Below, piece after piece: positions 1 to 64,000 of a DNA stretch of 64,000 nt (the stretch's first letter is position 1; each line of letters begins with the position of its first letter). This DNA comes from Acidimicrobiales bacterium (GTDB lineage Bacteria; Actinomycetota; Acidimicrobiia; Acidimicrobiales; JAHWLA01). A program made the translations under genes and the position numbers. Below the pieces are notes generated by a model. That model was not told the DNA's origin, made no database searches, and saw only the letters and a list, made by a program, of their open reading frames with translations. The DNA is taken from assembly GCA_035536915.1 (NCBI GenBank), contig DATLNE010000044.1, positions 248,001-312,000 of the forward strand. The letters run 5' to 3'.

Positions 1-2
1 TA

Positions 3-782
3 CTCACAGGCGCGTCCGGAGAGGCGATCGACAGGCTAGATGCAGAGCAGCGTGCGAGAGGGGAACTCATCGAGCACGTGCTCTTCGCCTCATCCGTTGA
101 CCACGATTCCGTCGTTCGCCTCGGAGCCGCCCTCCGGCTCGACTTCGAAGCTTCTCACCTGTTCTTGCAGCTCGCGAGCGACAGAGTCGCGCCACTCCGC
201 AGTGCCAGTGAAGCATTGTTAGCCGCGAGTCCGCAGCCCCTTTCGGTGTCGCTCCGAGGCAACCCGATCCTTCACATGACCATTGTGCTCGATGCCCACG
301 ACCCGAACTTGGTCGAGCACGCTGCGGCGGTCGCTCACTCGGCGGGAGTACTCGTTGCTGTGCCTCCCGCTGTCGACAGCCTGGCTGGCCTGCGCCAGGC
401 GTATCTCGACGCGCGTGCGACCCTCTCGCTGGCGCTGCGCCTCGGCTTTGAACCCGGTTTAGTCCCTTGGCGGTCCCTTGCAAGTGCTCGTCTGATAACT
501 CTTATCGACCCTCAGACCGCCCGGGACTTCGTCGACGAAATCCTGGGCCCAGTGCTCGTTCTGAGTCGAAACCGCCGCGAGCGACTGTTGCAGGCGCTGA
601 CGGCGACGCTCTGGAGTGAGGGCAGGCGGACTGACGCTGGTGCCCGAATCGGGGTTCACGGTAAGACCGTGACCCTCCGGCTACGCGATGTAGAGCGGCA
701 CACGGGGCTCAGCATCCTCGAACACGACAGCCGACTGCTACTGGAGCTCGCAGTAATGCTTCACGCCCTACACGACCAATGA
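3..782 (+). CDS. PucR/CdaR-type transcriptional regulator, C-terminal part (5' end outside window)
   Basis: The reading frame is open back to base 3 with no stop, so the gene begins left of the window and only about 259 C-terminal residues are seen. The last ~60 residues match the PucR-type helix-turn-helix: an LLQALTATLW helix, then GVHGKTVTLRLRDVERHTG in the position of the usual H-x-N-T-V-x-Y-R-L-x-x-I-E-x-x-T-G signature. The part before it resembles the degenerate GGDEF-like sensory segment of the family (inference). Such proteins are cytoplasmic regulators of catabolic or developmental genes. The usual HRNTVRYR core reads HGKTVTLR here, so it is a divergent member. A second PucR-like gene follows 130 bp downstream on the same strand. 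First Met in frame is at 78, but the open frame upstream argues against it as the true start. Confidence 0.7.
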   Translation, partial: LTGASGEAIDRLDAEQRARGELIEHVLFASSVDHDSVVRLGAALRLDFEASHLFLQLASDRVAPLRSASEALLAASPQPLSVSLRGNPILHMTIVLDAHDPNLVEHAAAVAHSAGVLVAVPPAVDSLAGLRQAYLDARATLSLALRLGFEPGLVPWRSLASARLITLIDPQTARDFVDEILGPVLVLSRNRRERLLQALTATLWSEGRRTDAGARIGVHGKTVTLRLRDVERHTGLSILEHDSRLLLELAVMLHALHDQ

Positions 783-912
783 TGGCGCCGATCCGCTTCC
801 GTTCACCAGCGCGGCTGGCTTGTGGGACGCCCCACCGGCTGAGGCTCGCCCCCGTAGTCCGCGATCGAGCGCGACAGAGATTCGGGGGCTCCCTCGACCG
901 TTGGGAGGCGAC

Positions 913-2130
913 GTGAGCGCCGAGGGCGGCCGTGGCGGGCTGGTTGGCCGTCACCTTCGGCCGCTACTCGACCGGCGAGATGCCACCGTCTATGCGATGG
1001 GTGAGGCAATTCAGGACGAGGTGATCGAGTACCGCATCTTTCAATCGCCTGATGACGAAGCCGAGTGGGCCGAAGGACTGGCATCGTTGCTCGACCTCTT
1101 TCTGACTCTCTCGACGGAGGACCGTTGGTTGACTCCGGCGGAGACGCACGGCATCCGTGCCATCGGCGCCCAGCGAGCTGATCAGGGGTTCTCGCCAGCG
1201 GCTACACGGTTGAGCGTACGCATCGCCGTCCGGGTAGCGCGGGATCGGATTATCGAGGAGTACGACCCCACCACCGACGAGGACCGCGGCGCAATGACCG
1301 CGGTGCTCAACCTCCTGGATCGGTTCTCCAGCGCGGTTCAAGATCTCCTCGACGAAGGCTACCGGGATCGCCGGAACGAGCGAAACGCGAGGGGGGGATT
1401 AACGGTCGCCCAGCTCGTCCACGACGTGCTTGACGGAGCTCTTGTTGACGAGGCGCCGTTTGCAGAACGGAGCAGAGCGGCGGGTTGCGACGCAGCTGTC
1501 GCGCGGGCCGTATTCCTCAGTGCAGGAGACGTCGACCTCAACCGGTTGGCAGACCAGTTGCGAGTGAGCGACGCCGCCTGTCACGTCGTCGGGCGATCTA
1601 CGCCGCTGGCACATGGGGTCGTCGTCGCGGCGGTGCCGATACCCGCAGCGACCGAGGTGCTCATTGCCGCGGTGCAGGACTCTGCCGCGAACGCTGCGAC
1701 CACAGTCCTCTATCTCGGAACGTTCCAACGTCCCAGAGACGCGCACGCTTCCTATCTCGGAGCGGTCGAACTGGTTCCCCATCTGCCACGGATCGCCCGT
1801 GGGACCGGACTGGTGCGGTCCGGCGACGTCGTGCTCCATCGTTTCGCTGCAGCGATACCCGGCGCAACCCGAAGGGCACTGCGGCAAGAGGTTCTACGAG
1901 GGCTCGATGCGCTGCCGCCAACTAAGGCCGCCGCGGCGCAGGAAGCGCTGGCGTGTTTCGTTCGTCATAAGTTCAACATCACGGCCGTCATGTCGGCGAC
2001 CGGAAGGAACCGCAAGACGGTTTACATGACACGCGATCAGCTCGAACTCTTGCTGGGGATGTCCCTCGCCGAGCAGGAGCACCAAGCCGTCCTCGCCCTT
2101 GCTCGTCTGCTACACGAACTCGAGACGTAA
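913..2130 (+). CDS. PucR-like helix-turn-helix regulator
   Basis: About 405 residues. I choose GTG 913 because GGGAGG (903-908) sits 4 nt before it; an in-frame ATG at 820 has no ribosome binding site. The C-terminal ~55 residues (ALACFVRHKFNITAVMSATG then RNRKTVYMTRDQLELLLG) have the architecture of the PucR C-terminal helix-turn-helix, with RNRKTVYMTRDQLE replacing the canonical HRNTVRYRLRRIE. The N-terminal half is acidic and helical, without a recognisable sensor domain; the middle is reminiscent of the CdaR GGDEF-like region. It follows a partial regulator of the same family, so this is a tandem paralogous pair. Codon use and GC are lower than in the core genes to the right, consistent with acquired DNA. 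Target unknown. Confidence 0.65.
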   Translation: MSAEGGRGGLVGRHLRPLLDRRDATVYAMGEAIQDEVIEYRIFQSPDDEAEWAEGLASLLDLFLTLSTEDRWLTPAETHGIRAIGAQRADQGFSPAATRLSVRIAVRVARDRIIEEYDPTTDEDRGAMTAVLNLLDRFSSAVQDLLDEGYRDRRNERNARGGLTVAQLVHDVLDGALVDEAPFAERSRAAGCDAAVARAVFLSAGDVDLNRLADQLRVSDAACHVVGRSTPLAHGVVVAAVPIPAATEVLIAAVQDSAANAATTVLYLGTFQRPRDAHASYLGAVELVPHLPRIARGTGLVRSGDVVLHRFAAAIPGATRRALRQEVLRGLDALPPTKAAAAQEALACFVRHKFNITAVMSATGRNRKTVYMTRDQLELLLGMSLAEQEHQAVLALARLLHELET

Positions 2131-2345
2131 CAACGCCGGAATCTGCCCACGCCCTCCTTGATGGGCTGTACGAGTTGACCACCAAATTGGATAGCTCTGA
2201 CCAGTGACTCAGCTTCAGAACTCCTTTAAAACCTACTCAGGGGAGCCGGGAGCACGTCATCCGTCGAGGATACGCAGCACGTCCCCTCGTCCAAAAGCCA
2301 ACGCTGGGGGGAATGTTGCGAAGCATCCTCCGTGGAAGGAATTAA

Positions 2346-2798
2346 ATGAAGAGATTCGGACTGATGATCGCGTGCGTCGCGTCGTTCCTGGTTGCGGTCG
2401 TTCCTGCGCAACCTGCGTCGGCGGCAACGCCGTGCAACACCGTGGCGAAGACGCCTTACAAGTGGGACTGGAAACTGAAGACGGTCGGCGCGGCGACCGT
2501 CGTCGAGTGCAACAACATCATGACATTCATCCAAATCAACTCGACAGCGGAGGTGTGGAGCGCAACCCACGGTATGTGGCTCGAGGGCAGCGAAGGCAAA
2601 AGTGAGGCTCACCAGGTGACGTGGGCCTATGCAGACGCCTGGTGGAACTGCCAGGGCTATGGAGAGCCGTGGACGCGTACCCGCGGCGACTCAATCGCTC
2701 TGTACGGGTTCGGGGCCAGTCAGCGCGAGACGGCCGCGCCGAGCGCGACCCGCCAGTTCGAGGACTGCGGATACCTCCTGAGAGAGATCAAGCCCTAA
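2346..2798 (+). CDS. Small secreted protein of unknown function
   Basis: 150 residues with a clear Sec signal peptide: short basic start (MKRFG), hydrophobic core, and an A-x-A cleavage site near residue 27 (QPASAA|TPC). An AAGGA ribosome binding site lies 6-7 nt before ATG 2346. The mature part is about 120 residues, with four cysteines that could form two disulfides, and is rich in Trp and Tyr. I do not recognise the family. It is followed 44 nt later by a lipoprotein gene on the same strand, so both may be envelope or secreted products of one island. Confidence 0.6.
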   Translation: MKRFGLMIACVASFLVAVVPAQPASAATPCNTVAKTPYKWDWKLKTVGAATVVECNNIMTFIQINSTAEVWSATHGMWLEGSEGKSEAHQVTWAYADAWWNCQGYGEPWTRTRGDSIALYGFGASQRETAAPSATRQFEDCGYLLREIKP

Positions 2799-2842
2799 CA
2801 CAGCTTAGCTACACTGTCCTTTCTGTGAGGGGGCCTCGAGCA

Positions 2843-3556
2843 ATGAAAACCGGGTCGGTATTGCTGCTCCTTATCCTGAGCCTCGGGGCTTGTAGCGGGC
2901 CCTCGACGTCCGAGAGCCCGCACTCAACGGAAGGTTTGGAGCTGCCGTCTGGCAGCGGGGAGGAGGGCTCGCCTCCTGAGGGGCGAGCCCCTTCTTCTCC
3001 ACCGACGTCGGGCAGCGGTCGGCCGTCGGGTCTCGAGGGAGGAACTCCGGGAAAAAATGCACCGGGGTCGCGGCCTGAGGGGGGACCGGCAGGGCAGCCA
3101 GCGTCAGGCTCCGAGGAGACGGATGAATACTGGGCGACAAAGGCGAACGGTGGAACGCTAGCGGTGAAAGGCAACCGCGACGCCGTGGAATGGCGACTGT
3201 ACTTGTCGCGCGAGCGCGGCACCTGCCTTGCCTTCCATGTGCGAGACGGGAATCTAAGGCAAAGCGGCGGCAGCGGTACCTGCGAGCAGAAACCACCGCT
3301 CGATGTGTCGCTCTTTCGCAACGTCTCGGGCCGCTTCGCATACGGGGTGGTCACAGCGGAGGCAGTGGAGATCCATCTCGAACATACGGATGGAGCCAAG
3401 GACGTGCTGCGGGCGGAATCGACGCCCGACTTCGAGGGACGGTTTTACGCCGGGGAAGTCCGGCCGACTCCCTTTAAACGGGTCGTGGCGCTGGGGGCTC
3501 GGGGCGAAGTCGTCGCGAATTACCGCGATGTGTCGCGTCTGAACACGACTGGTTAA
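2843..3556 (+). CDS. Putative lipoprotein with Gly/Pro/Ser-rich linker
   Basis: 237 residues from ATG 2843. The N-terminus is a type II signal peptide with lipobox L-G-A-C at residues 14-17, so the mature protein should be lipid-anchored at Cys17. Residues ~18-95 are a low-complexity Ser/Pro/Gly/Glu linker. The C-terminal ~140 residues form a compact domain (EYWATKANGGTLAVKGNRD onward) with a Cys pair (TCLAF...GTCEQ). Function not recognised; an immunity or binding role for the neighbouring secreted protein is only a guess. A GAGGGGG purine tract lies about 11 nt upstream of the start, and a TACACT hexamer at 2810-2815 could be the -10 element of its own promoter. Confidence 0.6.
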   Translation: MKTGSVLLLLILSLGACSGPSTSESPHSTEGLELPSGSGEEGSPPEGRAPSSPPTSGSGRPSGLEGGTPGKNAPGSRPEGGPAGQPASGSEETDEYWATKANGGTLAVKGNRDAVEWRLYLSRERGTCLAFHVRDGNLRQSGGSGTCEQKPPLDVSLFRNVSGRFAYGVVTAEAVEIHLEHTDGAKDVLRAESTPDFEGRFYAGEVRPTPFKRVVALGARGEVVANYRDVSRLNTTG

Positions 3557-3865
3557 GTGAGCCTCCGCAGAGGCGAAGATCCAGTCGACGACGCGCGACA
3601 CCCGGGCGCGTCTGCAGTGGGTGCTGGAGTCCAGCGAGGACTCTGATCGTTACCCCACTCGTTGGGATGTCTCAGGTGGCGTCGTGGTGTGGGCAGCGCT
3701 AGACGGCGCAGCGCGCTCCCTCGCGTCTCCCACTAGCTCTCGCTCAAACGCAGGCCGTCTGGAGGTCAGCGCCTCGATTGCTCTGCGTGCGCCCACAGCT
3801 ACCCGCCGGACTCGGGCCGGGACGCCAACAGAAAAACCGTGCTCACCTGGAAAAACAGGTCACGA
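3557..3865. other. Intergenic region without a supported gene
   Basis: 309 bases between the lipoprotein gene and the XRE gene. I see no supported coding region. A short hairpin (GAGTCC 3630-3635, AGCGA loop, GGACTC 3641-3646, approximate) could end transcription of the lipoprotein gene. The last ~25 bases hold the imperfect palindrome listed separately. Confidence 0.4.
3843..3862. promoter_or_regulatory. Candidate operator of the XRE regulator
   Basis: TCACCTG-6 nt-CAGGTCA is an imperfect dyad (one mismatched pair) ending 3 nt before ATG 3866 and covering the presumed ribosome binding site. Small XRE repressors often bind such dyads at their own start, so autoregulation is plausible but unproven. 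Confidence 0.35.
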
Positions 3866-4105
3866 ATGAGCAAGGAACCCAGGACCAAACTCGGTCAACG
3901 GCTTCGAGCGGCGCGCCAAGTCGCTGGGCTCACGCAGGACGCGCTCGCAAGACTGAGCGGTGTTCATCGCACGTACATCGGTGCACTGGAGCGGGGCGAG
4001 AAGGAGCCGACGCTGTTTGTTCTTGTGAGGCTCGCAGGTGCGCTCGGCGTAGACCCCGGAGCGCTCGTGACGGGCATCCGTCCCGACGACGCCGATCGCG
4101 AATGA
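3866..4105 (+). CDS. XRE-family helix-turn-helix regulator
   Basis: 79 residues, essentially one HTH_3 (Cro/C1-type) domain: LGQRLRAARQVAGLTQDALA (helices 1-2), then RLSGVHRTYIGALERGEKEP (recognition helix and start of helix 4). It belongs to the R-M controller/phage repressor type of small DNA-binding proteins, acting as a dimer. I use ATG 3866 (MSKEP) rather than 3839 because the family normally has 5-10 residues before helix 1. No partner gene follows directly: the next 250 bases contain a recombinase remnant, so this may be the leftover control gene of an integrated element. Confidence 0.8.
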   Translation: MSKEPRTKLGQRLRAARQVAGLTQDALARLSGVHRTYIGALERGEKEPTLFVLVRLAGALGVDPGALVTGIRPDDADRE

Positions 4106-4364
4106 TCGAGGACGCACGGCGCCCCTTGCAAGCGGGCTGCCATGCGTGTCCTAACTTCCGGCGTCGCCGTTGCCACAGTTGGGCTCGTGCCCGCGTTTGC
4201 CATTGCACTGTCGGTGACGACGGTGAGGAGGTCCGGTGCGGGTCCTGAACACGTTGCCGAGCGTGTCGGCGGCGGCGTCGTCGCCCTCGGTCGTAGCCTG
4301 CGCGTAGACCGCCAGCGTCAGTCTTCTGTCGTCGGCCTGACTGGGCCGCAGGGCGCGATCCCGC
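4106..4364. other. Island/core junction region
   Basis: 259 bases with no intact gene. On the minus strand it contains the C-terminal end of a tyrosine recombinase (listed separately). On the plus strand a reading frame from ATG 4142 begins with a hydrophobic stretch but runs antisense into the GIY-YIG gene, so I do not support it as a gene. Confidence 0.4.
4244..4333 (-). pseudogene. C-terminal remnant of a tyrosine recombinase/integrase
   Basis: On the minus strand the frame encodes DDRRLTLAVYAQATTEGDD followed by AAADTLGNVFRT. This matches the extreme C-terminus of actinobacterial phage-type integrases, where the Tyr of LTLAVYAQ is the catalytic nucleophile and is followed by a T-x-x-D-x-x-A-A-x-x-L helix. 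The upstream catalytic core (Arg and H-x-x-R motifs) is absent: going upstream, the frame enters unrelated sequence antisense to the 3' end of the GIY-YIG gene. It is therefore a decayed stump, lying exactly where the lower-GC left region meets higher-GC DNA. Confidence 0.55.
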
Positions 4365-5711
4365 CTACGAGGCTGCGCTGCGCTGACGGGTGCGCCGGGG
4401 TCCGGCCACCGGCTCGGCCACAACGAGATCCTCGGCCGCCCGACGCACGTTCTCCGACTGGTGCCACTCCTCGGCCTCGGGGTGCTCTACGAACGACAGC
4501 AACGAGCCGTCGAACGAGGTCAACAGGGCCTCCACTTCGCCGGGGGTTGCGTAGAAGAACTCCCGTCGTAGGTTCACCCGGTTGACGCGTCGGGCCGCGA
4601 GCGCGTCGTGCAGCCGTGCCTCCAGTCCCACGGCGTCGTCGCTGAAAACGATGGCGTGCACGTCGTAGCGGAACGGCACCGAGGCGTCACCGAGCTCACG
4701 AACCCTGTCCATCGGCTCCAGCCGCCGGGTCATGCCGATCTTGACCATGCGCTCGCCGAAGGCGCCCACGTTGGAGATGACGTAGACGTAGCCGGCACGG
4801 ATGTTGGCTTCGCGCGCTTCCACGCCGTGGATGGCGTCGTTGATCTCGGCCAGCTTCACCTCTGCGGCGCCGGCGGCGACGTCGTCGCCGTTCGCCCGCA
4901 TTTGTGCGACTGCGTTGAGGTAGTGGGCCTGCTCCTTGAGCAGCCGGGCCTTTTCTGCCTCGAACTCCTTCCGGGCTTTGGCCTCTTCGCGGAGCCGCGC
5001 CTTCTCCTCGCGTTCGGCTTCCTTCTCTTCCTCGACCTTGGCGAGGTAGTCGGCCGTAAGGCGCATCTCGTCGATGCGAAGGCGGTGGTAGCGCGACGAC
5101 ACGTTGATGTTCATCGTCCGGCCCAGCCGCGAGATCGTCTCGCGGGCCTTGGTCAGGCGGTCGACGGCGGCGTCGAGCTTGTACGGGCGCATCGTCTGCA
5201 CGAGGCGGTCGGCTTCGGCGTTGTACGCCCGCAGCATCAGCTTCGACAGCTCGCGCACCATCTTGCGGCCTTCGGCCTGCGAGCCGTTCACCGTCCAGTC
5301 GTTGGTTGCGGTGACGGCTCCGCCGTCCTTCATGGCCATCGCCTTGATGCGGCTCTGCACATCGGCGAGCGGCTCCTTGTAGGCGACCGAGTCCTCAAGC
5401 CGGTGGTGGTAGTCGTACACACCCACCTCTTGGAGGATGAGCACCTCGCGCACCTTCACCAGGGCGGCATCGGCCGCCTCGCGTTCGGCGCCGAGCAGGC
5501 CGACCTCGTCGTCGAGCTCCTTTCGGCGGGCGGCCAAGGCGTCGACCTGGTTACGAAGCGCCTCCAACTCCGGGAAGCCGAACCCGTCGATGAAGCTGCG
5601 CAACTCGCGCACCTCGGCTTCGAGCGCTCGCTTCCCGCCGAACAAGCCGCCGCCCCCGCCCACCGGCGGCTGTGGCACCGGCCGGGCCAGTACCTGCTTT
5701 GCGTCTTCCAT
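4365..5711 (-). CDS. DUF4041 and GIY-YIG (MUG113/T5orf172) nuclease-like protein
   Basis: 448 residues from ATG 5711, preceded by GGGGGGAG on the minus strand. Residues ~20-200 fit DUF4041 (paired helices, then a conserved YDYHHRLEDSVAYKEPLADV region). A long charged coiled coil follows (~230-310, EEEKEAEREEKARLREEAKA). Residues ~320-420 are a MUG113/T5orf172 GIY-YIG-like domain: YVYVISNVGAFGERMVKIGM, then R-x-L-E-P-M-D-R-V-R-E-L-G-D-A-S-V-P-F, with catalytic-type Tyr, Arg and Glu. The family is common in prophages and defence regions; molecular role unproven, but a DNA nuclease is likely. It lies beside an integrase stump and an XRE gene, and divergently from an ATP-grasp gene. Confidence 0.8.
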   Translation of the reverse strand: MEDAKQVLARPVPQPPVGGGGGLFGGKRALEAEVRELRSFIDGFGFPELEALRNQVDALAARRKELDDEVGLLGAEREAADAALVKVREVLILQEVGVYDYHHRLEDSVAYKEPLADVQSRIKAMAMKDGGAVTATNDWTVNGSQAEGRKMVRELSKLMLRAYNAEADRLVQTMRPYKLDAAVDRLTKARETISRLGRTMNINVSSRYHRLRIDEMRLTADYLAKVEEEKEAEREEKARLREEAKARKEFEAEKARLLKEQAHYLNAVAQMRANGDDVAAGAAEVKLAEINDAIHGVEAREANIRAGYVYVISNVGAFGERMVKIGMTRRLEPMDRVRELGDASVPFRYDVHAIVFSDDAVGLEARLHDALAARRVNRVNLRREFFYATPGEVEALLTSFDGSLLSFVEHPEAEEWHQSENVRRAAEDLVVAEPVAGPRRTRQRSAAS

Positions 5712-5811
5712 GCCGCTCTCCCCCCGCGGCACCGGCGTGCTCGCTGCGATCCATGATCGGCAGCATGACGACGAGATGTAGCGGTCTCGCCGGTTTTTCG
5801 GGCGCCGGCAC

Positions 5812-7257
5812 ATGCACGCCGAACGGCGCGCGACGATGCTCGGCGTGGGTACGGCGTTCGAACAGTTGCAGCGCGACAAGCTCGAAGCGGCGTGGCGCGC
5901 CGACCTGCCTGGTTCCACGACGCCGCATGTGATGATCGGGCTGCCGTCGTACTCGGTCGACCGCAGCTTGTTGGACCACTACGGCGACCGCGTGCCCGCG
6001 CTGGAGAACCGTTACCTCTACAGCGTCCTGTCGGCCCGCCAGCCGGGCAAGCGGGTCGTGTACCTGTCGTCGTTGCCGGTGCGCCAAGACGTGCTCGACG
6101 GCTACCTGGCCTTGGCCGAGCCCGCCGACCGGCCCACGATCCTGCAGCGCACGCTCCTCCTTTCGCCCGACGACACCACCAGCCGGTCGTTGGCCGAGAA
6201 GGTGCTCGACCGGGGCGAACTCGTCGATGCGCTGCGGCGGTTCGTGGCCGACGAGCTGACGCTGATCGAGGCGTGGAACGTGACCGAGGCCGAAGCCGAC
6301 CTGGCCGTTGCCATCGGCGCACCGATCTACGGCACGGACCCCCGCCACCGCGAGGTGGCCACCAAGAGCAACGGGCGGCGGCTGCTCCGCGACGCGGACG
6401 TGCCCGTGCCCTACGGCATCGAGGACGTGCGCAGCCCCGCCGACGTGGCGGCGGCAGTGGCCGCCATCAGCGCCCACTGCCCTGACCTCCGCGAGGTGGT
6501 GGTCAAGCTCGACGACAGCGGGGCGGGCGACGGCAACATCGTGGTCGACGTCGACAACCGCGCCCCCATGGAGACGCTGTTGCCCCCGTGGTACCGGGAG
6601 ACGCTGATCTCCGGCGGCGTTGTCGAAGAACGCATCGACGGCGTGGAGTTCCGCAGCCCCAGCGCCCAGGCCACCATCACCCCGTTGGGCGAGGTGACAG
6701 TGCTGGCCACCCACGAGCAGCGCCTCGACGGGCAGGTGTACGAAGGCTGCTCCTTCCCCGCCGATCCCGTCTACGCGCCGCTGCTGGGCCGCTACGCCGT
6801 GCAGGTCGGCGAGCGCTTGGCCGACCTCGGTGCCGTCGGCCGCTTCGCCCTCGACTTCGTGGCCCGGCGCCTGCCCTCGGGCGACTGGGACCTGTTCGGC
6901 ATCGAGATCAACCTGCGCAAGGGCGGCACCACCCACCCCTACGGCGTCACCCGCCTGCTCGTCGGTGGCCACTACGACCCGGCGGCGGCTACCTACGTCG
7001 ACCGCGACGGCCGCCCGAAGTTCTACGCCGCCACCGACAACCTGGTCGACGAGAGCTGGGTGGGCCGTACCCCCGGGGAGGTCCTGCGCATCACCGTCGA
7101 CTCCGGCCTCTGTTACGACCGCGACAGCGGCACAGGGGTCGTCCCCCACCTGCTCGACTGCCTCAAGGTCGACGGCCGCATGGGCTACACGGCGCTCGGT
7201 GACAGCCCGGCCCAGGTGGCCGAGTTGGAGGAACGCTTCATCGCCGCCGTCAGCTGA
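5812..7257 (+). CDS. ATP-grasp peptide ligase-like protein (PGM1-related)
   Basis: 481 residues. The N-terminal ~150 residues look like a pre-ATP-grasp fold (HVMIGLPSYSVDRSLLDHYG). The ATP-grasp core has TKSNGRRLL, VVVKLDDSGAGDGNIVV (ATP-binding Lys and loop), the hinge EERIDGVEF, FALDFVARR and EINLRKGGTTHP, the last carrying the metal-binding E-x-N. The C-terminal GTGVVPHLLDCLKVDGRMG is typical of the PGM1 C-terminal domain. PGM1 of pheganomycin biosynthesis joins a nonproteinogenic amino acid to peptides, so this protein probably forms an amide or peptide bond. Substrate unknown: no precursor-peptide gene is visible nearby. The start is uncertain (ATG 5812 or 5836). The 3' end overlaps the convergent VOC gene by 8 bp. 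Confidence 0.7.
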   Translation: MHAERRATMLGVGTAFEQLQRDKLEAAWRADLPGSTTPHVMIGLPSYSVDRSLLDHYGDRVPALENRYLYSVLSARQPGKRVVYLSSLPVRQDVLDGYLALAEPADRPTILQRTLLLSPDDTTSRSLAEKVLDRGELVDALRRFVADELTLIEAWNVTEAEADLAVAIGAPIYGTDPRHREVATKSNGRRLLRDADVPVPYGIEDVRSPADVAAAVAAISAHCPDLREVVVKLDDSGAGDGNIVVDVDNRAPMETLLPPWYRETLISGGVVEERIDGVEFRSPSAQATITPLGEVTVLATHEQRLDGQVYEGCSFPADPVYAPLLGRYAVQVGERLADLGAVGRFALDFVARRLPSGDWDLFGIEINLRKGGTTHPYGVTRLLVGGHYDPAAATYVDRDGRPKFYAATDNLVDESWVGRTPGEVLRITVDSGLCYDRDSGTGVVPHLLDCLKVDGRMGYTALGDSPAQVAELEERFIAAVS

Positions 7258-7705
7258 AACGAGCCGCCGGCGTGCCCGGAGGGTTTGTCACCCCCGGCGT
7301 GGCGTCCGGGTTGGGGACGCACACCTCGGCTTCGAGGCCGTCGGGGTCGCGGAAGAACAGGCTCAGCACCGGGCCGAAGTCGGTCACGAAACCGTCGCTG
7401 GCGCCCCGCTCGACCAACCGGCGGCGCACCTCGGTGAAGGCGTCGAGCGAGGCGGCTTGCAGGGCCAGGTGGTCGAGGCGGCCCCGCCCGAACATCGGCG
7501 TCTGGCGGGTGGCCTCGAGGTTGCCCGCCACCTCGAACACGTTGAACTCCGCGGTGGGGCCGACCTTCAGGAACGTCAGGCGCATGCCGTCTTCCGGCCG
7601 AAGCTCGCCGTCGACGGTGGCCTCGAACACGTCTCGATAGAAGCCCACCAGCCGGTCGGTGTCGTTGGTCAGGATGGCCACGTGGTTGAAACCGTCGAGC
7701 AGCAC
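7250..7705 (-). CDS. VOC-family (glyoxalase/bleomycin-resistance fold) protein
   Basis: 151 residues, the length of a two-module vicinal oxygen chelate protein. Module 1 starts GFNHVAILTNDTDRLVGFYR and module 2 contains RLDHLALQAASLDAF and SLFFRDPDGLEAEVCVPN. Candidate metal ligands are His8, His79 and Glu127 (approximate). VOC proteins include lyases, dioxygenases and isomerases; the substrate cannot be told. It starts at GTG 7705, with CACAAT 6 nt upstream as a possible leaderless -10. It lies downstream of the secreted protease on the same strand but is separated by a strong terminator. Confidence 0.85.
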   Translation of the reverse strand: MLLDGFNHVAILTNDTDRLVGFYRDVFEATVDGELRPEDGMRLTFLKVGPTAEFNVFEVAGNLEATRQTPMFGRGRLDHLALQAASLDAFTEVRRRLVERGASDGFVTDFGPVLSLFFRDPDGLEAEVCVPNPDATPGVTNPPGTPAARFS

Positions 7706-7727
7706 GACGCCATTGTGCCCGGGCGCG

Positions 7728-7757
7728 AAGGAAGCCCCGCCGAAGCGGGGCTTCCTT
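7728..7757 (-). terminator. Rho-independent-type terminator hairpin after the secreted protease
   Basis: Perfect 13-bp stem (7728-7740 with 7745-7757) closed by a CGAA tetraloop. It lies 18 bp after the stop of the protease gene on the minus strand and just before the VOC gene. No long T tract follows, as is usual in high-GC actinobacteria. Confidence 0.8.
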
Positions 7758-7774
7758 GCCGTCGTGCGTGGTGA

Positions 7775-8914
7775 CTAGCGGTTGCGCCAGTAGTTGAAGA
7801 GCGAGCTCTCTTGGCTGTCGAAGTACGGGCCGCTCATCCACGAGCCGCCGTAGGGCTTGTGGCTGTTGACCGAGTTCACGTAGCCCAGCCAGTTCGACCC
7901 GACGTAGGTGAGCCAAGGGCCGCCGCTCGAGCCGCCGGTCATGGTGCACGACATCCACATCGTCCCCGCGTAGGTGCCGTCGTTGTAGGAGTAGTTCGGG
8001 CAGTGGATGAGGTCCTCGCCGCTGTAGCTGTAGGCGGGCCAGCGGGAGTCGGTGGCCGGGTAGCCGAAGCTGTGGCGGTACAGGTTGGTCGGCTCGTTGA
8101 ACGAGATGCCGTGGCCGCCGACGTAGTTCACCAGGTTGCCGCTGGCGTTGGGGCTGACCAGCAGGACGGCTACGTCGTCACGGAAGTCGTAGGAGCCGCC
8201 CACGCCGCCGTGCCACGACCACGTGGTCGACACCTGCCGGTAGTGCCAGGTGCCCATGCGGCAGCCGTACTCGTAGCCCGGGCAGAAGCGGAAGTGCTCG
8301 TACCAGAAGCCGTTGCCGGTGATGCGCCCGTCGCCGTCGGGGTCGGGCCGGAACACGCAGTGGCCTGCGGTGAGCACCAGCGACTTGTTCTCGCTGTTGA
8401 CCGCGGTGGCCGAGCACCAGCTCCAGCGCTCGCCTGCGCCCGGCTGGGTGTCGAAGAACAACCGGCCCACCTGCAGGTTGGGGTTGGTCCAGTAGGCGCC
8501 GCCCCATGCCGAGTTTTGCGAGGCGCCGCTCGAGCTTGTGGGCTGGTCGTTGCCCGCCGACGCCGTGCCCGACAGCGTGTTGCCGCTGGGCGCCTTGGCG
8601 GGCGCCGCTCCTTCGACCCGCTCGGTCGGACCGGCCTGCTCCTGGGGAGCGGCGTCGCGCCGAGCCTGCGCGTGCTGCGCCGGGGTGGGCAGGGGCTTGG
8701 CCTCCCGCTCGACCCGCTCGTTGGGGACCTCGCGGCCTCGGGCCTGTTCCGCCTGCGACACCGCCTTCGACGGTGGTGCGCCTCGCCCTCGGTCCTCGGC
8801 CCGCGGGGCCGCGAGGGCCGAGCCGCTGCTGATGCCGATCATGGTGACGGCGGCGACGACCGATGCCGCCGCCATGCCGATCCGCCGAATGCTTCGTGCC
8901 TTGGTGGTGTTCAT
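7775..8914 (-). CDS. Secreted trypsin-like (S1/V8-type) serine protease
   Basis: 379 residues from ATG 8914, chosen because GGAGGAG lies 8 nt upstream on the minus strand. Signal peptide: basic start (MNTTKARSIRR), hydrophobic core, cleavage near SALAAP. Residues ~40-130 are a charged, Ala/Pro-rich propeptide-like segment. The mature protease has the triad His in LTAGHC, Asp in DFRDDVAVLLV and Ser in GGSSGGPW, plus many Trp and Tyr typical of extracellular glutamyl endopeptidase-like proteins. Role: extracellular proteolysis. It is transcribed alone and closed by a strong hairpin. Confidence 0.85.
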   Translation of the reverse strand: MNTTKARSIRRIGMAAASVVAAVTMIGISSGSALAAPRAEDRGRGAPPSKAVSQAEQARGREVPNERVEREAKPLPTPAQHAQARRDAAPQEQAGPTERVEGAAPAKAPSGNTLSGTASAGNDQPTSSSGASQNSAWGGAYWTNPNLQVGRLFFDTQPGAGERWSWCSATAVNSENKSLVLTAGHCVFRPDPDGDGRITGNGFWYEHFRFCPGYEYGCRMGTWHYRQVSTTWSWHGGVGGSYDFRDDVAVLLVSPNASGNLVNYVGGHGISFNEPTNLYRHSFGYPATDSRWPAYSYSGEDLIHCPNYSYNDGTYAGTMWMSCTMTGGSSGGPWLTYVGSNWLGYVNSVNSHKPYGGSWMSGPYFDSQESSLFNYWRNR

Positions 8915-9044
8915 TTCCCGATCTCCTCCGGTTCCGCCGTTGGGGCCCCAGCGGCCCAAGCGGTGAGTTGATCGTGCGCCTCGCGACGGGCATCCGTCCG
9001 TCTCGCAGGCGACACCGGAAATGTGCGGTTTGTGACAGAGGCGC

Positions 9045-9458
9045 TCAGCGCCGGGGCGGGATCGAGTAGGTCACTTGCGCCTTGGCCACCAGCTCGTCAG
9101 GGCTGCCGTCGGCTGACCACATCGACACGTCGACCACCGCCAGCCTGCTGCCGAGCTTGAGGACGCGCCCGTCGGCGAAGACGTCGACCAACGCAGGCTT
9201 GCGCAAGAAGTCGATGTGCAAGCTGGTGGTGACGGCGAGCGCCACCAAGCCGATCCGCGACAAGACCGACAACCATGCGGCGGTGTCGGCCAGCCCCATG
9301 AGCGCAGGCCCCGACACCGTGCCCCCGGGCCGTTCCTCGGCGCTGCTGACCGTGCGCCGCAGGAGGACCCCCGCCTCGGTGATCGCCTCGACCTTGAGGG
9401 GCGGCGGGTTGGCGGGGAAGGCGTCGCGAAGGAACTGCTCCAACTCGTCCGGCGTCAT
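9045..9458 (-). CDS. PaaI-type hotdog-fold thioesterase
   Basis: 137 residues from ATG 9458. The family signature is seen in GGTVSGPALMGLADTAAWL (active-site region of PaaI-like acyl-CoA thioesterases) and TTSLHIDFLRKPA. It hydrolyses acyl-CoA thioesters; chain specificity is unknown. Upstream in-frame starts exist (ATG 9485, with GGAAGG, and TTG 9518), but ATG 9458 matches the usual family start, and a TACGGT hexamer lies 6 nt before it, as in other leaderless genes here. It is divergent from the restriction-modification genes. Confidence 0.8.
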   Translation of the reverse strand: MTPDELEQFLRDAFPANPPPLKVEAITEAGVLLRRTVSSAEERPGGTVSGPALMGLADTAAWLSVLSRIGLVALAVTTSLHIDFLRKPALVDVFADGRVLKLGSRLAVVDVSMWSADGSPDELVAKAQVTYSIPPRR

Positions 9459-9464
9459 CGCGGC

Positions 9465-9470
9465 ACCGTA
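9465..9470 (-). promoter_or_regulatory. Leaderless-type -10 element (TACGGT) of the thioesterase gene
   Basis: TACGGT on the minus strand with a 6-nt spacer before ATG 9458. It lies inside the longer frame that begins at 9485 or 9518, so it supports the shorter start only if used. Confidence 0.4.
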
Positions 9471-9546
9471 CGCGATCACCGGCATCCAGCCTTCCACCAC
9501 TTCGTAGGTCAGCCCCAATACCGTGGCGGTGTGGCGGCCTGCTCCG

Positions 9547-9567
9547 TAGACTCGAACACATGTTCGA
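9547..9567 (+). promoter_or_regulatory. Leaderless promoter and palindrome over the methyltransferase start
   Basis: TAGACT (9547-9552) lies 7 nt before ATG 9560, with no ribosome binding site, so a leaderless transcript is likely. The dyad TCGAACA-CA-TGTTCGA (9552-9567) covers the transcription and translation start. Such a site could be an operator or could contain a methylation target that gives feedback on the R-M genes (inference). Confidence 0.5.
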
Positions 9568-11254
9568 TATAGAGGAGGTCAGCACAGCGAGGCTCTCCCC
9601 CGAGGGCGACCCCGACCCTGGCGTCGACTACGGCGAAGTGTTCACGCGTCGGTGGGTGGTTGAGTTCATCCTCGACCTCATCGGCTACACGCCTGCTCGC
9701 GACCTCGGCGCGTGCGTCGTCGTCGAGCCGTCATGTGGTACTGGGGCGTTCCTGGGCCCGATTGTCGACCGTCTTCTCGAATCGTGCGTGGTCCACGGTC
9801 GCAACCCCGCAACCCTGACGGGTGCAGTTCGCGCTTGCGACGTTCTGGACGCCAACGCCGATAGAGCACGGAAGATGGTCGTCGAACGGCTCCGCGACGG
9901 CGGGCTCATGTCCGAGGATGCCGAAGCAGTCGCACAGGCATGGGTCATTGCCGACGACTTTCTCCTGCGCGACCACGATCTGCGTAGCGCCGACTACGTC
10001 GTGGGCAACCCTCCCTACGTCCGGCTGGAGAGCGTCCCCCGTGCTGTCATGGCCGCGTATCGAGATCGCTGCACCGCTATGCGCGGACGCAGTGACCTCT
10101 ACGTAGGCTTCGTCGAAGTTGGCTTGTCGCTTCTCAAGCCTGGAGGCGCACTCGGCTTCATCTGTGCCGATCGCTGGATGCACAACCAATACGGCGCACA
10201 GCTCCGTGAGCTCGTGACTGCCGACTACGCCGTTGAAACGGTCGTCACCATGCACGACGTTCCGGCATTCGAGGACGAGGTGTCTGCGTATCCCGCCATA
10301 GTGGTGATTCGCAACGCCGACCAAGCAGACGTGGCAGTCGTCGAAGCCAAACGCAGCTTCGGAGAGGCGGACGCCCCGGCATTGGCAGCGTGGGCCTCGA
10401 GCGTCTCCCAAGCAGCCTGCGGTCCTACGTTCGAGGCCTCTCGCACGACAGGTTGGTTCAAAGGCGGGGAGCTTTGGCCCATGGCGTCGCCTACCACGTT
10501 GGCGCTCGTTGCCGACTTGGAACGCCGCTACGACCCGCTACAGGACGCCGACAAGACGACGCGTGTGGGCATCGGGGTGGCCACGGGCTGCGACGAGGTC
10601 TTCATCACGAGGGACGCGGCGCTGGTCGAAGAAGACCGACTGTTGCCGCTCCTGCTCGCTTCCGACACGACCTCCGGAGCAGCCGTGTCCTCTGGCGCCT
10701 ACCTGGTCAACCCGTGGGACGAGGAAGGCTTGGTGCAGTTGGACGCGTACCCACGCCTCAGGGACTATCTGGAGTCGCACCGTGCTCGTTTGGAGCGCCG
10801 TCATGTGGCGCGCAAAAATCCGGCCCAGTGGTATCGCACCATCGACCGTGTCGATCCACGGCTGCTTCGACGGCAGAAGCTGTTACTTCCCGACCTGAAA
10901 GCGGCAGCCCATCCGGTCTTCGACGTGGGCGCCTTCTATCCGCACCACAACCTTTACTACGTGGTCTCGGACACCTGGGATCTCGAGGTGCTGGGAGGGC
11001 TCCTGCTGTCGGACATCGCCAATCTGTTCGTGGGCGCCTACTGCGTGAAGATGCGCGGGGGGTGTTACCGCTTCCAGGCGCAGTACTTGCGCAAGATCAG
11101 GGTTCCAGACCCGGGATCGGTGGCGCCGGCTGACCGCCGAGAGTTGGCTCGCGTCTTCCGCGAACGAGACGTCGACGCAGCGACAGCGATTGCGAACCGC
11201 GTGTACGGCATCGACGAACTGCCGTCGGACATACTTCACGGGTGTCCGAAGTAG
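9560..11254 (+). CDS. N6-adenine DNA methyltransferase of a type II R-M system (Eco57I/TaqI-like)
   Basis: 564 residues. SAM-binding motif I is VVEPSCGTGAFL (residues 54-65) and catalytic motif IV is GNPPYVRLE (NPPY 150-153), so it methylates the exocyclic amine of adenine. The order motif I, motif IV, then a C-terminal target-recognition region (~310-540, ending GGCYRFQAQYLRKI) is the gamma-class layout of M.TaqI and the Eco57I group. It should methylate host DNA to protect it from the nuclease encoded by the overlapping next gene (13-bp overlap, translational coupling). GC is lower than in flanking genes, as is usual for a transferred R-M cassette. The recognition sequence cannot be read from the protein. 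Confidence 0.88.
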   Translation: MFDIEEVSTARLSPEGDPDPGVDYGEVFTRRWVVEFILDLIGYTPARDLGACVVVEPSCGTGAFLGPIVDRLLESCVVHGRNPATLTGAVRACDVLDANADRARKMVVERLRDGGLMSEDAEAVAQAWVIADDFLLRDHDLRSADYVVGNPPYVRLESVPRAVMAAYRDRCTAMRGRSDLYVGFVEVGLSLLKPGGALGFICADRWMHNQYGAQLRELVTADYAVETVVTMHDVPAFEDEVSAYPAIVVIRNADQADVAVVEAKRSFGEADAPALAAWASSVSQAACGPTFEASRTTGWFKGGELWPMASPTTLALVADLERRYDPLQDADKTTRVGIGVATGCDEVFITRDAALVEEDRLLPLLLASDTTSGAAVSSGAYLVNPWDEEGLVQLDAYPRLRDYLESHRARLERRHVARKNPAQWYRTIDRVDPRLLRRQKLLLPDLKAAAHPVFDVGAFYPHHNLYYVVSDTWDLEVLGGLLLSDIANLFVGAYCVKMRGGCYRFQAQYLRKIRVPDPGSVAPADRRELARVFRERDVDAATAIANRVYGIDELPSDILHGCPK

Positions 11255-12192
11255 CGCTTCCGCACCCTGCACCCCGCAGGCCCAAGGACGTTCTCCAGAC
11301 AAACCCGTACTGCGAACCTCTCCGGGCAATGTACGAACGCCTTGTCGCATCCCCAGCGGCAAGCTGGAACCAGGTCGAAGAAGCGTTTCTGAAGGCTATG
11401 TCGGACTTCGACAGTGGGCTCCCGACGGCGTTCTCGGACGATGGCAGCGGCGGGCAGAGCAGCCTGCTGAGTGCGGCCCTTCAAAACGGCAAGGGTGACT
11501 GGTTCAACAACGTCATCGCCTCAGTGCTCGAGAAGTGCTCCGGCATCGAGACGCTGTACGTCCGTCGACGCGTCCTCGGATTGATCATCCCCGAACACAA
11601 CCTGGATGGCGTCTATCCCGGGGATCCGACACGCGAGATCGACTTCATGCTGGAAGCGAAGATGATGGGCACGCCGAAGCACGCCCTCAGCCCGGGTGAG
11701 AAACCAGCGGGCCGATCAGGCTCGGCGGACACCGGCAAGCGAGTGAAAGAACTCGCGTTCAAGTCCATCGACCTCAAGGGTGAGGCAGCCCGGCGCCTGA
11801 CCATGGTTGGCCGGCCGCCGACGACTGGAGGTGCGGGTGGGGGCGACCTGTCGGCATGGCTGCACGCGACTCGTCCGAGGATCTTCTTCTTCATGGCTGT
11901 GCGGGTGCTCGGTGATGCCGACTTTGCTGCGGTTGTCCGTTGGGCGGAGACGGCGGCGCAGGTCGTCGATGCCGTGGGCCTGTACTGCTACGAACCTGCG
12001 GACGGATCCTTCACCTCGTACCGGCGGCGCTCGGGCGTGCCGACTGCGTACGAACTCGAACGCGTGCTTTACCGAGCCTGCACGGAGTTGCAGGCGCTGA
12101 GAGAGGATCCGCCACCGCCAATCCCACATGACGTACCCCCGAGCGCCGGTGCACGTGCAGGCGAACTCACTGCTGAAGCCGACGAGGGATGA
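11242..12192 (+). CDS. Putative type II restriction endonuclease (partner of the adenine methyltransferase)
   Basis: 316 residues starting inside the 3' end of the methyltransferase gene. I do not recognise a named family. The segment REIDFMLEAKMMG contains Asp134 and Glu138-x-Lys140, the D-x3-ExK arrangement of PD-(D/E)xK nucleases at a strand end, followed by a basic/Gly loop and the hydrophobic strand RIFFFMAVRVLG. Length and position are as expected for a type II REase whose methyltransferase is translated first. The assignment rests on context plus the catalytic-like motif. An alternative is an accessory protein of the methyltransferase. Confidence 0.6.
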   Translation: MSEVALPHPAPRRPKDVLQTNPYCEPLRAMYERLVASPAASWNQVEEAFLKAMSDFDSGLPTAFSDDGSGGQSSLLSAALQNGKGDWFNNVIASVLEKCSGIETLYVRRRVLGLIIPEHNLDGVYPGDPTREIDFMLEAKMMGTPKHALSPGEKPAGRSGSADTGKRVKELAFKSIDLKGEAARRLTMVGRPPTTGGAGGGDLSAWLHATRPRIFFFMAVRVLGDADFAAVVRWAETAAQVVDAVGLYCYEPADGSFTSYRRRSGVPTAYELERVLYRACTELQALREDPPPPIPHDVPPSAGARAGELTAEADEG

Positions 12193-12209
12193 GGGAGGCC
12201 AGGGGACTT

Positions 12210-12734
12210 ATGGACACCGCAGTGCGCACCGGCGTTTCGTGGCGAGGCGACCAGCTCTACCTCTGGGTGTGGGGCGCCATCTTGGTCGTGCTCGGAGCGG
12301 GGAGCCTGCTGCTCCACCCCGACTTCGCAGTGGGCGACGCTGTCACCGACGAGCACCTCTTCGGTGTGTTCGAGGTCAACGGCTGGCACGGCGTGGCCGG
12401 GCTGACATCGGGCCTCGTCGCGCTTGCCTTCGCCCGTTCCGACCGCTGGGCTCCCACGGTCGCCGCACTGGTCGGCGGCGTCGGCGGCGTGCTCCCCGCC
12501 ATCGCCATGTTCCTCGCAGGCGACGGCAACGTCGCCCTCGGGCTCATCCCCGTCGACTACGTCGACGCTGTGCTGCTCCACCTCGTGCCGGGCCTGCTCG
12601 GCCTCGCCGTGGCTATGCGGTATGCGGTATGCGGCATCAGCGCGTCAGGCGGGATGACGCCGAAGCGCCCGGACTGGAAGTCCTCCACCGCCTGGATCAG
12701 CTCGGCCCGCGTGTTCATCACGAAGGGGCCGTAG
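12210..12734 (+). CDS. DUF4383-like membrane protein with frame-extended C-terminus
   Basis: From ATG 12210 (AGGGGA 4 nt upstream) about 174 residues. Four hydrophobic segments fall at roughly residues 18-36, 56-75, 80-99 and 115-132, with the small-residue-rich pattern of DUF4383 membrane proteins; function unknown. After AVAMR, the frame passes through three copies of a 7-bp repeat and continues about 30 residues, antisense to the pirin gene. With two copies it would stop within about 10 residues, so the tail is probably not ancestral. It follows the R-M cassette on the same strand. Confidence 0.6.
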   Translation: MDTAVRTGVSWRGDQLYLWVWGAILVVLGAGSLLLHPDFAVGDAVTDEHLFGVFEVNGWHGVAGLTSGLVALAFARSDRWAPTVAALVGGVGGVLPAIAMFLAGDGNVALGLIPVDYVDAVLLHLVPGLLGLAVAMRYAVCGISASGGMTPKRPDWKSSTAWISSARVFITKGP

Positions 12735-13573
12735 GCGGCGATCGGCTCCCGCAACGGGCGGCCACCCAGCAGGAACACCTCGGCGCCCCGCGGACCGGTG
12801 CCGGTGACCGTGAGCGAGTCGCCTGCTCCGAACACTGCCAACTGGCCGCTGTGCACGGGACGCTGCTCGACGCCCGCAGTGCCGCTGCCCTCGAGCAGGT
12901 AGGCCAGCGCATTGAAGTCGCGCCGCCACGGCAGCGTCAGCCGGGCGCCCGCCGCCACCGAGGCGTGGACGACCGTGATCGGCGTGTGGGTGGCGCCGGG
13001 GCCGCGATGGTCACCGAGATCGCCCGCGATCAACCGCACCAACGCCCCGCCGTCGGACGACGAGAGCAGCACCACGTCGCCGCTGTCGAGGCTCTGGTAG
13101 CGGGGCGCCGCCAGCTTGTCCTTCGCCGGCAGGTTGACCCACAGCTGCACGCCGTGGAACAGCCCGCCCTTCACCACCAGCTCCTCGGGCGGGGTCTCGA
13201 TGTGGAGGATGCCGCCGCCCGCCGTCATCCACTGGGTGGCGCCGTCGGCGATCACGCCCCCACCGCCGTGCGAGTCCTGGTGCTGCATCACCCCGTCGAG
13301 CATGTAGGTCACGGTCTCGAAGCCCCGGTGCGGATGCCACGACGTGCCCCGGGGCTCGCCCGGCCCGTAGTCCACCGAGCCCATCTGGTCCATGTGGATG
13401 AAGGGGTCGAGGTCGGACAGGTCGACGCCCGCAAAAGCCCGGCGTACCGGGAAGCCTTCGCCCTCGTAGCCGGTGGGGGCGGTGGAGACGGAGCGCACGG
13501 GCCGATCGACGGCGCTGAGCGCCGGTTCGGCCAAGCGGGGAAGGGCAAAAGTATCGGCGGTGATGGCAGGCAC
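12557..13573 (-). CDS. Pirin-family protein with frame-extended C-terminus
   Basis: 338 residues. The N-terminal cupin has DYGPGEPRGTSWHPHRGFET and GGGILHIETPPEE, giving the His/His/Glu metal-binding set of pirins (HPHRGFET, H and E near ILHIETP). The C-terminal cupin follows, ending VMNTRAELIQAVEDFQSGRF. Bacterial pirins bind iron; several have quercetinase-like activity or regulate metabolism. The natural end should be near PPDALMP: the last ~25 residues arise because three copies of a 7-bp repeat keep the frame open. Two copies would give a TAG right after HTA. Start ATG 13573. Confidence 0.85.
   Translation of the reverse strand: MPAITADTFALPRLAEPALSAVDRPVRSVSTAPTGYEGEGFPVRRAFAGVDLSDLDPFIHMDQMGSVDYGPGEPRGTSWHPHRGFETVTYMLDGVMQHQDSHGGGGVIADGATQWMTAGGGILHIETPPEELVVKGGLFHGVQLWVNLPAKDKLAAPRYQSLDSGDVVLLSSSDGGALVRLIAGDLGDHRGPGATHTPITVVHASVAAGARLTLPWRRDFNALAYLLEGSGTAGVEQRPVHSGQLAVFGAGDSLTVTGTGPRGAEVFLLGGRPLREPIAAYGPFVMNTRAELIQAVEDFQSGRFGVIPPDALMPHTAYRIATARPSRPGTRWSSTAST
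12614..12634. repeat. Three tandem copies of a 7-bp unit (TATGCGG)
   Basis: TATGCGG occurs three times head to tail. It lies within the overlap of the DUF4383-like gene and the convergent pirin gene. Since 7 is not a multiple of 3, every gain or loss of one unit shifts both frames. Confidence 0.9.
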
Positions 13574-13689
13574 GACCGGTTCAACGCCCTGTTCGCAGCC
13601 GATGTTCCAACGCGCGCAAATGACTATTGGCGACTAGTCCGTCCCGAATGTGCCTATTCATCCGTCACGCTCCGTGGTCTTGTATCACC

Positions 13690-15240
13690 ATGCGTAGTTA
13701 CCGCCTCCCCGTTCGTCGCCTCCTGTCCGGCTGCTCGCTGATGGTCGCCGTGGCCGTTGGCAGCGCAGCCCCCGCCGAGGCGGGGCTGCTCAGCTCCACC
13801 GTCGGACTGGTGGACAGCACGCTCGGCATCGTCACCTCGGGCTGGGACGACGGGGCCACCACGGCGCCCGTGTCGCTGTCGACGGTGGCCGATGCGGTGG
13901 GCGCCGACGAGCTGTGGAAGCGGGGCATCGACGGCACCGGCATCGACGTGGCCGTCATCGACACGGGCATCGCCCCCGTCGCCGGCCTCGACGGCGCAGG
14001 CAAGGTCGTCAACGGCCCCGACCTCTCGTTCGAGTCGCAGGCCGCCGAGTACCGGCACTTCGACACCTTCGGCCATGGCACCCACATGGCCTCGATCGTG
14101 GCCGGCCACGACAGCGCCGGCTTCAAGGGCCTGGCCCCCGGCGCCCGAATCGTCAACATAAAGGTTGGGAACTACCAAGGAGCTGTCGATGTAACTCAGG
14201 TGATCGCGGCAATTGACTGGGTTGTGCAGCATCGCAACGATTCGGGCCTCAACGTCCGAGTGCTGTCGTTGGCCTACGGGACCGACGGGCTGCAGAGCTA
14301 CCAGCTCGACCCGCTGACCCACGCCGTCGAGTCGGCGTGGCGCAACGGCATCGTGGTGGTCGCCTCCGGCGGCAACGACGGCACCAGCCGTGCCGCCTTG
14401 ACCAACCCCGCCTACGACCCCCGGGTCCTGGCCGTCGGCGCCAGCGACCTCAAGGGCACCGTGTCCGCCCTTGACGACACCGTCGCCGCCTTCTCCAGCC
14501 GGGGCAACAGCTCCCGGCGGGTCGACCTGGTGGCGCCCGGCGTCTCCGTGCTCGGCCTCCGCAACCCCGGTTCGACCATCGACGACGCCCACCCCGACGC
14601 CGTGGTCAACGAGCGTTTCTTCCGGGGCAGCGGCACCTCGCAGGCCGCGGCCGTCACCGCCGGCTCGGTCGCCCTGCTCCTGCAGGCCCGTCCGTCGCTG
14701 TCGCCCGACATGGTGAAGGCGCTCCTGCGCACCACCGCCACCCCGTTGGTCAAGGGCGACCTGGCGGGCCAGGGCAGCGGTCGCCTCAACATCGAAGCTG
14801 CCGCCCTCGCAGCCGTTCCCACCACCACCAGCGTGACCGTGGCGCCCTCTACCGGCACCGGCTCGCTCGAAGCGGCCCGCGGCACCAGCCACGTGGCCTC
14901 CGACGGGATCGAGCTCACCGGCGAGCGCGACATCATGGGCAACCCCTGGAACGGCTCGGCCTGGGCACCCACCTCCACCGCCGGCACGGCGTGGACGGCC
15001 GGCACCTGGAACGGCGCTGAGTGGGCCGGCACCTGCTGGTGCGGCGAAAGCTGGACGGCCACCACGTGGGAAGGCAAGAGCTGGACCGGCAAGTCGTGGA
15101 CCGGCAAGTCGTGGACCGCAGACGAGTGGTCGGGCAAGAGCTGGACGGGCAAGTCGTGGACCGGCAAGAGCTGGACCGGCAAGTCCTGGACGGGCAAGAG
15201 CTGGACGGGCAAGTCCTGGACCAGCGCCACGTCGTCGTGA
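13690..15240 (+). CDS. Secreted subtilase (peptidase S8) with GKSW repeat tail
   Basis: 516 residues from ATG 13690. A long basic n-region and hydrophobic core form a signal peptide (cleavage near AAPAEAG). Catalytic triad: Asp91 in AVIDTGI, His129 in FGHGTHMAS, Ser317 in GSGTSQAA, with the oxyanion Asn in SGGNDGTS. Residues ~405-516 are a low-complexity region with Trp every five residues, ending in nine GKSW units. This tail is typical of secreted subtilases of actinobacteria and may bind the cell surface or polymers (inference). An upstream TTG (13627) in frame is unlikely as start. The stop overlaps the GTG of the next gene (GTGA), so the two are translationally coupled. Confidence 0.88.
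   Translation: MRSYRLPVRRLLSGCSLMVAVAVGSAAPAEAGLLSSTVGLVDSTLGIVTSGWDDGATTAPVSLSTVADAVGADELWKRGIDGTGIDVAVIDTGIAPVAGLDGAGKVVNGPDLSFESQAAEYRHFDTFGHGTHMASIVAGHDSAGFKGLAPGARIVNIKVGNYQGAVDVTQVIAAIDWVVQHRNDSGLNVRVLSLAYGTDGLQSYQLDPLTHAVESAWRNGIVVVASGGNDGTSRAALTNPAYDPRVLAVGASDLKGTVSALDDTVAAFSSRGNSSRRVDLVAPGVSVLGLRNPGSTIDDAHPDAVVNERFFRGSGTSQAAAVTAGSVALLLQARPSLSPDMVKALLRTTATPLVKGDLAGQGSGRLNIEAAALAAVPTTTSVTVAPSTGTGSLEAARGTSHVASDGIELTGERDIMGNPWNGSAWAPTSTAGTAWTAGTWNGAEWAGTCWCGESWTATTWEGKSWTGKSWTGKSWTADEWSGKSWTGKSWTGKSWTGKSWTGKSWTGKSWTSATSS
15058..15231. repeat. 15-bp tandem repeats encoding GKSWT
   Basis: Degenerate 15-bp units encode G-K-S-W-T pentapeptides at the end of the subtilase; nine GKSW copies are counted, with one ADEW variant in the middle. 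Third codon positions vary between copies, so the protein pattern is under selection rather than a recent DNA expansion. Confidence 0.85.
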
Positions 15241-17744
15241 CCGCTGCACCCGCCGCCGCGCCGTGGCGACGGGTCGCGATTCTCGCCTTCGCCGTGCTGG
15301 CGGCGACGGCGGCGCTAACCTTCGGGCCCGTCTCTTCGATGGGCCCGTTCGGCGCGTTGTCGGTGCCGTGGCTCGCCCTCCTGGTGGCCTTCGCCGCCTG
15401 TGAGGTCTTCCTCATCCACATCGAGCACCGCCGCGAGGCGGTGTCGTTGTCGCTCTCGACCATCCCGCTCGTCGTCGGCCTCTACACCGTCGACCCCGTC
15501 GCCTTGGTGGCCGCCCGGGTCATCGGCTCGGGCATCGCCCTCGTCGTGCACCGCAGGCAGGCGCCGCTCAAGCTGGCCGTCAACCTCGGCCACATGGGCC
15601 TCGAAGCAGTCGTCGCCATCCTGGTGTTCCGGGCCTTGGCGCCCGGTGGCGAGCTCGGCCCTGCCTCGTGGCCCGCAGCCGTGGCCGCCGCGCTGGCCAG
15701 CGACCTGGTGCAGAGCGCCGTGCTGGTGACGGCCATCAGCCTGTACCAACGCCGGTGGGAAGGTGCGCTCACCGAGACCATGGCGCTGGGCACCGCCGCC
15801 CGCCTGGTCGACACCGCCGTCGCCCTCGTCGTGGTCAGCGTGCTGCGGGCCGAACCGGCGGCCGTCGCCCTCCTGGGCCTGGCGGGCTTCGCCTTGGTGT
15901 GGTCGTACCGGGCGCACACCGCGCTGCGCGTCCAGCACCGCCAGCTCGAGCACCTCTACGACTTCACCCAAGTCATGGGCGACGCTGTGCTGGCCGAGCG
16001 CACCGTCGAGGCGCTGCTGCGGCAGGCATGCGACCTCCTCCACTCCGACGCCGCCTGGGTGTACGTGGAGCGGGGCGGCAAGACCCATCGCGTGGGCACC
16101 ACGGTGGAAGGCGCCCTCACGCTGGCCGAGGTGGCCCCGGGTTCTCCCGACGCGCTGGTGGAAGAAGGCGTGCGGGGCCGGTCGCGGCCCGAGTTGATCA
16201 CGGCGACGGCCACGCCCGCGCTGGCTGCCCTCGGGGTGGCGGAGGCCCTGGCCGCCGAACTGCGCAGCGGCACCACGGCGGTGGGCACCCTGGTGGTGGC
16301 CGACCGCAGCGGCGAGGTCCGTGCCTTCGACGACGAAGACCTGCGCCTGTTCGCCATGCTCGCCAACCACGCGGGCATGGCCCTGGCCAACAGCCAGCTC
16401 GTGGACCGGCTGCGCATGAACGCGGACGAGAGCGAGTACCAGTCGCTGCACGATTCGCTGACCGACCTGCCCAACCGGGCCCACTTCTCCCGCCGGTTGG
16501 AAGAACGGCTGGCGGCGGGCAGCGCGCTCGGCGTGCTCCTGCTCGACCTCGACGGCTTCAAGGACGTCAACGACACCCTGGGCCACCAGCACGGCGACCT
16601 GCTACTGCAGCAGGTGGCCAAGCGGTTGCGCACGGCGTTGCGCCACGGCGACACCTTGGCCCGCCTCGGCGGCGACGAGTTCGCCGTGTTGTTGCCCGAC
16701 GTGGTCGGCAGCCAGGCCGCCGTGAGCGTGGCGCGCGGCTTGGTGGCGGCGTTGGAGCGGCCCTTCGACGTGTCCGACGTCAGCGTCGAGATCGGCGGCT
16801 CGGTGGGTGTGGCCCTGTCGCCATTGCACGGCATGGAGGCCGACGGGCTGCTGCAACGGGCCGACATCGCCATGTACCTGGCCAAGGCCAACCACACCGG
16901 GGTCGAGGTCTACGACGCCGAACGCGACGGCCACACCCCCGAACGCCTGGCCTTGGTGGGCGAGCTGCGCCACGCCATTGCCGAAGGCCACCTCGAGGTG
17001 CACTACCAGCCGCAGATGTCGCTGGCCACGGGTGACGTCGTGGGCGCCGAAGCGCTGGTCCGCTGGCAGCACCCCACCCGGGGTTGGCTGCCGCCCGACG
17101 AGTTCGTGGCCGTGGCCGAGCGCACCGGCCTGGTGCGCCCGTTGACGTCGTTCGTGTTGGAGACGGCGTTGCGAGAGTGTGCCCGCTGGCGCGAGGGCGA
17201 CGGCCCCGAGCGCATCTCGGTGAACCTGTCGGCCCGCAGCCTCCTGCAGCCCACCTTCCCCGACGACGTGCGCACCCTGTTGCGCGACACGGGAGTGCCC
17301 GCCGAGGCGCTGTGCTTGGAGCTGACCGAGACCAGCATCCTCGTCGAGCCCCGCCGCACCGTGCCCGTGCTGCAGCAGCTGGCCCAGACGGGCATCACCA
17401 TCGCCATCGACGACTTCGGCACCGGCCAGTCGTCACTCGCCTACCTCAAGCAGTTGCCGGTGGGCGAGATCAAGATCGACAAGTCGTTCGTCATGACAAT
17501 GGAGGAGGACCGGGCCGACGAAGCCATCGTCTGCTCGATCATCCAACTGGCCGCCAACCTCGACCTGCCGGTGGTGGCCGAAGGCGTGGAGAGCATGGCG
17601 CTGGCCGCTCGCTTGCGCGGGGCCGGGTGCGGCTTCGCCCAGGGCTTCGGGTTCAGCAAGGCGCTGCCCGCCGAGTCGTTCGTGGCCTGGGTCGAGGAGT
17701 GGCGCAAGCGGCCCGGCGTCGGCGAGCTGCGGGTGGTCGGCTAG
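15237..17744 (+). CDS. Membrane-bound GGDEF-EAL c-di-GMP enzyme with GAF domain
   Basis: 835 residues from GTG 15237. Residues ~10-230 hold about six or seven membrane helices (MASE-like sensor). A GAF-like domain follows at ~240-400. The GGDEF domain has LDLDGFKDVNDTLGHQHGD, intact GGDEF at 478-482, and the inhibitory I-site RxxD at 469-472, five residues before it. The EAL domain has EAL at 605-607 and DDFGTGQSSLAYLKQLPVGE. Both catalytic motifs are intact, so it may both make and degrade c-di-GMP, switched by the membrane and GAF inputs. It is coupled (GTGA overlap) to the secreted subtilase, which is unusual and suggests co-production. Confidence 0.93.
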   Translation: MTAAPAAAPWRRVAILAFAVLAATAALTFGPVSSMGPFGALSVPWLALLVAFAACEVFLIHIEHRREAVSLSLSTIPLVVGLYTVDPVALVAARVIGSGIALVVHRRQAPLKLAVNLGHMGLEAVVAILVFRALAPGGELGPASWPAAVAAALASDLVQSAVLVTAISLYQRRWEGALTETMALGTAARLVDTAVALVVVSVLRAEPAAVALLGLAGFALVWSYRAHTALRVQHRQLEHLYDFTQVMGDAVLAERTVEALLRQACDLLHSDAAWVYVERGGKTHRVGTTVEGALTLAEVAPGSPDALVEEGVRGRSRPELITATATPALAALGVAEALAAELRSGTTAVGTLVVADRSGEVRAFDDEDLRLFAMLANHAGMALANSQLVDRLRMNADESEYQSLHDSLTDLPNRAHFSRRLEERLAAGSALGVLLLDLDGFKDVNDTLGHQHGDLLLQQVAKRLRTALRHGDTLARLGGDEFAVLLPDVVGSQAAVSVARGLVAALERPFDVSDVSVEIGGSVGVALSPLHGMEADGLLQRADIAMYLAKANHTGVEVYDAERDGHTPERLALVGELRHAIAEGHLEVHYQPQMSLATGDVVGAEALVRWQHPTRGWLPPDEFVAVAERTGLVRPLTSFVLETALRECARWREGDGPERISVNLSARSLLQPTFPDDVRTLLRDTGVPAEALCLELTETSILVEPRRTVPVLQQLAQTGITIAIDDFGTGQSSLAYLKQLPVGEIKIDKSFVMTMEEDRADEAIVCSIIQLAANLDLPVVAEGVESMALAARLRGAGCGFAQGFGFSKALPAESFVAWVEEWRKRPGVGELRVVG

Positions 17745-18694
17745 GACGCGCTGCGGTAGCGGTGGGCGGCGTCGCGCACCTCTTCGGGCGGCTCCGTCAG
17801 GTACACCACGATGCGGCAACCGGGGTCGCCCACGGCAATGCGCTCCTCGAGCAGCACGGAGGCCTCGCCGTCGGCCGTCTGGGCCGCGGCGATCCCCCCG
17901 AACACGCTCGACGTCATGCGGCACAGGGCAGGCGCCATGCGCACGACGTCGCCGAACGGGCAGGCGGTGTTGACGAGCACGATGCGCTCGGCGGTGGCCT
18001 CGACCACGTCGAACTCGCCGTCGATGGCGTGCTTGAGGCGCACGAAGCACTCGCCCAACTGTGTGGGCGTCATGCGCTCGACCACGTCGGTGGCGGCGCG
18101 GAACTCCTCCTCCATGCGGCCGCCCACGTCGATGCCCACTTGGGCCACGGCTGCTTCGGCCGCCGAGGGGCCGTGCTGTTCCTCGACCGCTTGGGCCATC
18201 TGCACCACGAGCGCCCGCAGGAACGACTCCTTGCCGAACCCGCCGCCGGGCGCCGCCTCGTCGAGGCCGGGCAGGGCGTGGTCGTGGTGGCGGGGCGGGT
18301 CGTAGCTGGGGGAGACGGCGCGGGGCACGGGCAACACCGCTTGCACCTTGGCCCCGCCCGACCGGCGCGCCGCAATGCGCAGGTCGTCCACCACGTGGCC
18401 CACGATCTGCAGGCCGCGTCCCGCTTCGGCGAGGTCGTCGGCGGGCTCGGGCACGCCGTCGAAGCCAGGGCCGAGGTCGTAGACCGTGAGGGTGGGGTGC
18501 TTGGCCGCCCACGACAACGAGACCCACACGGGGCCGGTGGCGTGGCGGGCGGCGTTGCCCAGCAGTTCGGCCACCGCCAGCTCGGCGCCGGAGAGGTCGG
18601 CCTCAGGTTCGGCGTGCCGTTCCAGGTGGGCGACGACGGAGTGGCGGAGGCGTCGGACTGCCTGCGTGTCGGTGGTGTCCGCGTACCAGTCCAC
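17741..18694 (-). CDS. RsbW-like HATPase plus methanogen-output-domain regulator
   Basis: About 317 residues from GTG 18694. Residues ~10-125 form an anti-sigma/serine-kinase-like HATPase: AELAVAELLGNAARHATG (N-box), LTVYDLGPGFDG (G1 box) and GRGLQIVGHVVDDL (G2 box). Residues ~165-315 resemble the methanogen output domain 1 (LVNTACPFGDVVRMAP with a conserved Cys). The combination suggests a partner-switching regulator with a ligand- or redox-sensing output domain (inference). The frame extends upstream to a TTG at 18826, but that would overlap the divergent gene. The stop overlaps the stop of the convergent GGDEF-EAL gene within CTAG. Confidence 0.7.
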   Translation of the reverse strand: MDWYADTTDTQAVRRLRHSVVAHLERHAEPEADLSGAELAVAELLGNAARHATGPVWVSLSWAAKHPTLTVYDLGPGFDGVPEPADDLAEAGRGLQIVGHVVDDLRIAARRSGGAKVQAVLPVPRAVSPSYDPPRHHDHALPGLDEAAPGGGFGKESFLRALVVQMAQAVEEQHGPSAAEAAVAQVGIDVGGRMEEEFRAATDVVERMTPTQLGECFVRLKHAIDGEFDVVEATAERIVLVNTACPFGDVVRMAPALCRMTSSVFGGIAAAQTADGEASVLLEERIAVGDPGCRIVVYLTEPPEEVRDAAHRYRSAS

Positions 18695-18736
18695 CAAGCC
18701 AGGGTACCGGCGGCCCCTGTGCGCTGCCCGCCTCCG

Positions 18737-18787
18737 GAGGTTGCGTAGGAAACGGCGCGTTTTCCGGCGCGATCCCTCCACAACCTC
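18737..18787. repeat. Inverted-repeat element, copy A
   Basis: GAGGTTG (18737-18743) and CAACCTC (18781-18787) flank an AT-containing centre with GCGTAGGAAACGGCGCGTTT. A related element (copy B) lies at 51520-51570. The two share CCGGA-purine-GTTGCGTA and CGTTTTCCG at the same spacing. It lies between divergent genes, just upstream of the HATPase regulator. Confidence 0.5.
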
Positions 18788-18816
18788 GTTGGGGTCGGGT
18801 GGGGTAGGAAGTGGCC

Positions 18817-19485
18817 ATGCCGACAATCACGGTCTGGTCCGACATCGGGTGCGAGTGGGCGCATGTCGCCGTCTCCCGGCTCTTGCGCACCAGGCACGCC
18901 ATGGGCCTCGACGGTGAGGTGCGCATCGACCACCACGCCTTCCCGCTGGAACTGTTCAACGAGGCCCCCGTGTCGAAGCTCATGCTCGACGCCGAGGCAC
19001 CGGTGCTGGGCGCGGTCGAGCCCGAGGCCGGGTGGCAGATGTGGCGGTCGCCGGACTGGCACTGGCCGGTCACGACGATGCCCGCCTTGGAGGCTGTGCA
19101 GGCCGCCAAGGAGCAGAGCCTGGAGGCGAGTGAACAGCTCGACCGGGCTTTGCGCAACGCCCTGTTCGGGGAGAGCCGGTGCATTGCCCTGCGCTCGGTG
19201 ATCCTGGATGTGGCCGCCGGTTGCCCGGCCGTCGACGTGCCCTCGTTGGCCAAGGCGGTCGACGACGGCCGCGCCCGCCGCCTGGTGATGGACGACTTCG
19301 AGCGAGCCCAGGCCGACGACACCATCAAAGGCAGCCCGCACGTGTTCCTCCCCGACGGCACCGGCTTTCACAATCCGGGCCTGGAAGCGGAGTGGCACGG
19401 CAAGCCCGGCCAGGGCGGGTTCCCGGTCGTCGTGCGCAACGATCCCGGCGTCTACGAGGAAATCCTGCTTCGAGCCACAGGCTGA
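18817..19485 (+). CDS. DsbA-family thioredoxin-fold protein with single active-site Cys
   Basis: 222 residues from ATG 18817, with AGGAAG about 7 nt upstream. The start MPTITVWSDIGCEWAHVAVS matches DsbA/FrnE-like proteins, in which WSD-x-x-C-P-W-C is usual. Here the motif is C-E-W-A, so the resolving Cys is replaced by Ala, which points to a monothiol enzyme such as a mycothiol- or glutathione-dependent reductase or transferase (inference). The C-terminal cis-Pro region is IKGSPHVFLPDG. Cytoplasmic: no signal peptide. The gap to the following ABC-F gene is only 19 nt, so they may be cotranscribed. Confidence 0.8.
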   Translation: MPTITVWSDIGCEWAHVAVSRLLRTRHAMGLDGEVRIDHHAFPLELFNEAPVSKLMLDAEAPVLGAVEPEAGWQMWRSPDWHWPVTTMPALEAVQAAKEQSLEASEQLDRALRNALFGESRCIALRSVILDVAAGCPAVDVPSLAKAVDDGRARRLVMDDFERAQADDTIKGSPHVFLPDGTGFHNPGLEAEWHGKPGQGGFPVVVRNDPGVYEEILLRATG

Positions 19486-19504
19486 GACCCGTCATGATGG
19501 GTCG

Positions 19505-21094
<1,590 letters not shown>

Positions 21095-21120
21095 GAGGGT
21101 GCGCCTTGCGGCCCACCCTC
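21095..21120. terminator. Terminator hairpin between convergent genes
   Basis: GAGGGTG (21095-21101) pairs with CACCCTC (21114-21120) directly after the ABC-F stop codon. The loop contains a further GCC/GGC pairing. It can serve the plus-strand gene and perhaps the convergent membrane-protein gene. Confidence 0.65.
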
Positions 21121-21146
21121 TCGTCGTCCTGCCGGTGTCCTGCTCG

Positions 21147-22001
21147 TCAGTGCTCGGCGCGCTCCCGGCGCTCACGAGCCTCGCGGTCCTCGTCGAGCGT
21201 GGTGTCGGTTCGGTCCACCCGGTCTGTGCGGTCGCCGTCCCGATCGCGATCGGCAACGTCGCGGTCGCGATCGCGGTCGTCAACGTCGCGGTCGTTGCGG
21301 TCCCGAACGTCGCGGTCGCGGTCGCGGTCCCGGTCGCTGCGGTCGCGGTCCCGGTCGCTGCGGTCGAGCACCGAGGTGCCGTCGTCGACCACCTGCGAGC
21401 GGCCTGTCGCGGCCGACGTCTCCGGCACGCCCGCACCCACGTCGGGGTCGAGGGCCCGGGTCAGGTAGCGGCCGTGGTAGCGCTCGCCCACGGCGCCGCC
21501 CCACAACGAGCCGAGCAACATGCCGGCCAGTGCGGCGATGCCTGCCACCGTGCCGACCTGCTCCCATTCGTCAGCGGTGGTGGGGATGCCGACGTTGCGC
21601 AGGTTGCGGGCGATCTCGTCGGTGTCGGCCAAGGCGTTCACCAAGCCGCCGACGCCCACGGCGATGAGCACGCCGAGCACGAAGACCATGAACCCGTTCC
21701 ACATGCCCGAGCGGCGTGACATGCGGCCGGCCACATACCCGCCGTAGAAGTACGACAGCAGCAGCACGACACCGGCGGCGATGCCGCCCGCCGTGCCCAT
21801 CTCTTCCCAGTTGTTCGAGGTCAGGTCGATGTCGGCATCGACGGCGTTGGCGACGGCTGCGGCAATGGCGAGCAGCACGGCAAACGCCCCGAAGGCGACC
21901 AACGTCCCGGCCAGCACGCTGGGGAACGAGATCTTCCGCTTGCCCGCGTCATGGGCTAGTTCAGCGCGATCGGATCGCGTCTCCACGTGGTTTCGGCGCA
22001 T
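21147..22001 (-). CDS. Four-helix membrane protein with Arg/Asp dipeptide-repeat tail
   Basis: 284 residues from ATG 22001, with GGAGGAG 6 nt upstream. Four hydrophobic helices occur at about 30-52, 72-92, 102-122 and 150-170. The region resembles small stress or general membrane proteins of actinobacteria; no enzymatic motif is seen. Residues ~205-284 form a highly charged tail dominated by RD/DR dipeptides (DRDRDRDRDVRDRNDRDVDD), which should be disordered and cytoplasmic. The encoding DNA is a repetitive GCGGTC-rich tract prone to slippage. Function unknown. Confidence 0.7.
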   Translation of the reverse strand: MRRNHVETRSDRAELAHDAGKRKISFPSVLAGTLVAFGAFAVLLAIAAAVANAVDADIDLTSNNWEEMGTAGGIAAGVVLLLSYFYGGYVAGRMSRRSGMWNGFMVFVLGVLIAVGVGGLVNALADTDEIARNLRNVGIPTTADEWEQVGTVAGIAALAGMLLGSLWGGAVGERYHGRYLTRALDPDVGAGVPETSAATGRSQVVDDGTSVLDRSDRDRDRSDRDRDRDRDVRDRNDRDVDDRDRDRDVADRDRDGDRTDRVDRTDTTLDEDREARERRERAEH

Positions 22002-22060
22002 TGGATACTCCTCCTTCGTGGTTGCCCGTACCGTGCCCGAGGAAGGGAGACGGGAAACCG

Positions 22061-22519
22061 TCAGCGGGCGTCGTCGACGGCGCGCTGCGCTTCTCGGAGG
22101 TGGTGCGAGGCGAGGTGCACGCCTTCGCGGGCGGCGTCGAGGCCCCCGTTCGACCACCGGTCGGCGGGGTAGCGCTCGACGGCGGTGGCCAGCTTGGTGG
22201 CGGCGTTCTCCAAGCGGGTGAGGGTGGCTTCGACCGACGGCTCGCTCGGTGGTTCGCCGGGGTCGAGGCCGACCATGGGGTTGTCGTTCACCGCGTAGCG
22301 GTCGACCGCATCGGCCGCCGCGGACAGGGCCGCGGCCACGAAGGCACCGTGCTCCGCCGCCGACCACCGGTCGGGCGCCGGGCGCCGGGTCACCCGGTCC
22401 TGCTGGTCCTCAGGGCGGACGAGCACGGCGCGGTAGCGGCGAGGGAACGAACGGGCAGCCACGGCGGCGTCGGACGGGGAGACGGTGCGCGGGTCGAACC
22501 CGCATGTCGGGCAAGTCAT
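22061..22519 (-). CDS. DinB-like fold protein with N-terminal zinc-binding motif
   Basis: 152 residues from ATG 22519. The N-terminus has C-P-T-C-G-F-D, half of a zinc ribbon. The rest is a DinB/maleylpyruvate-isomerase-like helical bundle: RPAPDRWSAAEHGAFVAAAL and DRWSNGGLDAAREGVHLASH, with histidines positioned like the metal triad of DinB proteins. These are often mycothiol-dependent enzymes in actinobacteria, but activity here is unproven. It shares a symmetric divergent promoter with the MBL hydrolase. Confidence 0.75.
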   Translation of the reverse strand: MTCPTCGFDPRTVSPSDAAVAARSFPRRYRAVLVRPEDQQDRVTRRPAPDRWSAAEHGAFVAAALSAAADAVDRYAVNDNPMVGLDPGEPPSEPSVEATLTRLENAATKLATAVERYPADRWSNGGLDAAREGVHLASHHLREAQRAVDDAR

Positions 22520-22526
22520 CACCGCG

Positions 22527-22533
22527 TACGGTA
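22527..22533. promoter_or_regulatory. Symmetric bidirectional -10 element between divergent leaderless genes
   Basis: TACGGTA reads TACGGT on the plus strand (7 nt before ATG 22540) and TACCGT on the minus strand (8 nt before ATG 22519). One 7-bp element can thus provide the -10 for both divergent genes, and both lack ribosome binding sites. Confidence 0.6.
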
Positions 22534-22539
22534 CCGACC

Positions 22540-23463
22540 ATGGCGACGCGCATCGGACCGGGCGTAGTGGAGATCGACACCTTGCTCGGTGGCTGGGACC
22601 GGGTGACGGCCGGTTACCTGGTGGAAGGGCCGGCGCCGGTGCTGGTGGAGACGGGGAGCCAGAGCTCGGTGCCGACGTTGCTGGCCGAGTTGGCCGAGCT
22701 CGGGCTGGGGCCGTCCGACTTGGCCGGCGTGGTGGTCACCCACATCCACCTCGACCACGCGGGAGGCGTGGGCGACGTGGCCCGGGCCTTCCCCAAGGCG
22801 ACCGTCTACGTGCACGAGAAAGGCGCCCGCCACCTCGCCGATCCGTCGCGGCTGGTCGACTCGGCCGCCATGGTCTACGGCGACCTGCTCGACACCTTGT
22901 ACGGCCGCCTCGACCCCACGCCCGCCGAGCGCATCCACGTGCTCGACGACGGCGAAGAGATCGAGGTCGGCCCTGGGCGAGCGCTCACCACCGTCGATTC
23001 GCCGGGCCACGCCAAGCACCACTTGGGGCTGCACGACTCGGAAAGCGGCATCCTCTTCGTGGGCGACGCCGTGGGCGTGCGGCTGCCCGACGCTGGCGTG
23101 CTGCGGCCCTCGTCACCCCCGCCCGACTTCGACCTCGACCAGGCGCTGCACTCGTTGCAGAAGTTCGCCGCCCGCTCGCCTGCCGGCATCGCGCTGGCGC
23201 ACTACGGGTTGGTGCCCGACCACACCACCGTGCTCGACGAGGCGGCCGACACCCTGAACCGGTGGGCGAACGTGGCCGAGCAGGCGTGGCGTGAAGGGCG
23301 CGACATCGCCGCCGCGCTGGAGTCGGCCTTTGCCGACGACCTGGTGGCGGTGGGCGAGGAACATCGGGAGAAGCTGGAGACCCTCAACGGCGTGCACTCC
23401 AACGCCGCGGGCCTGCGCCGGTGGCTGGAGACACGGGAGGGCACCGCCGCCCATGCCCATTGA
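22540..23463 (+). CDS. Metallo-beta-lactamase-fold hydrolase
   Basis: 307 residues. The MBL signature is VVVTHIHLDHAGGVGDVARA (H-x-H-x-D-H), followed by VDSPGHAKHHLGLHD (third metal His) and LFVGDAVGVRLP (bridging Asp), and ALAHYGLVPD near the C-terminus. These residues bind two metal ions. The family includes glyoxalase II, lactonases and other hydrolases, so the substrate is unassigned. The start ATG 22540 follows a -10 element directly (leaderless). The last 11 bases overlap the HAD phosphatase gene, so the two are coupled. Confidence 0.88.
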   Translation: MATRIGPGVVEIDTLLGGWDRVTAGYLVEGPAPVLVETGSQSSVPTLLAELAELGLGPSDLAGVVVTHIHLDHAGGVGDVARAFPKATVYVHEKGARHLADPSRLVDSAAMVYGDLLDTLYGRLDPTPAERIHVLDDGEEIEVGPGRALTTVDSPGHAKHHLGLHDSESGILFVGDAVGVRLPDAGVLRPSSPPPDFDLDQALHSLQKFAARSPAGIALAHYGLVPDHTTVLDEAADTLNRWANVAEQAWREGRDIAAALESAFADDLVAVGEEHREKLETLNGVHSNAAGLRRWLETREGTAAHAH

Positions 23464-24166
23464 GGCCGTCGTCTTCGACTGGGGCGGCACCCTCTCGCGT
23501 TTTGCCGAGATCGACATGGAGGACATGTGGCGGCTGGCGGCGCGCCACCTGGCGCCCGATCAGGAGGACGAGATGTGCGCCCGGCTGGTGGCGGTCGAAG
23601 CGGCCTCGTGGGCCCGCATCGAGGTCGACCAGCGGGCCACCACGCTGACGTCGCTGTTGACGCTGGCGTCGGGCGAGCTGGGCCTCGACGTGACCGAGGC
23701 GGTGCTGGAGGAGGCGGCCACGCATCACCTCGACTCGTGGACGCCGCACATCCAGCACGACCCCGACGCCGCCCCCGTGCTGGCCGCGCTGCGGGAGCGG
23801 GGGCTGCGCATCGGGCTGCTGTCGAACACCCACTGGCCGCCCGCGTTCCACGAGCACTTCCTCGAACGCGACGGGCTGGCCGAACTCATCGACGTGCGCT
23901 GCTACACGAGCGAGATGACGTTCACCAAGCCCCACCCCGAGGCTTTCCGGGCCGTGCTCGACGCGCTCGGCGTGGGCCGTCCCGACTGCGCCGTCTTCGT
24001 GGGCGACCGCCGTTACGACGACGTGTGGGGCGCCCAGTCGATCGGCATGCGCGGCGTGTGGCGCCGCAACGACCTGGTGCCCGCCTACGACGTGGAACCG
24101 GCGGGCGTGGTCGACACGCTGACCGAGCTCCTTCCGCTGGTCGACGGGTGGTCGGCAGCCGGCTGA
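23453..24166 (+). CDS. HAD-superfamily hydrolase
   Basis: 237 residues. Motif I is VVFDWGGTLS: the first Asp is present and the second is Gly-Gly-Thr, as in HAD subfamily members where the acid/base position varies. Motif II is LLSNTH, motif III Lys lies in MTFTKPHPEAF, and motif IV is FVGDRRYDDVWGAQSIGM. A helical cap lies at residues ~15-105. Probably a small-molecule phosphatase. It starts inside the 3' end of the MBL gene. The stop and the stop of the convergent membrane gene both lie within the 12-bp palindrome CTGACCGGTCAG. Confidence 0.85.
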   Translation: MPIEAVVFDWGGTLSRFAEIDMEDMWRLAARHLAPDQEDEMCARLVAVEAASWARIEVDQRATTLTSLLTLASGELGLDVTEAVLEEAATHHLDSWTPHIQHDPDAAPVLAALRERGLRIGLLSNTHWPPAFHEHFLERDGLAELIDVRCYTSEMTFTKPHPEAFRAVLDALGVGRPDCAVFVGDRRYDDVWGAQSIGMRGVWRRNDLVPAYDVEPAGVVDTLTELLPLVDGWSAAG

Positions 24167-24170
24167 CCGG

Positions 24171-24755
24171 TCAGGTGGCGCGCTTCGACCAGTCGTCGAT
24201 GCTCTCGTTGGTGCGGCGGACGAGCCGGCGGTAGAGCACGAGGGCGCCCACGAACACGGGCAGGCCCACCCAGTTGCCGACGTCGAAGACGACGTGCACG
24301 ACGGCGCTGATGGCCCACGTGGTGGCCAAGGCGAGGGACACGGCGATGCCCCACGACGACTCGGCCGGCCGCGGCTTCGCCGCCGGCTTCTCGCCCTGCA
24401 GAAGGGCCAGGTTGGCGGCCAGGCCCCGTTGCCGGGGACGGAACGTCGACCACCACCACAGGTGCCCGACGAAGCCGGCAAGCCCGAGCACGAAGGTGAA
24501 GGCGGACGCACCCGACGACCCGTCGCTCACCAGGTAGGCGATGAACCCGCCCGCCACGGCGGACCCGCCGTAGAAGGGAAGGTCGCGTACCAAGCCGATG
24601 CGCAGGCGGTACCGGGCGTAGGCGACGGTCACGTCAGCCAACTCCGGGTTCGGCACCGGCACCCCTGTTTCCACCGCCCAGTAGACCCAACTCTGGTCGC
24701 TCTTCGACAGTCGCTTGAACGCTGCCTTGCCGTCGCGGAGGTCGGAGGTGGCCAT
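24171..24755 (-). CDS. Membrane protein of unknown function
   Basis: 194 residues from ATG 24755 (AGGA about 9 nt upstream). The N-terminal ~45 residues are soluble (FKRLSKSDQSWVYWAVETGV). Four hydrophobic segments follow at about 63-80, 83-103, 140-160 and 163-180, with a basic, Pro-rich loop (LLQGEKPAAKPRPAESS) between the pairs. No known motif is recognised. It is divergent from a GlsB/YeaQ-type gene. Confidence 0.65.
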   Translation of the reverse strand: MATSDLRDGKAAFKRLSKSDQSWVYWAVETGVPVPNPELADVTVAYARYRLRIGLVRDLPFYGGSAVAGGFIAYLVSDGSSGASAFTFVLGLAGFVGHLWWWSTFRPRQRGLAANLALLQGEKPAAKPRPAESSWGIAVSLALATTWAISAVVHVVFDVGNWVGLPVFVGALVLYRRLVRRTNESIDDWSKRAT

Positions 24756-24835
24756 GGTGAGATTCCTGCACCAATGCCTGCCCGTTCGCCCCACTTGGTA
24801 CGCCTCTCCGTCCCTCGTGGGGCAATGTGGTGGCC

Positions 24836-25084
24836 ATGTTGATCGTCTCGGTGTTGCTGGTCGGGCTGGCCGCGGGTGCACTGGCTCGCTTCTTGGTGCC
24901 GGGGCCCGACCCCATGGGCATCTTCGCCACCCTCGCCCTCGGGCTGCTCGGCGCCTGCCTGGGAGCGGTCGCCGCCACAGTGATCTCCGAGGACAACGAC
25001 GGGCTCGGCCTGCTGAGTGCGGTGATCGGCTCGGTGGTGATGCTCCTCCTCTACCGAGCAGTGACACAGCGGCGCCCGGTCTAA
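24836..25084 (+). CDS. GlsB/YeaQ/YmgE-like stress-response membrane protein
   Basis: About 82 residues from ATG 24836. Three hydrophobic segments fit the small transglycosylase-associated (GlsB/YeaQ/YmgE) family: VSVLLVGLAAGALARFLVPG, then IFATLALGLLGACLGA, then LSAVIGSVVMLLLY. The family is membrane-embedded and often stress-induced; molecular function unknown. In-frame GTG codons at 24827 and 24830 are alternatives. The crotonase gene begins 10 bp after the stop. Confidence 0.75.
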   Translation: MLIVSVLLVGLAAGALARFLVPGPDPMGIFATLALGLLGACLGAVAATVISEDNDGLGLLSAVIGSVVMLLLYRAVTQRRPV

Positions 25085-25087
25085 CGT
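25082..25087 (+). promoter_or_regulatory. Leaderless-type -10 (TAACGT) of the crotonase gene
   Basis: TAACGT lies 7 nt upstream of GTG 25095 and overlaps the stop codon of the preceding gene. No ribosome binding site is present. Confidence 0.45.
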
Positions 25088-25094
25088 CCCGCGA

Positions 25095-25952
25095 GTGGAC
25101 CTGAAAGCGACTCGCTACGAAACCGGTGACGGCGTGGCCGTCGTCACCCTCGATCGCCCCGACCGGCTCAACGCCTGGACCAGCCGCATGGAACAAGAGG
25201 TGCGGTGGTCCTTCTCCGAGGCCGACAACGACCCCGACGTCCGGGTCATCGTGCTCACGGGTGCAGGCCGCGGATTCTGCGCAGGCGCCGACATGGCGGC
25301 GCTGAAGCGGCTGGAGGACGGCGCCCGCTACGGCGAGGTCCTCGGACGCGACGGCGGCGAAGGCAGCGAGGTCCCCGAGGTGTCGCCGGGCGCAGGCGTG
25401 CGCCCCGACTTCGAGCACGGCTACTCATGGCTGCTGGGCCTGCGCAAGCCGGTGATCGCCGCGGTGAACGGGGCGGTGGCGGGCGTCGGCTTCGTCCTCA
25501 TGTGCCACACCGACATCCGCTTCGCCGCCGAGGGCGCCAAGCTCACCACCTCCTTCGCCCGCCTCGGCCTACCCGCCGAACACGCCGTCTCGTGGCTCCT
25601 GTCGAGGCTGGTGGGCGCGGGCCGCGCCGCCGACTTGTTGCTGTCGGCCCGCGTCGTGCGAGCCGAAGAGGCCTTCACCATGGGCCTGGTGAACCGGGTG
25701 TTCCCTGCCGAGACGCTGCTCGACGAGACCATGGCCTACGCCAAGGCGATGGCCGCCGAGTGCTCCCCCGCCTCGCTCCTCACCATGAAGCGCCAGCTGT
25801 GGACCGGCCTGCTCGACTCGCTCGACTCGGCCGCCTCCGACGCCGAGGCCCTGCTGCTCAAGATGCTGGCCGAGGACGACTTCAAAGAAGGCGTGCGCGC
25901 CTACCGGGAGAAGCGCCCGCCCGCCTTCACGCCTCTGCCGCGCCAGGGCTGA
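25095..25952 (+). CDS. Enoyl-CoA hydratase/isomerase (crotonase) family protein
   Basis: 285 residues. The crotonase fold is shown by VVTLDRPDRLNAW, the first oxyanion-hole segment GRGFCAGADMAALK, and the second KPVIAAVNGAVAGVGFVLM, where the usual G-x-G-G-G is weakened to A-G-V-G. The catalytic-Glu region is LTTSFARLGLPAEHAVSWLL; a Glu is present in LPAEH. Crotonases act on acyl-CoA C2-C3 bonds, so fatty-acid or branched-chain degradation is plausible. The C-terminal helix is in the expected place. It overlaps the convergent ABC exporter gene by 26 bp. Confidence 0.88.
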   Translation: MDLKATRYETGDGVAVVTLDRPDRLNAWTSRMEQEVRWSFSEADNDPDVRVIVLTGAGRGFCAGADMAALKRLEDGARYGEVLGRDGGEGSEVPEVSPGAGVRPDFEHGYSWLLGLRKPVIAAVNGAVAGVGFVLMCHTDIRFAAEGAKLTTSFARLGLPAEHAVSWLLSRLVGAGRAADLLLSARVVRAEEAFTMGLVNRVFPAETLLDETMAYAKAMAAECSPASLLTMKRQLWTGLLDSLDSAASDAEALLLKMLAEDDFKEGVRAYREKRPPAFTPLPRQG

Positions 25953-27792
25953 CGCCCCGCAGGTACTGCGTCTCGTACAGGTCGGCGTACAGCCCGCCGC
26001 GCCCTACCAGTTCGTCGTGCGTGCCCCGCTCGACGAGGCGCCCGCCGTCGACCACGAGGATCTGGTCGGCGGCCTGGATGGTCGACAGCCGGTGGGCGAT
26101 GACGATCGAGGTGCGGCCCTGCAGCGCCGAGGCCAGCGCCTGCTGCACCAGCACCTCGGTCTCGGAGTCGAGGTGGGCGGTGGCCTCGTCGAGGATGACG
26201 ATGGCCGGGTCCTTGAGCAGCACCCGGGCGATGGCCAGCCGCTGCTTCTCCCCGCCCGACACCCGGTAGCCCCGCTCGCCCACCAAGGTGTCGTAGCCCT
26301 CGGGCAGGGCGGCGATGACGTCGTGGATGCGCGCCGCCCGGCACGCCGCCACCAGTTCCTCGTCGGTGGCGCCGGGCTTGGCGTAGCGCAGGTTGGCCGC
26401 CACCGAGTCGTGGAAGAGGTGGGCGTCCTGGGTGACCACGCCGATGGCGTCGGTGATGCTCTGCAACGTGAGTGTGCGCACGTCGTGGCCGTCGATGCGC
26501 ACGGCGCCGGCGACCACGTCGTAGAGCCGGGGGACGAGGTGCGACAAGGTGGTCTTGCCTGCGCCCGACGGCCCCACCAGCGCGGTCAGGGTGCCGGGCT
26601 CGGCCCGGAACGACACGCCCCGCAGCACCCAGGCAGTGGCGTCGGCGCTGGCCGGTGCCGCGCCCTCCGACTCCAGCGACGCGATCGACACGGTGGCCGC
26701 CGCCGGGTAGCGGAACCACACGTCGTCGACTTCCACGAGCCCCTGCGGCCGCACCAGGGCCGCGGCGTCGGGCGCCTCCTCGATGGCCCGCGGCGCATCG
26801 AGCACCTCGAAGACCCGCTCGAACGACACCATGGCGGTCAACAGCTCGACCCGGGCGCCCGCCAAGTCGGTGAGCGGTGAGTACAGCCGTTGCACGTAGG
26901 CGGCCAGGGCCACCACGGTCCCCAGTTCCAAGGTGCCCCGGATGACGGACCGGGCGCCCAGCCAGTACACGCCCGCAGTGCCCACGGCGCCGACGAGCCC
27001 CAAGGCGGCGAAGAGGATGCGTCCGGTGAAGGCCTGCGTCACCCCGGTGTCGCGCACGTCGGCCGCTCGCTTGGCGAACTCGTCGCCCTCCTGCTGCGGC
27101 CGTCCGAACAGCTTCACGAGCATGGCGCCCGCCACGTTGAACCGCTCGGTCATCGTCGTGTGCATGCCCGCGTTGAGGTGCATGCGTTGGCGGGCCAGTT
27201 CCTTGAGCCGCCGGCCCAAGCGCCGGTCGAGCACCACGAAGGCGGGCAGCACCATCAGCGCCAACCCGGTGATCTGCCAACTGAGCACGACCATGGCGGC
27301 CAGCGTGGTGACCAGTTGCAGCACGTTGGAGGTGACGGTGGCGACGGTGCCCACGGTCTGCTGGGCGCCGACCACGTCGTTGCTCAGCCGCGACAGCAGG
27401 GCGCCCGTCTGGGTGCGGGTGAAGAAGGCGATCGGCATCGACTGCACGTGGTGGTAGAGCGCCACCCGCAGGTCGTAGATCACGCCCTCGCCGATGCGGG
27501 CGCCGAACCACCGGTTGAGCAGGCTGAGCCCGGTGGTGACCACGGCCAAGCCCACGGCGGCGAAGGCCAGCAGGTTGACCAGGCCCATGTCGCGCTCGGG
27601 GATGGCGTGGTCGATGAGGTGCTTGAAGATCAGCGGCGGCACCACGCCCAGCACCGAGGCCAGCACGATGACGCCGAGGTAGACGAACAACATGGCCCGG
27701 TAGGGCCGCACGAACGCCCACGCTCGACGCACGACGGCCCGGTCGAGCCGGGCGTTGTCCACGTCGATGTCGGCACCTCGGAGATAGCGCAT
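25927..27792 (-). CDS. ABC exporter half-transporter (ABCB/MdlB type)
   Basis: 621 residues: six membrane helices in residues ~40-320 and an ATPase domain at ~365-600. Walker A is VGPSGAGKTT, signature YRVSGGEKQRLAIARVL, Walker B PAIVILDEATAHLD with intact catalytic Glu, and the H-loop is IVIAHRLST. It probably works as a homodimer, since no partner gene is adjacent. Substrate (drug, lipid or peptide) unknown. Start ATG 27792, with TAGGTT 12 nt upstream. It stands alone on the minus strand between tRNA-Ser and the convergent crotonase. Confidence 0.92.
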   Translation of the reverse strand: MRYLRGADIDVDNARLDRAVVRRAWAFVRPYRAMLFVYLGVIVLASVLGVVPPLIFKHLIDHAIPERDMGLVNLLAFAAVGLAVVTTGLSLLNRWFGARIGEGVIYDLRVALYHHVQSMPIAFFTRTQTGALLSRLSNDVVGAQQTVGTVATVTSNVLQLVTTLAAMVVLSWQITGLALMVLPAFVVLDRRLGRRLKELARQRMHLNAGMHTTMTERFNVAGAMLVKLFGRPQQEGDEFAKRAADVRDTGVTQAFTGRILFAALGLVGAVGTAGVYWLGARSVIRGTLELGTVVALAAYVQRLYSPLTDLAGARVELLTAMVSFERVFEVLDAPRAIEEAPDAAALVRPQGLVEVDDVWFRYPAAATVSIASLESEGAAPASADATAWVLRGVSFRAEPGTLTALVGPSGAGKTTLSHLVPRLYDVVAGAVRIDGHDVRTLTLQSITDAIGVVTQDAHLFHDSVAANLRYAKPGATDEELVAACRAARIHDVIAALPEGYDTLVGERGYRVSGGEKQRLAIARVLLKDPAIVILDEATAHLDSETEVLVQQALASALQGRTSIVIAHRLSTIQAADQILVVDGGRLVERGTHDELVGRGGLYADLYETQYLRGVSPGAAEA

Positions 27793-27847
27793 CTTGATGA
27801 GGCAAACCTAGGGCGCGGCGACGACATTCCGGGAGTGGACGCGGCAC

Positions 27848-27869
27848 GGGGCCTCCCGGAGGAGGCCCC
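27848..27869. terminator. Terminator hairpin after tRNA-Ser(CGA)
   Basis: Perfect 9-bp GC stem (27848-27856 with 27861-27869) with CGGA loop, 8 bp beyond the 3' end of the tRNA gene on the minus strand. No T tract. Confidence 0.7.
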
Positions 27870-27877
27870 GCTTGCTG

Positions 27878-27964
27878 CGGAGGGGGTGGGATTTGAACCC
27901 ACGGTGAGGTTGCCCCCACAACGGTTTTCGAGACCGTCCGATTCGGCCGCTCTCGCACCCCTCC
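27878..27964 (-). tRNA. tRNA-Ser(CGA)
   Basis: The minus-strand sequence folds as a class II tRNA. The acceptor stem GGAGGGG/CCCCTCC is followed by a G discriminator. The T-arm GTGGGTTCAAATCCCAC, a long variable arm and the anticodon loop CT-CGA-AA with stem ACGGT/ACCGT are seen. 87 nt; CCA is not encoded. Reads codon UCG. Confidence 0.95.
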
Positions 27965-27982
27965 AAGACCGGCCCCGCGACT

Positions 27983-28432
27983 CTAGCGGCGACGACCGGC
28001 GAAGAAGGCCGCCAGAACCGCTCCGCACTCGGGCGCCCGCACGCCGGGGGTGATCGGCACCTCGTGGTTCAGCCGGGGGTCGGCGCACACGTTGTAGACC
28101 GACCCGCAGGCGCCCGCCTTGGGGTCGGCGGCACCGAACACCAAGCGCCCCACCCGGGCCGCCACCAGCGCGCCTGCGCACATGGGGCACGGCTCCAGCG
28201 TCACCACCAAGGTCACGTCGGACAGGCGCCAGTCGGGGCGCCCGGCGGCCACGTCGGCCAGCACCAGCAATTCGGCGTGGGCCAAGGGGTCGGCCCGCAG
28301 CTCCCGTTCGTTGTGGCGGGCGGCCACCACCTGGCCGTCGACCAGGGCCACCGCCCCTACCGGCACGTCGCCGTGGGCCACGGCCGCTTCGGCCTCGGCC
28401 AGCGCCAGCGCCATGGCTTCTTCGTCGGTCAC
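27983..28432 (-). CDS. tadA: tRNA-specific adenosine deaminase (TadA)
   Basis: 149 residues from GTG 28432. The zinc-deaminase motif is complete: His52-Ala-Glu54 (catalytic Glu) and P-Cys82-P-M-Cys85, with NERELR upstream. TadA converts A34 to inosine in tRNA-Arg(ACG), allowing one tRNA to read CGU/CGC/CGA codons. GTG 28432 is chosen because it gives the usual N-terminus (MTDEEAMALALAEAEAA) and a TAGCGT -10 lies 7 nt upstream. It is next to a tRNA-Ser gene, as in many actinobacteria. Confidence 0.92.
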   Translation of the reverse strand: MTDEEAMALALAEAEAAVAHGDVPVGAVALVDGQVVAARHNERELRADPLAHAELLVLADVAAGRPDWRLSDVTLVVTLEPCPMCAGALVAARVGRLVFGAADPKAGACGSVYNVCADPRLNHEVPITPGVRAPECGAVLAAFFAGRRR

Positions 28433-28439
28433 CCGGGTG

Positions 28440-28445
28440 ACGCTA
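28440..28445 (-). promoter_or_regulatory. Leaderless-type -10 (TAGCGT) of tadA
   Basis: TAGCGT on the minus strand ends 7 nt before GTG 28432; no ribosome binding site is present. Confidence 0.5.
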
Positions 28446-28498
28446 GGCGCGGAAAGTTCGGCCCTCCCCAGGAAGGTATCCGCACGACCAGTGAAGAA

Positions 28499-28585
28499 CT
28501 TGACCCCCCAATGGGACCGTTCGGGCGGCGCTGGGGCCGTCCGGGTGGACCCGATTCCGTCGGCGGAACCGAGTTGGGGGTCAAG
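28499..28585. repeat. Long-range inverted repeat in the tadA/caspase intergenic region
   Basis: Left arm 28499-28511 (CTTGACCCCCCAA) and right arm 28574-28585 (TTGGGGGTCAAG) are complementary except for one extra C, with a 62-nt GC-rich loop. The right arm covers the likely start of the caspase-like gene. It could be an RNA switch-like hairpin or an operator pair; nothing in it matches a riboswitch I know. Confidence 0.5.
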
Positions 28586-29662
28586 CTGAACTCGAGCGTC
28601 CGTCGTAGGTGGCGTCTTGCCGTGGCCATGGCGGCCGTGGTCTCGACCTCCTGCGCGACGGCGTCGCTGACCAGTGGGCCGGGTCCCGACGACCTCGCCT
28701 CGGCGGCCGGGCCGCTCGATGCTGCTGTCACCCAGATGGCCACCCTCGAGGCCGCCGCCCCTGCTGCGCCTGCCGACGTGGCCATTGCGCCGCCCCCCGA
28801 GGCCATGGAGGGCGAGACGGCGCTGCGCCCCCCGCCCGCCAAGCTCGCCGCCCGCCCCCAGGGCACCGCTGCAGGCACGTGGGCGGTCATCATCGGCGTC
28901 GACGACTACCCGGGCGTGAAGTACGACCTGCGCTCGGCCGTCAACGACGCCCACGACATGGACCGGGCGCTGGCGGGCATGGGCGTGCCCGGCGAGAACC
29001 GCCTGGTGCTGACCGACGGCCAAGTGACCCGAGGCACGATCCGCAACGCCGTCGAGTGGCTGACCGCCCGGGCCGGTCCCGACGCGGTGGCCGTGTTCTT
29101 CTTCGCCGGCCACGTGCGCAAGTTGTCAGCGACCACCGAAGCCATGATCGGCGCCGACGGACGGGCCGTCTCCGACGCCGAACTGGCCGCGTCGCTGCGG
29201 CCGTTGGCTGCCCGCCGGGCCTGGGTCGGCATTGCCGCGTGTTACGGCGGCGGTTTCACCGAAGTCCTGGCCCCGGGGCGGGTGCTCACCGGTGCCGCCC
29301 CTGCCGACGAGCCCGCCTACGAGAACTCGGAGTTCTCCCGCTCGTACATGGTCGAATTCATGGTGCGCCAAGCCATGATCGAAGGACGGGCACCCGAGAC
29401 CGTGCAGTCGGCTTTTGCCTATGCCCGCGACGCGCTGGCCCAGAAGTACCCGAACCGCCAGCCCGTGCAGTTCGACCACGGCGGCGGTGCGCTCGACCTG
29501 CGCCAGCCGGGCATGCCTGCGCCGCAGCGCAAGCCTTCGCCTGCCCCCCAACAGCCGTCGACGCGGACGACGCCGACCACGGCTGCGCCTCCGAAGAGCG
29601 GCGACGACGGTGGCGACGACGAGAAGAAATGCACCGGGTTGGGCACCCTCTTCGGCTGCTGA
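28574..29662 (+). CDS. Caspase-family (peptidase C14) protein, probably exported
   Basis: About 362 residues from TTG 28574; an in-frame ATG 28511 is an alternative. The N-terminus is basic then hydrophobic (RRRWRLAVAMAAVVSTSCAT), a signal peptide or non-canonical lipobox. After an Ala/Pro linker, the caspase-like domain begins at WAVIIGVDDYPGVKYDLRSA. The catalytic dyad is His180 in FFFAGHVRK (usually SGHG) and Cys223 in GIAACYGGG (usually DACxSG). Prokaryotic caspases (metacaspase/orthocaspase) cut after basic or acidic residues and act in stress, peptide processing or defence. The C-terminus is Pro/Thr-rich and ends in KKCTGLGTLFGC with two Cys. Function unassigned. Confidence 0.75.
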   Translation: MGVKLNSSVRRRWRLAVAMAAVVSTSCATASLTSGPGPDDLASAAGPLDAAVTQMATLEAAAPAAPADVAIAPPPEAMEGETALRPPPAKLAARPQGTAAGTWAVIIGVDDYPGVKYDLRSAVNDAHDMDRALAGMGVPGENRLVLTDGQVTRGTIRNAVEWLTARAGPDAVAVFFFAGHVRKLSATTEAMIGADGRAVSDAELAASLRPLAARRAWVGIAACYGGGFTEVLAPGRVLTGAAPADEPAYENSEFSRSYMVEFMVRQAMIEGRAPETVQSAFAYARDALAQKYPNRQPVQFDHGGGALDLRQPGMPAPQRKPSPAPQQPSTRTTPTTAAPPKSGDDGGDDEKKCTGLGTLFGC

Positions 29663-29749
29663 ACCAGTTGTCCCATTTGCCCGGCTAGGGTTTTCCGGTC
29701 CACGTGTGCACGTCCGTGGGCTTCCACGATCAGGGAGGTTCCTCTCCGC

Positions 29750-30517
29750 ATGTCGTTTTCCGTTCGTCCCCCCGTCCGCCGCCGCTTCCTTGCTCCATTG
29801 GTGATCGCCGCCGCTCTGGTGGGCTCTCTGTTCGCCCTCTCCGCCCCCGGGACTGCCGTGACCAACGACGAGGCCGCCCTCGCCTCATTGGTCAACGGCG
29901 CCCGGGCCGCCGCCGGGTTGCCCGCCCTCGCCGTCAGCGGGGGGCTGTCCGACGTCGCTCGGTCGCATTCGGCCTCGATGGCTGCGGCCGGCGACATCTA
30001 CCACTCCGGTGCGCTCGGCAGCACGGTCGGCACCGCCGTCCCCAACTGGACGTCCGTCGGTGAGAACGTCGGCGTGGGTGCAACCGTGGCCGAGGTGCAC
30101 GCCGCCCTCATGGCGTCCGGTTCGCACCGGGCCAACATCCTGGGCGACTACAACGTGCTCGGCGTCGGCGTGGTGCGCAGCGCCGACGGCCGGCTGTGGG
30201 TGACCGAGCTGTTCGCCAAGACCGCCACGGTCGTGGTCGAGCCTGCTCCTACCCTCGTGCCCGAGCCCGTCCTGGCTCCGGTCGACACCACCGTGGTGAC
30301 TCCGGCCGCTGTGGCCCCGGCACCGACCCCCAAGGCCCGCCCGGCCAAGGTGCGGGCGGCCGCCCGCCCGGCGCCGCGGCGAGCAGCAGCGGTGCGGCCC
30401 GCGGCAGGCGACTGCCTGCCTGAACAGGCGCGGGGCCAGGGCCATGCCTACGGACGGTGCGACGACGTGCCCCGTGGTGCGGGTTCAGCCAACGCCAACG
30501 CCAAGGGCCGGCGCTAG
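29750..30517 (+). CDS. Secreted CAP-domain (SCP/PR-1-like) protein
   Basis: 255 residues. Signal peptide: basic MSFSVRPPVRRR, hydrophobic core, cleavage near SAPGTA. The CAP domain at residues ~38-160 has ASLVNGARAAAGLPALAVSG, SHSASMAAAGDIYHSG (first His), WTSVGENVGVG (Glu) and SGSHRANILGDYNVLGVGVV (second His). This is the metal-binding set of bacterial YkwD-like CAP proteins. The C-terminal ~95 residues are Pro/Ala-rich, basic and probably cell-wall associated. GGGAGG lies 11 nt upstream. It follows the caspase-like gene by 87 bp on the same strand, and a terminator follows. Confidence 0.85.
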   Translation: MSFSVRPPVRRRFLAPLVIAAALVGSLFALSAPGTAVTNDEAALASLVNGARAAAGLPALAVSGGLSDVARSHSASMAAAGDIYHSGALGSTVGTAVPNWTSVGENVGVGATVAEVHAALMASGSHRANILGDYNVLGVGVVRSADGRLWVTELFAKTATVVVEPAPTLVPEPVLAPVDTTVVTPAAVAPAPTPKARPAKVRAAARPAPRRAAAVRPAAGDCLPEQARGQGHAYGRCDDVPRGAGSANANAKGRR

Positions 30518-30528
30518 ACGCTTGGCGT

Positions 30529-30555
30529 CCCCACCGGCCATCTCGGCCGGTGGGG
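30529..30555. terminator. Terminator hairpin between CAP gene and tRNA-Ser(GGA)
   Basis: Perfect 11-bp stem (30529-30539 with 30545-30555) and 5-nt loop, 12 bp after the CAP stop codon. On the minus strand it lies 18 bp after the end of tRNA-Ser(GGA), so it can serve both. Confidence 0.75.
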
Positions 30556-30572
30556 CGCATGCCGAGGCAGAG

Positions 30573-30657
30573 CGGAGGGAGTGGGATTTGAACCCACGGA
30601 GGGTTGCCCCTCACACGACTTCCAATCGTGCCGATTCGGCCGCTCTCGCATCCCTCC
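30573..30657 (-). tRNA. tRNA-Ser(GGA)
   Basis: Class II tRNA on the minus strand. It has acceptor stem GGAGGGA/TCCCTCC with G discriminator, T-arm GTGGGTTCAAATCCCAC, and anticodon stem CACGA/TCGTG with loop TT-GGA-AG. 85 nt; CCA not encoded. Reads UCC/UCU. D-arm and T-arm are nearly the same as in tRNA-Ser(CGA) 2.7 kb away. Confidence 0.95.
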
Positions 30658-30678
30658 GAGCAGCCCGAGGCTATCCGG

Positions 30679-30684
30679 TATCCT
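30679..30684 (+). promoter_or_regulatory. -10 element (TATCCT) of the SRP RNA gene
   Basis: TATCCT lies about 25-30 nt upstream of the base of the SRP RNA stem. It is the best TANNNT between tRNA-Ser and the SRP RNA. Confidence 0.5.
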
Positions 30685-30708
30685 CGGAGGCGTGGCCCGT
30701 CGTTCCGT

Positions 30709-30816
30709 GCGGCGGTCGGGTCCTGCGCAACGGCGCACCGTGAACCGAGTCAGGGCCGGAAGGCAGCAGCTCTCAGCGGATTGCACCGTGTGCCGCAGGC
30801 CAGCCTGACCGTCGCA
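30709..30816 (+). ncRNA. ffs: Signal recognition particle RNA, small bacterial (4.5S) type
   Basis: The conserved domain IV core GTCAGGGCCGGAAGGCAGCA (30749-30768, approximate) contains the asymmetric loop and GGAA tetraloop that bind Ffh. The flanks GGTCGGG-TCCTGCG (from 30714) and CGCAGG-CCAGCCTGACC (to 30810) pair to give the long hairpin, extended by GCGGC/GTCGC. SRP RNA with Ffh delivers membrane proteins to the translocon. Its location just before dnaX is typical of actinobacteria. The 3' third is antisense to the end of the minus-strand gene at 30773-31294. Confidence 0.93.
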
Positions 30817-31294
30817 CCGAGCGCCGGGCCGCTGTCGCGACTGCGGCCAGGAGGCCCGTGGCCACTGCGGCCGGGGCGGCGAAGGGGCGGTCGGCTTCCA
30901 GCAGGCGCTTCGGCTCGACTTGGTTGCACAACCCGGAGCGCCAGCGCCCGTCGTCGTCGCGGCGCAGCAACAGCCCGATGCTCCGGCCCGGCTGCACTTC
31001 GAGTCCGCATGCTGCGCCCGAAGCGGCCGAGTAGACGGTCACGGCCGTTGCGAGGTCGCCCTTCACCGAGCGCTCGACGGTGAAGCGGAAGGCCACGAGC
31101 TGGCCGCCGTTGAGCACGCCGTTGGCGTCGGGCGCCGTCTCGTCCTGCGATAGGAGGGCGCCGACGAAGGCGGCGTCGGCGTTGCGCAGCCCCTTGCGGG
31201 GGTCGACCACGACGCACGTGCAGGCCCAGGCCGCCATGGTTGAGGCGACCGTCAGGGCCAGCCACATGCCGGCGACCACGGCGACGCGTCTCAT
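30773..31294 (-). CDS. Secreted netrin/TIMP-like protein
   Basis: 173 residues. The signal peptide is cleaved near AAWA|CTC, so the mature protein begins C-T-C-V-V-V-D-P, as in NTR/TIMP-like domains, where the N-terminal Cys is engaged in disulfides. RNADAAFVGALLSQ and FRFTVERSVKGDLATAVTVY are typical strands; further Cys are seen in AACGLEV and GLCNQV. Role unknown, extracellular or cell-surface. The hydrophobic segment PAAVATGLLAAVATAA followed by RR near the C-terminus could be a membrane anchor. The last ~14 codons lie antisense to the SRP RNA. Confidence 0.6.
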   Translation of the reverse strand: MRRVAVVAGMWLALTVASTMAAWACTCVVVDPRKGLRNADAAFVGALLSQDETAPDANGVLNGGQLVAFRFTVERSVKGDLATAVTVYSAASGAACGLEVQPGRSIGLLLRRDDDGRWRSGLCNQVEPKRLLEADRPFAAPAAVATGLLAAVATAARRSVRRSGWPAAHGAIR

Positions 31295-31330
31295 GCCGGT
31301 GCGACGAGCGTGCGGCGGCTCCGGTTCCCG

Positions 31331-31336
31331 TAGGCT
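31331..31336 (+). promoter_or_regulatory. Leaderless-type -10 (TAGGCT) of dnaX
   Basis: TAGGCT lies 8 nt before ATG 31345; no ribosome binding site. Confidence 0.5.
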
Positions 31337-31344
31337 CCGAGCCG

Positions 31345-33129
31345 ATGGCCGAGCCCACCTTCCAGTCGCTCTACCGTCGCTACCGGCCCCAGCGCTTCGA
31401 CGAGGTGCGGGGGCAGGACCACGTCACCCTGGCCCTGCGCAACGCCGTTCGCGACGCCAAGGTCAGCCACGCCTACCTCTTCAGCGGGCCGCGGGGCACG
31501 GGCAAGACGTCGACGGCCCGCATTCTGGCTAAGGCGCTCAACTGCACCGCTTCGGTGGAGGGCGAGCCGTGCGGCGTGTGCGACTCGTGCGTGGCCGTGC
31601 AGCAGGGGCATTCGCTCGACGTCCACGAGCTCGACGCCGCCTCCAACAACGGCGTCGACGCCATGAAGGACCTGGTGTCGCGAGCAGCGCTGGGCACGCC
31701 GGGACGGTGGAAGGTCTACATCGTCGACGAGGTCCACATGCTCACGACGGCGGCGTCGAACGCGCTGCTGAAGACGCTGGAGGAACCGCCCGCCCACGTG
31801 GTGTTCGTGCTCGCCACCACCGACCCGCAGAAGGTGCTGCCGACCATCAGGTCGCGCACCCAGCACTACGAGTTCCGGCTGCTGGCGGGCGACGTGCTGG
31901 CCTCGCTGCTGCGCGACGTGAACGCCGACGCGGGCCTGGGTGTAGCAACCGAGGCCATCGACCTGGTGGTGCGGCGGGGGCGGGGGTCGGCCCGTGACGC
32001 CCTGTCGGTGCTCGACCAGGTGGCCGCCGCGGGCTCGGTGGAAGAGGAGGTGTCGACCAGCGACGCCTTGGCCGAGGCGCTGTGCGACCGCGACGCCGGG
32101 CGGGCGCTGGTGGCGGTGGCCGAAGGGTGCGCGGCGGGGCGCGACCCGCGGCGGCTGGCCGAAGACCTCATCGAGCACCTGCGCAACGCCTTCCTGGTGA
32201 CGATGGCGCCCGGGTTGGTCGACCTACCCGACGAGGCCAAGGCCCGGGTGGAGGACCAGGCCCGCCGGCTGGGGCCGGCCGGGTTGGTGCGGGCCATGGA
32301 GGAAGTGGGCCAGGCCATCGCCGAGATGAAGGAGGCGCTCGACGCCCGCATCTCGTTGGAGGTGGCACTGGTGCGTGTGGCCCGGCCCGACGCCGACGTG
32401 TCGCCTGCCGCCCTGCTCGACCGGATCGAACGGCTGGAGCGGGGCTTGTCAGGCCATGTGACGGAGCCGTCACGGGCGGCGGCCCGGGAGGCTGTGCCCG
32501 CGGCGCCGCCGGCGCCTGCGGCAACGCCGGCCGCTCCTGCTGCGACGCCGGCCGCTCCTGCTGCGACGCCGGCGAGTCCTGCGGCGGCCGGCCCCGCCGC
32601 TGCGGCCCGGGCCACGCTCGGCGCTCTGCGGCAACGTCCGGCCGCAGCTCCGGCACCGTCGGCGCCCGCCCCGCCCCCGCCGACTCCCCGTGCTGCGGCG
32701 CCCGCCCCGGCCACGGCACCGGCGTCGAGCGACGGCCCCATGCCCAGCCGCGACGACCTCACCAAGGCGTGGGGCGACACCGTCCTCGCCTCGCTGCCGC
32801 AGCGGGCCAAGGCCCGCTTCTCGGGCGGCCGGTTCGTGTCGGTAGAGGGCGGCGCGGCCGTGTTCGCCCTGCCCAACAAGATGCACCGCGACCGGTGCGA
32901 GGAGGTCCGCCCCGAGGTGGAGGCGGTCCTCGGCGCCCACTTCGGCATGCCTGTCCGCCTCAAGCTGGTGGTCGAGGAAGCGGCAGGCGCGGCGCCCGTC
33001 CCCGAGGCGCCTGAACCGGTCGAGGAGGTGGTCGACATCGACGACCTGCGTGACGCACCGGCGGCGGTAACCTCGCCTGAGGAGCGGCTGAAGCAGGCGT
33101 TCCCCGGGGCCCTGGAGGTCGATCCGTGA
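31345..33129 (+). CDS. dnaX: DNA polymerase III subunit gamma/tau
   Basis: 594 residues. The AAA+ clamp-loader ATPase has Walker A GPRGTGKT (48-55), zinc-binding Cys67, Cys76, Cys79 and Cys82, Walker B VYIVDEVHML, and sensor I region TTDPQKVLPTIRSRTQ with the arginine-finger SRT. Domains II-III follow to about residue 365. An Ala/Pro-rich linker (~390-470) joins the tau-like C-terminal domain (DDLTKAWGDTVLASLPQRAK). The protein loads the beta clamp and links polymerases at the fork. The stop codon overlaps the GTG of ybaB (GTGA), so this is an operon dnaX-ybaB-recR. I see no obvious slippery sequence for a gamma product. Confidence 0.95.
   Translation: MAEPTFQSLYRRYRPQRFDEVRGQDHVTLALRNAVRDAKVSHAYLFSGPRGTGKTSTARILAKALNCTASVEGEPCGVCDSCVAVQQGHSLDVHELDAASNNGVDAMKDLVSRAALGTPGRWKVYIVDEVHMLTTAASNALLKTLEEPPAHVVFVLATTDPQKVLPTIRSRTQHYEFRLLAGDVLASLLRDVNADAGLGVATEAIDLVVRRGRGSARDALSVLDQVAAAGSVEEEVSTSDALAEALCDRDAGRALVAVAEGCAAGRDPRRLAEDLIEHLRNAFLVTMAPGLVDLPDEAKARVEDQARRLGPAGLVRAMEEVGQAIAEMKEALDARISLEVALVRVARPDADVSPAALLDRIERLERGLSGHVTEPSRAAAREAVPAAPPAPAATPAAPAATPAAPAATPASPAAAGPAAAARATLGALRQRPAAAPAPSAPAPPPPTPRAAAPAPATAPASSDGPMPSRDDLTKAWGDTVLASLPQRAKARFSGGRFVSVEGGAAVFALPNKMHRDRCEEVRPEVEAVLGAHFGMPVRLKLVVEEAAGAAPVPEAPEPVEEVVDIDDLRDAPAAVTSPEERLKQAFPGALEVDP
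32515..32590. repeat. Near-identical tandem repeats in the dnaX linker
   Basis: Imperfect direct repeats of about 24 bp (GCTGCGACGCCGGCCGCTCC type) encode PAAPAAT units of the linker. Copies are almost identical at the DNA level, so this tract can vary in length without shifting the frame. Confidence 0.6.
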
Positions 33130-33470
33130 GCAACGAGCAGTTCGACATGGGAGCCCTCCTGCAGCAGGCCCAGGCCATGCAGCAGCAGCTCATGGAAGCC
33201 CAGGCGCAGGCGGCCGAGCAGGTCGTGGAGGGGCAGTCCGGCGGCGGGGTCGTCAAGGTGCGCATGACCGGCGGCATGGAGTTCGAAGCCGTCACAATCG
33301 ACCCGTCGGCCGTCGATCCCGACGACGTCGGCATGCTCGAAGACCTGGTGCTGGCGGCGGTGAACGACGCCGTGGCCAAGGCCCAGGAGGCGACGCAAGC
33401 GGCCACCTCCCAGGCGCTCGGGGGCCTCGACCTCGGCGGGCTCGGCCTGCCCGGCACCACGCCCTACTAG
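33126..33470 (+). CDS. ybaB: YbaB/EbfC-family nucleoid-associated protein
   Basis: 114 residues from GTG 33126. The family pattern is clear: a Met/Gln-rich N-terminal helix ([20 protein letters not shown]), then [31 protein letters not shown]-like strands and [19 protein letters not shown]. YbaB dimers bind DNA nonspecifically and are found between dnaX and recR in most bacteria. Overlap with dnaX (GTGA) and a gap of 7 bp to recR show one operon. Confidence 0.95.
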
Positions 33471-33477
33471 GCACGAG

Positions 33478-34077
33478 GTGTACGCAGGCCCGGTTCAGGA
33501 CCTCATCGACGAGCTGGGGCGGCTGCCCGGCGTCGGCCCCAAGTCGGCCCAGCGCATTGCCTTCCACCTGCTGAAGCTGCCCAAGGAAGATGCCCTGCGG
33601 CTGGCCCGGGTGATCGGCGAGGTGAAGGAGCGCATCTCGTTCTGCCGGCGGTGCTGGAACGTGGCCGAGGGCGAGCTGTGCGGCATCTGCGCCGACATCC
33701 GGCGGGAGAGCGGCGTGCTGTGCGTGGTGGAAGAGCCCCGCGACATCGTGTCGATCGAGAAGACCCAGGAGTTCCGGGGGCGCTACCACGTGCTGCAGGG
33801 GGCGATCTCGCCGATCGAGGGGATCGGCCCCGACCAGTTGCGGGTGAAGGAACTGTTGGCCCGGTTGGAGCCGGAGGGCATCACCGAGGTGATCCTGTGC
33901 ACCAACCCCAACATCGAAGGCGAGGCCACCGCCATGTACCTGGCCCGCCTGCTGTCGCCGCTCGGGCTCAAGACCACCCGCATCGCCAGCGGCCTCCCCG
34001 TGGGCGGCGACCTCGAGTACGCCGACGAGCTCACCCTCGGCCGGGCCCTCCAAGGCCGCCGCGAAGTCGAGGGATAG
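33478..34077 (+). CDS. recR: Recombination mediator protein RecR
   Basis: 199 residues, full length. Helix-hairpin-helix [17 protein letters not shown], zinc finger Cys56, Cys59, Cys68 and Cys71, then a Toprim domain ([40 protein letters not shown]) and the C-terminal [20 protein letters not shown]. With RecO/RecF it loads RecA on gapped DNA. GTG 33478 follows a GGCACGAGG-like weak site. Third gene of the dnaX operon. Confidence 0.97.
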
Positions 34078-34111
34078 TTAGAGTACGCCGTTAGAGTGCA
34101 CAAAACCGCAG

Positions 34112-34131
34112 GTCAGAGGCTATGCCCTGAC
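34112..34131. terminator. Possible hairpin terminator after recR
   Basis: GTCAG-A-GGC (34112-34120) pairs with GCC-CTGAC (34124-34131) around TAT, with one bulged A. It lies 35 bp after recR in an AT-richer stretch. Confidence 0.4.
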
Positions 34132-34152
34132 TCTCGAACCGTTACAGCACCG

Positions 34153-34167
34153 GGTTACAGTGGGTTA
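34153..34167. promoter_or_regulatory. Distant half-site similar to the AlbA_2 operator
   Basis: GGTTACAGTGGGTTA matches 13 of 15 positions of the half-site TGTTACAGTAGGTTA from the operator at 35575-35605. It overlaps the stop codon of the AlbA_2 gene. A further GTTACAG lies at 34141-34147. This may be a second binding site or a remnant from the origin of the cassette. Confidence 0.4.
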
Positions 34168-35574
34168 CTCACTGTGGAGCCGCCACACTGCTCGGGGGTC
34201 CTTCGGGCTCTGTCCGACCCAGTCGATCAACCCGGCGTCGCGAAGCTGGTAGAGCCGTCGCAGCGTGGCCGGTCGTCCCATGCCGATCGTGTCGGCGATG
34301 TCACCCGTGCTGATGGCGCCGGCATTGCGGATGAGTTCCATGATGTCGCGCGACCGGCTCGGCAGGCGGGCCCCCAACTCGGGGCTCAACGGGGTGGCTG
34401 CCAGCACGAGCCGCACGCTGCCAGGCGTCTGTGTGTAGACGGGGTCGCCGAGGCCGGCCGTGCGCATCTCGTCGAACATGCGCCGGATGCCTTCACCCAA
34501 CTCCTGTCCGAAGTCGAGGTCGGCGCACACCCGGGCGATGCGCGGGTTTCGGGAGAAGCGGCGCACGCGCCGGGGGTCCTCCACCACGCCGGGGAACCGT
34601 CCCGGGCTTTCGATCTCGATGCGGTTGTCGTAGACCTCCACCCGGATGTGGTCGCCGCCGAGGCTGTAGGAGCGGTGGATGACGGCGTTGACCACGCCCT
34701 CCAGCCAGGCGTCGCGCGGGATCAGGCCTTCGCGCACGAACCGGCCGTCGGGGCCCAGCACCCGGCGGGACGGCGCCAGCCGAGCGACCTCCTGTTCGAC
34801 GTCGCGCATCACCTCGGGGATGGGGCCTTCGCAGCGCACGTCGACCTGCAGGTTCTGGCGACGCCCGGTCGTGCGCTCGACGCCTTCGTAGCGGAGCACG
34901 CGCACGTAGGCCTCGGGGAAGTGGTCCTGGGGGTGGCGTCCGAACAGGAGATAGCCGGCAGCGGAGAGCCGCTCGTCGGCCGTGAGCAACATGCGAGCTT
35001 GCAGCGTCCGCTCCACGTCGGTGCCACCGACTCGCCTGAGGTACTCGGCCACGACATCGGGGTTCAGGTCGCCCAGCGTGGCGTCCGCCACCGGTGTCCC
35101 GTCGAAGTGCGCCTGCCCCTTGTCGAAGGTGAGCTCCTGGCGCTCTCGGAAACGCAGGCGCTTGTTCTCGTCACCGACCCGCAGATAGCAGTCGTCGGCT
35201 TTGGTGCAGTGCACGACGTCGCTCGGCGGCACGTCGATCACCAGTAGGTGGTCGGGCTCGCCCCGATGGTTGGTGCACGTGACCAAGCGGTGGCGGGAAC
35301 GAACCGGGGGCTCGCAGTGGTCGATGGCGGCCTGGACAAGGTCGTTGCGGTGAGCCGGGAAGTCGTCGGTCCCTTCGATCCTGCCGTCGTCGATGCCGAG
35401 GACGACCGTGCCGCCTTCGGCGTTGGCGAAGGCGACCAGGTTCTGGGCGAGCTTGAGCGGCGCGATGCGGGCGCTCTTCCGGTCGAACCACTGGTCTTCC
35501 GCTATGGCGACCAGCGCCAGGCCCACTTCGTCGGGCGGCAGTTCGACGGCGTGCAGGGCTGTCGACTTGAACAC
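34165..35574 (-). CDS. Schlafen AlbA_2 / RecG-like regulator with C-terminal winged helix
   Basis: 469 residues from GTG 35574. Residues ~10-150 are an AlbA_2 (Slfn) domain: AIAEDQWFDRKSARIAPLKL and LVAFANAEGGTVVLGIDDG. Residues ~270-370 match the HATPase-like C-terminal domain of this family: LEGVVNAVIHRSYSLGGDHI and IEIESPGRFPGVV. Residues ~415-465 form a winged helix (DIMELIRNAGAISTGDIADT). Such proteins are annotated as transcriptional regulators or RecG-related ATP-dependent proteins; some sit in defence loci. A 31-bp palindrome covers the promoter and ends at the start codon, indicating autoregulation. AT-rich flanks suggest a separately acquired gene. Confidence 0.8.
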   Translation of the reverse strand: MFKSTALHAVELPPDEVGLALVAIAEDQWFDRKSARIAPLKLAQNLVAFANAEGGTVVLGIDDGRIEGTDDFPAHRNDLVQAAIDHCEPPVRSRHRLVTCTNHRGEPDHLLVIDVPPSDVVHCTKADDCYLRVGDENKRLRFRERQELTFDKGQAHFDGTPVADATLGDLNPDVVAEYLRRVGGTDVERTLQARMLLTADERLSAAGYLLFGRHPQDHFPEAYVRVLRYEGVERTTGRRQNLQVDVRCEGPIPEVMRDVEQEVARLAPSRRVLGPDGRFVREGLIPRDAWLEGVVNAVIHRSYSLGGDHIRVEVYDNRIEIESPGRFPGVVEDPRRVRRFSRNPRIARVCADLDFGQELGEGIRRMFDEMRTAGLGDPVYTQTPGSVRLVLAATPLSPELGARLPSRSRDIMELIRNAGAISTGDIADTIGMGRPATLRRLYQLRDAGLIDWVGQSPKDPRAVWRLHSE

Positions 35575-35605
35575 TAACCTACTGTAACATTGTTATAGTA
35601 GGTTA
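35575..35605 (-). promoter_or_regulatory. 31-bp palindromic operator and leaderless promoter of the AlbA_2 gene
   Basis: A palindrome centred on T35590 with 15-bp arms and a single mismatched pair (35584/35596). On the minus strand it contains TACAGT (35586-35581) as -10, 6 nt before GTG 35574. A protein bound here would block the promoter. The centre is AT-rich in an otherwise GC-rich region. Confidence 0.75.
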
Positions 35606-35633
35606 GAGAAGGGACGATCCCGGCTTCCTGACT

Positions 35634-35672
35634 CGAGTACCCGCTGCCCGGAAACCAGGCAGCGGGTACTCG
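35634..35672 (-). terminator. Strong terminator hairpin after the thiolase gene
   Basis: Perfect 15-bp stem (35634-35648 with 35658-35672) with 9-nt loop, 16 bp past the thiolase stop on the minus strand. No T tract. Confidence 0.8.
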
Positions 35673-35688
35673 GGAGCGCGGGTCAGGC

Positions 35689-36873
35689 CTAGATGGTGCG
35701 GAGGATGAGGGCGTCGCCTTGGCCGCCGCCGCCGCACAGGGCGGCTGCGCCGGTGCCGCCACCACGGCGGCGCAGTTCGTGCAGCAGCGTCAGCGCCAGC
35801 CGGGTGCCCGACATGCCGATCGGGTGGCCCAGCGAGATGGCCCCGCCGTTGACGTTGCAGATGTCCTCGGACACGCCGAGGTCGGCCATCGAAGCGATGC
35901 CGACGGCGGCGAACGCCTCGTTGAACTCGAACAGGTCGACGTCGCCCACCGACATGCCCGCCCGGTCGAGCGCCTGCTTGGTCGACCGCGACGGCTGCGT
36001 GAGCAGCGACGGGTCGGGGCCGGCCACCTGGCCGTAGGACACGACCTCGCCCAGCGGCTGCACGCCCAGCGACTCCGCCTTGGCCTTCGACATCACCACA
36101 ACGGCGGCCCCGCCGTCGGAGATCTGCGAGGCGTTGCCCGCGGTGATCGACCCGTCGGCTGCGAACGCGGGCTTCAGCGCACCCAGCGAATCGGTGGTCG
36201 TGCCCGGCCGCACGCCCTCGTCGGTGTCGACCAGCACGGGGTCGCCCTTCCGCTGCGGCACTTCGACCGGCACGATCTCGTCGGCGAAGCGGCCTTCCTT
36301 GATGGCCGCCGAGGCCCGCTCGTGGGAGGTGGCGGCGAAGGCGTCCTGCAGGTCACGGGAGATGGTGCCCGCCGCCTTGGTGTACTTCTCGGTGCCCGCA
36401 CCCATGGCGCACACGTCGAAGGCGCAGAACAAGCCGTCGTGCATCATGGCGTCGACGACCTTCTGGTCGCCGATGCGGTAGCCCGCCCGGGCGCCCGGCA
36501 GCAGGTACGGCGCGTTGGTCATCGACTCCATGCCGCCTGCCACCACGATGTCGGCTTGGCCGCTGTTGATGAGCAGGTCGGCCAGGAAGATCGTGTTGAG
36601 GCCCGACAGGCACACCTTGTTGACGGTGGTGGCCGGGACCGTCATGGGGATGCCCGCCTTGACCGCCGCCTGGCGCGCCGTGATCTGGCCCTGCCCGGCC
36701 TGGAGCACCTGGCCCATGAACACGTAGTCGACCGCCTCCGGCGACACGCCCGCCCGCTCCAGCGCCGCCTTGATGGCGAAGCCGCCGAGGTCGACCCCGG
36801 AGAACGACGCCAGTGCACCGCTCATCTTGCCGATCGGGGTGCGAGCCCCTGCGACGATCACCGATCCGGCCAT
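35689..36873 (-). CDS. Acetyl-CoA acetyltransferase (thiolase II)
   Basis: 394 residues from ATG 36873, with GGGAGGGAA upstream. Thiolase signatures: active-site Cys in NKVCLSGLNTIF (~residue 88), GGMESMTNAPYLLPGAR, the His in GGAISLGHPIGMSGTRLAL and the second Cys in AALCGGGGQGDALIL. It joins two acetyl-CoA to acetoacetyl-CoA or cleaves 3-ketoacyl-CoA. It is divergent from crotonyl-CoA carboxylase/reductase. With the hydroxyacyl-CoA dehydrogenase at 53539-54393 it can feed acetoacetyl-CoA into the ethylmalonyl-CoA pathway. Confidence 0.93.
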   Translation of the reverse strand: MAGSVIVAGARTPIGKMSGALASFSGVDLGGFAIKAALERAGVSPEAVDYVFMGQVLQAGQGQITARQAAVKAGIPMTVPATTVNKVCLSGLNTIFLADLLINSGQADIVVAGGMESMTNAPYLLPGARAGYRIGDQKVVDAMMHDGLFCAFDVCAMGAGTEKYTKAAGTISRDLQDAFAATSHERASAAIKEGRFADEIVPVEVPQRKGDPVLVDTDEGVRPGTTTDSLGALKPAFAADGSITAGNASQISDGGAAVVVMSKAKAESLGVQPLGEVVSYGQVAGPDPSLLTQPSRSTKQALDRAGMSVGDVDLFEFNEAFAAVGIASMADLGVSEDICNVNGGAISLGHPIGMSGTRLALTLLHELRRRGGGTGAAALCGGGGQGDALILRTI

Positions 36874-36954
36874 GTGTTCCCTCCCGATGGACTGAGTGGC
36901 ACAAGTCTACGGATGCCGCCGGAGTAACGACCACCCCGGGTGGAGCACCCTGCC

Positions 36955-36970
36955 TACCCGCGGGTAGCTT
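36955..36970 (+). promoter_or_regulatory. Palindrome and leaderless -10 upstream of ccr
   Basis: TACCCGCGGGTA (36955-36966) is a perfect 12-bp palindrome. It overlaps TAGCTT (36965-36970), the -10 element 6 nt before ATG 36977. The overlap suggests a repressor site controlling ccr; the regulator is unknown. Confidence 0.55.
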
Positions 36971-36976
36971 CCGGGC

Positions 36977-38320
36977 ATGTCGATCCAGGCCATCCGTGAC
37001 GCCATTCTCGGGGGAGCGTCAGGCGACGAGATCGCCGCCATCCCCCTGCCCGACGCCTACCGCGCCGCCTTCGTCCGCAAGGACGACGTCGGCATGTTCG
37101 AGGGGCTTGCCTCCAACGACAAGGACCCCCGCAAGTCGATCCGCGTCGACGACGTGGCCCTGCCCGAGATGGCGCCCGACGAGGTCTACGTGGCCGTCAT
37201 GGCCAGCGCCATCAACTTCAACACGGTGTGGACGTCGATCTTCGAGCCCCTGCCGACCTTCGGGTTCCTCGAGCGCCTGGGCAAGGAGAGCAGTTGGGGC
37301 GCCCGCCACAACCTTCCGTACCACGTGTTGGGTTCCGACGGCTCGGGCGTCGTCCTGCGGGTGGGCTCGGCCGTGCGCAACTGGAAGCCGGGCGACCGGG
37401 TCACCATCCACTGCAACCACGTCGACGACCAGGACCCGACCGCCCACGACGACTCGATGATCGCCGCCAACCAGCGCATCTGGGGCTTCGAGACGAACTT
37501 CGGCGGCCTGGCCGACATCAGCTTGGTCAAGGCCAACCAGCTCATGCCCAAGCCCGCCCACCTCACGTGGGAAGAGGCGGCGGTCAACGCACTGACCAAC
37601 TCGACCAGCTACCGCATGATCGTCAGCCAGAACGGCGCCCCCATGAAGCAGGGCGACGTCGTCCTCATCTGGGGCGCGTCGGGCGGCCTCGGCGGCTACG
37701 CCGTGCAGTACGTGCTCAACGGCGGCGGCATCCCCGTCGGCATCGTCTCGTCGCCCGAGAAGGTCAAGCTGCTCAACGAGTTGGGCTGCGAGCACGTGAT
37801 CGACCGCAAGGAGAAGGGCTACCGGTTCTGGAAGGACGACACCACCCAGGACGAGAAGGAGTGGCGCCGCCTCGGCAAGGACATCCGCGCCCTCGTCGGT
37901 GAGGACCCCCACATCGTCTTCGAGCACCCGGGCCGCCAGACCATGGGCGCCTCGGTGTTCGTGTGCGCCCGGGGCGGCACCGTCGTCACCTGCGCGGCGA
38001 CCTCCGGCTACATGATCGAGTACGACAACCGCCACCTCTGGATGAAGCTGAAGACGATCAAGTCGTCGCACTTCGCCAACTACAAGGAGGCGTGGGAGGC
38101 CAACCGGCTCATCGCCAAGGGCATGATCCAGCCGATCCTGTCGGCCGTGTACCCCTTGGAGCAGACGGGCGAGGCGGCCTTCCAGATCCACCACAACCTG
38201 CACGAGGGCAAGATCGGCGTGCTGTGCCTGGCCCCCGAAGAGGGCCTCGGCATCGACGACCCGGAGTTCCGGGCCAAGGTGGGGGAAGACAAGATCACTG
38301 CGTTCCGGAGGCATGCATGA
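36977..38320 (+). CDS. ccrA: Crotonyl-CoA carboxylase/reductase
   Basis: 447 residues. MDR-type reductase fold with NADPH loop IWGASGGLGGYAVQYV. The CO2-pocket residues described for this enzyme are in place: Asn82 (INFNTVW), Phe171-Glu172 (IWGFETNFGG) and His365 (KSSHFANYKEA). It should therefore be a true reductive carboxylase rather than a plain reductase. It converts crotonyl-CoA + CO2 + NADPH to (2S)-ethylmalonyl-CoA, the key step of the ethylmalonyl-CoA pathway; it can also supply polyketide extender units. The stop overlaps the ATG of the epimerase gene (ATGA). Leaderless start at 36977. Confidence 0.96.
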   Translation: MSIQAIRDAILGGASGDEIAAIPLPDAYRAAFVRKDDVGMFEGLASNDKDPRKSIRVDDVALPEMAPDEVYVAVMASAINFNTVWTSIFEPLPTFGFLERLGKESSWGARHNLPYHVLGSDGSGVVLRVGSAVRNWKPGDRVTIHCNHVDDQDPTAHDDSMIAANQRIWGFETNFGGLADISLVKANQLMPKPAHLTWEEAAVNALTNSTSYRMIVSQNGAPMKQGDVVLIWGASGGLGGYAVQYVLNGGGIPVGIVSSPEKVKLLNELGCEHVIDRKEKGYRFWKDDTTQDEKEWRRLGKDIRALVGEDPHIVFEHPGRQTMGASVFVCARGGTVVTCAATSGYMIEYDNRHLWMKLKTIKSSHFANYKEAWEANRLIAKGMIQPILSAVYPLEQTGEAAFQIHHNLHEGKIGVLCLAPEEGLGIDDPEFRAKVGEDKITAFRRHA

Positions 38321-38745
38321 GCGGTAACCACTCGCACACGTCGGGGTCGTTGACCGACATCGACCACGTCGGCATCGCCGTGCGCGACCTCGACGCCGCC
38401 GTCGAGTGGTACGAGAAGATGTTCGGCGCCACCGTCGCCCACCGCGAGCGCATTGAGAGCGACGGCGTCGACGAGGCCCTCATCAAGGTGGCCGACTCCT
38501 ACATCCAGCTGCTGCAGCCCTATACCGACACCTCGCCGCTGGCCAAGTACATGGAGCGCAACGGCGAGGGCATCCACCACGTGGGCTACCGGGTCAACGA
38601 CTGCGACGAGGTGCTGGAGTCGGTCAAGGCCCAGGGGGCACGGGTGGTCGACGAGCACCCGCGCACCGGGTCGCGGGGCACGACCGTGGCCTTCCTCCAC
38701 CCCAAGACAAGCTTCGGGACGCTGATCGAGCTGGTCGAGGAGTAA
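38317..38745 (+). CDS. mce: Methylmalonyl/ethylmalonyl-CoA epimerase
   Basis: 142 residues; VOC fold with two modules. Metal ligands are in the expected places: His in IDHVGIAVRDL, Gln in IQLLQPY, His in IHHVGYRVND and Glu in TLIELVEE. It interconverts the (2R) and (2S) forms of ethylmalonyl- and methylmalonyl-CoA. Its 4-bp overlap with ccrA shows coupled expression: the product of Ccr is epimerised here before rearrangement by the mutase at 51585-53528. Confidence 0.94.
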   Translation: MSGNHSHTSGSLTDIDHVGIAVRDLDAAVEWYEKMFGATVAHRERIESDGVDEALIKVADSYIQLLQPYTDTSPLAKYMERNGEGIHHVGYRVNDCDEVLESVKAQGARVVDEHPRTGSRGTTVAFLHPKTSFGTLIELVEE

Positions 38746-38789
38746 CCCTCAACTTCGGCGGTCCCGCATAGCTGTCGCACCCCCGTCTG

Positions 38790-38795
38790 TAGGGT
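38790..38795 (+). promoter_or_regulatory. Leaderless-type -10 (TAGGGT) of the helicase gene
   Basis: TAGGGT lies 7 nt before ATG 38803. Confidence 0.45.
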
Positions 38796-38802
38796 CGGGG
38801 GC

Positions 38803-41574
38803 ATGCCGTTTCCTGCACCGGCCGAGCTCGGACGAGGCGCCATCGTGCTGCCCAGCCGTGCCGCGCCCGCCGGGTCCGAGGGGTGGCCGGTGGTCGAGGT
38901 GGCGGGCGTCGAGGCGGTCGACGTCCTCCACGGGCACTGGCTGCGGCGGGAACCGGTGGTCGTGGTGCTGGCGGTCGACCCCGGGTGGCTGCGGGAGCCC
39001 GAGGTCGACAACCGGGAGCCGTGGGAGCTCGACGTGGGCTTCGAGTTCCGCCGGGAGCGCCTGCAGTTCCTGGTGTGGATGAACAACTGGGACTGCCGGG
39101 GCGACGAGCCGGTGTGGTGGTGGGCCCGCAAGGCGGAGCGGTTAGGGGCCACGGTGGGCGGGCCTGCCGACGTGGTGTTGCCCGACGGCACCCCGGTGTG
39201 GATTGACGGCGGGCCTCGCCAGCCCCTGCCGCTCGACATCGTGCATCGGGAGTCGGTCGACCTGGGGCGCCTGACAGTCGCCCGGTGGCAGGCATCGGCC
39301 GCCGAACTGGCGCCCGACCAACAGGCGGCGGTGGCGCACGGGGTAGGGCCGGCCCGTGTCATCGCCCCGGCGGGATCGGGCAAGACCCGGGTGCTGACCG
39401 AGCGCCTGCGCCACCTCCTTGGCGACCGCGGGTGGGAGCCCGAGACGGTGGCGGCCGTGGCCTACAACAAGCGGGCGGCCGACGAGATGGCCGAGCGGGT
39501 GGTCGGCGTGCCGGCCCGGGTGCGCACCTTGAACTCGCTGGGGTTGGCCTTGTGCAACGGCACCGGCGGCTTCCGGCGCCCGGCCGGGCGGGCTCGCCGG
39601 GAGGTGGTCGAAGAGGTCGCCGTCCGCCAGTTGATCGACCAGCTCATCGAGCTTCGGCGGGCGCCCAACACCGACCCCTACGTGGCCTACCTGGAAGGGC
39701 TGCAGGCCATACGCATGGGGCTGCGCGACCCGGCCGAGGTCGAGGTGGCCCTCGACGCCCCCGGCTTGGCCGACCTGTTCGAGCGCTACTGCCGCCTGCT
39801 CGACGACAAGGCGCTGATCGACTTCGACGGCCAGCTGTACGAAGCGTTGCGGGTCTTGCTCACCGACCCCGCCGCTCGGGGGGTGGCCCAGAAGCTGTCG
39901 CAGCACCTGCTGGTCGACGAGTTCCAAGACCTCACGCCGGCGCACCTGTTACTGCTGCGCCTGCTGGCCGCGCCCGCCTACGACGTGTTCGGCGTGGGCG
40001 ACGACGACCAGGTCATCTACGGCTTCAGCGGGGCGTCGCCCGAGTACCTCATCGAGTTCGACCGGTTCTTCCCTGGTGCCTCGAAGTACGCGCTGGAGGT
40101 CAACTACCGCTGCCCGCCTGCGGTGGTGGGGGCGGCCACCACGCTGTTGTCGTACACGCCGCGACGCATCGCCAAGGAGATCCGGCCCGCGCCGGGGCGC
40201 GAGCCGGTCGACGGCGAGTTGGTGGTGCAGCGGGTGGCCGACGTGGAAGAGGCAGCGACGACGGCCGACGTCCTCAGCGGGTGGCACGACGAGGGGGTGC
40301 CGTGGTCGTCGACGGCGGCGTTGGCCCGGGTGAACTCGGCCTTGTTGCCGCTGCAGCTGACCTTGGTGGAGCGGGCCATCCCCAGTCGCCGGCCCATCGA
40401 CGTCAACATCCTGTCGCGCACGGGCATCCGGGCGGCATTGGCCTACCTGCGCATCGGGCTCGACCCCGGTCGCATCGCTATCGCCGACGTGACCGAGACC
40501 ATCCGGCGCCCGTCGCGGCGCATCTCCCGCAAGGTGGTCGAGATGCTCGGCCGGTCGCGCACGACCAGCGTGTCCGACGTGCGCCGGCTGGCCGGGCGGT
40601 TGTCGGGGGGCGACGTGGCCAAATTGGAGGCCTACGCCGCCGACATCGACCGGGTGGTGCGAGCGGTGGAGACGGGCGACGTGCGGGCAGTGCTGCGCAC
40701 GATCCGCGTCGACATCGGGCTGGGCTCGGCCATGGATGTGCTCGACGGCGTGCGCCGCGAGGCCGACCGCTCCACCCACGCCGACGACCTGGTGGCCTTG
40801 GAGCAGGCCGCCGCGCTGCACCCCGAGCCGGAGACGTTCGAGCGCTGGCTGCGGGGCGTGCTGTCGACGCCTCGTTCCGACGAGCCCGGCGTGGAGCTGT
40901 CGACCATCCATCGGGTCAAAGGCCGGGAGTGGGACAACGTGGTGGTGTTCGGGGTGCGCGACGACTTGCTCCCGCACCGGCTGGCGAGCGACGAGGCCGA
41001 GGAGCGCCGCTTGCTGCACGTGGCCATCACCCGGGGGCGCCGCCGGGTGGTGGTGGTGGCCGACCAGGCGGCGCCGTCGCCGTTCCTCGACGAGCTGGCG
41101 GGCACCCGGTCGCACGACGAGGTGCGGCCGGTGCGGGTGCGGGCCACGGCCGCGTCGGCGGCGTCGGCCCGAGCGGCGCCGACCGTGGCCGCCGAAGTCG
41201 GGCTCGAGGTCGGGATCGGCGGCTTCGAGGGCGTCGTCGTCGAGGTGGGGGAGACCGGGGTGCTGGTGTCGGTGGGACGCGCCCGCATGTCGGCGGCCTA
41301 CGGCAGCGAGGTGCGCATCGCGGGCCGCGCCCTGCGGCTGGTGCGGCCGGGCGACGAGCGCTTGGTCGAGGCGCTCAAGGCCTGGCGGCGGGAGACGGCG
41401 ATGCGCGACAAGGTGCCCGCCTACGTCGTGTTGAGCGACAAGGACGTCGAGAGCATCGCCGAGCGGGCGCCCCGCTCACTGGCAGAACTGGCCGCCTGCC
41501 GGGGCATCGGCGCCACCCGCCTGGAACGCTACGGCGACGAGCTGCTCGCCGTCATCGAGGGGGTGGTCGCCTGA
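38803..41574 (+). CDS. UvrD/Rep-family DNA helicase with C-terminal HRDC domain
   Basis: 923 residues. Residues 1-~165 form an extra N-terminal region of unknown fold, Trp-rich (FLVWMNNWDCRGDEPVWWWA). SF1A helicase motifs follow: Q-x-x-A and Walker A VIAPAGSGKTRVL (~189-196), VAYNKRAADEMAERV, Walker B LLVDEFQDLTP, motif III VGDDDQVIYGFSGA, motif IV LEVNYRCPPAV, motif V STIHRVKGREWDNVVVF and motif VI HVAITRGRRR. The last ~75 residues form an HRDC domain (WRRETAMRDKVPAYVVLSDK and LAACRGIGATRLERYGDELL). The arrangement resembles the actinobacterial UvrD2-like helicases. Likely role: DNA repair or replication-fork processing. Confidence 0.9.
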   Translation: MPFPAPAELGRGAIVLPSRAAPAGSEGWPVVEVAGVEAVDVLHGHWLRREPVVVVLAVDPGWLREPEVDNREPWELDVGFEFRRERLQFLVWMNNWDCRGDEPVWWWARKAERLGATVGGPADVVLPDGTPVWIDGGPRQPLPLDIVHRESVDLGRLTVARWQASAAELAPDQQAAVAHGVGPARVIAPAGSGKTRVLTERLRHLLGDRGWEPETVAAVAYNKRAADEMAERVVGVPARVRTLNSLGLALCNGTGGFRRPAGRARREVVEEVAVRQLIDQLIELRRAPNTDPYVAYLEGLQAIRMGLRDPAEVEVALDAPGLADLFERYCRLLDDKALIDFDGQLYEALRVLLTDPAARGVAQKLSQHLLVDEFQDLTPAHLLLLRLLAAPAYDVFGVGDDDQVIYGFSGASPEYLIEFDRFFPGASKYALEVNYRCPPAVVGAATTLLSYTPRRIAKEIRPAPGREPVDGELVVQRVADVEEAATTADVLSGWHDEGVPWSSTAALARVNSALLPLQLTLVERAIPSRRPIDVNILSRTGIRAALAYLRIGLDPGRIAIADVTETIRRPSRRISRKVVEMLGRSRTTSVSDVRRLAGRLSGGDVAKLEAYAADIDRVVRAVETGDVRAVLRTIRVDIGLGSAMDVLDGVRREADRSTHADDLVALEQAAALHPEPETFERWLRGVLSTPRSDEPGVELSTIHRVKGREWDNVVVFGVRDDLLPHRLASDEAEERRLLHVAITRGRRRVVVVADQAAPSPFLDELAGTRSHDEVRPVRVRATAASAASARAAPTVAAEVGLEVGIGGFEGVVVEVGETGVLVSVGRARMSAAYGSEVRIAGRALRLVRPGDERLVEALKAWRRETAMRDKVPAYVVLSDKDVESIAERAPRSLAELAACRGIGATRLERYGDELLAVIEGVVA

Positions 41575-42702
41575 TCAGCGAGACCACGCACTGACCAGTG
41601 CGATCAATTCGGGTGCCACCCACCACTTCCGAGGCCGGCCTCGGCCCTGGGCCACGCGGTCGAAGCGCTCGACGATCTCATAACGGGCCAGCGTCTCCAG
41701 GGCGGCCCGCCCGGCGCGCTCGCTGACATCCAGTGCGTCGGCCACCGTCGCCGCCCCCAGCACAGGATGTTGTGGGAGAAGGGAAAGCACCTGCCGGGCG
41801 GTGGCATCGGTGCGCACGTCGGTCAGTCGATCGGTCCACTGGGCCTGCAGCTCCTGCACGTCGTGGACGAGGTTGATCGACGCCTCGCCCGCGCCTCCGA
41901 CGACATCGGCGAACCAGGCGACCCATGGGTCCGCCTGCCCGAGGCGGAAGTGCGTCAGCCCGGCCAGGTACCCCCCTCGGTCGGTAGCAATGCGGACGCT
42001 CACGGGCGGCGGGGTCACCAGGCCCAGGCGACGGCTCAGGACCCAGCCCACCAACACGCGCCCCACGCGACCGTTGCCGTCGGCGTACGGGTGGATCACC
42101 TCGAACTGCGCATGGGCCACGGCCGCCTGCGTGACGGGGTCCACATCGGTGCGGTTCACGAACTCGACCAGGTCGGTGAGCAACCGCTCGACCGCATCGG
42201 GCGGCGGCGTCACCAGCGCGGCGTCGAGTGGGCTCGTGCCCCCGATCCACCCCTGCTCCTTACGGGGGGTCCCCACCAGGCGGGGGGGCAGGTGGCGTGT
42301 GCCCCGCATGATGAGCCCATGCCAGCGATGGAGGGAGCGCACCCGCAGCGGGCCTTCCTGGGCCTCGCCGACCGCCGACTGGACCGCTTTCAGGTTGTCG
42401 GCCACCCAGGCGGCGTGCTCACCGACGGCTGGATCGAGCTCGGCGACGGCCACGTCGACCAACGGCGCCCCGACGCCTTCGATGAACGAGGACGCCACGC
42501 CTTCGGTTCGGAGCAGGAGCCGTCCTAACGCCTCCCACTGGCGCGGGAGCTGGTCGTTGCTGCGACGGGCCAGGGCGGCAGCGCGTTCGGTCCCCCGCGT
42601 GGTGCGCTCGGTGAGCGACAGGTCGCGGGCGGCCAACAGATCGGGGACCCAAGCTCGTGCCCGGCGCCCGTTCCACAGGATCGGCACTTCGCGTCCGCCC
42701 AT
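41575..42702 (-). CDS. Fic-domain protein (class II) with C-terminal winged helix
   Basis: 375 residues. The Fic motif HPYADGNGRVGR (204-215) matches HxFx(D/E)GNGRxxR, so AMP- or other NMP-transfer to proteins is expected. The N-terminal inhibitory motif S-x-x-x-E-G is at 71-76 (Ser71, Glu75), typical of self-inhibited class II Fic proteins. The N-terminal Fic_N region is present. The last ~75 residues are a winged helix (ATVADALDVSERAGRAALET). It starts at ATG 42702 inside a perfect inverted repeat that frames its own promoter, so the protein probably regulates its own gene. Target protein unknown. Confidence 0.9.
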   Translation of the reverse strand: MGGREVPILWNGRRARAWVPDLLAARDLSLTERTTRGTERAAALARRSNDQLPRQWEALGRLLLRTEGVASSFIEGVGAPLVDVAVAELDPAVGEHAAWVADNLKAVQSAVGEAQEGPLRVRSLHRWHGLIMRGTRHLPPRLVGTPRKEQGWIGGTSPLDAALVTPPPDAVERLLTDLVEFVNRTDVDPVTQAAVAHAQFEVIHPYADGNGRVGRVLVGWVLSRRLGLVTPPPVSVRIATDRGGYLAGLTHFRLGQADPWVAWFADVVGGAGEASINLVHDVQELQAQWTDRLTDVRTDATARQVLSLLPQHPVLGAATVADALDVSERAGRAALETLARYEIVERFDRVAQGRGRPRKWWVAPELIALVSAWSR

Positions 42703-42738
42703 TTACGGAAGGATACCAGAACAGTCTTCCGTAAATGG
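42699..42738. promoter_or_regulatory. Perfect 13-bp inverted repeat framing the fic promoter
   Basis: CCATTTACGGAAG (42699-42711) and CTTCCGTAAATGG (42726-42738) are exact complements separated by 14 nt. The minus-strand -10 TATCCT (42715-42710) lies 7 nt before ATG 42702, at the inner edge of the left arm. A third, partial copy (TTTCGGAAGG, 42744-42753) lies just before the -10 of the divergent exonuclease gene. It is best read as an operator controlling both genes. Confidence 0.75.
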
Positions 42739-42757
42739 CACAGTTTCGGAAGGCGCC

Positions 42758-42763
42758 TACCGT
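42758..42763 (+). promoter_or_regulatory. Leaderless-type -10 (TACCGT) of the exonuclease gene
   Basis: TACCGT lies 7 nt before ATG 42771. This supports 42771 rather than the in-frame ATG at 42735, which lies inside the operator repeat. Confidence 0.5.
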
Positions 42764-42770
42764 GGCGGCA

Positions 42771-43661
42771 ATGCGTGTCCACTTGATCGACGGCACCTAC
42801 GAGCTGTTCCGCCACCACTTCGGCGCCCCGCCTGAAGTGCGGGAGAAGTCGACGGCGGCGGCCACCCGCGGCGTCGTCAACTCGGTGCTCACCCTGCTGG
42901 CCGAAGGCGCCTCCCACGTCGGCGTGGCCACCGACCAGGTCATCGAGTCGTTCCGCAACGACCTGTGGCCGGGCTACAAGAGCAGCGCGGGCATGCCCCC
43001 GGAACTGCTCGTCCAGTTCCCCCTCGTGGAGGAGGCGCTGGCCGCCCTCGGCGTCGCCGTGTGGCCCATGGTCGAGCTCGAAGCCGACGACGGCCTGGCG
43101 TCGGCCGCTGCCGTGGCCGCCGCCGACGACCGGGTGCTGCAAGCGGTGATCTGCACCCCCGACAAGGACCTGGGCCAGTGCGTGGTCGGCGACCGGGTCG
43201 TGCAACTCGACCGGCGCAAGAACGTCGTGTTCGACGAGGCGGGGATCGTCGCCAAGTTCGGGGTGCTGCCCACGTCGATCCCCGACTACCTGGCGCTGGT
43301 GGGCGACTCGGCCGACGGCTTCCCCGGCCTCAAGGGCTGGGGCGCCAAGGCCGCGGCGGCCGTCCTACGCCGCTACCCCCACATTGAGGACATCCCCCGC
43401 CTGGGGGAGCGCTGGGACCTCGACGTGCGGGGCTGCCGCACCCTCGCCAACACGCTGGCCGACCGGTACGACACAGCCTTGCTCTTCCGCGAGTTGGCCA
43501 CGCTGCGCATCGACCGCGACTGCGTCGGCACCGTCGACGACTGGCTGTGGCGCGGCCCGACGCCCGCCTTCCCCGAGGTGTGCGAGCGCATCGGCGCCAC
43601 ATTCCTGGTGGAACGTGCCGCCGACGTCCTCAGGCGAAAGCAGGCGGCAGCGGCAGGCTGA
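42771..43661 (+). CDS. Stand-alone 5'-3' exonuclease (flap endonuclease family)
   Basis: 296 residues, resembling the N-terminal nuclease domain of DNA polymerase I. Metal-binding acidic residues appear in [41 protein letters not shown] and [20 protein letters not shown], the last including the helix-3-turn region ([14 protein letters not shown]). [12 protein letters not shown] corresponds to the conserved Y-K-x-x-R arch region, with the Arg replaced. It removes 5' flaps or RNA primers. Its 3' end overlaps the convergent aat remnant by 32 bp. Confidence 0.87.
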
Positions 43662-44290
43662 GCGCAGCCTCCAGCCGGCGCAGGTACTCCCGCCGCGTCA
43701 CCTCGATCACCCCGAGCGACGCCAGGTGCGGCGTCGACCACTGCACGTCGACCAACGACGCCCCGCCCGCCCGCAACACGTCGACCAAGCCCACCAGCGC
43801 CACCTTGGAGGCGTCGGTCTGCCGGTGGAACATCGACTCACCCGCGAACAGCCCGCCGACGGCCACGCCGTACAACCCGCCCACCAAGTCGTCGCCCGCC
43901 CACGTCTCCACCGAGTGTGCCCACCCCCAGCCGGTGCAGGCGCTGGTACGCGGCGGCGATGTCGTCGTCGATCCACCCGTAGGGCCGGGCCGGGTCCGCA
44001 CACGCCCGCACCACCTCGTCGAACGCGGTGTCGATGCGCACCTCGAAGCGCCGGCACGACCGCCGCAGCGACCGAGACACCCGCAATTCGTCGAGCGGCA
44101 GCACGCCCCGCAACCGAGGCGACCACCACGCCAGCCTGCTCTGCACCGGCATGGGGAACAGCCCTGTGCGGTAGGCGGCCAGCAGCGTGCCCGGCCCCAG
44201 GTCGGCGCCGACGGCCACGATCTCGTCGTCGCTGTCGAGGTCGTACGACGGGAAGCCCCAGCGGGTGGGCGGCGGCTCGACGGGCGGCAC
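43630..44290 (-). pseudogene. aat: Leucyl/phenylalanyl-tRNA-protein transferase, split by a frameshift
   Basis: Two minus-strand frames together make a complete Aat. The N-terminal part (start ATG 44290; [40 protein letters not shown]) runs to [10 protein letters not shown]. The C-terminal part ([49 protein letters not shown]) lies in the next frame. The switch falls at a run of five C on the plus strand (43924-43928, GGGGG on the coding strand): with four G the sequence reads L-G-W-A-H-S-V, as in the family. So a single-base insertion splits the gene. Aat adds Leu/Phe to N-terminal Lys/Arg for the N-end rule pathway. It may be a real pseudogene, a sequencing error or a slippage site. Confidence 0.85.
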
Positions 44291-44302
44291 CCCCCGAGCC
44301 TG

Positions 44303-46060
44303 TCAGCGCCGGACGGGGTCCGCCTCGATGCCCGACGTCCACCGGCTGTGCAACTGGGCGTACACCCCGCCTCGCTCCAGCAGCGCCCCGTGGGTGCCTG
44401 CCTCCACCAGCCGCCCGTGGTCGAGCACCAGCACCAGGTCGGCCCGCTCTGCCGTCGCCAGCCGGTGGGCGATGGTGATCGACGTCCGCCCCCGGGCCAG
44501 GCTCTCGATGGCCCGCGTCAGCCGTACCTCGGTGGCGGGGTCGACGGCCGAGGTGGCCTCGTCGAGGATCAGGCACGTCGGGTTGGCCACGTAGGCCCGG
44601 GCCAACGACACCAACTGGCGCTCGCCCACCGACAGGTGCTCGCCCCGCTGGCCCACGGGCGTCTGCAAGCCCTGCGGCAGCCCGTCGACCCACGGCTCCA
44701 AGCCGAGCTCCACGAACCCCAGCCGCACGTCGTCGTCGGAGGCATCGGGCCGCCCGAAGCGCACGTTCTCCGCCACCGTGGTGTCGAACAGGAAACCCTC
44801 CTGGGGCACCAGCACGAACGAGTGCCGCAACGACGACGCGGCGATGTCGCGCAGGTCGATGCCCGACACCAGGATGCGGCCCGTGGTGGGATCGGCCAGC
44901 CGGGTCAACAGCTTGGCCAGGGTCGTCTTGCCCGAGCCCGTGGCGCCGACCAGCGCCACCCGCCGTCCTGCGGGCATGACGCAACTGACGTCGTGCAGCA
45001 CCGGCGTCGAGCCGTACGAGAACGACACCCGGGTGACCACCACCTCGGGCGGCCCCGGCGGCAGCACCAGGCCGGGCACCGGGTCGGGCACCTCGACGGG
45101 CGTGTCGATCACGTCGAGCACCTTGCGCCAGCCGGCCACGGCCAACTGGGTCTGGTCGACCACCTCGGTGAACTCGGCCACCGGCTCGAGCAGCAGCAGC
45201 ACCAGGAACACGAAGGCCACCAGCCGCCCGGCCGTTAGGCCGCCCTCGGGACCGATGGCGACGCCGGCGGTGACCACGCCTGCCACCGTCAGCACCGAGA
45301 ACACGTCGGCCGACGGGAACAAGAAGGCCGAGATGACCGCCGCTCGGATGTTCGTCGAGCGGCTGTCGTCGATGGCGCCCCGCACCCGGGCGGTCACGTG
45401 GTCCTCCGCCTTGTAGGCCCGTATGGCGGCGGCCCCCATGAGCATCTCGGAGATGGCCGACAGCAGCGCGCCCACCTTGTCGCGCACCAAGGCGTACGCG
45501 CCGGACAGCCGTCGTTGCACCGCCCGCAGCACCAGCGCCATGGGGACCAGCACGGCGATCGTCACCAGCGTCAGCCGCCAGTCGTAGACGAACATCACCG
45601 CCAGCACGCTCGTCATCACCGCCCCGTTCACCAGCCACGCCACGCCGCCCCACGACAGGAACTGGCTCAGGGTCTCCACGTCGGAGGTGACCCGGCTGAC
45701 CAAGGCGCCCCGGCGCTCGTCGGTCTGGGTGGCCAGGCTCAGCCGGTGGATGTGGCGGAAGGCCCGCACCCGCAGGCCCGCCAGCGCCGACTCGCCCGCG
45801 GTGGCCAGCCGCCGCCGGGTGGCCTGGGCCGCAAAGGCGGTGATCACCACGATGGCCAAGCCGGTGATCGTCAGCGTCCACATGGTGCGGCTGCCCGCCC
45901 CGGCCTTCAGCCCGTGGTCGAGCGTGAGCTGCACGAGGATCGGCACCGTCACCCGTCCGCCCGCGCCGACCAGGGCGAGGAGGACGGTGAGCCCCGCGCC
46001 CTCCCGCAGCTCAGGCGACGTCCGCCACCCCCGCCGCAACACATCAACCGTCGAAGTCAT
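44303..46060 (-). CDS. ABC exporter subunit B (heterodimer, catalytically competent Walker B)
   Basis: 585 residues from ATG 46060. Six membrane helices lie in residues ~20-310 and the ATPase at ~340-575: Walker [11 protein letters not shown], signature [15 protein letters not shown] (G-to-V and Q-to-E changes relative to LSGGQ), Walker [13 protein letters not shown] with catalytic Glu, H-loop ITIAHRLAT. The altered signature together with the altered Walker B of the upstream gene fits an asymmetric heterodimeric exporter of the TM287/288-BmrCD kind, with one degenerate ATP site. It follows its partner gene by 29 nt. Confidence 0.92.
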
Positions 46061-46089
46061 GGCAGAACCGGCCCGCGGCCGGAGCCCCC

Positions 46090-47877
46090 TCACGGAGTCA
46101 CTCCGGCTTGTTCGTAGGCGCGGGCCAAGAGGGCGTAGGCAGGCGCCTCGGCCAACAACTGCTCGTGCGAACCCCGCGCCGCGATGTGGCCGTCGGCCAG
46201 GAACAGCACCTCGTCGGCCAACGAGATCGTGCTGGGCCGGGTGGCCACCATCACCGTCGTCGTGTCGCGCAACCGTTCGCCCAGCGCGGCCAGGATCACC
46301 GCCTCGGTCGACGGGTCGACGGCCGAGGTCGCATCGTCGAGCAGGAGCAGCTTGGGCGCCCCCACCAGCGCCCGGGCCAACGCCACCCGCTGGCGCTGCC
46401 CGCCTGACAGGGTGGCGCCCCGTTCGCCGACCACGGTGTCGTAGCCGTCGGGCAACGAAGCGACGAAGTCGGAGATGCGGGCGATGCGCGCCGCGGCCTC
46501 CACCTCGTCGTCGGACCGCGGCCGGCCCATGGTGATGTTCTCCCGGATCGACTCGCTGAACAGGAACGCCTCCTGGAACGCCAGCGCCACGTCGTCGGGC
46601 GCCGACACCGCCCCGGCCGATGGCTCCAACAACCGAGCCAACAGCAACAGCAACGTCGACTTGCCCGAGCCCGTCGGCCCCACCAGCGCCACCGTCGACC
46701 CCGGACGCAACGACACCGACACGTCGACCAGCGCAGGCGGGTTGTCGCCGTAGTGGAACGACACGCCGTCCAGCGCCACCCCGTCGGACACCGACGACCC
46801 GCGCACAGCCGGCGGCGGCACGGACTGCGCCATCACCCACTGCACCCGGTCCCACCCGGCCACCGTGCGAGGCAGGTCGCCCAGCACGTAACCGATCAGC
46901 CGCAAAGGGAACACCAGCAGCGTCAGCAGGTTCACGAACGCCACCAAGGTGCCCGCCGAGATGGCCCCCACCTCCACCCGCCATGCGCCCACCACCAGCA
47001 CGGCGATGGTGCCCACCGCGGGCACGGCGTCGAGCAGGGCGTCGAAACGCGATTCCAGCACCGCCACTCTGATCTTGGCGTCGCGCAAGTCCTCGGCCAT
47101 ACGCCGGAACCTGGCCGTCTCGGCGTCCTCGGCGCCCAGCGTCTTGACCACCATGGCGCCGTCGAAGCTCTCGTGGGCCACGGCGGACACGTCGCCGATG
47201 CGCTCCTGCGTCCCCCGGGCGGGCTCCTCCAACACCCGCTGGTACAGCAGGTTCAGCACCACCAGAGCGGGCAGCAGCACCAGCCCGATCAACGCCAGGA
47301 ACGGGTCGGTGAGGATCATCCACGCCGCGGTGATAGCGAGCAGGGTGATCACGCCGGTGGCGTAGGGCAGCGGCGACATGATCTCGGTGGCCGCCTCCAC
47401 GTCGGCGTTCACGTGCGCCATCAACCGCCCCGTCGGGTGGGCCTGGTGCCACTTCAGCGGCAGCCGCTGGTAGCGCTCCACCACCTCGGTGCGCATGTCG
47501 GACTCGGTGCCGAACTTGGCGTAACTCGCTCCGACCCGGCGGCACACGATGCCCGCCGCCTTCACCACGCCCACGGCCACGATGGCCGCCGCCCCCAGCG
47601 CCACCGTGCCCGTCGACACCGAGCCGACGTCGAAGCGGGGGCGGATGACCCGGTCGACCACCCGCCCCAGCACCCACGACGATCCGACGGTGGCGAAGGC
47701 ATACACGACCGCGCCGAACACCCCCATGGCGAACCAACGAGGGTGGTAGGCGACCTCCCGCCGGAGGACTGTGAGCCCACGCCGCAGGAGCCGTCCGGTC
47801 GGCGCTGACGACGGCACAGCCGTCCAGCATTGCGCGCCTCTGGTCCCTACGTGGCTTGGTTTTTCGCCGAGGCCCAC
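46090..47877 (-). CDS. ABC exporter subunit A (heterodimer, degenerate Walker B)
   Basis: 595 residues if GTG 47877 is used; GTG 47817 is an alternative and the start is uncertain. Membrane domain with six helices at ~45-330. ATPase: Walker A VGPTGSGKST, canonical signature TLSGGQRQRVALARAL, but Walker B LLLLDDATSAVD has Asp in place of the catalytic Glu, and the H-loop region is MVATRPSTI (His replaced by Arg-Pro). These substitutions mark the non-hydrolysing half of a heterodimer. Substrate unknown; such pairs export drugs, lipids or peptides. Divergent from the acyl-CoA carboxylase genes. Confidence 0.92.
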   Translation of the reverse strand: MGLGEKPSHVGTRGAQCWTAVPSSAPTGRLLRRGLTVLRREVAYHPRWFAMGVFGAVVYAFATVGSSWVLGRVVDRVIRPRFDVGSVSTGTVALGAAAIVAVGVVKAAGIVCRRVGASYAKFGTESDMRTEVVERYQRLPLKWHQAHPTGRLMAHVNADVEAATEIMSPLPYATGVITLLAITAAWMILTDPFLALIGLVLLPALVVLNLLYQRVLEEPARGTQERIGDVSAVAHESFDGAMVVKTLGAEDAETARFRRMAEDLRDAKIRVAVLESRFDALLDAVPAVGTIAVLVVGAWRVEVGAISAGTLVAFVNLLTLLVFPLRLIGYVLGDLPRTVAGWDRVQWVMAQSVPPPAVRGSSVSDGVALDGVSFHYGDNPPALVDVSVSLRPGSTVALVGPTGSGKSTLLLLLARLLEPSAGAVSAPDDVALAFQEAFLFSESIRENITMGRPRSDDEVEAAARIARISDFVASLPDGYDTVVGERGATLSGGQRQRVALARALVGAPKLLLLDDATSAVDPSTEAVILAALGERLRDTTTVMVATRPSTISLADEVLFLADGHIAARGSHEQLLAEAPAYALLARAYEQAGVTP

Positions 47878-47880
47878 CGG

Positions 47881-47886
47881 TAGCCT
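47881..47886 (+). promoter_or_regulatory. Leaderless-type -10 (TAGCCT) of the carboxylase beta gene
   Basis: TAGCCT lies 8 nt before ATG 47895; no ribosome binding site. Confidence 0.45.
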
Positions 47887-47894
47887 GACCCTCG

Positions 47895-49434
<1,540 letters not shown>

Positions 49435-49448
<14 letters not shown>

Positions 49449-49617
49449 GTCGACGCCCACGCCCGAGGAGGTGGCCGCCGTGGTGGCGGCCATCGAGATG
49501 ACGTGGCCCCGCCCCGTGGTGGCGGTGCCCTCCACGGAACGCCCGCAGGCGTGGCGTTTCTCGGGCCGCTGGTGGCTGTCGGGCACCCCGGTGGCCGCCC
49601 AGCGGCGTCGGCCGTAA
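49435..49617 (+). CDS. accE: Acyl-CoA carboxylase epsilon subunit-like protein
   Basis: 60 residues. Pattern [15 protein letters not shown] followed by a short C-terminal W-R-x-x-G-R-W segment is that of the small epsilon subunit (AccE/PccE) of actinobacterial acyl-CoA carboxylases, which stabilises the alpha-beta complex. ATG 49435 lies inside the 3' end of pccB, so translation is coupled. Short and fast-evolving, hence moderate confidence, but position and motifs agree. Confidence 0.75.
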
Positions 49618-49627
49618 GGGCAACGCC

Positions 49628-50629
49628 ATGGTCGTCGAGCTCACCACGGTGGCCGACGACGAAGTGGTCCTGCACGTGCCCCACGAGCCGCGGGCGGTGG
49701 TCCACAAGGGGCTGGCGCCCGACACGCTCTACACATTCGGCGGGCTCGACGCGCACACGCTGCCCCGCCCCGGCGGCGAGCTCCTGGCCACGGTGGCGAC
49801 GGTCAACGACACCCACTTCGGCGAGGTGGAGTGCGGCCACATCGACGGACTGGAGCTCGGCCCGGTGCTGCGGGTGGAGCCGGGCGAGGAGCCCTACCCC
49901 GAGGTCATGAACCGGGGCGCGGCGGCAGAGATCGCCGCGGCCGACGTCGACCTGGTGGTGGCCAAGGGCGACCTCACCACCTACGCCCGAGCCGAGGAGT
50001 TCCAGGCGTTCCTCGACTGCTACGGCCGCTTCGGCGACCGGCTGCGCTACGTGCGGGGCAACCACGACGGCACGGCCGTGCCCGACACGGCGCCGTTCCG
50101 GGTCGACCTGCCCGGCCTGACGGTGGCCGTGCTCGACACCGCGGTGCCCGGCCGCGCCGCGGGCCGAGTGCCGCCCGACCAGTTGGCGTGGCTCGACACG
50201 GTGGCCGCGGAAGCCGACCTGCCGGTGCTCGTGCTCGGCCACCACCACTGCTGGGACCCGGCCAGCCGCACACGGGAGGAGACGTACTTCGGGATCAACC
50301 CGGACGACTCCGAGCGCCTGATCGAGGTGGTAGCCCGCCGCCCCCGCATCGTCGGCTACGCCGCAGGGCACACCCACCGCAACCGGGTGCGGCGCTTCGC
50401 CGCCACCGGCGACGTGCCCTTCGTCGAGGTCTCCTCGGTCAAGGACTTCCCGGGCGCCTGGGCCGAGTACCGGGTGTTCGAGGGTGGCGTGCTGCAGGTC
50501 GTGCGCCGGGTGTCGACGCCCGACGCGCTGCGGTGGAGCGACCGCACCAGGGCCATGTTCGGGGGCTACTACCCGCAGTATTCGTTCGGGCGGCTGGAAG
50601 ACAGGTGCTTTGCCCTATTTGGGGCTTGA
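49628..50629 (+). CDS. Metallophosphoesterase (calcineurin-like)
   Basis: 333 residues. Metal-binding motifs in order: NDTHFGE (D-x-H), AKGDLTTYAR (G-D), VRGNHDG (G-N-H-D), LGHHHCW (H) and AGHTHRN (G-H-x-H). The N-terminal ~55 residues precede the catalytic domain and are strand-rich (VVELTTVADDEVVLHVPHEP). Acts on phosphomonoesters or phosphodiesters such as cyclic nucleotides or phospholipid parts; substrate unknown. It starts 10 bp after accE on the same strand and may be cotranscribed. Confidence 0.87.
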   Translation: MVVELTTVADDEVVLHVPHEPRAVVHKGLAPDTLYTFGGLDAHTLPRPGGELLATVATVNDTHFGEVECGHIDGLELGPVLRVEPGEEPYPEVMNRGAAAEIAAADVDLVVAKGDLTTYARAEEFQAFLDCYGRFGDRLRYVRGNHDGTAVPDTAPFRVDLPGLTVAVLDTAVPGRAAGRVPPDQLAWLDTVAAEADLPVLVLGHHHCWDPASRTREETYFGINPDDSERLIEVVARRPRIVGYAAGHTHRNRVRRFAATGDVPFVEVSSVKDFPGAWAEYRVFEGGVLQVVRRVSTPDALRWSDRTRAMFGGYYPQYSFGRLEDRCFALFGA

Positions 50630-50686
50630 CATCCCGCCAGAAAGTGCTACTTACCCACCGGGTGTGGAAAACCCTGGGGAGAAACG

Positions 50687-51418
50687 TCAGGCCAAGTCGG
50701 CCTGGGCGACCTCGACCTGGCCGAGGCCCCGTCCCGCTTCGGCGGCGCACGCCCTGGTCAGGGCCGCTTGGGCCCGGGCCAGCACGTCGTCGGCGGTGAG
50801 GCCGTGGGTGGGGTAGCTGGCCACGCCCGCGGCGAGGCGTCGCACCTTCGACACGTCCTGGGCGAGGGAGATCTGGAGGCGCTCAGCCGTCCACACCCCG
50901 CCCTCTTCGGCGGTGTCCTCCAGGACGAGGCCGAATGTCAGCGGCCCGACCCGGCAGGCGATGTCGGATTCCCGGAGGGTGGCCCTGACCAACTCGCTGA
51001 AGGCGGCCACGGCGTCGGCTTGCGGGCGGCTGCCGCGGGCGTCGGAGGCCACGCCGATCTCCAAGAGCACGACGGTGACGGGCCACAGGTGGCGCCGGGC
51101 GGCGGCCACGCGGCCCTCGACGGCGAGGTCGAAGAAGCGGTCGTCGGGGAGGCCGGTTTCGATGTCGACGAGCGACGATGCCTCTTCCCGGGTGGGAGTG
51201 GGCATGTCGAGCAGCTTGATGGCCGCCGCCGCACCGGCGGCATGGCGCTCGGCCGCGTGCGCCCGGTCGAGCAGGACGAGGCCGGCGACCATGGTGAGCA
51301 GGCAAAAAGCGGCGGCAACCACGCCCAAGGCGGGCCGGTCGAGCACCGCGGCGCCGACGCCGAAGGCCAAGCCGGCAAGGCCGGGGAGGAGGCACAGCAG
51401 TGCTCGGCGATCAACCAT
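50687..51418 (-). CDS. Membrane protein with degenerate GGDEF domain
   Basis: 243 residues from ATG 51418 (GTG 51454 is an alternative). Two membrane helices at ~5-25 and ~30-50. The rest aligns with a GGDEF domain, with DIETGLPDDRFFDLAVEGR in place of D-x-L-T-G-L-x-N-R-R-x-F. The active-site loop reads CRVGPLTFGLVLED where RxGGDEFxxLL is expected. The protein should therefore be unable to make c-di-GMP but may bind GTP or c-di-GMP, or act as a scaffold. An inverted-repeat element lies ~100 bp upstream. Confidence 0.75.
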   Translation of the reverse strand: MVDRRALLCLLPGLAGLAFGVGAAVLDRPALGVVAAAFCLLTMVAGLVLLDRAHAAERHAAGAAAAIKLLDMPTPTREEASSLVDIETGLPDDRFFDLAVEGRVAAARRHLWPVTVVLLEIGVASDARGSRPQADAVAAFSELVRATLRESDIACRVGPLTFGLVLEDTAEEGGVWTAERLQISLAQDVSKVRRLAAGVASYPTHGLTADDVLARAQAALTRACAAEAGRGLGQVEVAQADLA

Positions 51419-51519
51419 CCCTGTCCCATCGGCGCGTGAGGTACGCGCCTTCACTAGTTCTTTCGGGGTGGGAGGACCAGGCTCCTTGTGACTGTGCGTG
51501 GCGAGAACTGGCCATTCCG

Positions 51520-51570
51520 GAAGTTGCGTACGAATCGCGCCGTTTTCCGCACCGAAACGTACGCAACTTC
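51520..51570. repeat. Inverted-repeat element, copy B
   Basis: GAAGTTGCGTACG (51520-51532) and CGTACGCAACTTC (51558-51570) are perfect 13-bp complements around a 25-nt loop containing CGCGCCGTTTTCCGC. It resembles copy A at 18737-18787 in arm and loop sequence. It lies between the end of the mutase gene and the degenerate GGDEF gene, so it could also end mutase transcription. Confidence 0.65.
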
Positions 51571-51584
51571 GGCCGAGGAGGGGC

Positions 51585-53528
51585 TCAGGTGGCGGCGCGA
51601 GTGGTGGTGACGAGGTCGGCGATGTCGTCCATGATGCGGACGAACTCGAAGTCCTTGGGGGTGTAGACGGCAGCTACGCCGAGCTCGGCCAGCTTGGGCT
51701 GGTCGCCCTCGGGAATGATCCCGCCGACGACGACGGGCGCCTCGACGCCGGCCTCCCGCAGCTCCCGCAGCACCTCGGGCACCAGTTCCAGGTGCGAGCC
51801 CGACAGGATCGACAGGCCGACCACGTCGACGTCCTCGTCGCGGGCGGCCGCGGCGATCTGGGCGGGCGTCAGCCGGATGCCTTGGTACACCACCTCGAAC
51901 CCGGCGTCGCGGGCGGCCACGGCCACCTGTTCGGCCCCGTTGGAGTGGCCGTCGAGGCCCGGCTTGGCCACCAGCAGCTTGGGCGGCCCGCCTGCCATGG
52001 CCTTGACCTTCTCGACCACCGCCGCCATGGTGCCGCCCCGCTGGCCCACGGCCGTGCCCACGCCGGTGGGCGCCCGGTACTCGCCGAACACCTCCCGCAG
52101 GGCGCCCGCCCACTCGCCGGTGGTGCCGCCCGCATGGGCCAGGGCGATGGTGGCCGGCATCAGGTTCTCCGAGGTCTCGGCCAGCCGGCGCAGCTCGTCG
52201 AGCGCCTTCTGCACGGCGGCCCCGTCGCGAGCAGCGCGCCACTCGGCCACGTCGGCCTTCATCTCCGCCTCGACCGCGGGGTCGACCTTGAGGATGGCCT
52301 CCTCGCCGCCGAGCGGCGACGGGGCCGACTCGGTGAAGCAGTTGACGCCGACGACCTTGAGCTCGCCCGCCTCGATGCGAGCGGTGCGTTCGGCCTGCGA
52401 GCGCACCAGCCTGCCCTTGAGCTCCTCGATGGCCTCGAAGGCGCCGCCCAGGCCGAGCACCTCGTCGAGCTCGGCCATGGCCGCGTCCATGAGCTCGGTG
52501 GTCTTGGCCTCGATGACGTGCGAGCCGGCGAAGATGTCGTCGTACTCCAACAGGTCGGTCTCGAAGGCCAGCACCTGCTGCATGCGCAACGACCACTGCT
52601 GGTCCCACGGCCGGGGCAGGCCCAGCGCCTCGTTCCAGGCGGGCAACTGGATCGACCGGGCCCGGGCGTCCTTCGACAGCGTGACGCCCAGGGCTTCCAG
52701 CACGATGCGCTGCACGTTGTTCTCGGGCTGCGACTCGGTCAGGCCCAGCGAGTTCACTTGCACGCCGTAGCGGAAGCGCCGCAGCTTGGGGTCGGTCACG
52801 CCGTAGCGCTCGGCGCAGATGCGGTCCCACAGCCGGGTGAAGGCCCGCATCTTGCACGTCTCCTCGACGAAGCGGATGCCCGCGTTGCAGAAGAACGAGA
52901 TGCGCCCCACCACCGACGGCAGCTCGTCGTCGCTCACCTGCCCCGACTCCCGCACGGCGTCGAGCACGCCGACGGCGGTGGCCAGCGCGTAGGCCACCTC
53001 CTGCACCGGCGTGGCCCCCGCCTCCTGCAGGTGGTACGAGCACACGTTGATGGGGTTCCACTTGGGGACGTGGCGCACCGTGTAGGCGATCATGTCGACG
53101 ATCAGCCGGCGGCTGGGGGCGGGCGGGAAGATGTAGGTGCCCCGCGACAGGTACTCCTTGACGATGTCGTTCTGGGTGGTGCCCTGCAGCACCGAGGGGT
53201 CGACGCCGTGGTCCTCGGCGTTGGCGATGTAGAGGCCCAACAGCCACATGGCGGTGGCGTTGATCGTCATGGACGCGTTCATGTCGCCCACGGGGATCCC
53301 GTCGAGCAACTGCTTCATGTGGCCCAGGTGGGCCACCGGCACGCCGACCTTGCCGACCTCGCCCCGGGCCTCGACGGCATCGGGGTCGTAGCCGGTCTGG
53401 GTGGGCAGGTCGAAGGCGACCGACAGCCCCGTCTGCCCCTTGGACAGGTTCATGCGGTACAGCGCGTTCGAGGCCCGGGCCGTGGAGTGGCCCGAGTACG
53501 TCCGCATCACCCACGGGCGGTCGGGCAT
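51585..53528 (-). CDS. ecm: Ethylmalonyl-CoA mutase (MeaA type), B12-dependent
   Basis: 647 residues from ATG 53528. The start RPWVMRTYSGHSTARASNAL and GQTGLSVAFDLPTQTGYD, NASMTINATAMWLL, QGTTQNDIVKEYLSRGTYIF and NVCSYHLQEAGATPVQE are MeaA-type rather than methylmalonyl-CoA-mutase-type (no DxATHRGYDSDH). Catalytic barrel at ~1-490. The C-terminal cobalamin domain has KPGLDGHSNGAEQVA (D-x-H-x-x-G, His ligand to cobalt) and VGLSILSGSH. It converts ethylmalonyl-CoA to methylsuccinyl-CoA. AGGAGG 7 nt upstream overlaps the stop of the dehydrogenase gene, so the two are coupled. It should receive the product of ccrA/mce at 36977-38745. Confidence 0.93.
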   Translation of the reverse strand: MPDRPWVMRTYSGHSTARASNALYRMNLSKGQTGLSVAFDLPTQTGYDPDAVEARGEVGKVGVPVAHLGHMKQLLDGIPVGDMNASMTINATAMWLLGLYIANAEDHGVDPSVLQGTTQNDIVKEYLSRGTYIFPPAPSRRLIVDMIAYTVRHVPKWNPINVCSYHLQEAGATPVQEVAYALATAVGVLDAVRESGQVSDDELPSVVGRISFFCNAGIRFVEETCKMRAFTRLWDRICAERYGVTDPKLRRFRYGVQVNSLGLTESQPENNVQRIVLEALGVTLSKDARARSIQLPAWNEALGLPRPWDQQWSLRMQQVLAFETDLLEYDDIFAGSHVIEAKTTELMDAAMAELDEVLGLGGAFEAIEELKGRLVRSQAERTARIEAGELKVVGVNCFTESAPSPLGGEEAILKVDPAVEAEMKADVAEWRAARDGAAVQKALDELRRLAETSENLMPATIALAHAGGTTGEWAGALREVFGEYRAPTGVGTAVGQRGGTMAAVVEKVKAMAGGPPKLLVAKPGLDGHSNGAEQVAVAARDAGFEVVYQGIRLTPAQIAAAARDEDVDVVGLSILSGSHLELVPEVLRELREAGVEAPVVVGGIIPEGDQPKLAELGVAAVYTPKDFEFVRIMDDIADLVTTTRAAT

Positions 53529-53538
53529 CGTCCCCCTC

Positions 53539-54393
53539 CTACTTCCGGTAGTCGTAGAAGCCTCGACCCGATTTTCTCCCGAGCAGCTCGGCGCTGACCA
53601 TTCGGCGCAGCAGCGGCACGGCGGCGTAGTTGGGGTCGCGGAACTCGTCGTAGAGGGCGTCGAGGATGGCCAGGCTGGTGTCGAGGCCGACCAGGTCGAG
53701 CAAGGCGAAGGGGCCCATCGGGAACCCGCACCCACCCTTCATGGCCTCGTCGACGTCCTCCTTGGAGGCCACGCCCGACTCGAAGAGGCGCACGGCGTTG
53801 TTGAGGTAGGGGAACAGCAGGGCGTTGACGATGAAGCCCGCCTGGTCCTTGACCTCGACGGGGTTCTTGCCGCACGCCTCGGCGAAGGCCCGGGCGGCGG
53901 CGATGGTCTCGTCGCTGGCCGTGATGGGCCGCACGATCTCCACCAGCGACATGACGGTGGCCGGGTTGAAGAAGTGGACGCCGCACACCTTGTCGGGGCG
54001 GCCCGTCTCCATGGCCAGCTCCACGACGGGGAGGGTCGAGGTGTTGGTGGCCAGGATCGTGTGCTCCTTGCACACCCGGTCGAGCTCGTTGAACAACTCC
54101 TTTTTGGTGGCCAGGTCCTCGACCACCGACTCGATCACCAGGTCGCACTCGGCCAGCAGGCTGAGGTCGGAGGTGGCGGTGACGCGGCCCAGGGTGGCGT
54201 CGCGGTCTTCCTCGGAGAGGCGGCCCTTCTCGACCTGCTTGTTCAGCGACTTCTCCATCGAGGCCAAGGTGGCATCGGCGGTCTCCTGCTTGCGCGACCG
54301 CAGGATCACCTCGTGGCCCTGCTTGGCTGCTGCTTCGGCGATGCCGGAACCCATGATCCCGGAGCCGACGATTCCCACCCGCTTGATCGACAT
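53539..54393 (-). CDS. hbd: 3-hydroxybutyryl-CoA dehydrogenase
   Basis: 284 residues. NAD(P)-binding RVGIVGSGIMGSGIAEAAAK, then LVIESVVEDLATKKELFNEL and TNTSTLPVVELA, with the catalytic His in VCGVHFFNPATVMSLVEIV and Asn/Glu nearby. The C-terminal helical domain has QAGFIVNALLFPYLNNAVRL and GGCGFPMGPFALLDLVG. It reduces acetoacetyl-CoA to 3-hydroxybutyryl-CoA or does the reverse. Ten bp separate it from ecm, forming an operon that adds the step before crotonyl-CoA. Leaderless start ATG 54393. Confidence 0.94.
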   Translation of the reverse strand: MSIKRVGIVGSGIMGSGIAEAAAKQGHEVILRSRKQETADATLASMEKSLNKQVEKGRLSEEDRDATLGRVTATSDLSLLAECDLVIESVVEDLATKKELFNELDRVCKEHTILATNTSTLPVVELAMETGRPDKVCGVHFFNPATVMSLVEIVRPITASDETIAAARAFAEACGKNPVEVKDQAGFIVNALLFPYLNNAVRLFESGVASKEDVDEAMKGGCGFPMGPFALLDLVGLDTSLAILDALYDEFRDPNYAAVPLLRRMVSAELLGRKSGRGFYDYRK

Positions 54394-54401
54394 GGGGGCG
54401 A

Positions 54402-54407
54402 AGGTTA
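54402..54407 (-). promoter_or_regulatory. Leaderless-type -10 (TAACCT) of hbd
   Basis: TAACCT on the minus strand, 8 nt before ATG 54393; no ribosome binding site. Confidence 0.5.
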
Positions 54408-54446
54408 CCGACAGGTATGACGACGGCTCCATTTGCGTCGGCCCAC

Positions 54447-54452
54447 TACGGT
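54447..54452 (+). promoter_or_regulatory. Leaderless-type -10 (TACGGT) of the peptidase S51 gene
   Basis: TACGGT lies 7 nt before ATG 54460. Confidence 0.5.
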
Positions 54453-54459
54453 CGGGCCA

Positions 54460-55125
54460 ATGAGTGGAACCATCGCACTGGTCGGCGGCGCCGAGTGGCA
54501 GGACGGCTGCACCTTCGACGCCGAGCTGTTGAAGGCGTCGGGCGGTACCGAGGTCGTCGTGCTGCCCACCGCGGCCGCCTACGAACACCCCGAGCGGGCG
54601 GCGGAGGCGGCGGCCGAGCACTTCGCCGCGCTGGGCGCCAAGGTGCGAGGGCTTGACGTGCTCACCCGCCCCGACGCCGAGGACGACGCCAACGCCGAGG
54701 TCGTGCGCTCCGCCCGCTTCCTCTACTTCTCGGGCGGCTCGCCCATGCACCTGCGTTCGGTGCTCAAGGCGTCGAAGGTGTGGGAGGCCTTGCTGGAAGC
54801 GTGGCAGGGCGGCGCGGTGATCGCCGGGTCGTCGGCAGGCGCCATGGTGCTCACCGACCCCATGGTCGACACACGGGGCGGCGCCTTCACCGTCGGCCTC
54901 GGCCTGGTCGAGCAACTGGCCGTGATCCCCCACTTCGACGCCTGGTCGCCGGAGAAGGCCAAGCGCACCCTCGACCTGGCGCCCCGCGGCCTGCCCGTCG
55001 TCGGCATCCACGAGCAGACGGCCCTCATCCGCGACCCCGACGGCGCCTGGCGCGCCGCCGGCGCGGGGACCGTCGACGTCTACCTCGACGGCGTCCCGGC
55101 CGACCTCAGCGCGCTTCCGACGTGA
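54460..55125 (+). CDS. Peptidase S51 family protein (cyanophycinase/dipeptidase E-like)
   Basis: 221 residues. The nucleophile elbow is VIAGSSAGAMVL (Ser in G-S-S-A-G-A), with the strand ARFLYFSGGSPMHLRSVLK before it (the G-G-x-x of the family) and VIPHFDAWSPEKAKR plus VVGIHEQTALI after it, carrying candidate His. Family members hydrolyse Asp-X dipeptides or cyanophycin. Cytoplasmic. The stop overlaps the GTG of the next gene (GTGA). Confidence 0.85.
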   Translation: MSGTIALVGGAEWQDGCTFDAELLKASGGTEVVVLPTAAAYEHPERAAEAAAEHFAALGAKVRGLDVLTRPDAEDDANAEVVRSARFLYFSGGSPMHLRSVLKASKVWEALLEAWQGGAVIAGSSAGAMVLTDPMVDTRGGAFTVGLGLVEQLAVIPHFDAWSPEKAKRTLDLAPRGLPVVGIHEQTALIRDPDGAWRAAGAGTVDVYLDGVPADLSALPT

Positions 55126-55922
55126 TCCGCCTGGCGCTGGCGGTTGTGTTCGCGGTGCAACCGGTGACGCCGCCTCCTCCCCTCGACCTGCCGGCCCTGT
55201 TCCCCACCGCCGCGCCCACGGGGTTCGCCCCGCTCCCCGACGACCCCGGCCGCCTCGGCCGGCTCGACACGCCCGCAGCGGCCGCCGTGCTCGACCGCTC
55301 GGGTGCGATGAGCCCCCAGTTGTTGGCCGACGCGGGCTTCCGCCACGGCCACTCCAAGGCATGGACCAACAAGGACAGCCAAGAGGTCCTGCTCGACGTG
55401 CTGCTCGAGTTCCACAGCGACGGGCAAGGCGAGGACTTCACTCGGCGCATCGTCGAGAGCCGCAAGGACGTCACGCGCTTCGAGGTCCCCGGGCTGCCCG
55501 ACGCCGTGGGCTTCGAGCGCGGCCCGGCCACACCGACATATACGACGCCGGGCCAGCGCGAAGTCGTGCTGCGCCGGGGGCGGGTGGTGGCCATCGTGGT
55601 GGTGGCCGGGCACGTCACCTTCCCCGCCGTCGAACTGGTGGCGGGGGTGGCTCAAGCCCAACGGGCGGCGTTGGAAGCGGTGCCCTTGGAGGCCACGGGC
55701 ACGGCCGACGACGACCGGCCGGTGGCGCTGCTGCTGGCCGCCCAAGCCCTGTTCGTGCTCGTCTCCTGGCGCATGGCGACGGCGCTCCAGCGCACACCGC
55801 TGCCGTTCACGCCCCGGCCAGCGCCTCCAACAACTCCGGCTGTCGGTCCTGCGATCGACGCACCGCCGAGCGAAGCCCCCACTGCCACGTCCCCCCGCCG
55901 ACGGCGACCGTCAGCACCGTAA
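55122..55922 (+). CDS. Exported protein of unknown function
   Basis: 266 residues from GTG 55122. A short hydrophobic N-terminus (MIRLALAVVFAVQPVTP) suggests a signal peptide. The soluble domain (residues ~30-190) has AAVLDRSGAMSPQLLADAGF and VPGLPDAVGFERGP, resembling DUF-type actinobacterial surface proteins that I cannot name. A hydrophobic helix near residue 205 (ALLLAAQALFVLVSW) would anchor it, leaving a Pro-rich tail. The last 116 bp are antisense to the end of the ABC permease gene, so the true C-terminus may be shorter in relatives. Coupled to peptidase S51. Confidence 0.65.
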   Translation: MIRLALAVVFAVQPVTPPPPLDLPALFPTAAPTGFAPLPDDPGRLGRLDTPAAAAVLDRSGAMSPQLLADAGFRHGHSKAWTNKDSQEVLLDVLLEFHSDGQGEDFTRRIVESRKDVTRFEVPGLPDAVGFERGPATPTYTTPGQREVVLRRGRVVAIVVVAGHVTFPAVELVAGVAQAQRAALEAVPLEATGTADDDRPVALLLAAQALFVLVSWRMATALQRTPLPFTPRPAPPTTPAVGPAIDAPPSEAPTATSPRRRRPSAP

Positions 55923-57363
55923 GGCTCACTGTCCATGCCGGGTGGTCGAGCAAGACGGCCGCCGTGGCCAGCGGCCCGAGCACCAGTGCGCTGACCGCCA
56001 GCGTGGCCAGGTTCGGTCCCAAGGCGGCCATGCCTTGGCCCATGTTGCCGCGGGACCAGATGTTGCTGTCGGCGTCGGGCAGGGGGACGGGGGCCACCAC
56101 GGAGGCGACGTTGCCCAGTCCGAGCGAGAGGCCGACGACGGCCACGGCCAAGCCTGCGGCGACGGGAAGCCGCCCCCACCCGTCGGTCAGCGCCGCCGAA
56201 AGGGCGCCGAACACGACGACGACCACGACGGCTTGGGTGGCCACCGCCAGGTTCTTGCCCAGGAGGTCGCTGCGCACGTCGTCGCCCGCGGCCACGTTGG
56301 CCCAGTGGCGCGCCCCGTCGAAGCCGAATTGGTTGGTGGCCGCTGCGGCCAGGAACCAGACGGGCACGGCGCAGGCCAGCACCACCGTGGACGGCCCGCT
56401 GACGACGACCAGCGACGCCAGCATGGGGAAGACCAGCGCCAGGCGGGCGGCCCGCTGGCGGGGCTCGCGCCAGCCCACCCGCAACTCCTTGGCCGCCACC
56501 GCGCCCACCCTGGTGCGGGGGAACAGCGCAGCCAGGCCGCGGAACAGGGCGCCGCGCCGCTTGGCCGCCTGCGTCGAGCGCCCCTCCGCCGTGGTCAGCA
56601 CCCGTTGCAGCACGTCCCACCACAGGTGCAGGACGACGACCAGATAGGCCACGCCGACGACGAGGAAGGCGAGGGCCAGCAACGGGCGGCCTTGCCGTGC
56701 CGCGGCCGCGGCGGAGGCGGGTGGCCCTGAGGGGAGGAGCGCGGTGACGACACGAACGGCCTGCGGCACTGTGGGCGCTTCCTCGAACTCCACGAAACGG
56801 ATGCCCTGCAGGGCGACGGCCAGCAACGGCCCTGCCGTCAGGGCCACGTCGCGCCAGCGCCGCGTGCGCGCCGCCATCGACAGCAAGGTGACGACGAGCC
56901 GCGACGACGCCACGCACATGGCAAAGAGCAGCGCGCACGCCGCCGCCGTCAGCACCGCCGCGGGCGACACGGGCATGAGGCCGATGGTGGTGCCGACGAG
57001 GGTCAGCAGGGTGATCACGCCGCCGAAGCCGATGGCCGACGTCAGCAGCAAGCCGGGCATGAGCCGGCGGGGCCCGAGGGGGAACAGGGCGAGGCGGTCG
57101 ACGTCGAGGGTGCCCTCGGTCCCCATGCCGATGACGGGGAACAGCACCCAGCAGGTGAACAGGACGGCGAAGGCCACGGGCAGCCACGGCACCATCTCGT
57201 CGACGTCGGCAGCGCGGAAGAACAAGGCCATGCCGCCGAAGAACAAGCCGGTGACTACGGCCAGGAGGTAGGCGAAGACGAAGGCGACGGTGCCCTGCAT
57301 CCCCGACTTGGCCAGCCCGCCCCGGAGAAGGGCGAGCTTCAGTCGGAGGAAGTGCCGAGCCAC
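55807..57363 (-). CDS. ABC-2 type transporter permease
   Basis: 518 residues from GTG 57363. About 10-12 hydrophobic segments spread over the protein (for example VAFVFAYLLAVVTGLFFGGM and LAFLVVGVAYLVVVLHLWWD), with a cytoplasmic region AVAAKELRVGWREPRQRAAR in the middle. No catalytic motif. It overlaps the ATPase gene by 25 bp on the same strand, so together they form an ABC-2 exporter. Substrate unknown. The 3' end overlaps the convergent gene at 55122-55922 by 116 bp. Confidence 0.85.
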   Translation of the reverse strand: MARHFLRLKLALLRGGLAKSGMQGTVAFVFAYLLAVVTGLFFGGMALFFRAADVDEMVPWLPVAFAVLFTCWVLFPVIGMGTEGTLDVDRLALFPLGPRRLMPGLLLTSAIGFGGVITLLTLVGTTIGLMPVSPAAVLTAAACALLFAMCVASSRLVVTLLSMAARTRRWRDVALTAGPLLAVALQGIRFVEFEEAPTVPQAVRVVTALLPSGPPASAAAAARQGRPLLALAFLVVGVAYLVVVLHLWWDVLQRVLTTAEGRSTQAAKRRGALFRGLAALFPRTRVGAVAAKELRVGWREPRQRAARLALVFPMLASLVVVSGPSTVVLACAVPVWFLAAAATNQFGFDGARHWANVAAGDDVRSDLLGKNLAVATQAVVVVVVFGALSAALTDGWGRLPVAAGLAVAVVGLSLGLGNVASVVAPVPLPDADSNIWSRGNMGQGMAALGPNLATLAVSALVLGPLATAAVLLDHPAWTVSLTVLTVAVGGGTWQWGLRSAVRRSQDRQPELLEALAGA

Positions 57364-58139
57364 GACAGCGCCACCCCGGGGGCGTCGACCGCGCCCACTG
57401 CCTCGATGAAGACGTCCTCCAGGGCTCGTCCTCCTCGCACTGCGGCGGTGGCGCCCGAGGCCACCACCCGGCCGTGGTGGAGGATGGCCACGTGGTCGCA
57501 CAGGCGTTCCACCGTGTCCATGACGTGGCTGGAGAACACCACGGTGCCGCCTTCGTCGGTGAAGCGCTGCAGCACCATGCGGATGGTGCGGGCCGACACC
57601 GGGTCGACCGACTCGAAGGGCTCGTCGAGGAAGAGCACCCGGGGGGCGTGGATCAACGCACAGGCCAAGGCGGCCTTCTTGCGCATGCCCTGGCTGTAGT
57701 CGACGACCATGGTGCGGGTGGCATCGGCCAGCCCGAGCACCTCGAGCAGTTCCACGGCCCGGGCTTCCACGACCTCGGGCCGCATGCCCCGCAGCAGGCC
57801 GTTGTAGGTCAGCAACTCGCCGCCGGTCAGGCGGTCGAAGAGCTTGGGGTCTTCGGGCAGGATGCCCATGCGGGCCTTGGCCGCGGGCGGGTCGCTCCAC
57901 ACGTCGACGCCGTCGACCACGACCGTGCCACGGGTGGGGCGGAGCAGGCCGGTGGTGGCCTTGAGCGTGGTGCTCTTTCCCGCGCCGTTCGGTCCCACCA
58001 GCCCGAAGAACGAACCGGTGGGAACGTCGAGCGACAGGTCGTCGACGGCAACCTTGGCGCCGAACTCCTTGCGCAGGTTCCGGATGGAGACGGCGGGCGG
58101 CCCGACCGGTCGCCGCCGCCTTCGGCGTGGCTCGGCCAT
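57339..58139 (-). CDS. ABC transporter ATP-binding protein
   Basis: 266 residues. A basic N-terminus ([10 protein letters not shown]) precedes the ATPase: Walker A VGPNGAGKST, Q-loop MGILPEDPKLFDRL (Pro-Glu-Asp where Q is usual), signature DYSQGMRKKAALACAL (S-Q-G-M), Walker B PRVLFLDEPFESVD and H-loop VVFSSHVMDTVE. It powers the permease of the next gene. It follows the cyclophilin gene by 16 bp and probably shares its transcript. Confidence 0.92.
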   Translation of the reverse strand: MAEPRRRRRRPVGPPAVSIRNLRKEFGAKVAVDDLSLDVPTGSFFGLVGPNGAGKSTTLKATTGLLRPTRGTVVVDGVDVWSDPPAAKARMGILPEDPKLFDRLTGGELLTYNGLLRGMRPEVVEARAVELLEVLGLADATRTMVVDYSQGMRKKAALACALIHAPRVLFLDEPFESVDPVSARTIRMVLQRFTDEGGTVVFSSHVMDTVERLCDHVAILHHGRVVASGATAAVRGGRALEDVFIEAVGAVDAPGVALSWLGTSSD

Positions 58140-58155
58140 GCCGCCGCGCCCCCGG

Positions 58156-58674
58156 TCAGTCCTCGTGCTCGGTGATCGTCACCGATTCGATGACGACTCG
58201 CTCCGTGGGTTGGCCGGAGCGGGTACCGAGGGCGTCGATGGTTGTCACCACGTCGATGCCCGAGACGACCTTGCCGAACAGTGCGTACTGCGGGGGCAGG
58301 CGCATGCCGTCGGGGCCGCTGATGACGAAGAACTGGCTGCCGTTGGTGTTGGGGCCGGCGTTGGCCATGGCCAACGAGCCCAGTTCGTAGCGGCCGGGGG
58401 CGGGCAGTTCGTCTTCGAACTTGTAGCCGGGGCCGCCTGTGCCGGTGCCGGTGGGGTCGCCACCCTGGAGCACGAAGCCCGGGATGATGCGGTGGAAGAT
58501 CACGCCGTCGTAAAAGCCTTGGCGGGCCAGGAAGACGAAGCTGTTCACCGTCTTGGGTGCAGAGGCCGGGTCGAGGGCCAGCTTCATGGTGCCGTGCGAG
58601 GTGACCATCTCGGCCGTGTAGCGGCGCGAGGGGTCGATCTCCATGGCGGGCGGGGCATCCCAACGTTGGGCCAT
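58156..58674 (-). CDS. Cyclophilin-type peptidyl-prolyl isomerase
   Basis: 172 residues, cytoplasmic. Active-site motifs are canonical: VIFHRIIPGFVLQGGDPTG (catalytic Arg in F-H-R), AMANAGPNTNGSQFFV (Q-F-F) and YALFGKVVSGIDVV. It catalyses cis-trans isomerisation of prolyl bonds. Its ATG (58674) follows directly on the TAG of the upstream cyclophilin gene with no gap, so translation is coupled. Confidence 0.94.
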   Translation of the reverse strand: MAQRWDAPPAMEIDPSRRYTAEMVTSHGTMKLALDPASAPKTVNSFVFLARQGFYDGVIFHRIIPGFVLQGGDPTGTGTGGPGYKFEDELPAPGRYELGSLAMANAGPNTNGSQFFVISGPDGMRLPPQYALFGKVVSGIDVVTTIDALGTRSGQPTERVVIESVTITEHED

Positions 58675-59520
58675 CTACTTCTCCACGATCTCGATCTTCT
58701 CGATGATGACGAGCTTGCTGGGGCCGCCTTCGCCCGGGCCGCCCTGTGCTGTGGGGTCGTCGCGGTGCAGGGCCATGATCGCCTTCACCACGTCGAGCCC
58801 GCTGGTGACCTTGCCGAAGGTGACGTAGGTGCCTTGGCTGTCGAGGGCGGAGGTCTTCGGCCCGGAGGCGAAGAAGAACTGCGCGCTCGCGGAGTTCGGG
58901 CCCTGCGAACGGGCCATCACCAGGTCGCCCTCGGCGTACTTGAACCCTGTGCCCTCGTCCTCGATGGTGTAGCCGGGGCCGGGATCGTCGTTGAACTGGG
59001 TGTGCGGCGAGCCGCCCTGGATGATGTCGATGCCCGTGTTGGTGCGGAACAGCGCCGTGCCGTCGTAGTAGTGGTAGCGCGAGAGCACGGCGAAGTTGTT
59101 GGCCGTCTTCGGCGTCTTCTGGGTGTCGAGGGTGATCTCGATGACGCCTTCGCTCGTCGTCATCACGGCGACGTTGGCCTTGGCCGGGTCGATGCACATG
59201 GGCGCCGGCTTCTCGAACTTGTAGGTCGGCTTGGCGCTGCCGTCGGCAGGCGGGCACGGCGTGTCGCCCGTGACCTTGCTGTCGTTGGCCACCGGCTCCG
59301 CCTTGGGGATGGCGCCCGCCACCGTGGTGGTGGTCGAGTTGGTGGCCACGTTGTCGCCCCCGTCGCGGCTGAAGAACAGTGCTGCCCCCAGCACCAGCCC
59401 CACCACGACGAGCACGATCATGGCCTGGCGGCGCAGCTTGGCCTTCCGGCGCTGCGCCTGCAGGTACTCCTGTCGGGCGTGTCGGCCCTGCCTCTTGCGT
59501 TCCCGCTTCTGCGTCGGCAT
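58675..59520 (-). CDS. Membrane-anchored cyclophilin-like protein with altered active site
   Basis: 281 residues from ATG 59520. A basic N-terminus of ~33 residues ([20 protein letters not shown]) is followed by one membrane helix ([17 protein letters not shown]), so the domain faces outward. A Thr-rich linker (NSTTTTVAG) and a Cys pair follow. In the cyclophilin domain, the F-H-R-x-x-x-x-F-x-x-Q-G-G segment reads [14 protein letters not shown], with the catalytic Arg position replaced by Thr; SAQFFFASG is retained. This subclass is known in actinobacteria-like genomes and may act as a chaperone or a weaker isomerase (inference). First gene of a cyclophilin-ABC transcript. Confidence 0.87.
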
Positions 59521-59528
59521 GGGCCGCG

Positions 59529-59534
59529 AACCTA
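59529..59534 (-). promoter_or_regulatory. Leaderless-type -10 (TAGGTT) of the anchored cyclophilin gene
   Basis: TAGGTT on the minus strand, 8 nt before ATG 59520. Confidence 0.5.
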
Positions 59535-59551
59535 GCCGAGCCCGCTTTCTG

Positions 59552-59605
59552 CCGTTCTGGTCCGGGAATCCCGCGCCACAGCGCGGGATTGCCGGACCAG
59601 AACGG
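59552..59605. repeat. Long near-perfect hairpin between divergent cyclophilin and lysC genes
   Basis: 25-nt arms (59552-59576 and 59581-59605) with one G:G mismatch and a CACA loop. As it lies between divergent starts it is not a usual terminator. It could be a palindromic repeat element or part of the lysC control region. Confidence 0.7.
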
Positions 59606-59624
59606 GGGTGGAGGGGGTGGCCGC

Positions 59625-59630
59625 TACGCT
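59625..59630 (+). promoter_or_regulatory. Leaderless-type -10 (TACGCT) of lysC
   Basis: TACGCT lies 8 nt before GTG 59639. Confidence 0.5.
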
Positions 59631-59638
59631 CGGCGGGC

Positions 59639-60850
59639 GTGGCACTCCTCGTCCAGAAGTTCGGCGGCACCTCCGTGGCCGACGCCGAACGCATCCGCGC
59701 CGTGGCCGACCACGTGGCCCGCACGCGGCGCCAAGGCAACGACGTCGTCGTGGTCGTCAGCGCCATGGGCAAGGAGACCGACGACCTCATCCGCCTGGCC
59801 AACGAGGTGTCGCGCACCCGCCCCGGCCGCGAGATGGACATGCTGCTCACCGCGGGCGAGCGCAAGGCCATGGCCCTGCTCTGCATGGCCCTGCACGACC
59901 TCGGCGTGCCCGCCGACAGCTTCACCGGCAGCCAGGCGGGGATCATCACCGACACCTTCCACGAGCGGGCCAAGATCCTCGAGGTCAAGGCCGACCGCTT
60001 GAAGGGCTGCCTGGGCGCAGGCAAGGTGCCCGTGGTGGCCGGCTTCCAAGGCGTGTCGACCGACAAGGACGTCACGACGCTGGGCCGCGGCGGTTCCGAC
60101 ACCACCGCTGTCGCCCTCGCCGCTGCGCTCGGCGCCGATGCCATGGAGAAGTACAGCGACGTGCCCGGCGTGTTCAGCGCCGACCCCCGCATCGTGCAGA
60201 ACGCCCGGCGCCTCCAGCACGTCAGCTACGAAGAGATGCTGGAGATCGCCGCCTCGGGCAGCGGCGTGCTCGCCTTCCGGGCCGTCGAGTTCGCCCGCAA
60301 CCACGGCGTGCCCATGCACGTCCGTTCCAGCTTCACCTGGGAGCCCGGCACCTGGGTCACTGAGGAGGATCCCGCGATGGAGCAACCCATCATCTCTGCC
60401 GTCACGCACGACACGTCGGAGGCGAAGGTGACGGTGGCGGGCGTGCCCGACAAGCCCGGCATCGCCGCCCAACTCTTCCGGCTCCTGGCCGACCAGAACG
60501 TGAACGTCGACATGATCGTGCAGAACGTCTCGTTGCACGGCACCACCGACATCTCCTTCACCGTGCCCAAGAGCGACCTCGACGTGGCCTTGGAGGTGTG
60601 CCGCAGCCACGCCTCCGACGTGGGCGCCCAAGACGTGCTGGCCGACCGCGACATCGCCAAGGTCTCGATCGTGGGGGCGGGCATGAAAACCAACCCCGGC
60701 GTCAGCGCTCGCATGTTCGAGACCCTCGCCGACGTCGGCGTGAACATCGAGATGATCTCCACCTCGCCCATCCGCCTCACCTGCGTGGTCCGCGCCGACC
60801 AGGTGGAGCCTGCGGTGCAGGCGATCCACGAGGCCTTCGAGCTGTCGTGA
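59639..60850 (+). CDS. lysC: Aspartate kinase
   Basis: 403 residues. The kinase domain (1-~240) has [55 protein letters not shown] and [15 protein letters not shown]. Two ACT domains follow ([40 protein letters not shown]) that bind lysine/threonine for feedback inhibition. First step of Lys/Thr/Met and diaminopimelate synthesis. GTG 59639 is preceded by a leaderless -10. GAGGAGG at 60362-60368 lies 8 nt before Met247 (ATG 60377), so the gene probably also makes a separate beta subunit (157 residues, ACT domains only), as in Bacillus and Corynebacterium. The stop overlaps the next gene's GTG. Confidence 0.96.
60362..60379 (+). promoter_or_regulatory. Internal ribosome binding site and start for the aspartokinase beta subunit
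   Basis: GAGGAGG (60362-60368) followed after 8 nt by in-frame ATG 60377 (Met247, MEQPIISAV). It is a near-ideal site in a region where most genes lack one, placed exactly between the kinase and ACT domains. Confidence 0.7.
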
Positions 60851-62559
60851 GGCGACGGCGGCTGTGGCTGCTGCTCGCCGTCCTCGTCGTCCTGGGGTGG
60901 GCGGCCGCCGCCGGGGCGTCGCTCCTGCGTGCCCGCTCCGACCTGGAGGCGGGCCTCGCCTCCGTGCAGCGGGCGCAGAAGCTGACCGCCCCCGCCGACC
61001 TGGTGGCGGGCCGAGCGCTCCCTGACCTGCACGACGCCACCACCGCCTTCGACCGCGGCCACGACCGCCTGTCGAGCCCCTTGGTGGCGCCGCTGAAGCT
61101 GCTGCCCGTGGCCGGCCGCCAACTGCGCTCGGCCACCGCCCTGGCGGGAGCGTCGGCGCGCATCACCGAGGTGGGCCGCGACGCAGTGGGCGAAGCCCAA
61201 GGCGTCCTCCAGCGTCCGCCCGGGGCGGGCCCCGAACGCATTGCCGTGCTGCGCGAGCTGGGCCAGATCGCGTCGCGGGCCGACGCCCGGCTGACCGACA
61301 TCGACCTGGGACCGTCGAAGGCCCTCGTCGGCACGTTGGCGGAAAAGCGGGTCGAGCTCGACGAGCGGTTGGCCGAGTTGCGGCGCACGCTGCGCGACGG
61401 CGGCACCGCAGCCACGGGCTTGGCCGACCTGTTCCAAGGCCCCCGCCGCTACCTCGTGCTGGCCGCCAACAACTCGGAGATGCGAGCGGGCTCGGGCATG
61501 TTCCTGAGCGTGGGCGAGATGACCTTCGCCGACGGACGCTTCTCGCTCGGCGAGTTCCAGCCGGCAGGCGGCCTGTACCGGAACAACCCGCCGCCGATCA
61601 CCGACGCCGACTTCGCCGCCCGCTGGGGCTGGCTCAACCCCAACAAGGAGTGGCGCAACCTGGCCGCTTCCCCGCGCTTCGACGTGACCGCCGAACTGGC
61701 CACACGCATGTGGGGCCGCCCGGTCGACGGGGTGCTCGCCCTCGACCCCATCACCGTGCAGGCCATCGTCGAGGCCACGGGGCCGGTCGACGTGGCGGGC
61801 CGCCGGCTGGAAGCCGAGGCCGTCGACGACTTTCTCCTCTACGAGCAGTACGCGGGCATCACCTCCATCGACGCCAACGCCCAAGCGGGCCGCCGCGAGT
61901 TGCTCGGCCTGTTGGCCAAGTCGGCGCTGGGCAACGTCGACCGCGGCGGCTGGGACATGGCCAAGTTGGCGTCCACGCTGGCCCGCGCCGCGCGGGGCCG
62001 TCACGTCATGGCCTGGGCGGCGCGGCCCGAGGAACAACGGGTGTGGGAGAGCGCAGGCATCGACGGCCGCATGGAGTCCGCGTCGCTGATGGTGTCGCTC
62101 CTCAACCGCAGCGCCAACAAGCTCGACCGGTTTATGGAGGTCGACGCCAACCTGTCGCTGCGGCCCGACGGGGGCGCCACTGCAGCGGAGCTGCGCGTCA
62201 CCGTCGCCAACACCACGCCGGTCGGCGCACCCGTCTACGTGGCAGGCCCCTACCCGGGCAGCCCGGTCGGCGCGGGCGACTACTTCGGCATCCTCAGTGT
62301 GAACCTGCCCGGCTTCGCAGGCGACATCGACAGCGACGGCGGCGATCCCGCGGCAGCGGGGCCCGACGGCCCGACGCGAGTGCACGCGGTGCCCATGACC
62401 GTGAAGCGGGGCGAGACCAAGACAGTCACCTTCCGCTTCCGCATGGGCGCTCCATCGGGCTCCCTCGTGGTCGAGCCCTCGGGGCGCGTGCCTGCGGTGT
62501 CGTGGACGGCGCCGGGCGGGTCGTGGCAGTCGGGCGAGTCGCGTCGCGTCAACTGGTGA
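60847..62559 (+). CDS. DUF4012 membrane-anchored protein
   Basis: 570 residues from GTG 60847. One N-terminal membrane helix ([20 protein letters not shown]) with basic residues before it; the rest should be outside the membrane. Helical N-terminal half, then the DUF4012 core: [60 protein letters not shown] and [23 protein letters not shown]4012 proteins accompany polysaccharide gene clusters; molecular function unknown. GTGA overlap with lysC and TGATG overlap with the glycosyltransferase put it in one transcript with both. Confidence 0.85.
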
Positions 62560-63632
62560 TGCCCCGCGTCCTGCACGTCGCCCAGTCGGCTGACTACGGC
62601 TTGGCCCGTTTCCTGTTCGACCTCGTGGGTGACCAGGTGGAGCGGGGGTGGACGGTGGGCTTTGCCGGGCCTGCCGACGCGCCGCTGCCCGAGGGCGCCG
62701 ACCGCATCGCCTGGGCGGCATCGCGCGAGCCGCACCGCGACGTGCCCGCCGAGTCGCGGCGGCTGGCAGGCATCGTCGAGGCCTTCCAGCCCGATGTCGT
62801 CCACCTGCACTCGTCGAAGGCCGGGCTGGTGGGCCGCCTCGTCCTGCGAGGCAGGCGCCCGACGATCTTCCAGCCCCACGCGTGGTCGTTCCTCGCCGTG
62901 GGCGGTGCCACCCGGGCTGCCGCCGTCATGTGGGAACGGGCGGCCATCCGCTGGACCGAGGTGGTCGTGTGCTGCAGCCAGGCGGAGTACCGCCAAGGCG
63001 AGGAGCACGGCATCAGGGGCCGCTACCGGGTGGTTCCCAACGCCGTCGACCTCCAGCGCTTCGCCGTGGTCGACCGCCGCGAGGCGCGGGAACGGCTCGG
63101 GCTTGGCGAGGGGCCGCTGGTTGCGTGCATCGGCAGGCTGTCGCACCAGAAGGGGCAGGACGTGCTGCTCGACGCCTGGCCCGCGGTGCGGGCTGCCGTG
63201 TCGACGGCCCGCTTGGTGCTGGTGGGCGACGGGCCCGACCGGGAAGCCTTGGCGGCGCGAGCGGGCGAGGGCGTCGAGCTCGTGGGCCGCCAACCGTCGG
63301 TGGAGCACTGGCTGGCCGCCGCCGACGTGGTGGCCCAGCCCTCTCGCTACGAGGGGTTGGCCATCACCGTGCTCGAAGCCATGGCCGCGGGCCGCAGCAT
63401 CGTCGCCACCGACGTGGAGGGCATGGCCGAGGCCATCGGCGGGGGCGGGGCCATCGTGCGGCCCGGCGACGTGGGGGCGTTGGGCGAGGCGTTGGTGCAC
63501 CGCCTCCGCGACCCGGACCTGGCGGCAGCGGAGGGGCGAGCGGGCCGGGAGAGAGCGGCCCACTCGCACGACCTCCGTACGTGGGGCGATCGCATGGCCG
63601 AGCTGACGCTCGGCTTGGTGCGAACGCCCTAG
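62559..63632 (+). CDS. Glycosyltransferase family 4 protein
   Basis: 357 residues, GT-B fold. N-terminal domain: [20 protein letters not shown] and PDVVHLHSSKAGLVGRLVLR. C-terminal domain: VVPNAVDLQRFAVVDRREAR, ACIGRLSHQKGQDVLLDAWP, LVLVGDGPDREAL and the E-x7-E region QPSRYEGLAITVLEAMAAGR. It transfers a sugar from a nucleotide sugar, probably in exopolysaccharide or surface-glycan synthesis. Overlap of 1 nt with the DUF4012 gene supports a joint role in polysaccharide assembly. Confidence 0.92.
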   Translation: MPRVLHVAQSADYGLARFLFDLVGDQVERGWTVGFAGPADAPLPEGADRIAWAASREPHRDVPAESRRLAGIVEAFQPDVVHLHSSKAGLVGRLVLRGRRPTIFQPHAWSFLAVGGATRAAAVMWERAAIRWTEVVVCCSQAEYRQGEEHGIRGRYRVVPNAVDLQRFAVVDRREARERLGLGEGPLVACIGRLSHQKGQDVLLDAWPAVRAAVSTARLVLVGDGPDREALAARAGEGVELVGRQPSVEHWLAAADVVAQPSRYEGLAITVLEAMAAGRSIVATDVEGMAEAIGGGGAIVRPGDVGALGEALVHRLRDPDLAAAEGRAGRERAAHSHDLRTWGDRMAELTLGLVRTP

Positions 63633-63636
63633 CGAA

Positions 63637-64000
63637 CTACCGGGCGGGGGCGACCATGCCGGAGATGGTGGCTCCGAAGTTGGCGGCCGATCCGAGGAAG
63701 CGGGCGTCACCGAAGGAGAACACGCCGCCGTCGGAGGCCACGAACCAGTAGCCGAGCCCCGACGGCGTCGGGACCATGCCGGTGATCGGCCTGTTCAGCT
63801 TGATCGAGCCGGTGGAGCCGAGGAACGCCGCGTTGCCGAAGGTGAAGATGCCGCCGTCGGAGGCAACCAGCCAGTAGCCGTTGCCGCTGGCCGTGGGCGC
63901 CATGCCGACGATGGGCTGGTTCAGGCGGATGCCGCCGGTGGAGCCGAAGAAGCGGGCGTCGCCGAAGGCGAAGATGCCGCCGTCGGAAGCGACCAGCCAG
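63637..64000 (-). CDS. [10 protein letters not shown]-repeat protein, C-terminal part (5' end outside window)
   Basis: The frame is open to the right edge, so only about 120 C-terminal residues are visible. They consist of ~47-residue repeats with the core G-Y-W-(L/F)-V-A-S-D-G-G-(I/V)-F-(T/S)-F-G-(D/N)-A, then F-L/F-G-S, a variable strand and G-M-x-P-T. Two and a half repeats are seen. Such repeats, common in secreted actinobacterial proteins, probably fold as a beta-propeller-like surface domain. Convergent with the glycosyltransferase gene (4 bp between stops). Confidence 0.85.

Follow-up and report, generated by a model that had tools for sequence, protein, structure and literature searches.

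The window analyzed here, a 64,000-nucleotide stretch of an Acidimicrobiales genome, contains a fic gene (41575-42702, reverse strand) whose start is covered by an array of three alternating half-sites, A, B, and C. On sequence grounds, this array is very probably a private operator of the Fic protein, which would bind it through its own C-terminal winged helix and thereby regulate its own gene negatively.

The Fic protein and its winged helix

The gene encodes a class II Fic protein of 375 amino acids (PF02661, 1.1e-15). Its catalytic motif, H204-PYADGNGRVG-R215 (HPYADGNGRVGR; 42058-42093, reverse strand), follows the pattern HxFx(D/E)GNGRxxR with Y in place of F, and the residues H204, D208-R212, and R215 are invariant in alignment A1. 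N-terminal to it, at the end of helix 54-74, the sequence shows the motif S71SFIEG76 (42475-42492, reverse strand), which agrees with the inhibitory helix signature (S/T)xxxE(G/N) of class II proteins and in which S71, S72, and E75 are nearly invariant.

The protein ends in a winged helix (residues 294-375; 41578-41823, reverse strand), as a previous sequence-only reading had recognized and as the AlphaFold model (mean pLDDT 91.7) and fold comparison now confirm. The C-terminal 82 residues also adopt this fold when modelled alone, and match both winged-helix regulators and the C-termini of the solved Fic structures 7cb8 and SoFic with Z about 9; the matches in Pfam are weak and sub-threshold. 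In the AlphaFold model, the recognition helix is the second helix of the HTH, comprising residues 328-340 (41683-41721, reverse strand) and starting with ERAGRAALETLA.

An array of half-sites over the fic start

The core of the array is an inverted repeat formed by a left arm, CCATTTACGGAAG (half-site C; 42699-42711, reverse strand), and a right arm, CTTCCGTAAATGG (half-site B; 42726-42738, forward strand), which are complementary in 13/13 positions across a 14-nt gap. The repeat is thus as perfect as first described. GC-rich DNA often contains short inverted repeats, and this sequence has several others, but none of 2000 dinucleotide shuffles of positions 42651-42800 produced a perfect inverted repeat of at least 13 bp, the shuffle maximum being 11. 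Together with the conservation in orthologues presented below, which contradicts it directly, this leaves a chance repeat with a negligible probability.

Within the span of the inverted repeat are the putative -10, the region around the start, and the ATG of fic. This ATG (complement of 42700-42702) lies within the left arm, immediately behind an in-frame TAA (42703-42705), and fic therefore has no start further upstream. The right arm also carries an ATG on the forward strand (42735), in the frame of the divergent exonuclease ORF.

A third copy had been noticed near the exonuclease promoter and considered partial. It is indeed present at 42744-42753 (TTTCGGAAGG) but, read as TTCCGAAA, it is a full half-site matching the consensus TTCCGWAA with no mismatch. 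This half-site A (TTTCGGAAG; 42744-42752, forward strand) is placed 17 bp start-to-start from its neighbor, half-site B, and has the opposite orientation. On the fic strand the whole array reads CTTCCGAAACTGTGCCATTTACGGAAGACTGTTCTGGTATCCTTCCGTAAATGG. The three half-sites alternate, with A and C pointing forward and B in reverse, and successive starts lie 17 and 24 bp apart. A fourth half-site, D, is known from several orthologues; in the window, the beginning of the fic coding sequence shows no recognizable copy of it.

A -10-like element, TATCCT (42710-42715, reverse strand), is located 7 nt upstream of the fic ATG and overlaps arm C. Its position is conserved: in 26 orthologous operators aligned by palindrome alone, the T and A of its TA occupy spacer bases 10 and 11 in 20 and 23 cases, respectively, and 14 of the 26 contain TANNNT at this fixed place. 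A strict sigma-70 scan returned no consensus promoter for fic, so the promoter assignment rests on the conserved position of the -10-like element, and the earlier description of the repeat as framing the fic core promoter stands in that form. With the element 7 nt from the ATG, transcription of fic is probably leaderless. In several relatives, the start codon of fic likewise touches arm C or lies partly within it.

The perfect complementarity of the arms could also reflect an RNA structure, such as a hairpin in the 5' leader or an attenuator. However, arm B precedes the putative -10 and would stay untranscribed, the ATG is contained within arm C, a search for a terminator-like site found none, and conservation follows the DNA spacing (17/24 bp) and the position of the -10 instead of a loop. 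A function at the RNA level is for these reasons extremely improbable.

Conservation of the array among Fic relatives

Relatives of the Fic protein were gathered by one scan of genome contigs and by searches at the level of class, phylum, and order. For the close subfamily, consisting of 26 non-redundant fic upstream regions, the best palindromes with 9-bp arms were summed for each inner gap. Palindromy is highest with inner gaps of 14 (z 9.5) and 16 (z 11.0), and is close to background or under it once the gap exceeds about 20-22. In a separate test using the best 10-bp arm, the z value was 13.8 for subfamily A and 9.7 for distant Fic genes; the promoters of exonuclease orthologues, taken as negative control, showed no palindromy (z 0.0). 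The repeat is hence present upstream of orthologous fic genes, the place where the sequence-only reading had proposed to look for it. The arms vary among relatives (TTACGGAAG, TTTCGGAAC, TAAGTTACC, TATCTTACC, TTTCGTACA, TTTGGAAAG, and others), yet they stay mutually complementary, which indicates a site for a symmetric protein. Under the scan used, no N14 operator was found in the relatives L119 and L039, and L117 was ambiguous.

The geometry of the array is conserved as well. Relatives with a SERxxR recognition helix (L031, L033, L035, L041, L044, L148, and L151) have half-sites at steps of 17/24 bp, and several relatives of this type hold a fourth half-site after a further 17 bp; half-site D is seen in L035, L044, L135, and L151, with steps of 16/24/17 in L135. 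The 17/24-bp array spans genera and is kept upstream of Fic genes that are only about 47% identical. Reduced versions are also found, with only the B-C pair in L030, L034, L142, and L144, or only the C-D pair in L026 and L133. In L004 and L130, which are 69% identical to the window Fic, there are only two copies, in the same orientation and 41 bp apart; as 41 bp is the sum of 17 and 24, these copies correspond to sites A and C.

Covariation of recognition helix and half-site

Half-sites differ between Fic proteins in step with the recognition helix of each. When sites are chosen by their palindromes alone, distances between half-sites correlate with those between recognition helices in 23 sequences (r 0.47), and the correlation persists after removing Fic-domain distance, the only control for phylogeny in this test (partial Mantel, partial r 0.43, permutation p 6e-4, n=23). 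The value depends on the palindrome threshold, with r 0.26 at 6/9, 0.47 at 7, and 0.61 at 8, and with poor palindromes admitted the partial r is 0.25 (p 0.008, 33 sequences). An initial test on 15 sequences had given p 0.027, and the larger set strengthened it.

In terms of sequence, SERxxR helices are found with CTTCCGWAA, R/K-K-A helices with GGTAAnnTA, and PLK helices with YGTACGAAA. L025 and L035 have helix type and site in common even though the proteins are only 48% identical, and in L005 (52% identical) both helix and site differ. L029 (55%) is a partial exception, in which the helix differs and the site, GTTCCGAAA, is close. Taken as a whole, this tracking of the recognition helix by the half-site suggests that the half-sites are read by the Fic protein itself.

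The location of the array between two divergent genes, fic and an exonuclease of a family that works in DNA repair, could alternatively suggest the site of another, unlinked regulator (e.g., of stress or DNA repair) controlling both genes together. This is very unlikely, given that half-sites vary with each Fic's own recognition helix, that Fic genes with quite different neighbors retain the array, that the exonuclease orthologues are without the site, and that the half-site pair occurs exactly once in the genome.

Uniqueness of the predicted operator in the genome

Specificity was gauged by pattern searches of the genome together with the exonuclease-promoter control. The exact arm has a single location in the 3.23-Mb genome, with one copy containing 1 mismatch elsewhere. 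No second exact operator, understood as the half-site pair, was found in the pattern search of the 3.2-Mb genome, and matches with up to 3 mismatches showed no excess over a reversed-pattern control (14 vs 38). A regulon with operators at further genes was rejected on these counts, and the operator looks private to fic, the pair occurring once in the genome.

The exonuclease, the helicase, and the empty site

The fic gene is flanked by a divergent 5'-3' exonuclease (42771-43661, forward strand; PF02739, PF01367) and by a UvrD-like helicase assigned from its sequence (38803-41574, forward strand), whose stop codon abuts that of fic. In a same-genus genome (G395, locus L096), helicase and exonuclease are adjacent, with neither fic nor operator between them and with 57 nt separating the last aligned helicase position from the exonuclease ATG. 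The similarity between the window and this locus breaks off near the end of the helicase (41558) and returns precisely with the ATG of the exonuclease (42771). To judge from this alignment, fic and its operator represent either a gain at the window locus or a loss in the same-genus relative. Across the gene, fic has a GC content of 0.69-0.73, with no sign of recent foreign origin. The stop codons of helicase and fic are arranged tail to tail (TGATCA, 41572-41577), with the insertion boundary near the helicase stop.

The association with these neighbors is not general. A fic gene was found beside the exonuclease in 0/15 exonuclease relatives tested, and neither helicase nor exonuclease was beside fic at any of the other Fic loci examined. 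The third half-site is absent both from the same-genus empty site and from exonuclease orthologues lacking fic, and therefore belongs to fic. An origin specific to the exonuclease is ruled out by the same observations, and the former assignment of this copy to the exonuclease promoter has to be given up in favor of its membership in the fic array.

The exonuclease may still be co-regulated with fic, given the position of fic between exonuclease and helicase, although the exonuclease has no site of its own. Fic would then repress both genes from a shared divergent operator, the repair gene having been captured by fic. Such an arrangement is possible, if somewhat doubtful: fic separates two genes that are adjacent in the same-genus genome, half-site A is located just upstream of the putative exonuclease -10, and the right arm carries an ATG in the exonuclease reading frame, but the A-B-C array is also present at Fic loci without the exonuclease, so that control of the latter is not needed to explain it. 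The right-arm ATG follows an in-frame TAA and opens a stretch (42735-42770) in the same frame as the exonuclease. If this ATG is used, the insertion of fic may have given the exonuclease an N-terminal extension of 12 residues (MAQFRKAPTVAA).

Comparison with known systems

Most Fic proteins belong to class II, about whose functions and control little is known (PMC9755527). The sole relevant experimental case found in the literature on Fic proteins with a winged helix or a palindrome is CccR from Yersinia pseudotuberculosis, a class II Fic protein with a C-terminal HTH that represses its own gene (PMC9755527). CccR protects AGATAATCAT-N26-ATGATAATCT near its own -35/-10, its dimer-dependent autorepression was established by EMSA, DNase I footprinting, ITC, and reporters, and its regulatory and toxic activities are reported to be independent (PMC9755527). 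The window protein is likewise a class II Fic with a C-terminal DNA-binding domain, the winged helix 294-375, and both have a long inverted-repeat operator over their own -35/-10. The geometry is different: where CccR has one pair of boxes with N26 between them, the window has alternating half-sites at 17/24-bp steps with inner gaps of 9 and 14-16, and its half-site CTTCCGWAA overlaps the start codon. The structural match with 7xux, which is probably the structure of CccR, is moderate (Z 25.1, rmsd 3.5 over 300 residues, 16% identity). By analogy, the window system most likely works as CccR does, with a different operator geometry.

Over the full length, winged helix included, the closest solved structure is the Fic-domain protein 7cb8 from M. 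marinum, solved with CDP (Z 44.8, rmsd 2.0 over 365 residues, 29% identity); no report of an operator or of DNA binding was found for it in the literature searched. SoFic from Shewanella oneidensis (SO_4266; 3eqx, 3zcn) is also a full-length fold match (Z 37.8, rmsd 2.4, 20% identity), and 3eqx was deposited as a "Fic domain containing transcriptional regulator". However, the window Fic scores 65.5 against the cut-off of 550 of the NCBIfam SoFic equivalog NF046030, and is therefore not a SoFic orthologue.

In autoregulated type II toxin-antitoxin operons, a potentially toxic enzyme is kept low by the operon's own product, which binds an operator over the promoter. The fic locus is similar in that a potentially toxic enzyme would be held low through an operator over its promoter, but here a single gene is involved, with inhibitory helix and DNA-binding domain in one chain. 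No antitoxin ORF is adjacent to fic, which is flanked by the helicase and the exonuclease.

CccR is thus a precedent for a Fic protein with an autorepressing DNA-binding tail. The earlier idea of a DNA-binding tail paired with a long self-operator is well supported by orthologue conservation, fixed geometry, and helix covariation, and needs correction as to the third copy. As far as our searches reached, the geometry of the array, its clade-wide conservation, and the covariation of helix and operator are new.

Other candidate self-operators

The parallel drawn previously with an AlbA_2-type gene of the same window is upheld. This gene (34165-35574, reverse strand), encoding SLFN_AlbA_2, HATPase_c_4, and winged-helix domains, has a 10-bp inverted repeat, CTAACCTACT-N13-AGTAGGTTAG (35574-35606), exactly at its start, and appears to follow the same self-operator logic as fic with an unrelated repeat sequence.

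Candidate operators are also found at other Fic genes. The second Fic gene of the source genome (L092, contig C12 near 53056) has a quite different one, a 15-bp inverted repeat, CCTTGTTAAAGGTTA-N5-TAACCTTTAACAAGG, in its upstream region. A more distant Fic gene (L073, 1-501) is preceded by a perfect 21-bp inverted repeat, GGCTCCTCCTCTTATTCAAGG-N11-CCTTGAATAAGAGGAGGAGCC. Upstream of a Fic gene from Neolewinella (Bacteroidota; L024), 22-bp inverted-repeat arms composed of ATTAGTGACAC units are located 53-98 bases before the match at 2501, and self-operators of Fic proteins may consequently reach well beyond this phylum.

Proposed mechanism and implications

In the mechanism proposed here for Fic autoregulation, the protein, as a dimer or a higher oligomer, would use its C-terminal winged helix to bind the CTTCCGWAA half-sites, which overlie the -35 region, the -10, the putative transcription start, and the start codon. 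Fic seated on this operator would exclude the RNA polymerase, and the resulting negative feedback would hold the autoinhibited AMPylator at a low level.

A more far-reaching proposal, which we consider rather unlikely, is that in this actinobacterial class every Fic gene forms a mobile unit complete in itself, whose private operator has a fixed layout. Half-sites of alternating orientation, with a period of 41 bp or about four helical turns, would be read by a Fic oligomer of higher order. By assembling on the promoter, this oligomer would also gate the AMPylation active site, coupling the sensing of enzyme activity to that of gene dosage. Operator specificity would diverge along with the recognition helix, avoiding cross-talk between paralogues in one cell.

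The survey takes Fic autorepression from one isolated case, CccR, to a general rule that can be tested across a large clade. This rule covers where the operator lies, how it is spaced, and, in crude form, the code by which it is recognized, and makes the operators of uncharacterized Fic proteins predictable. It also suggests that Fic units consisting of a single gene could move between genomes, since their own off-switch travels along with them.
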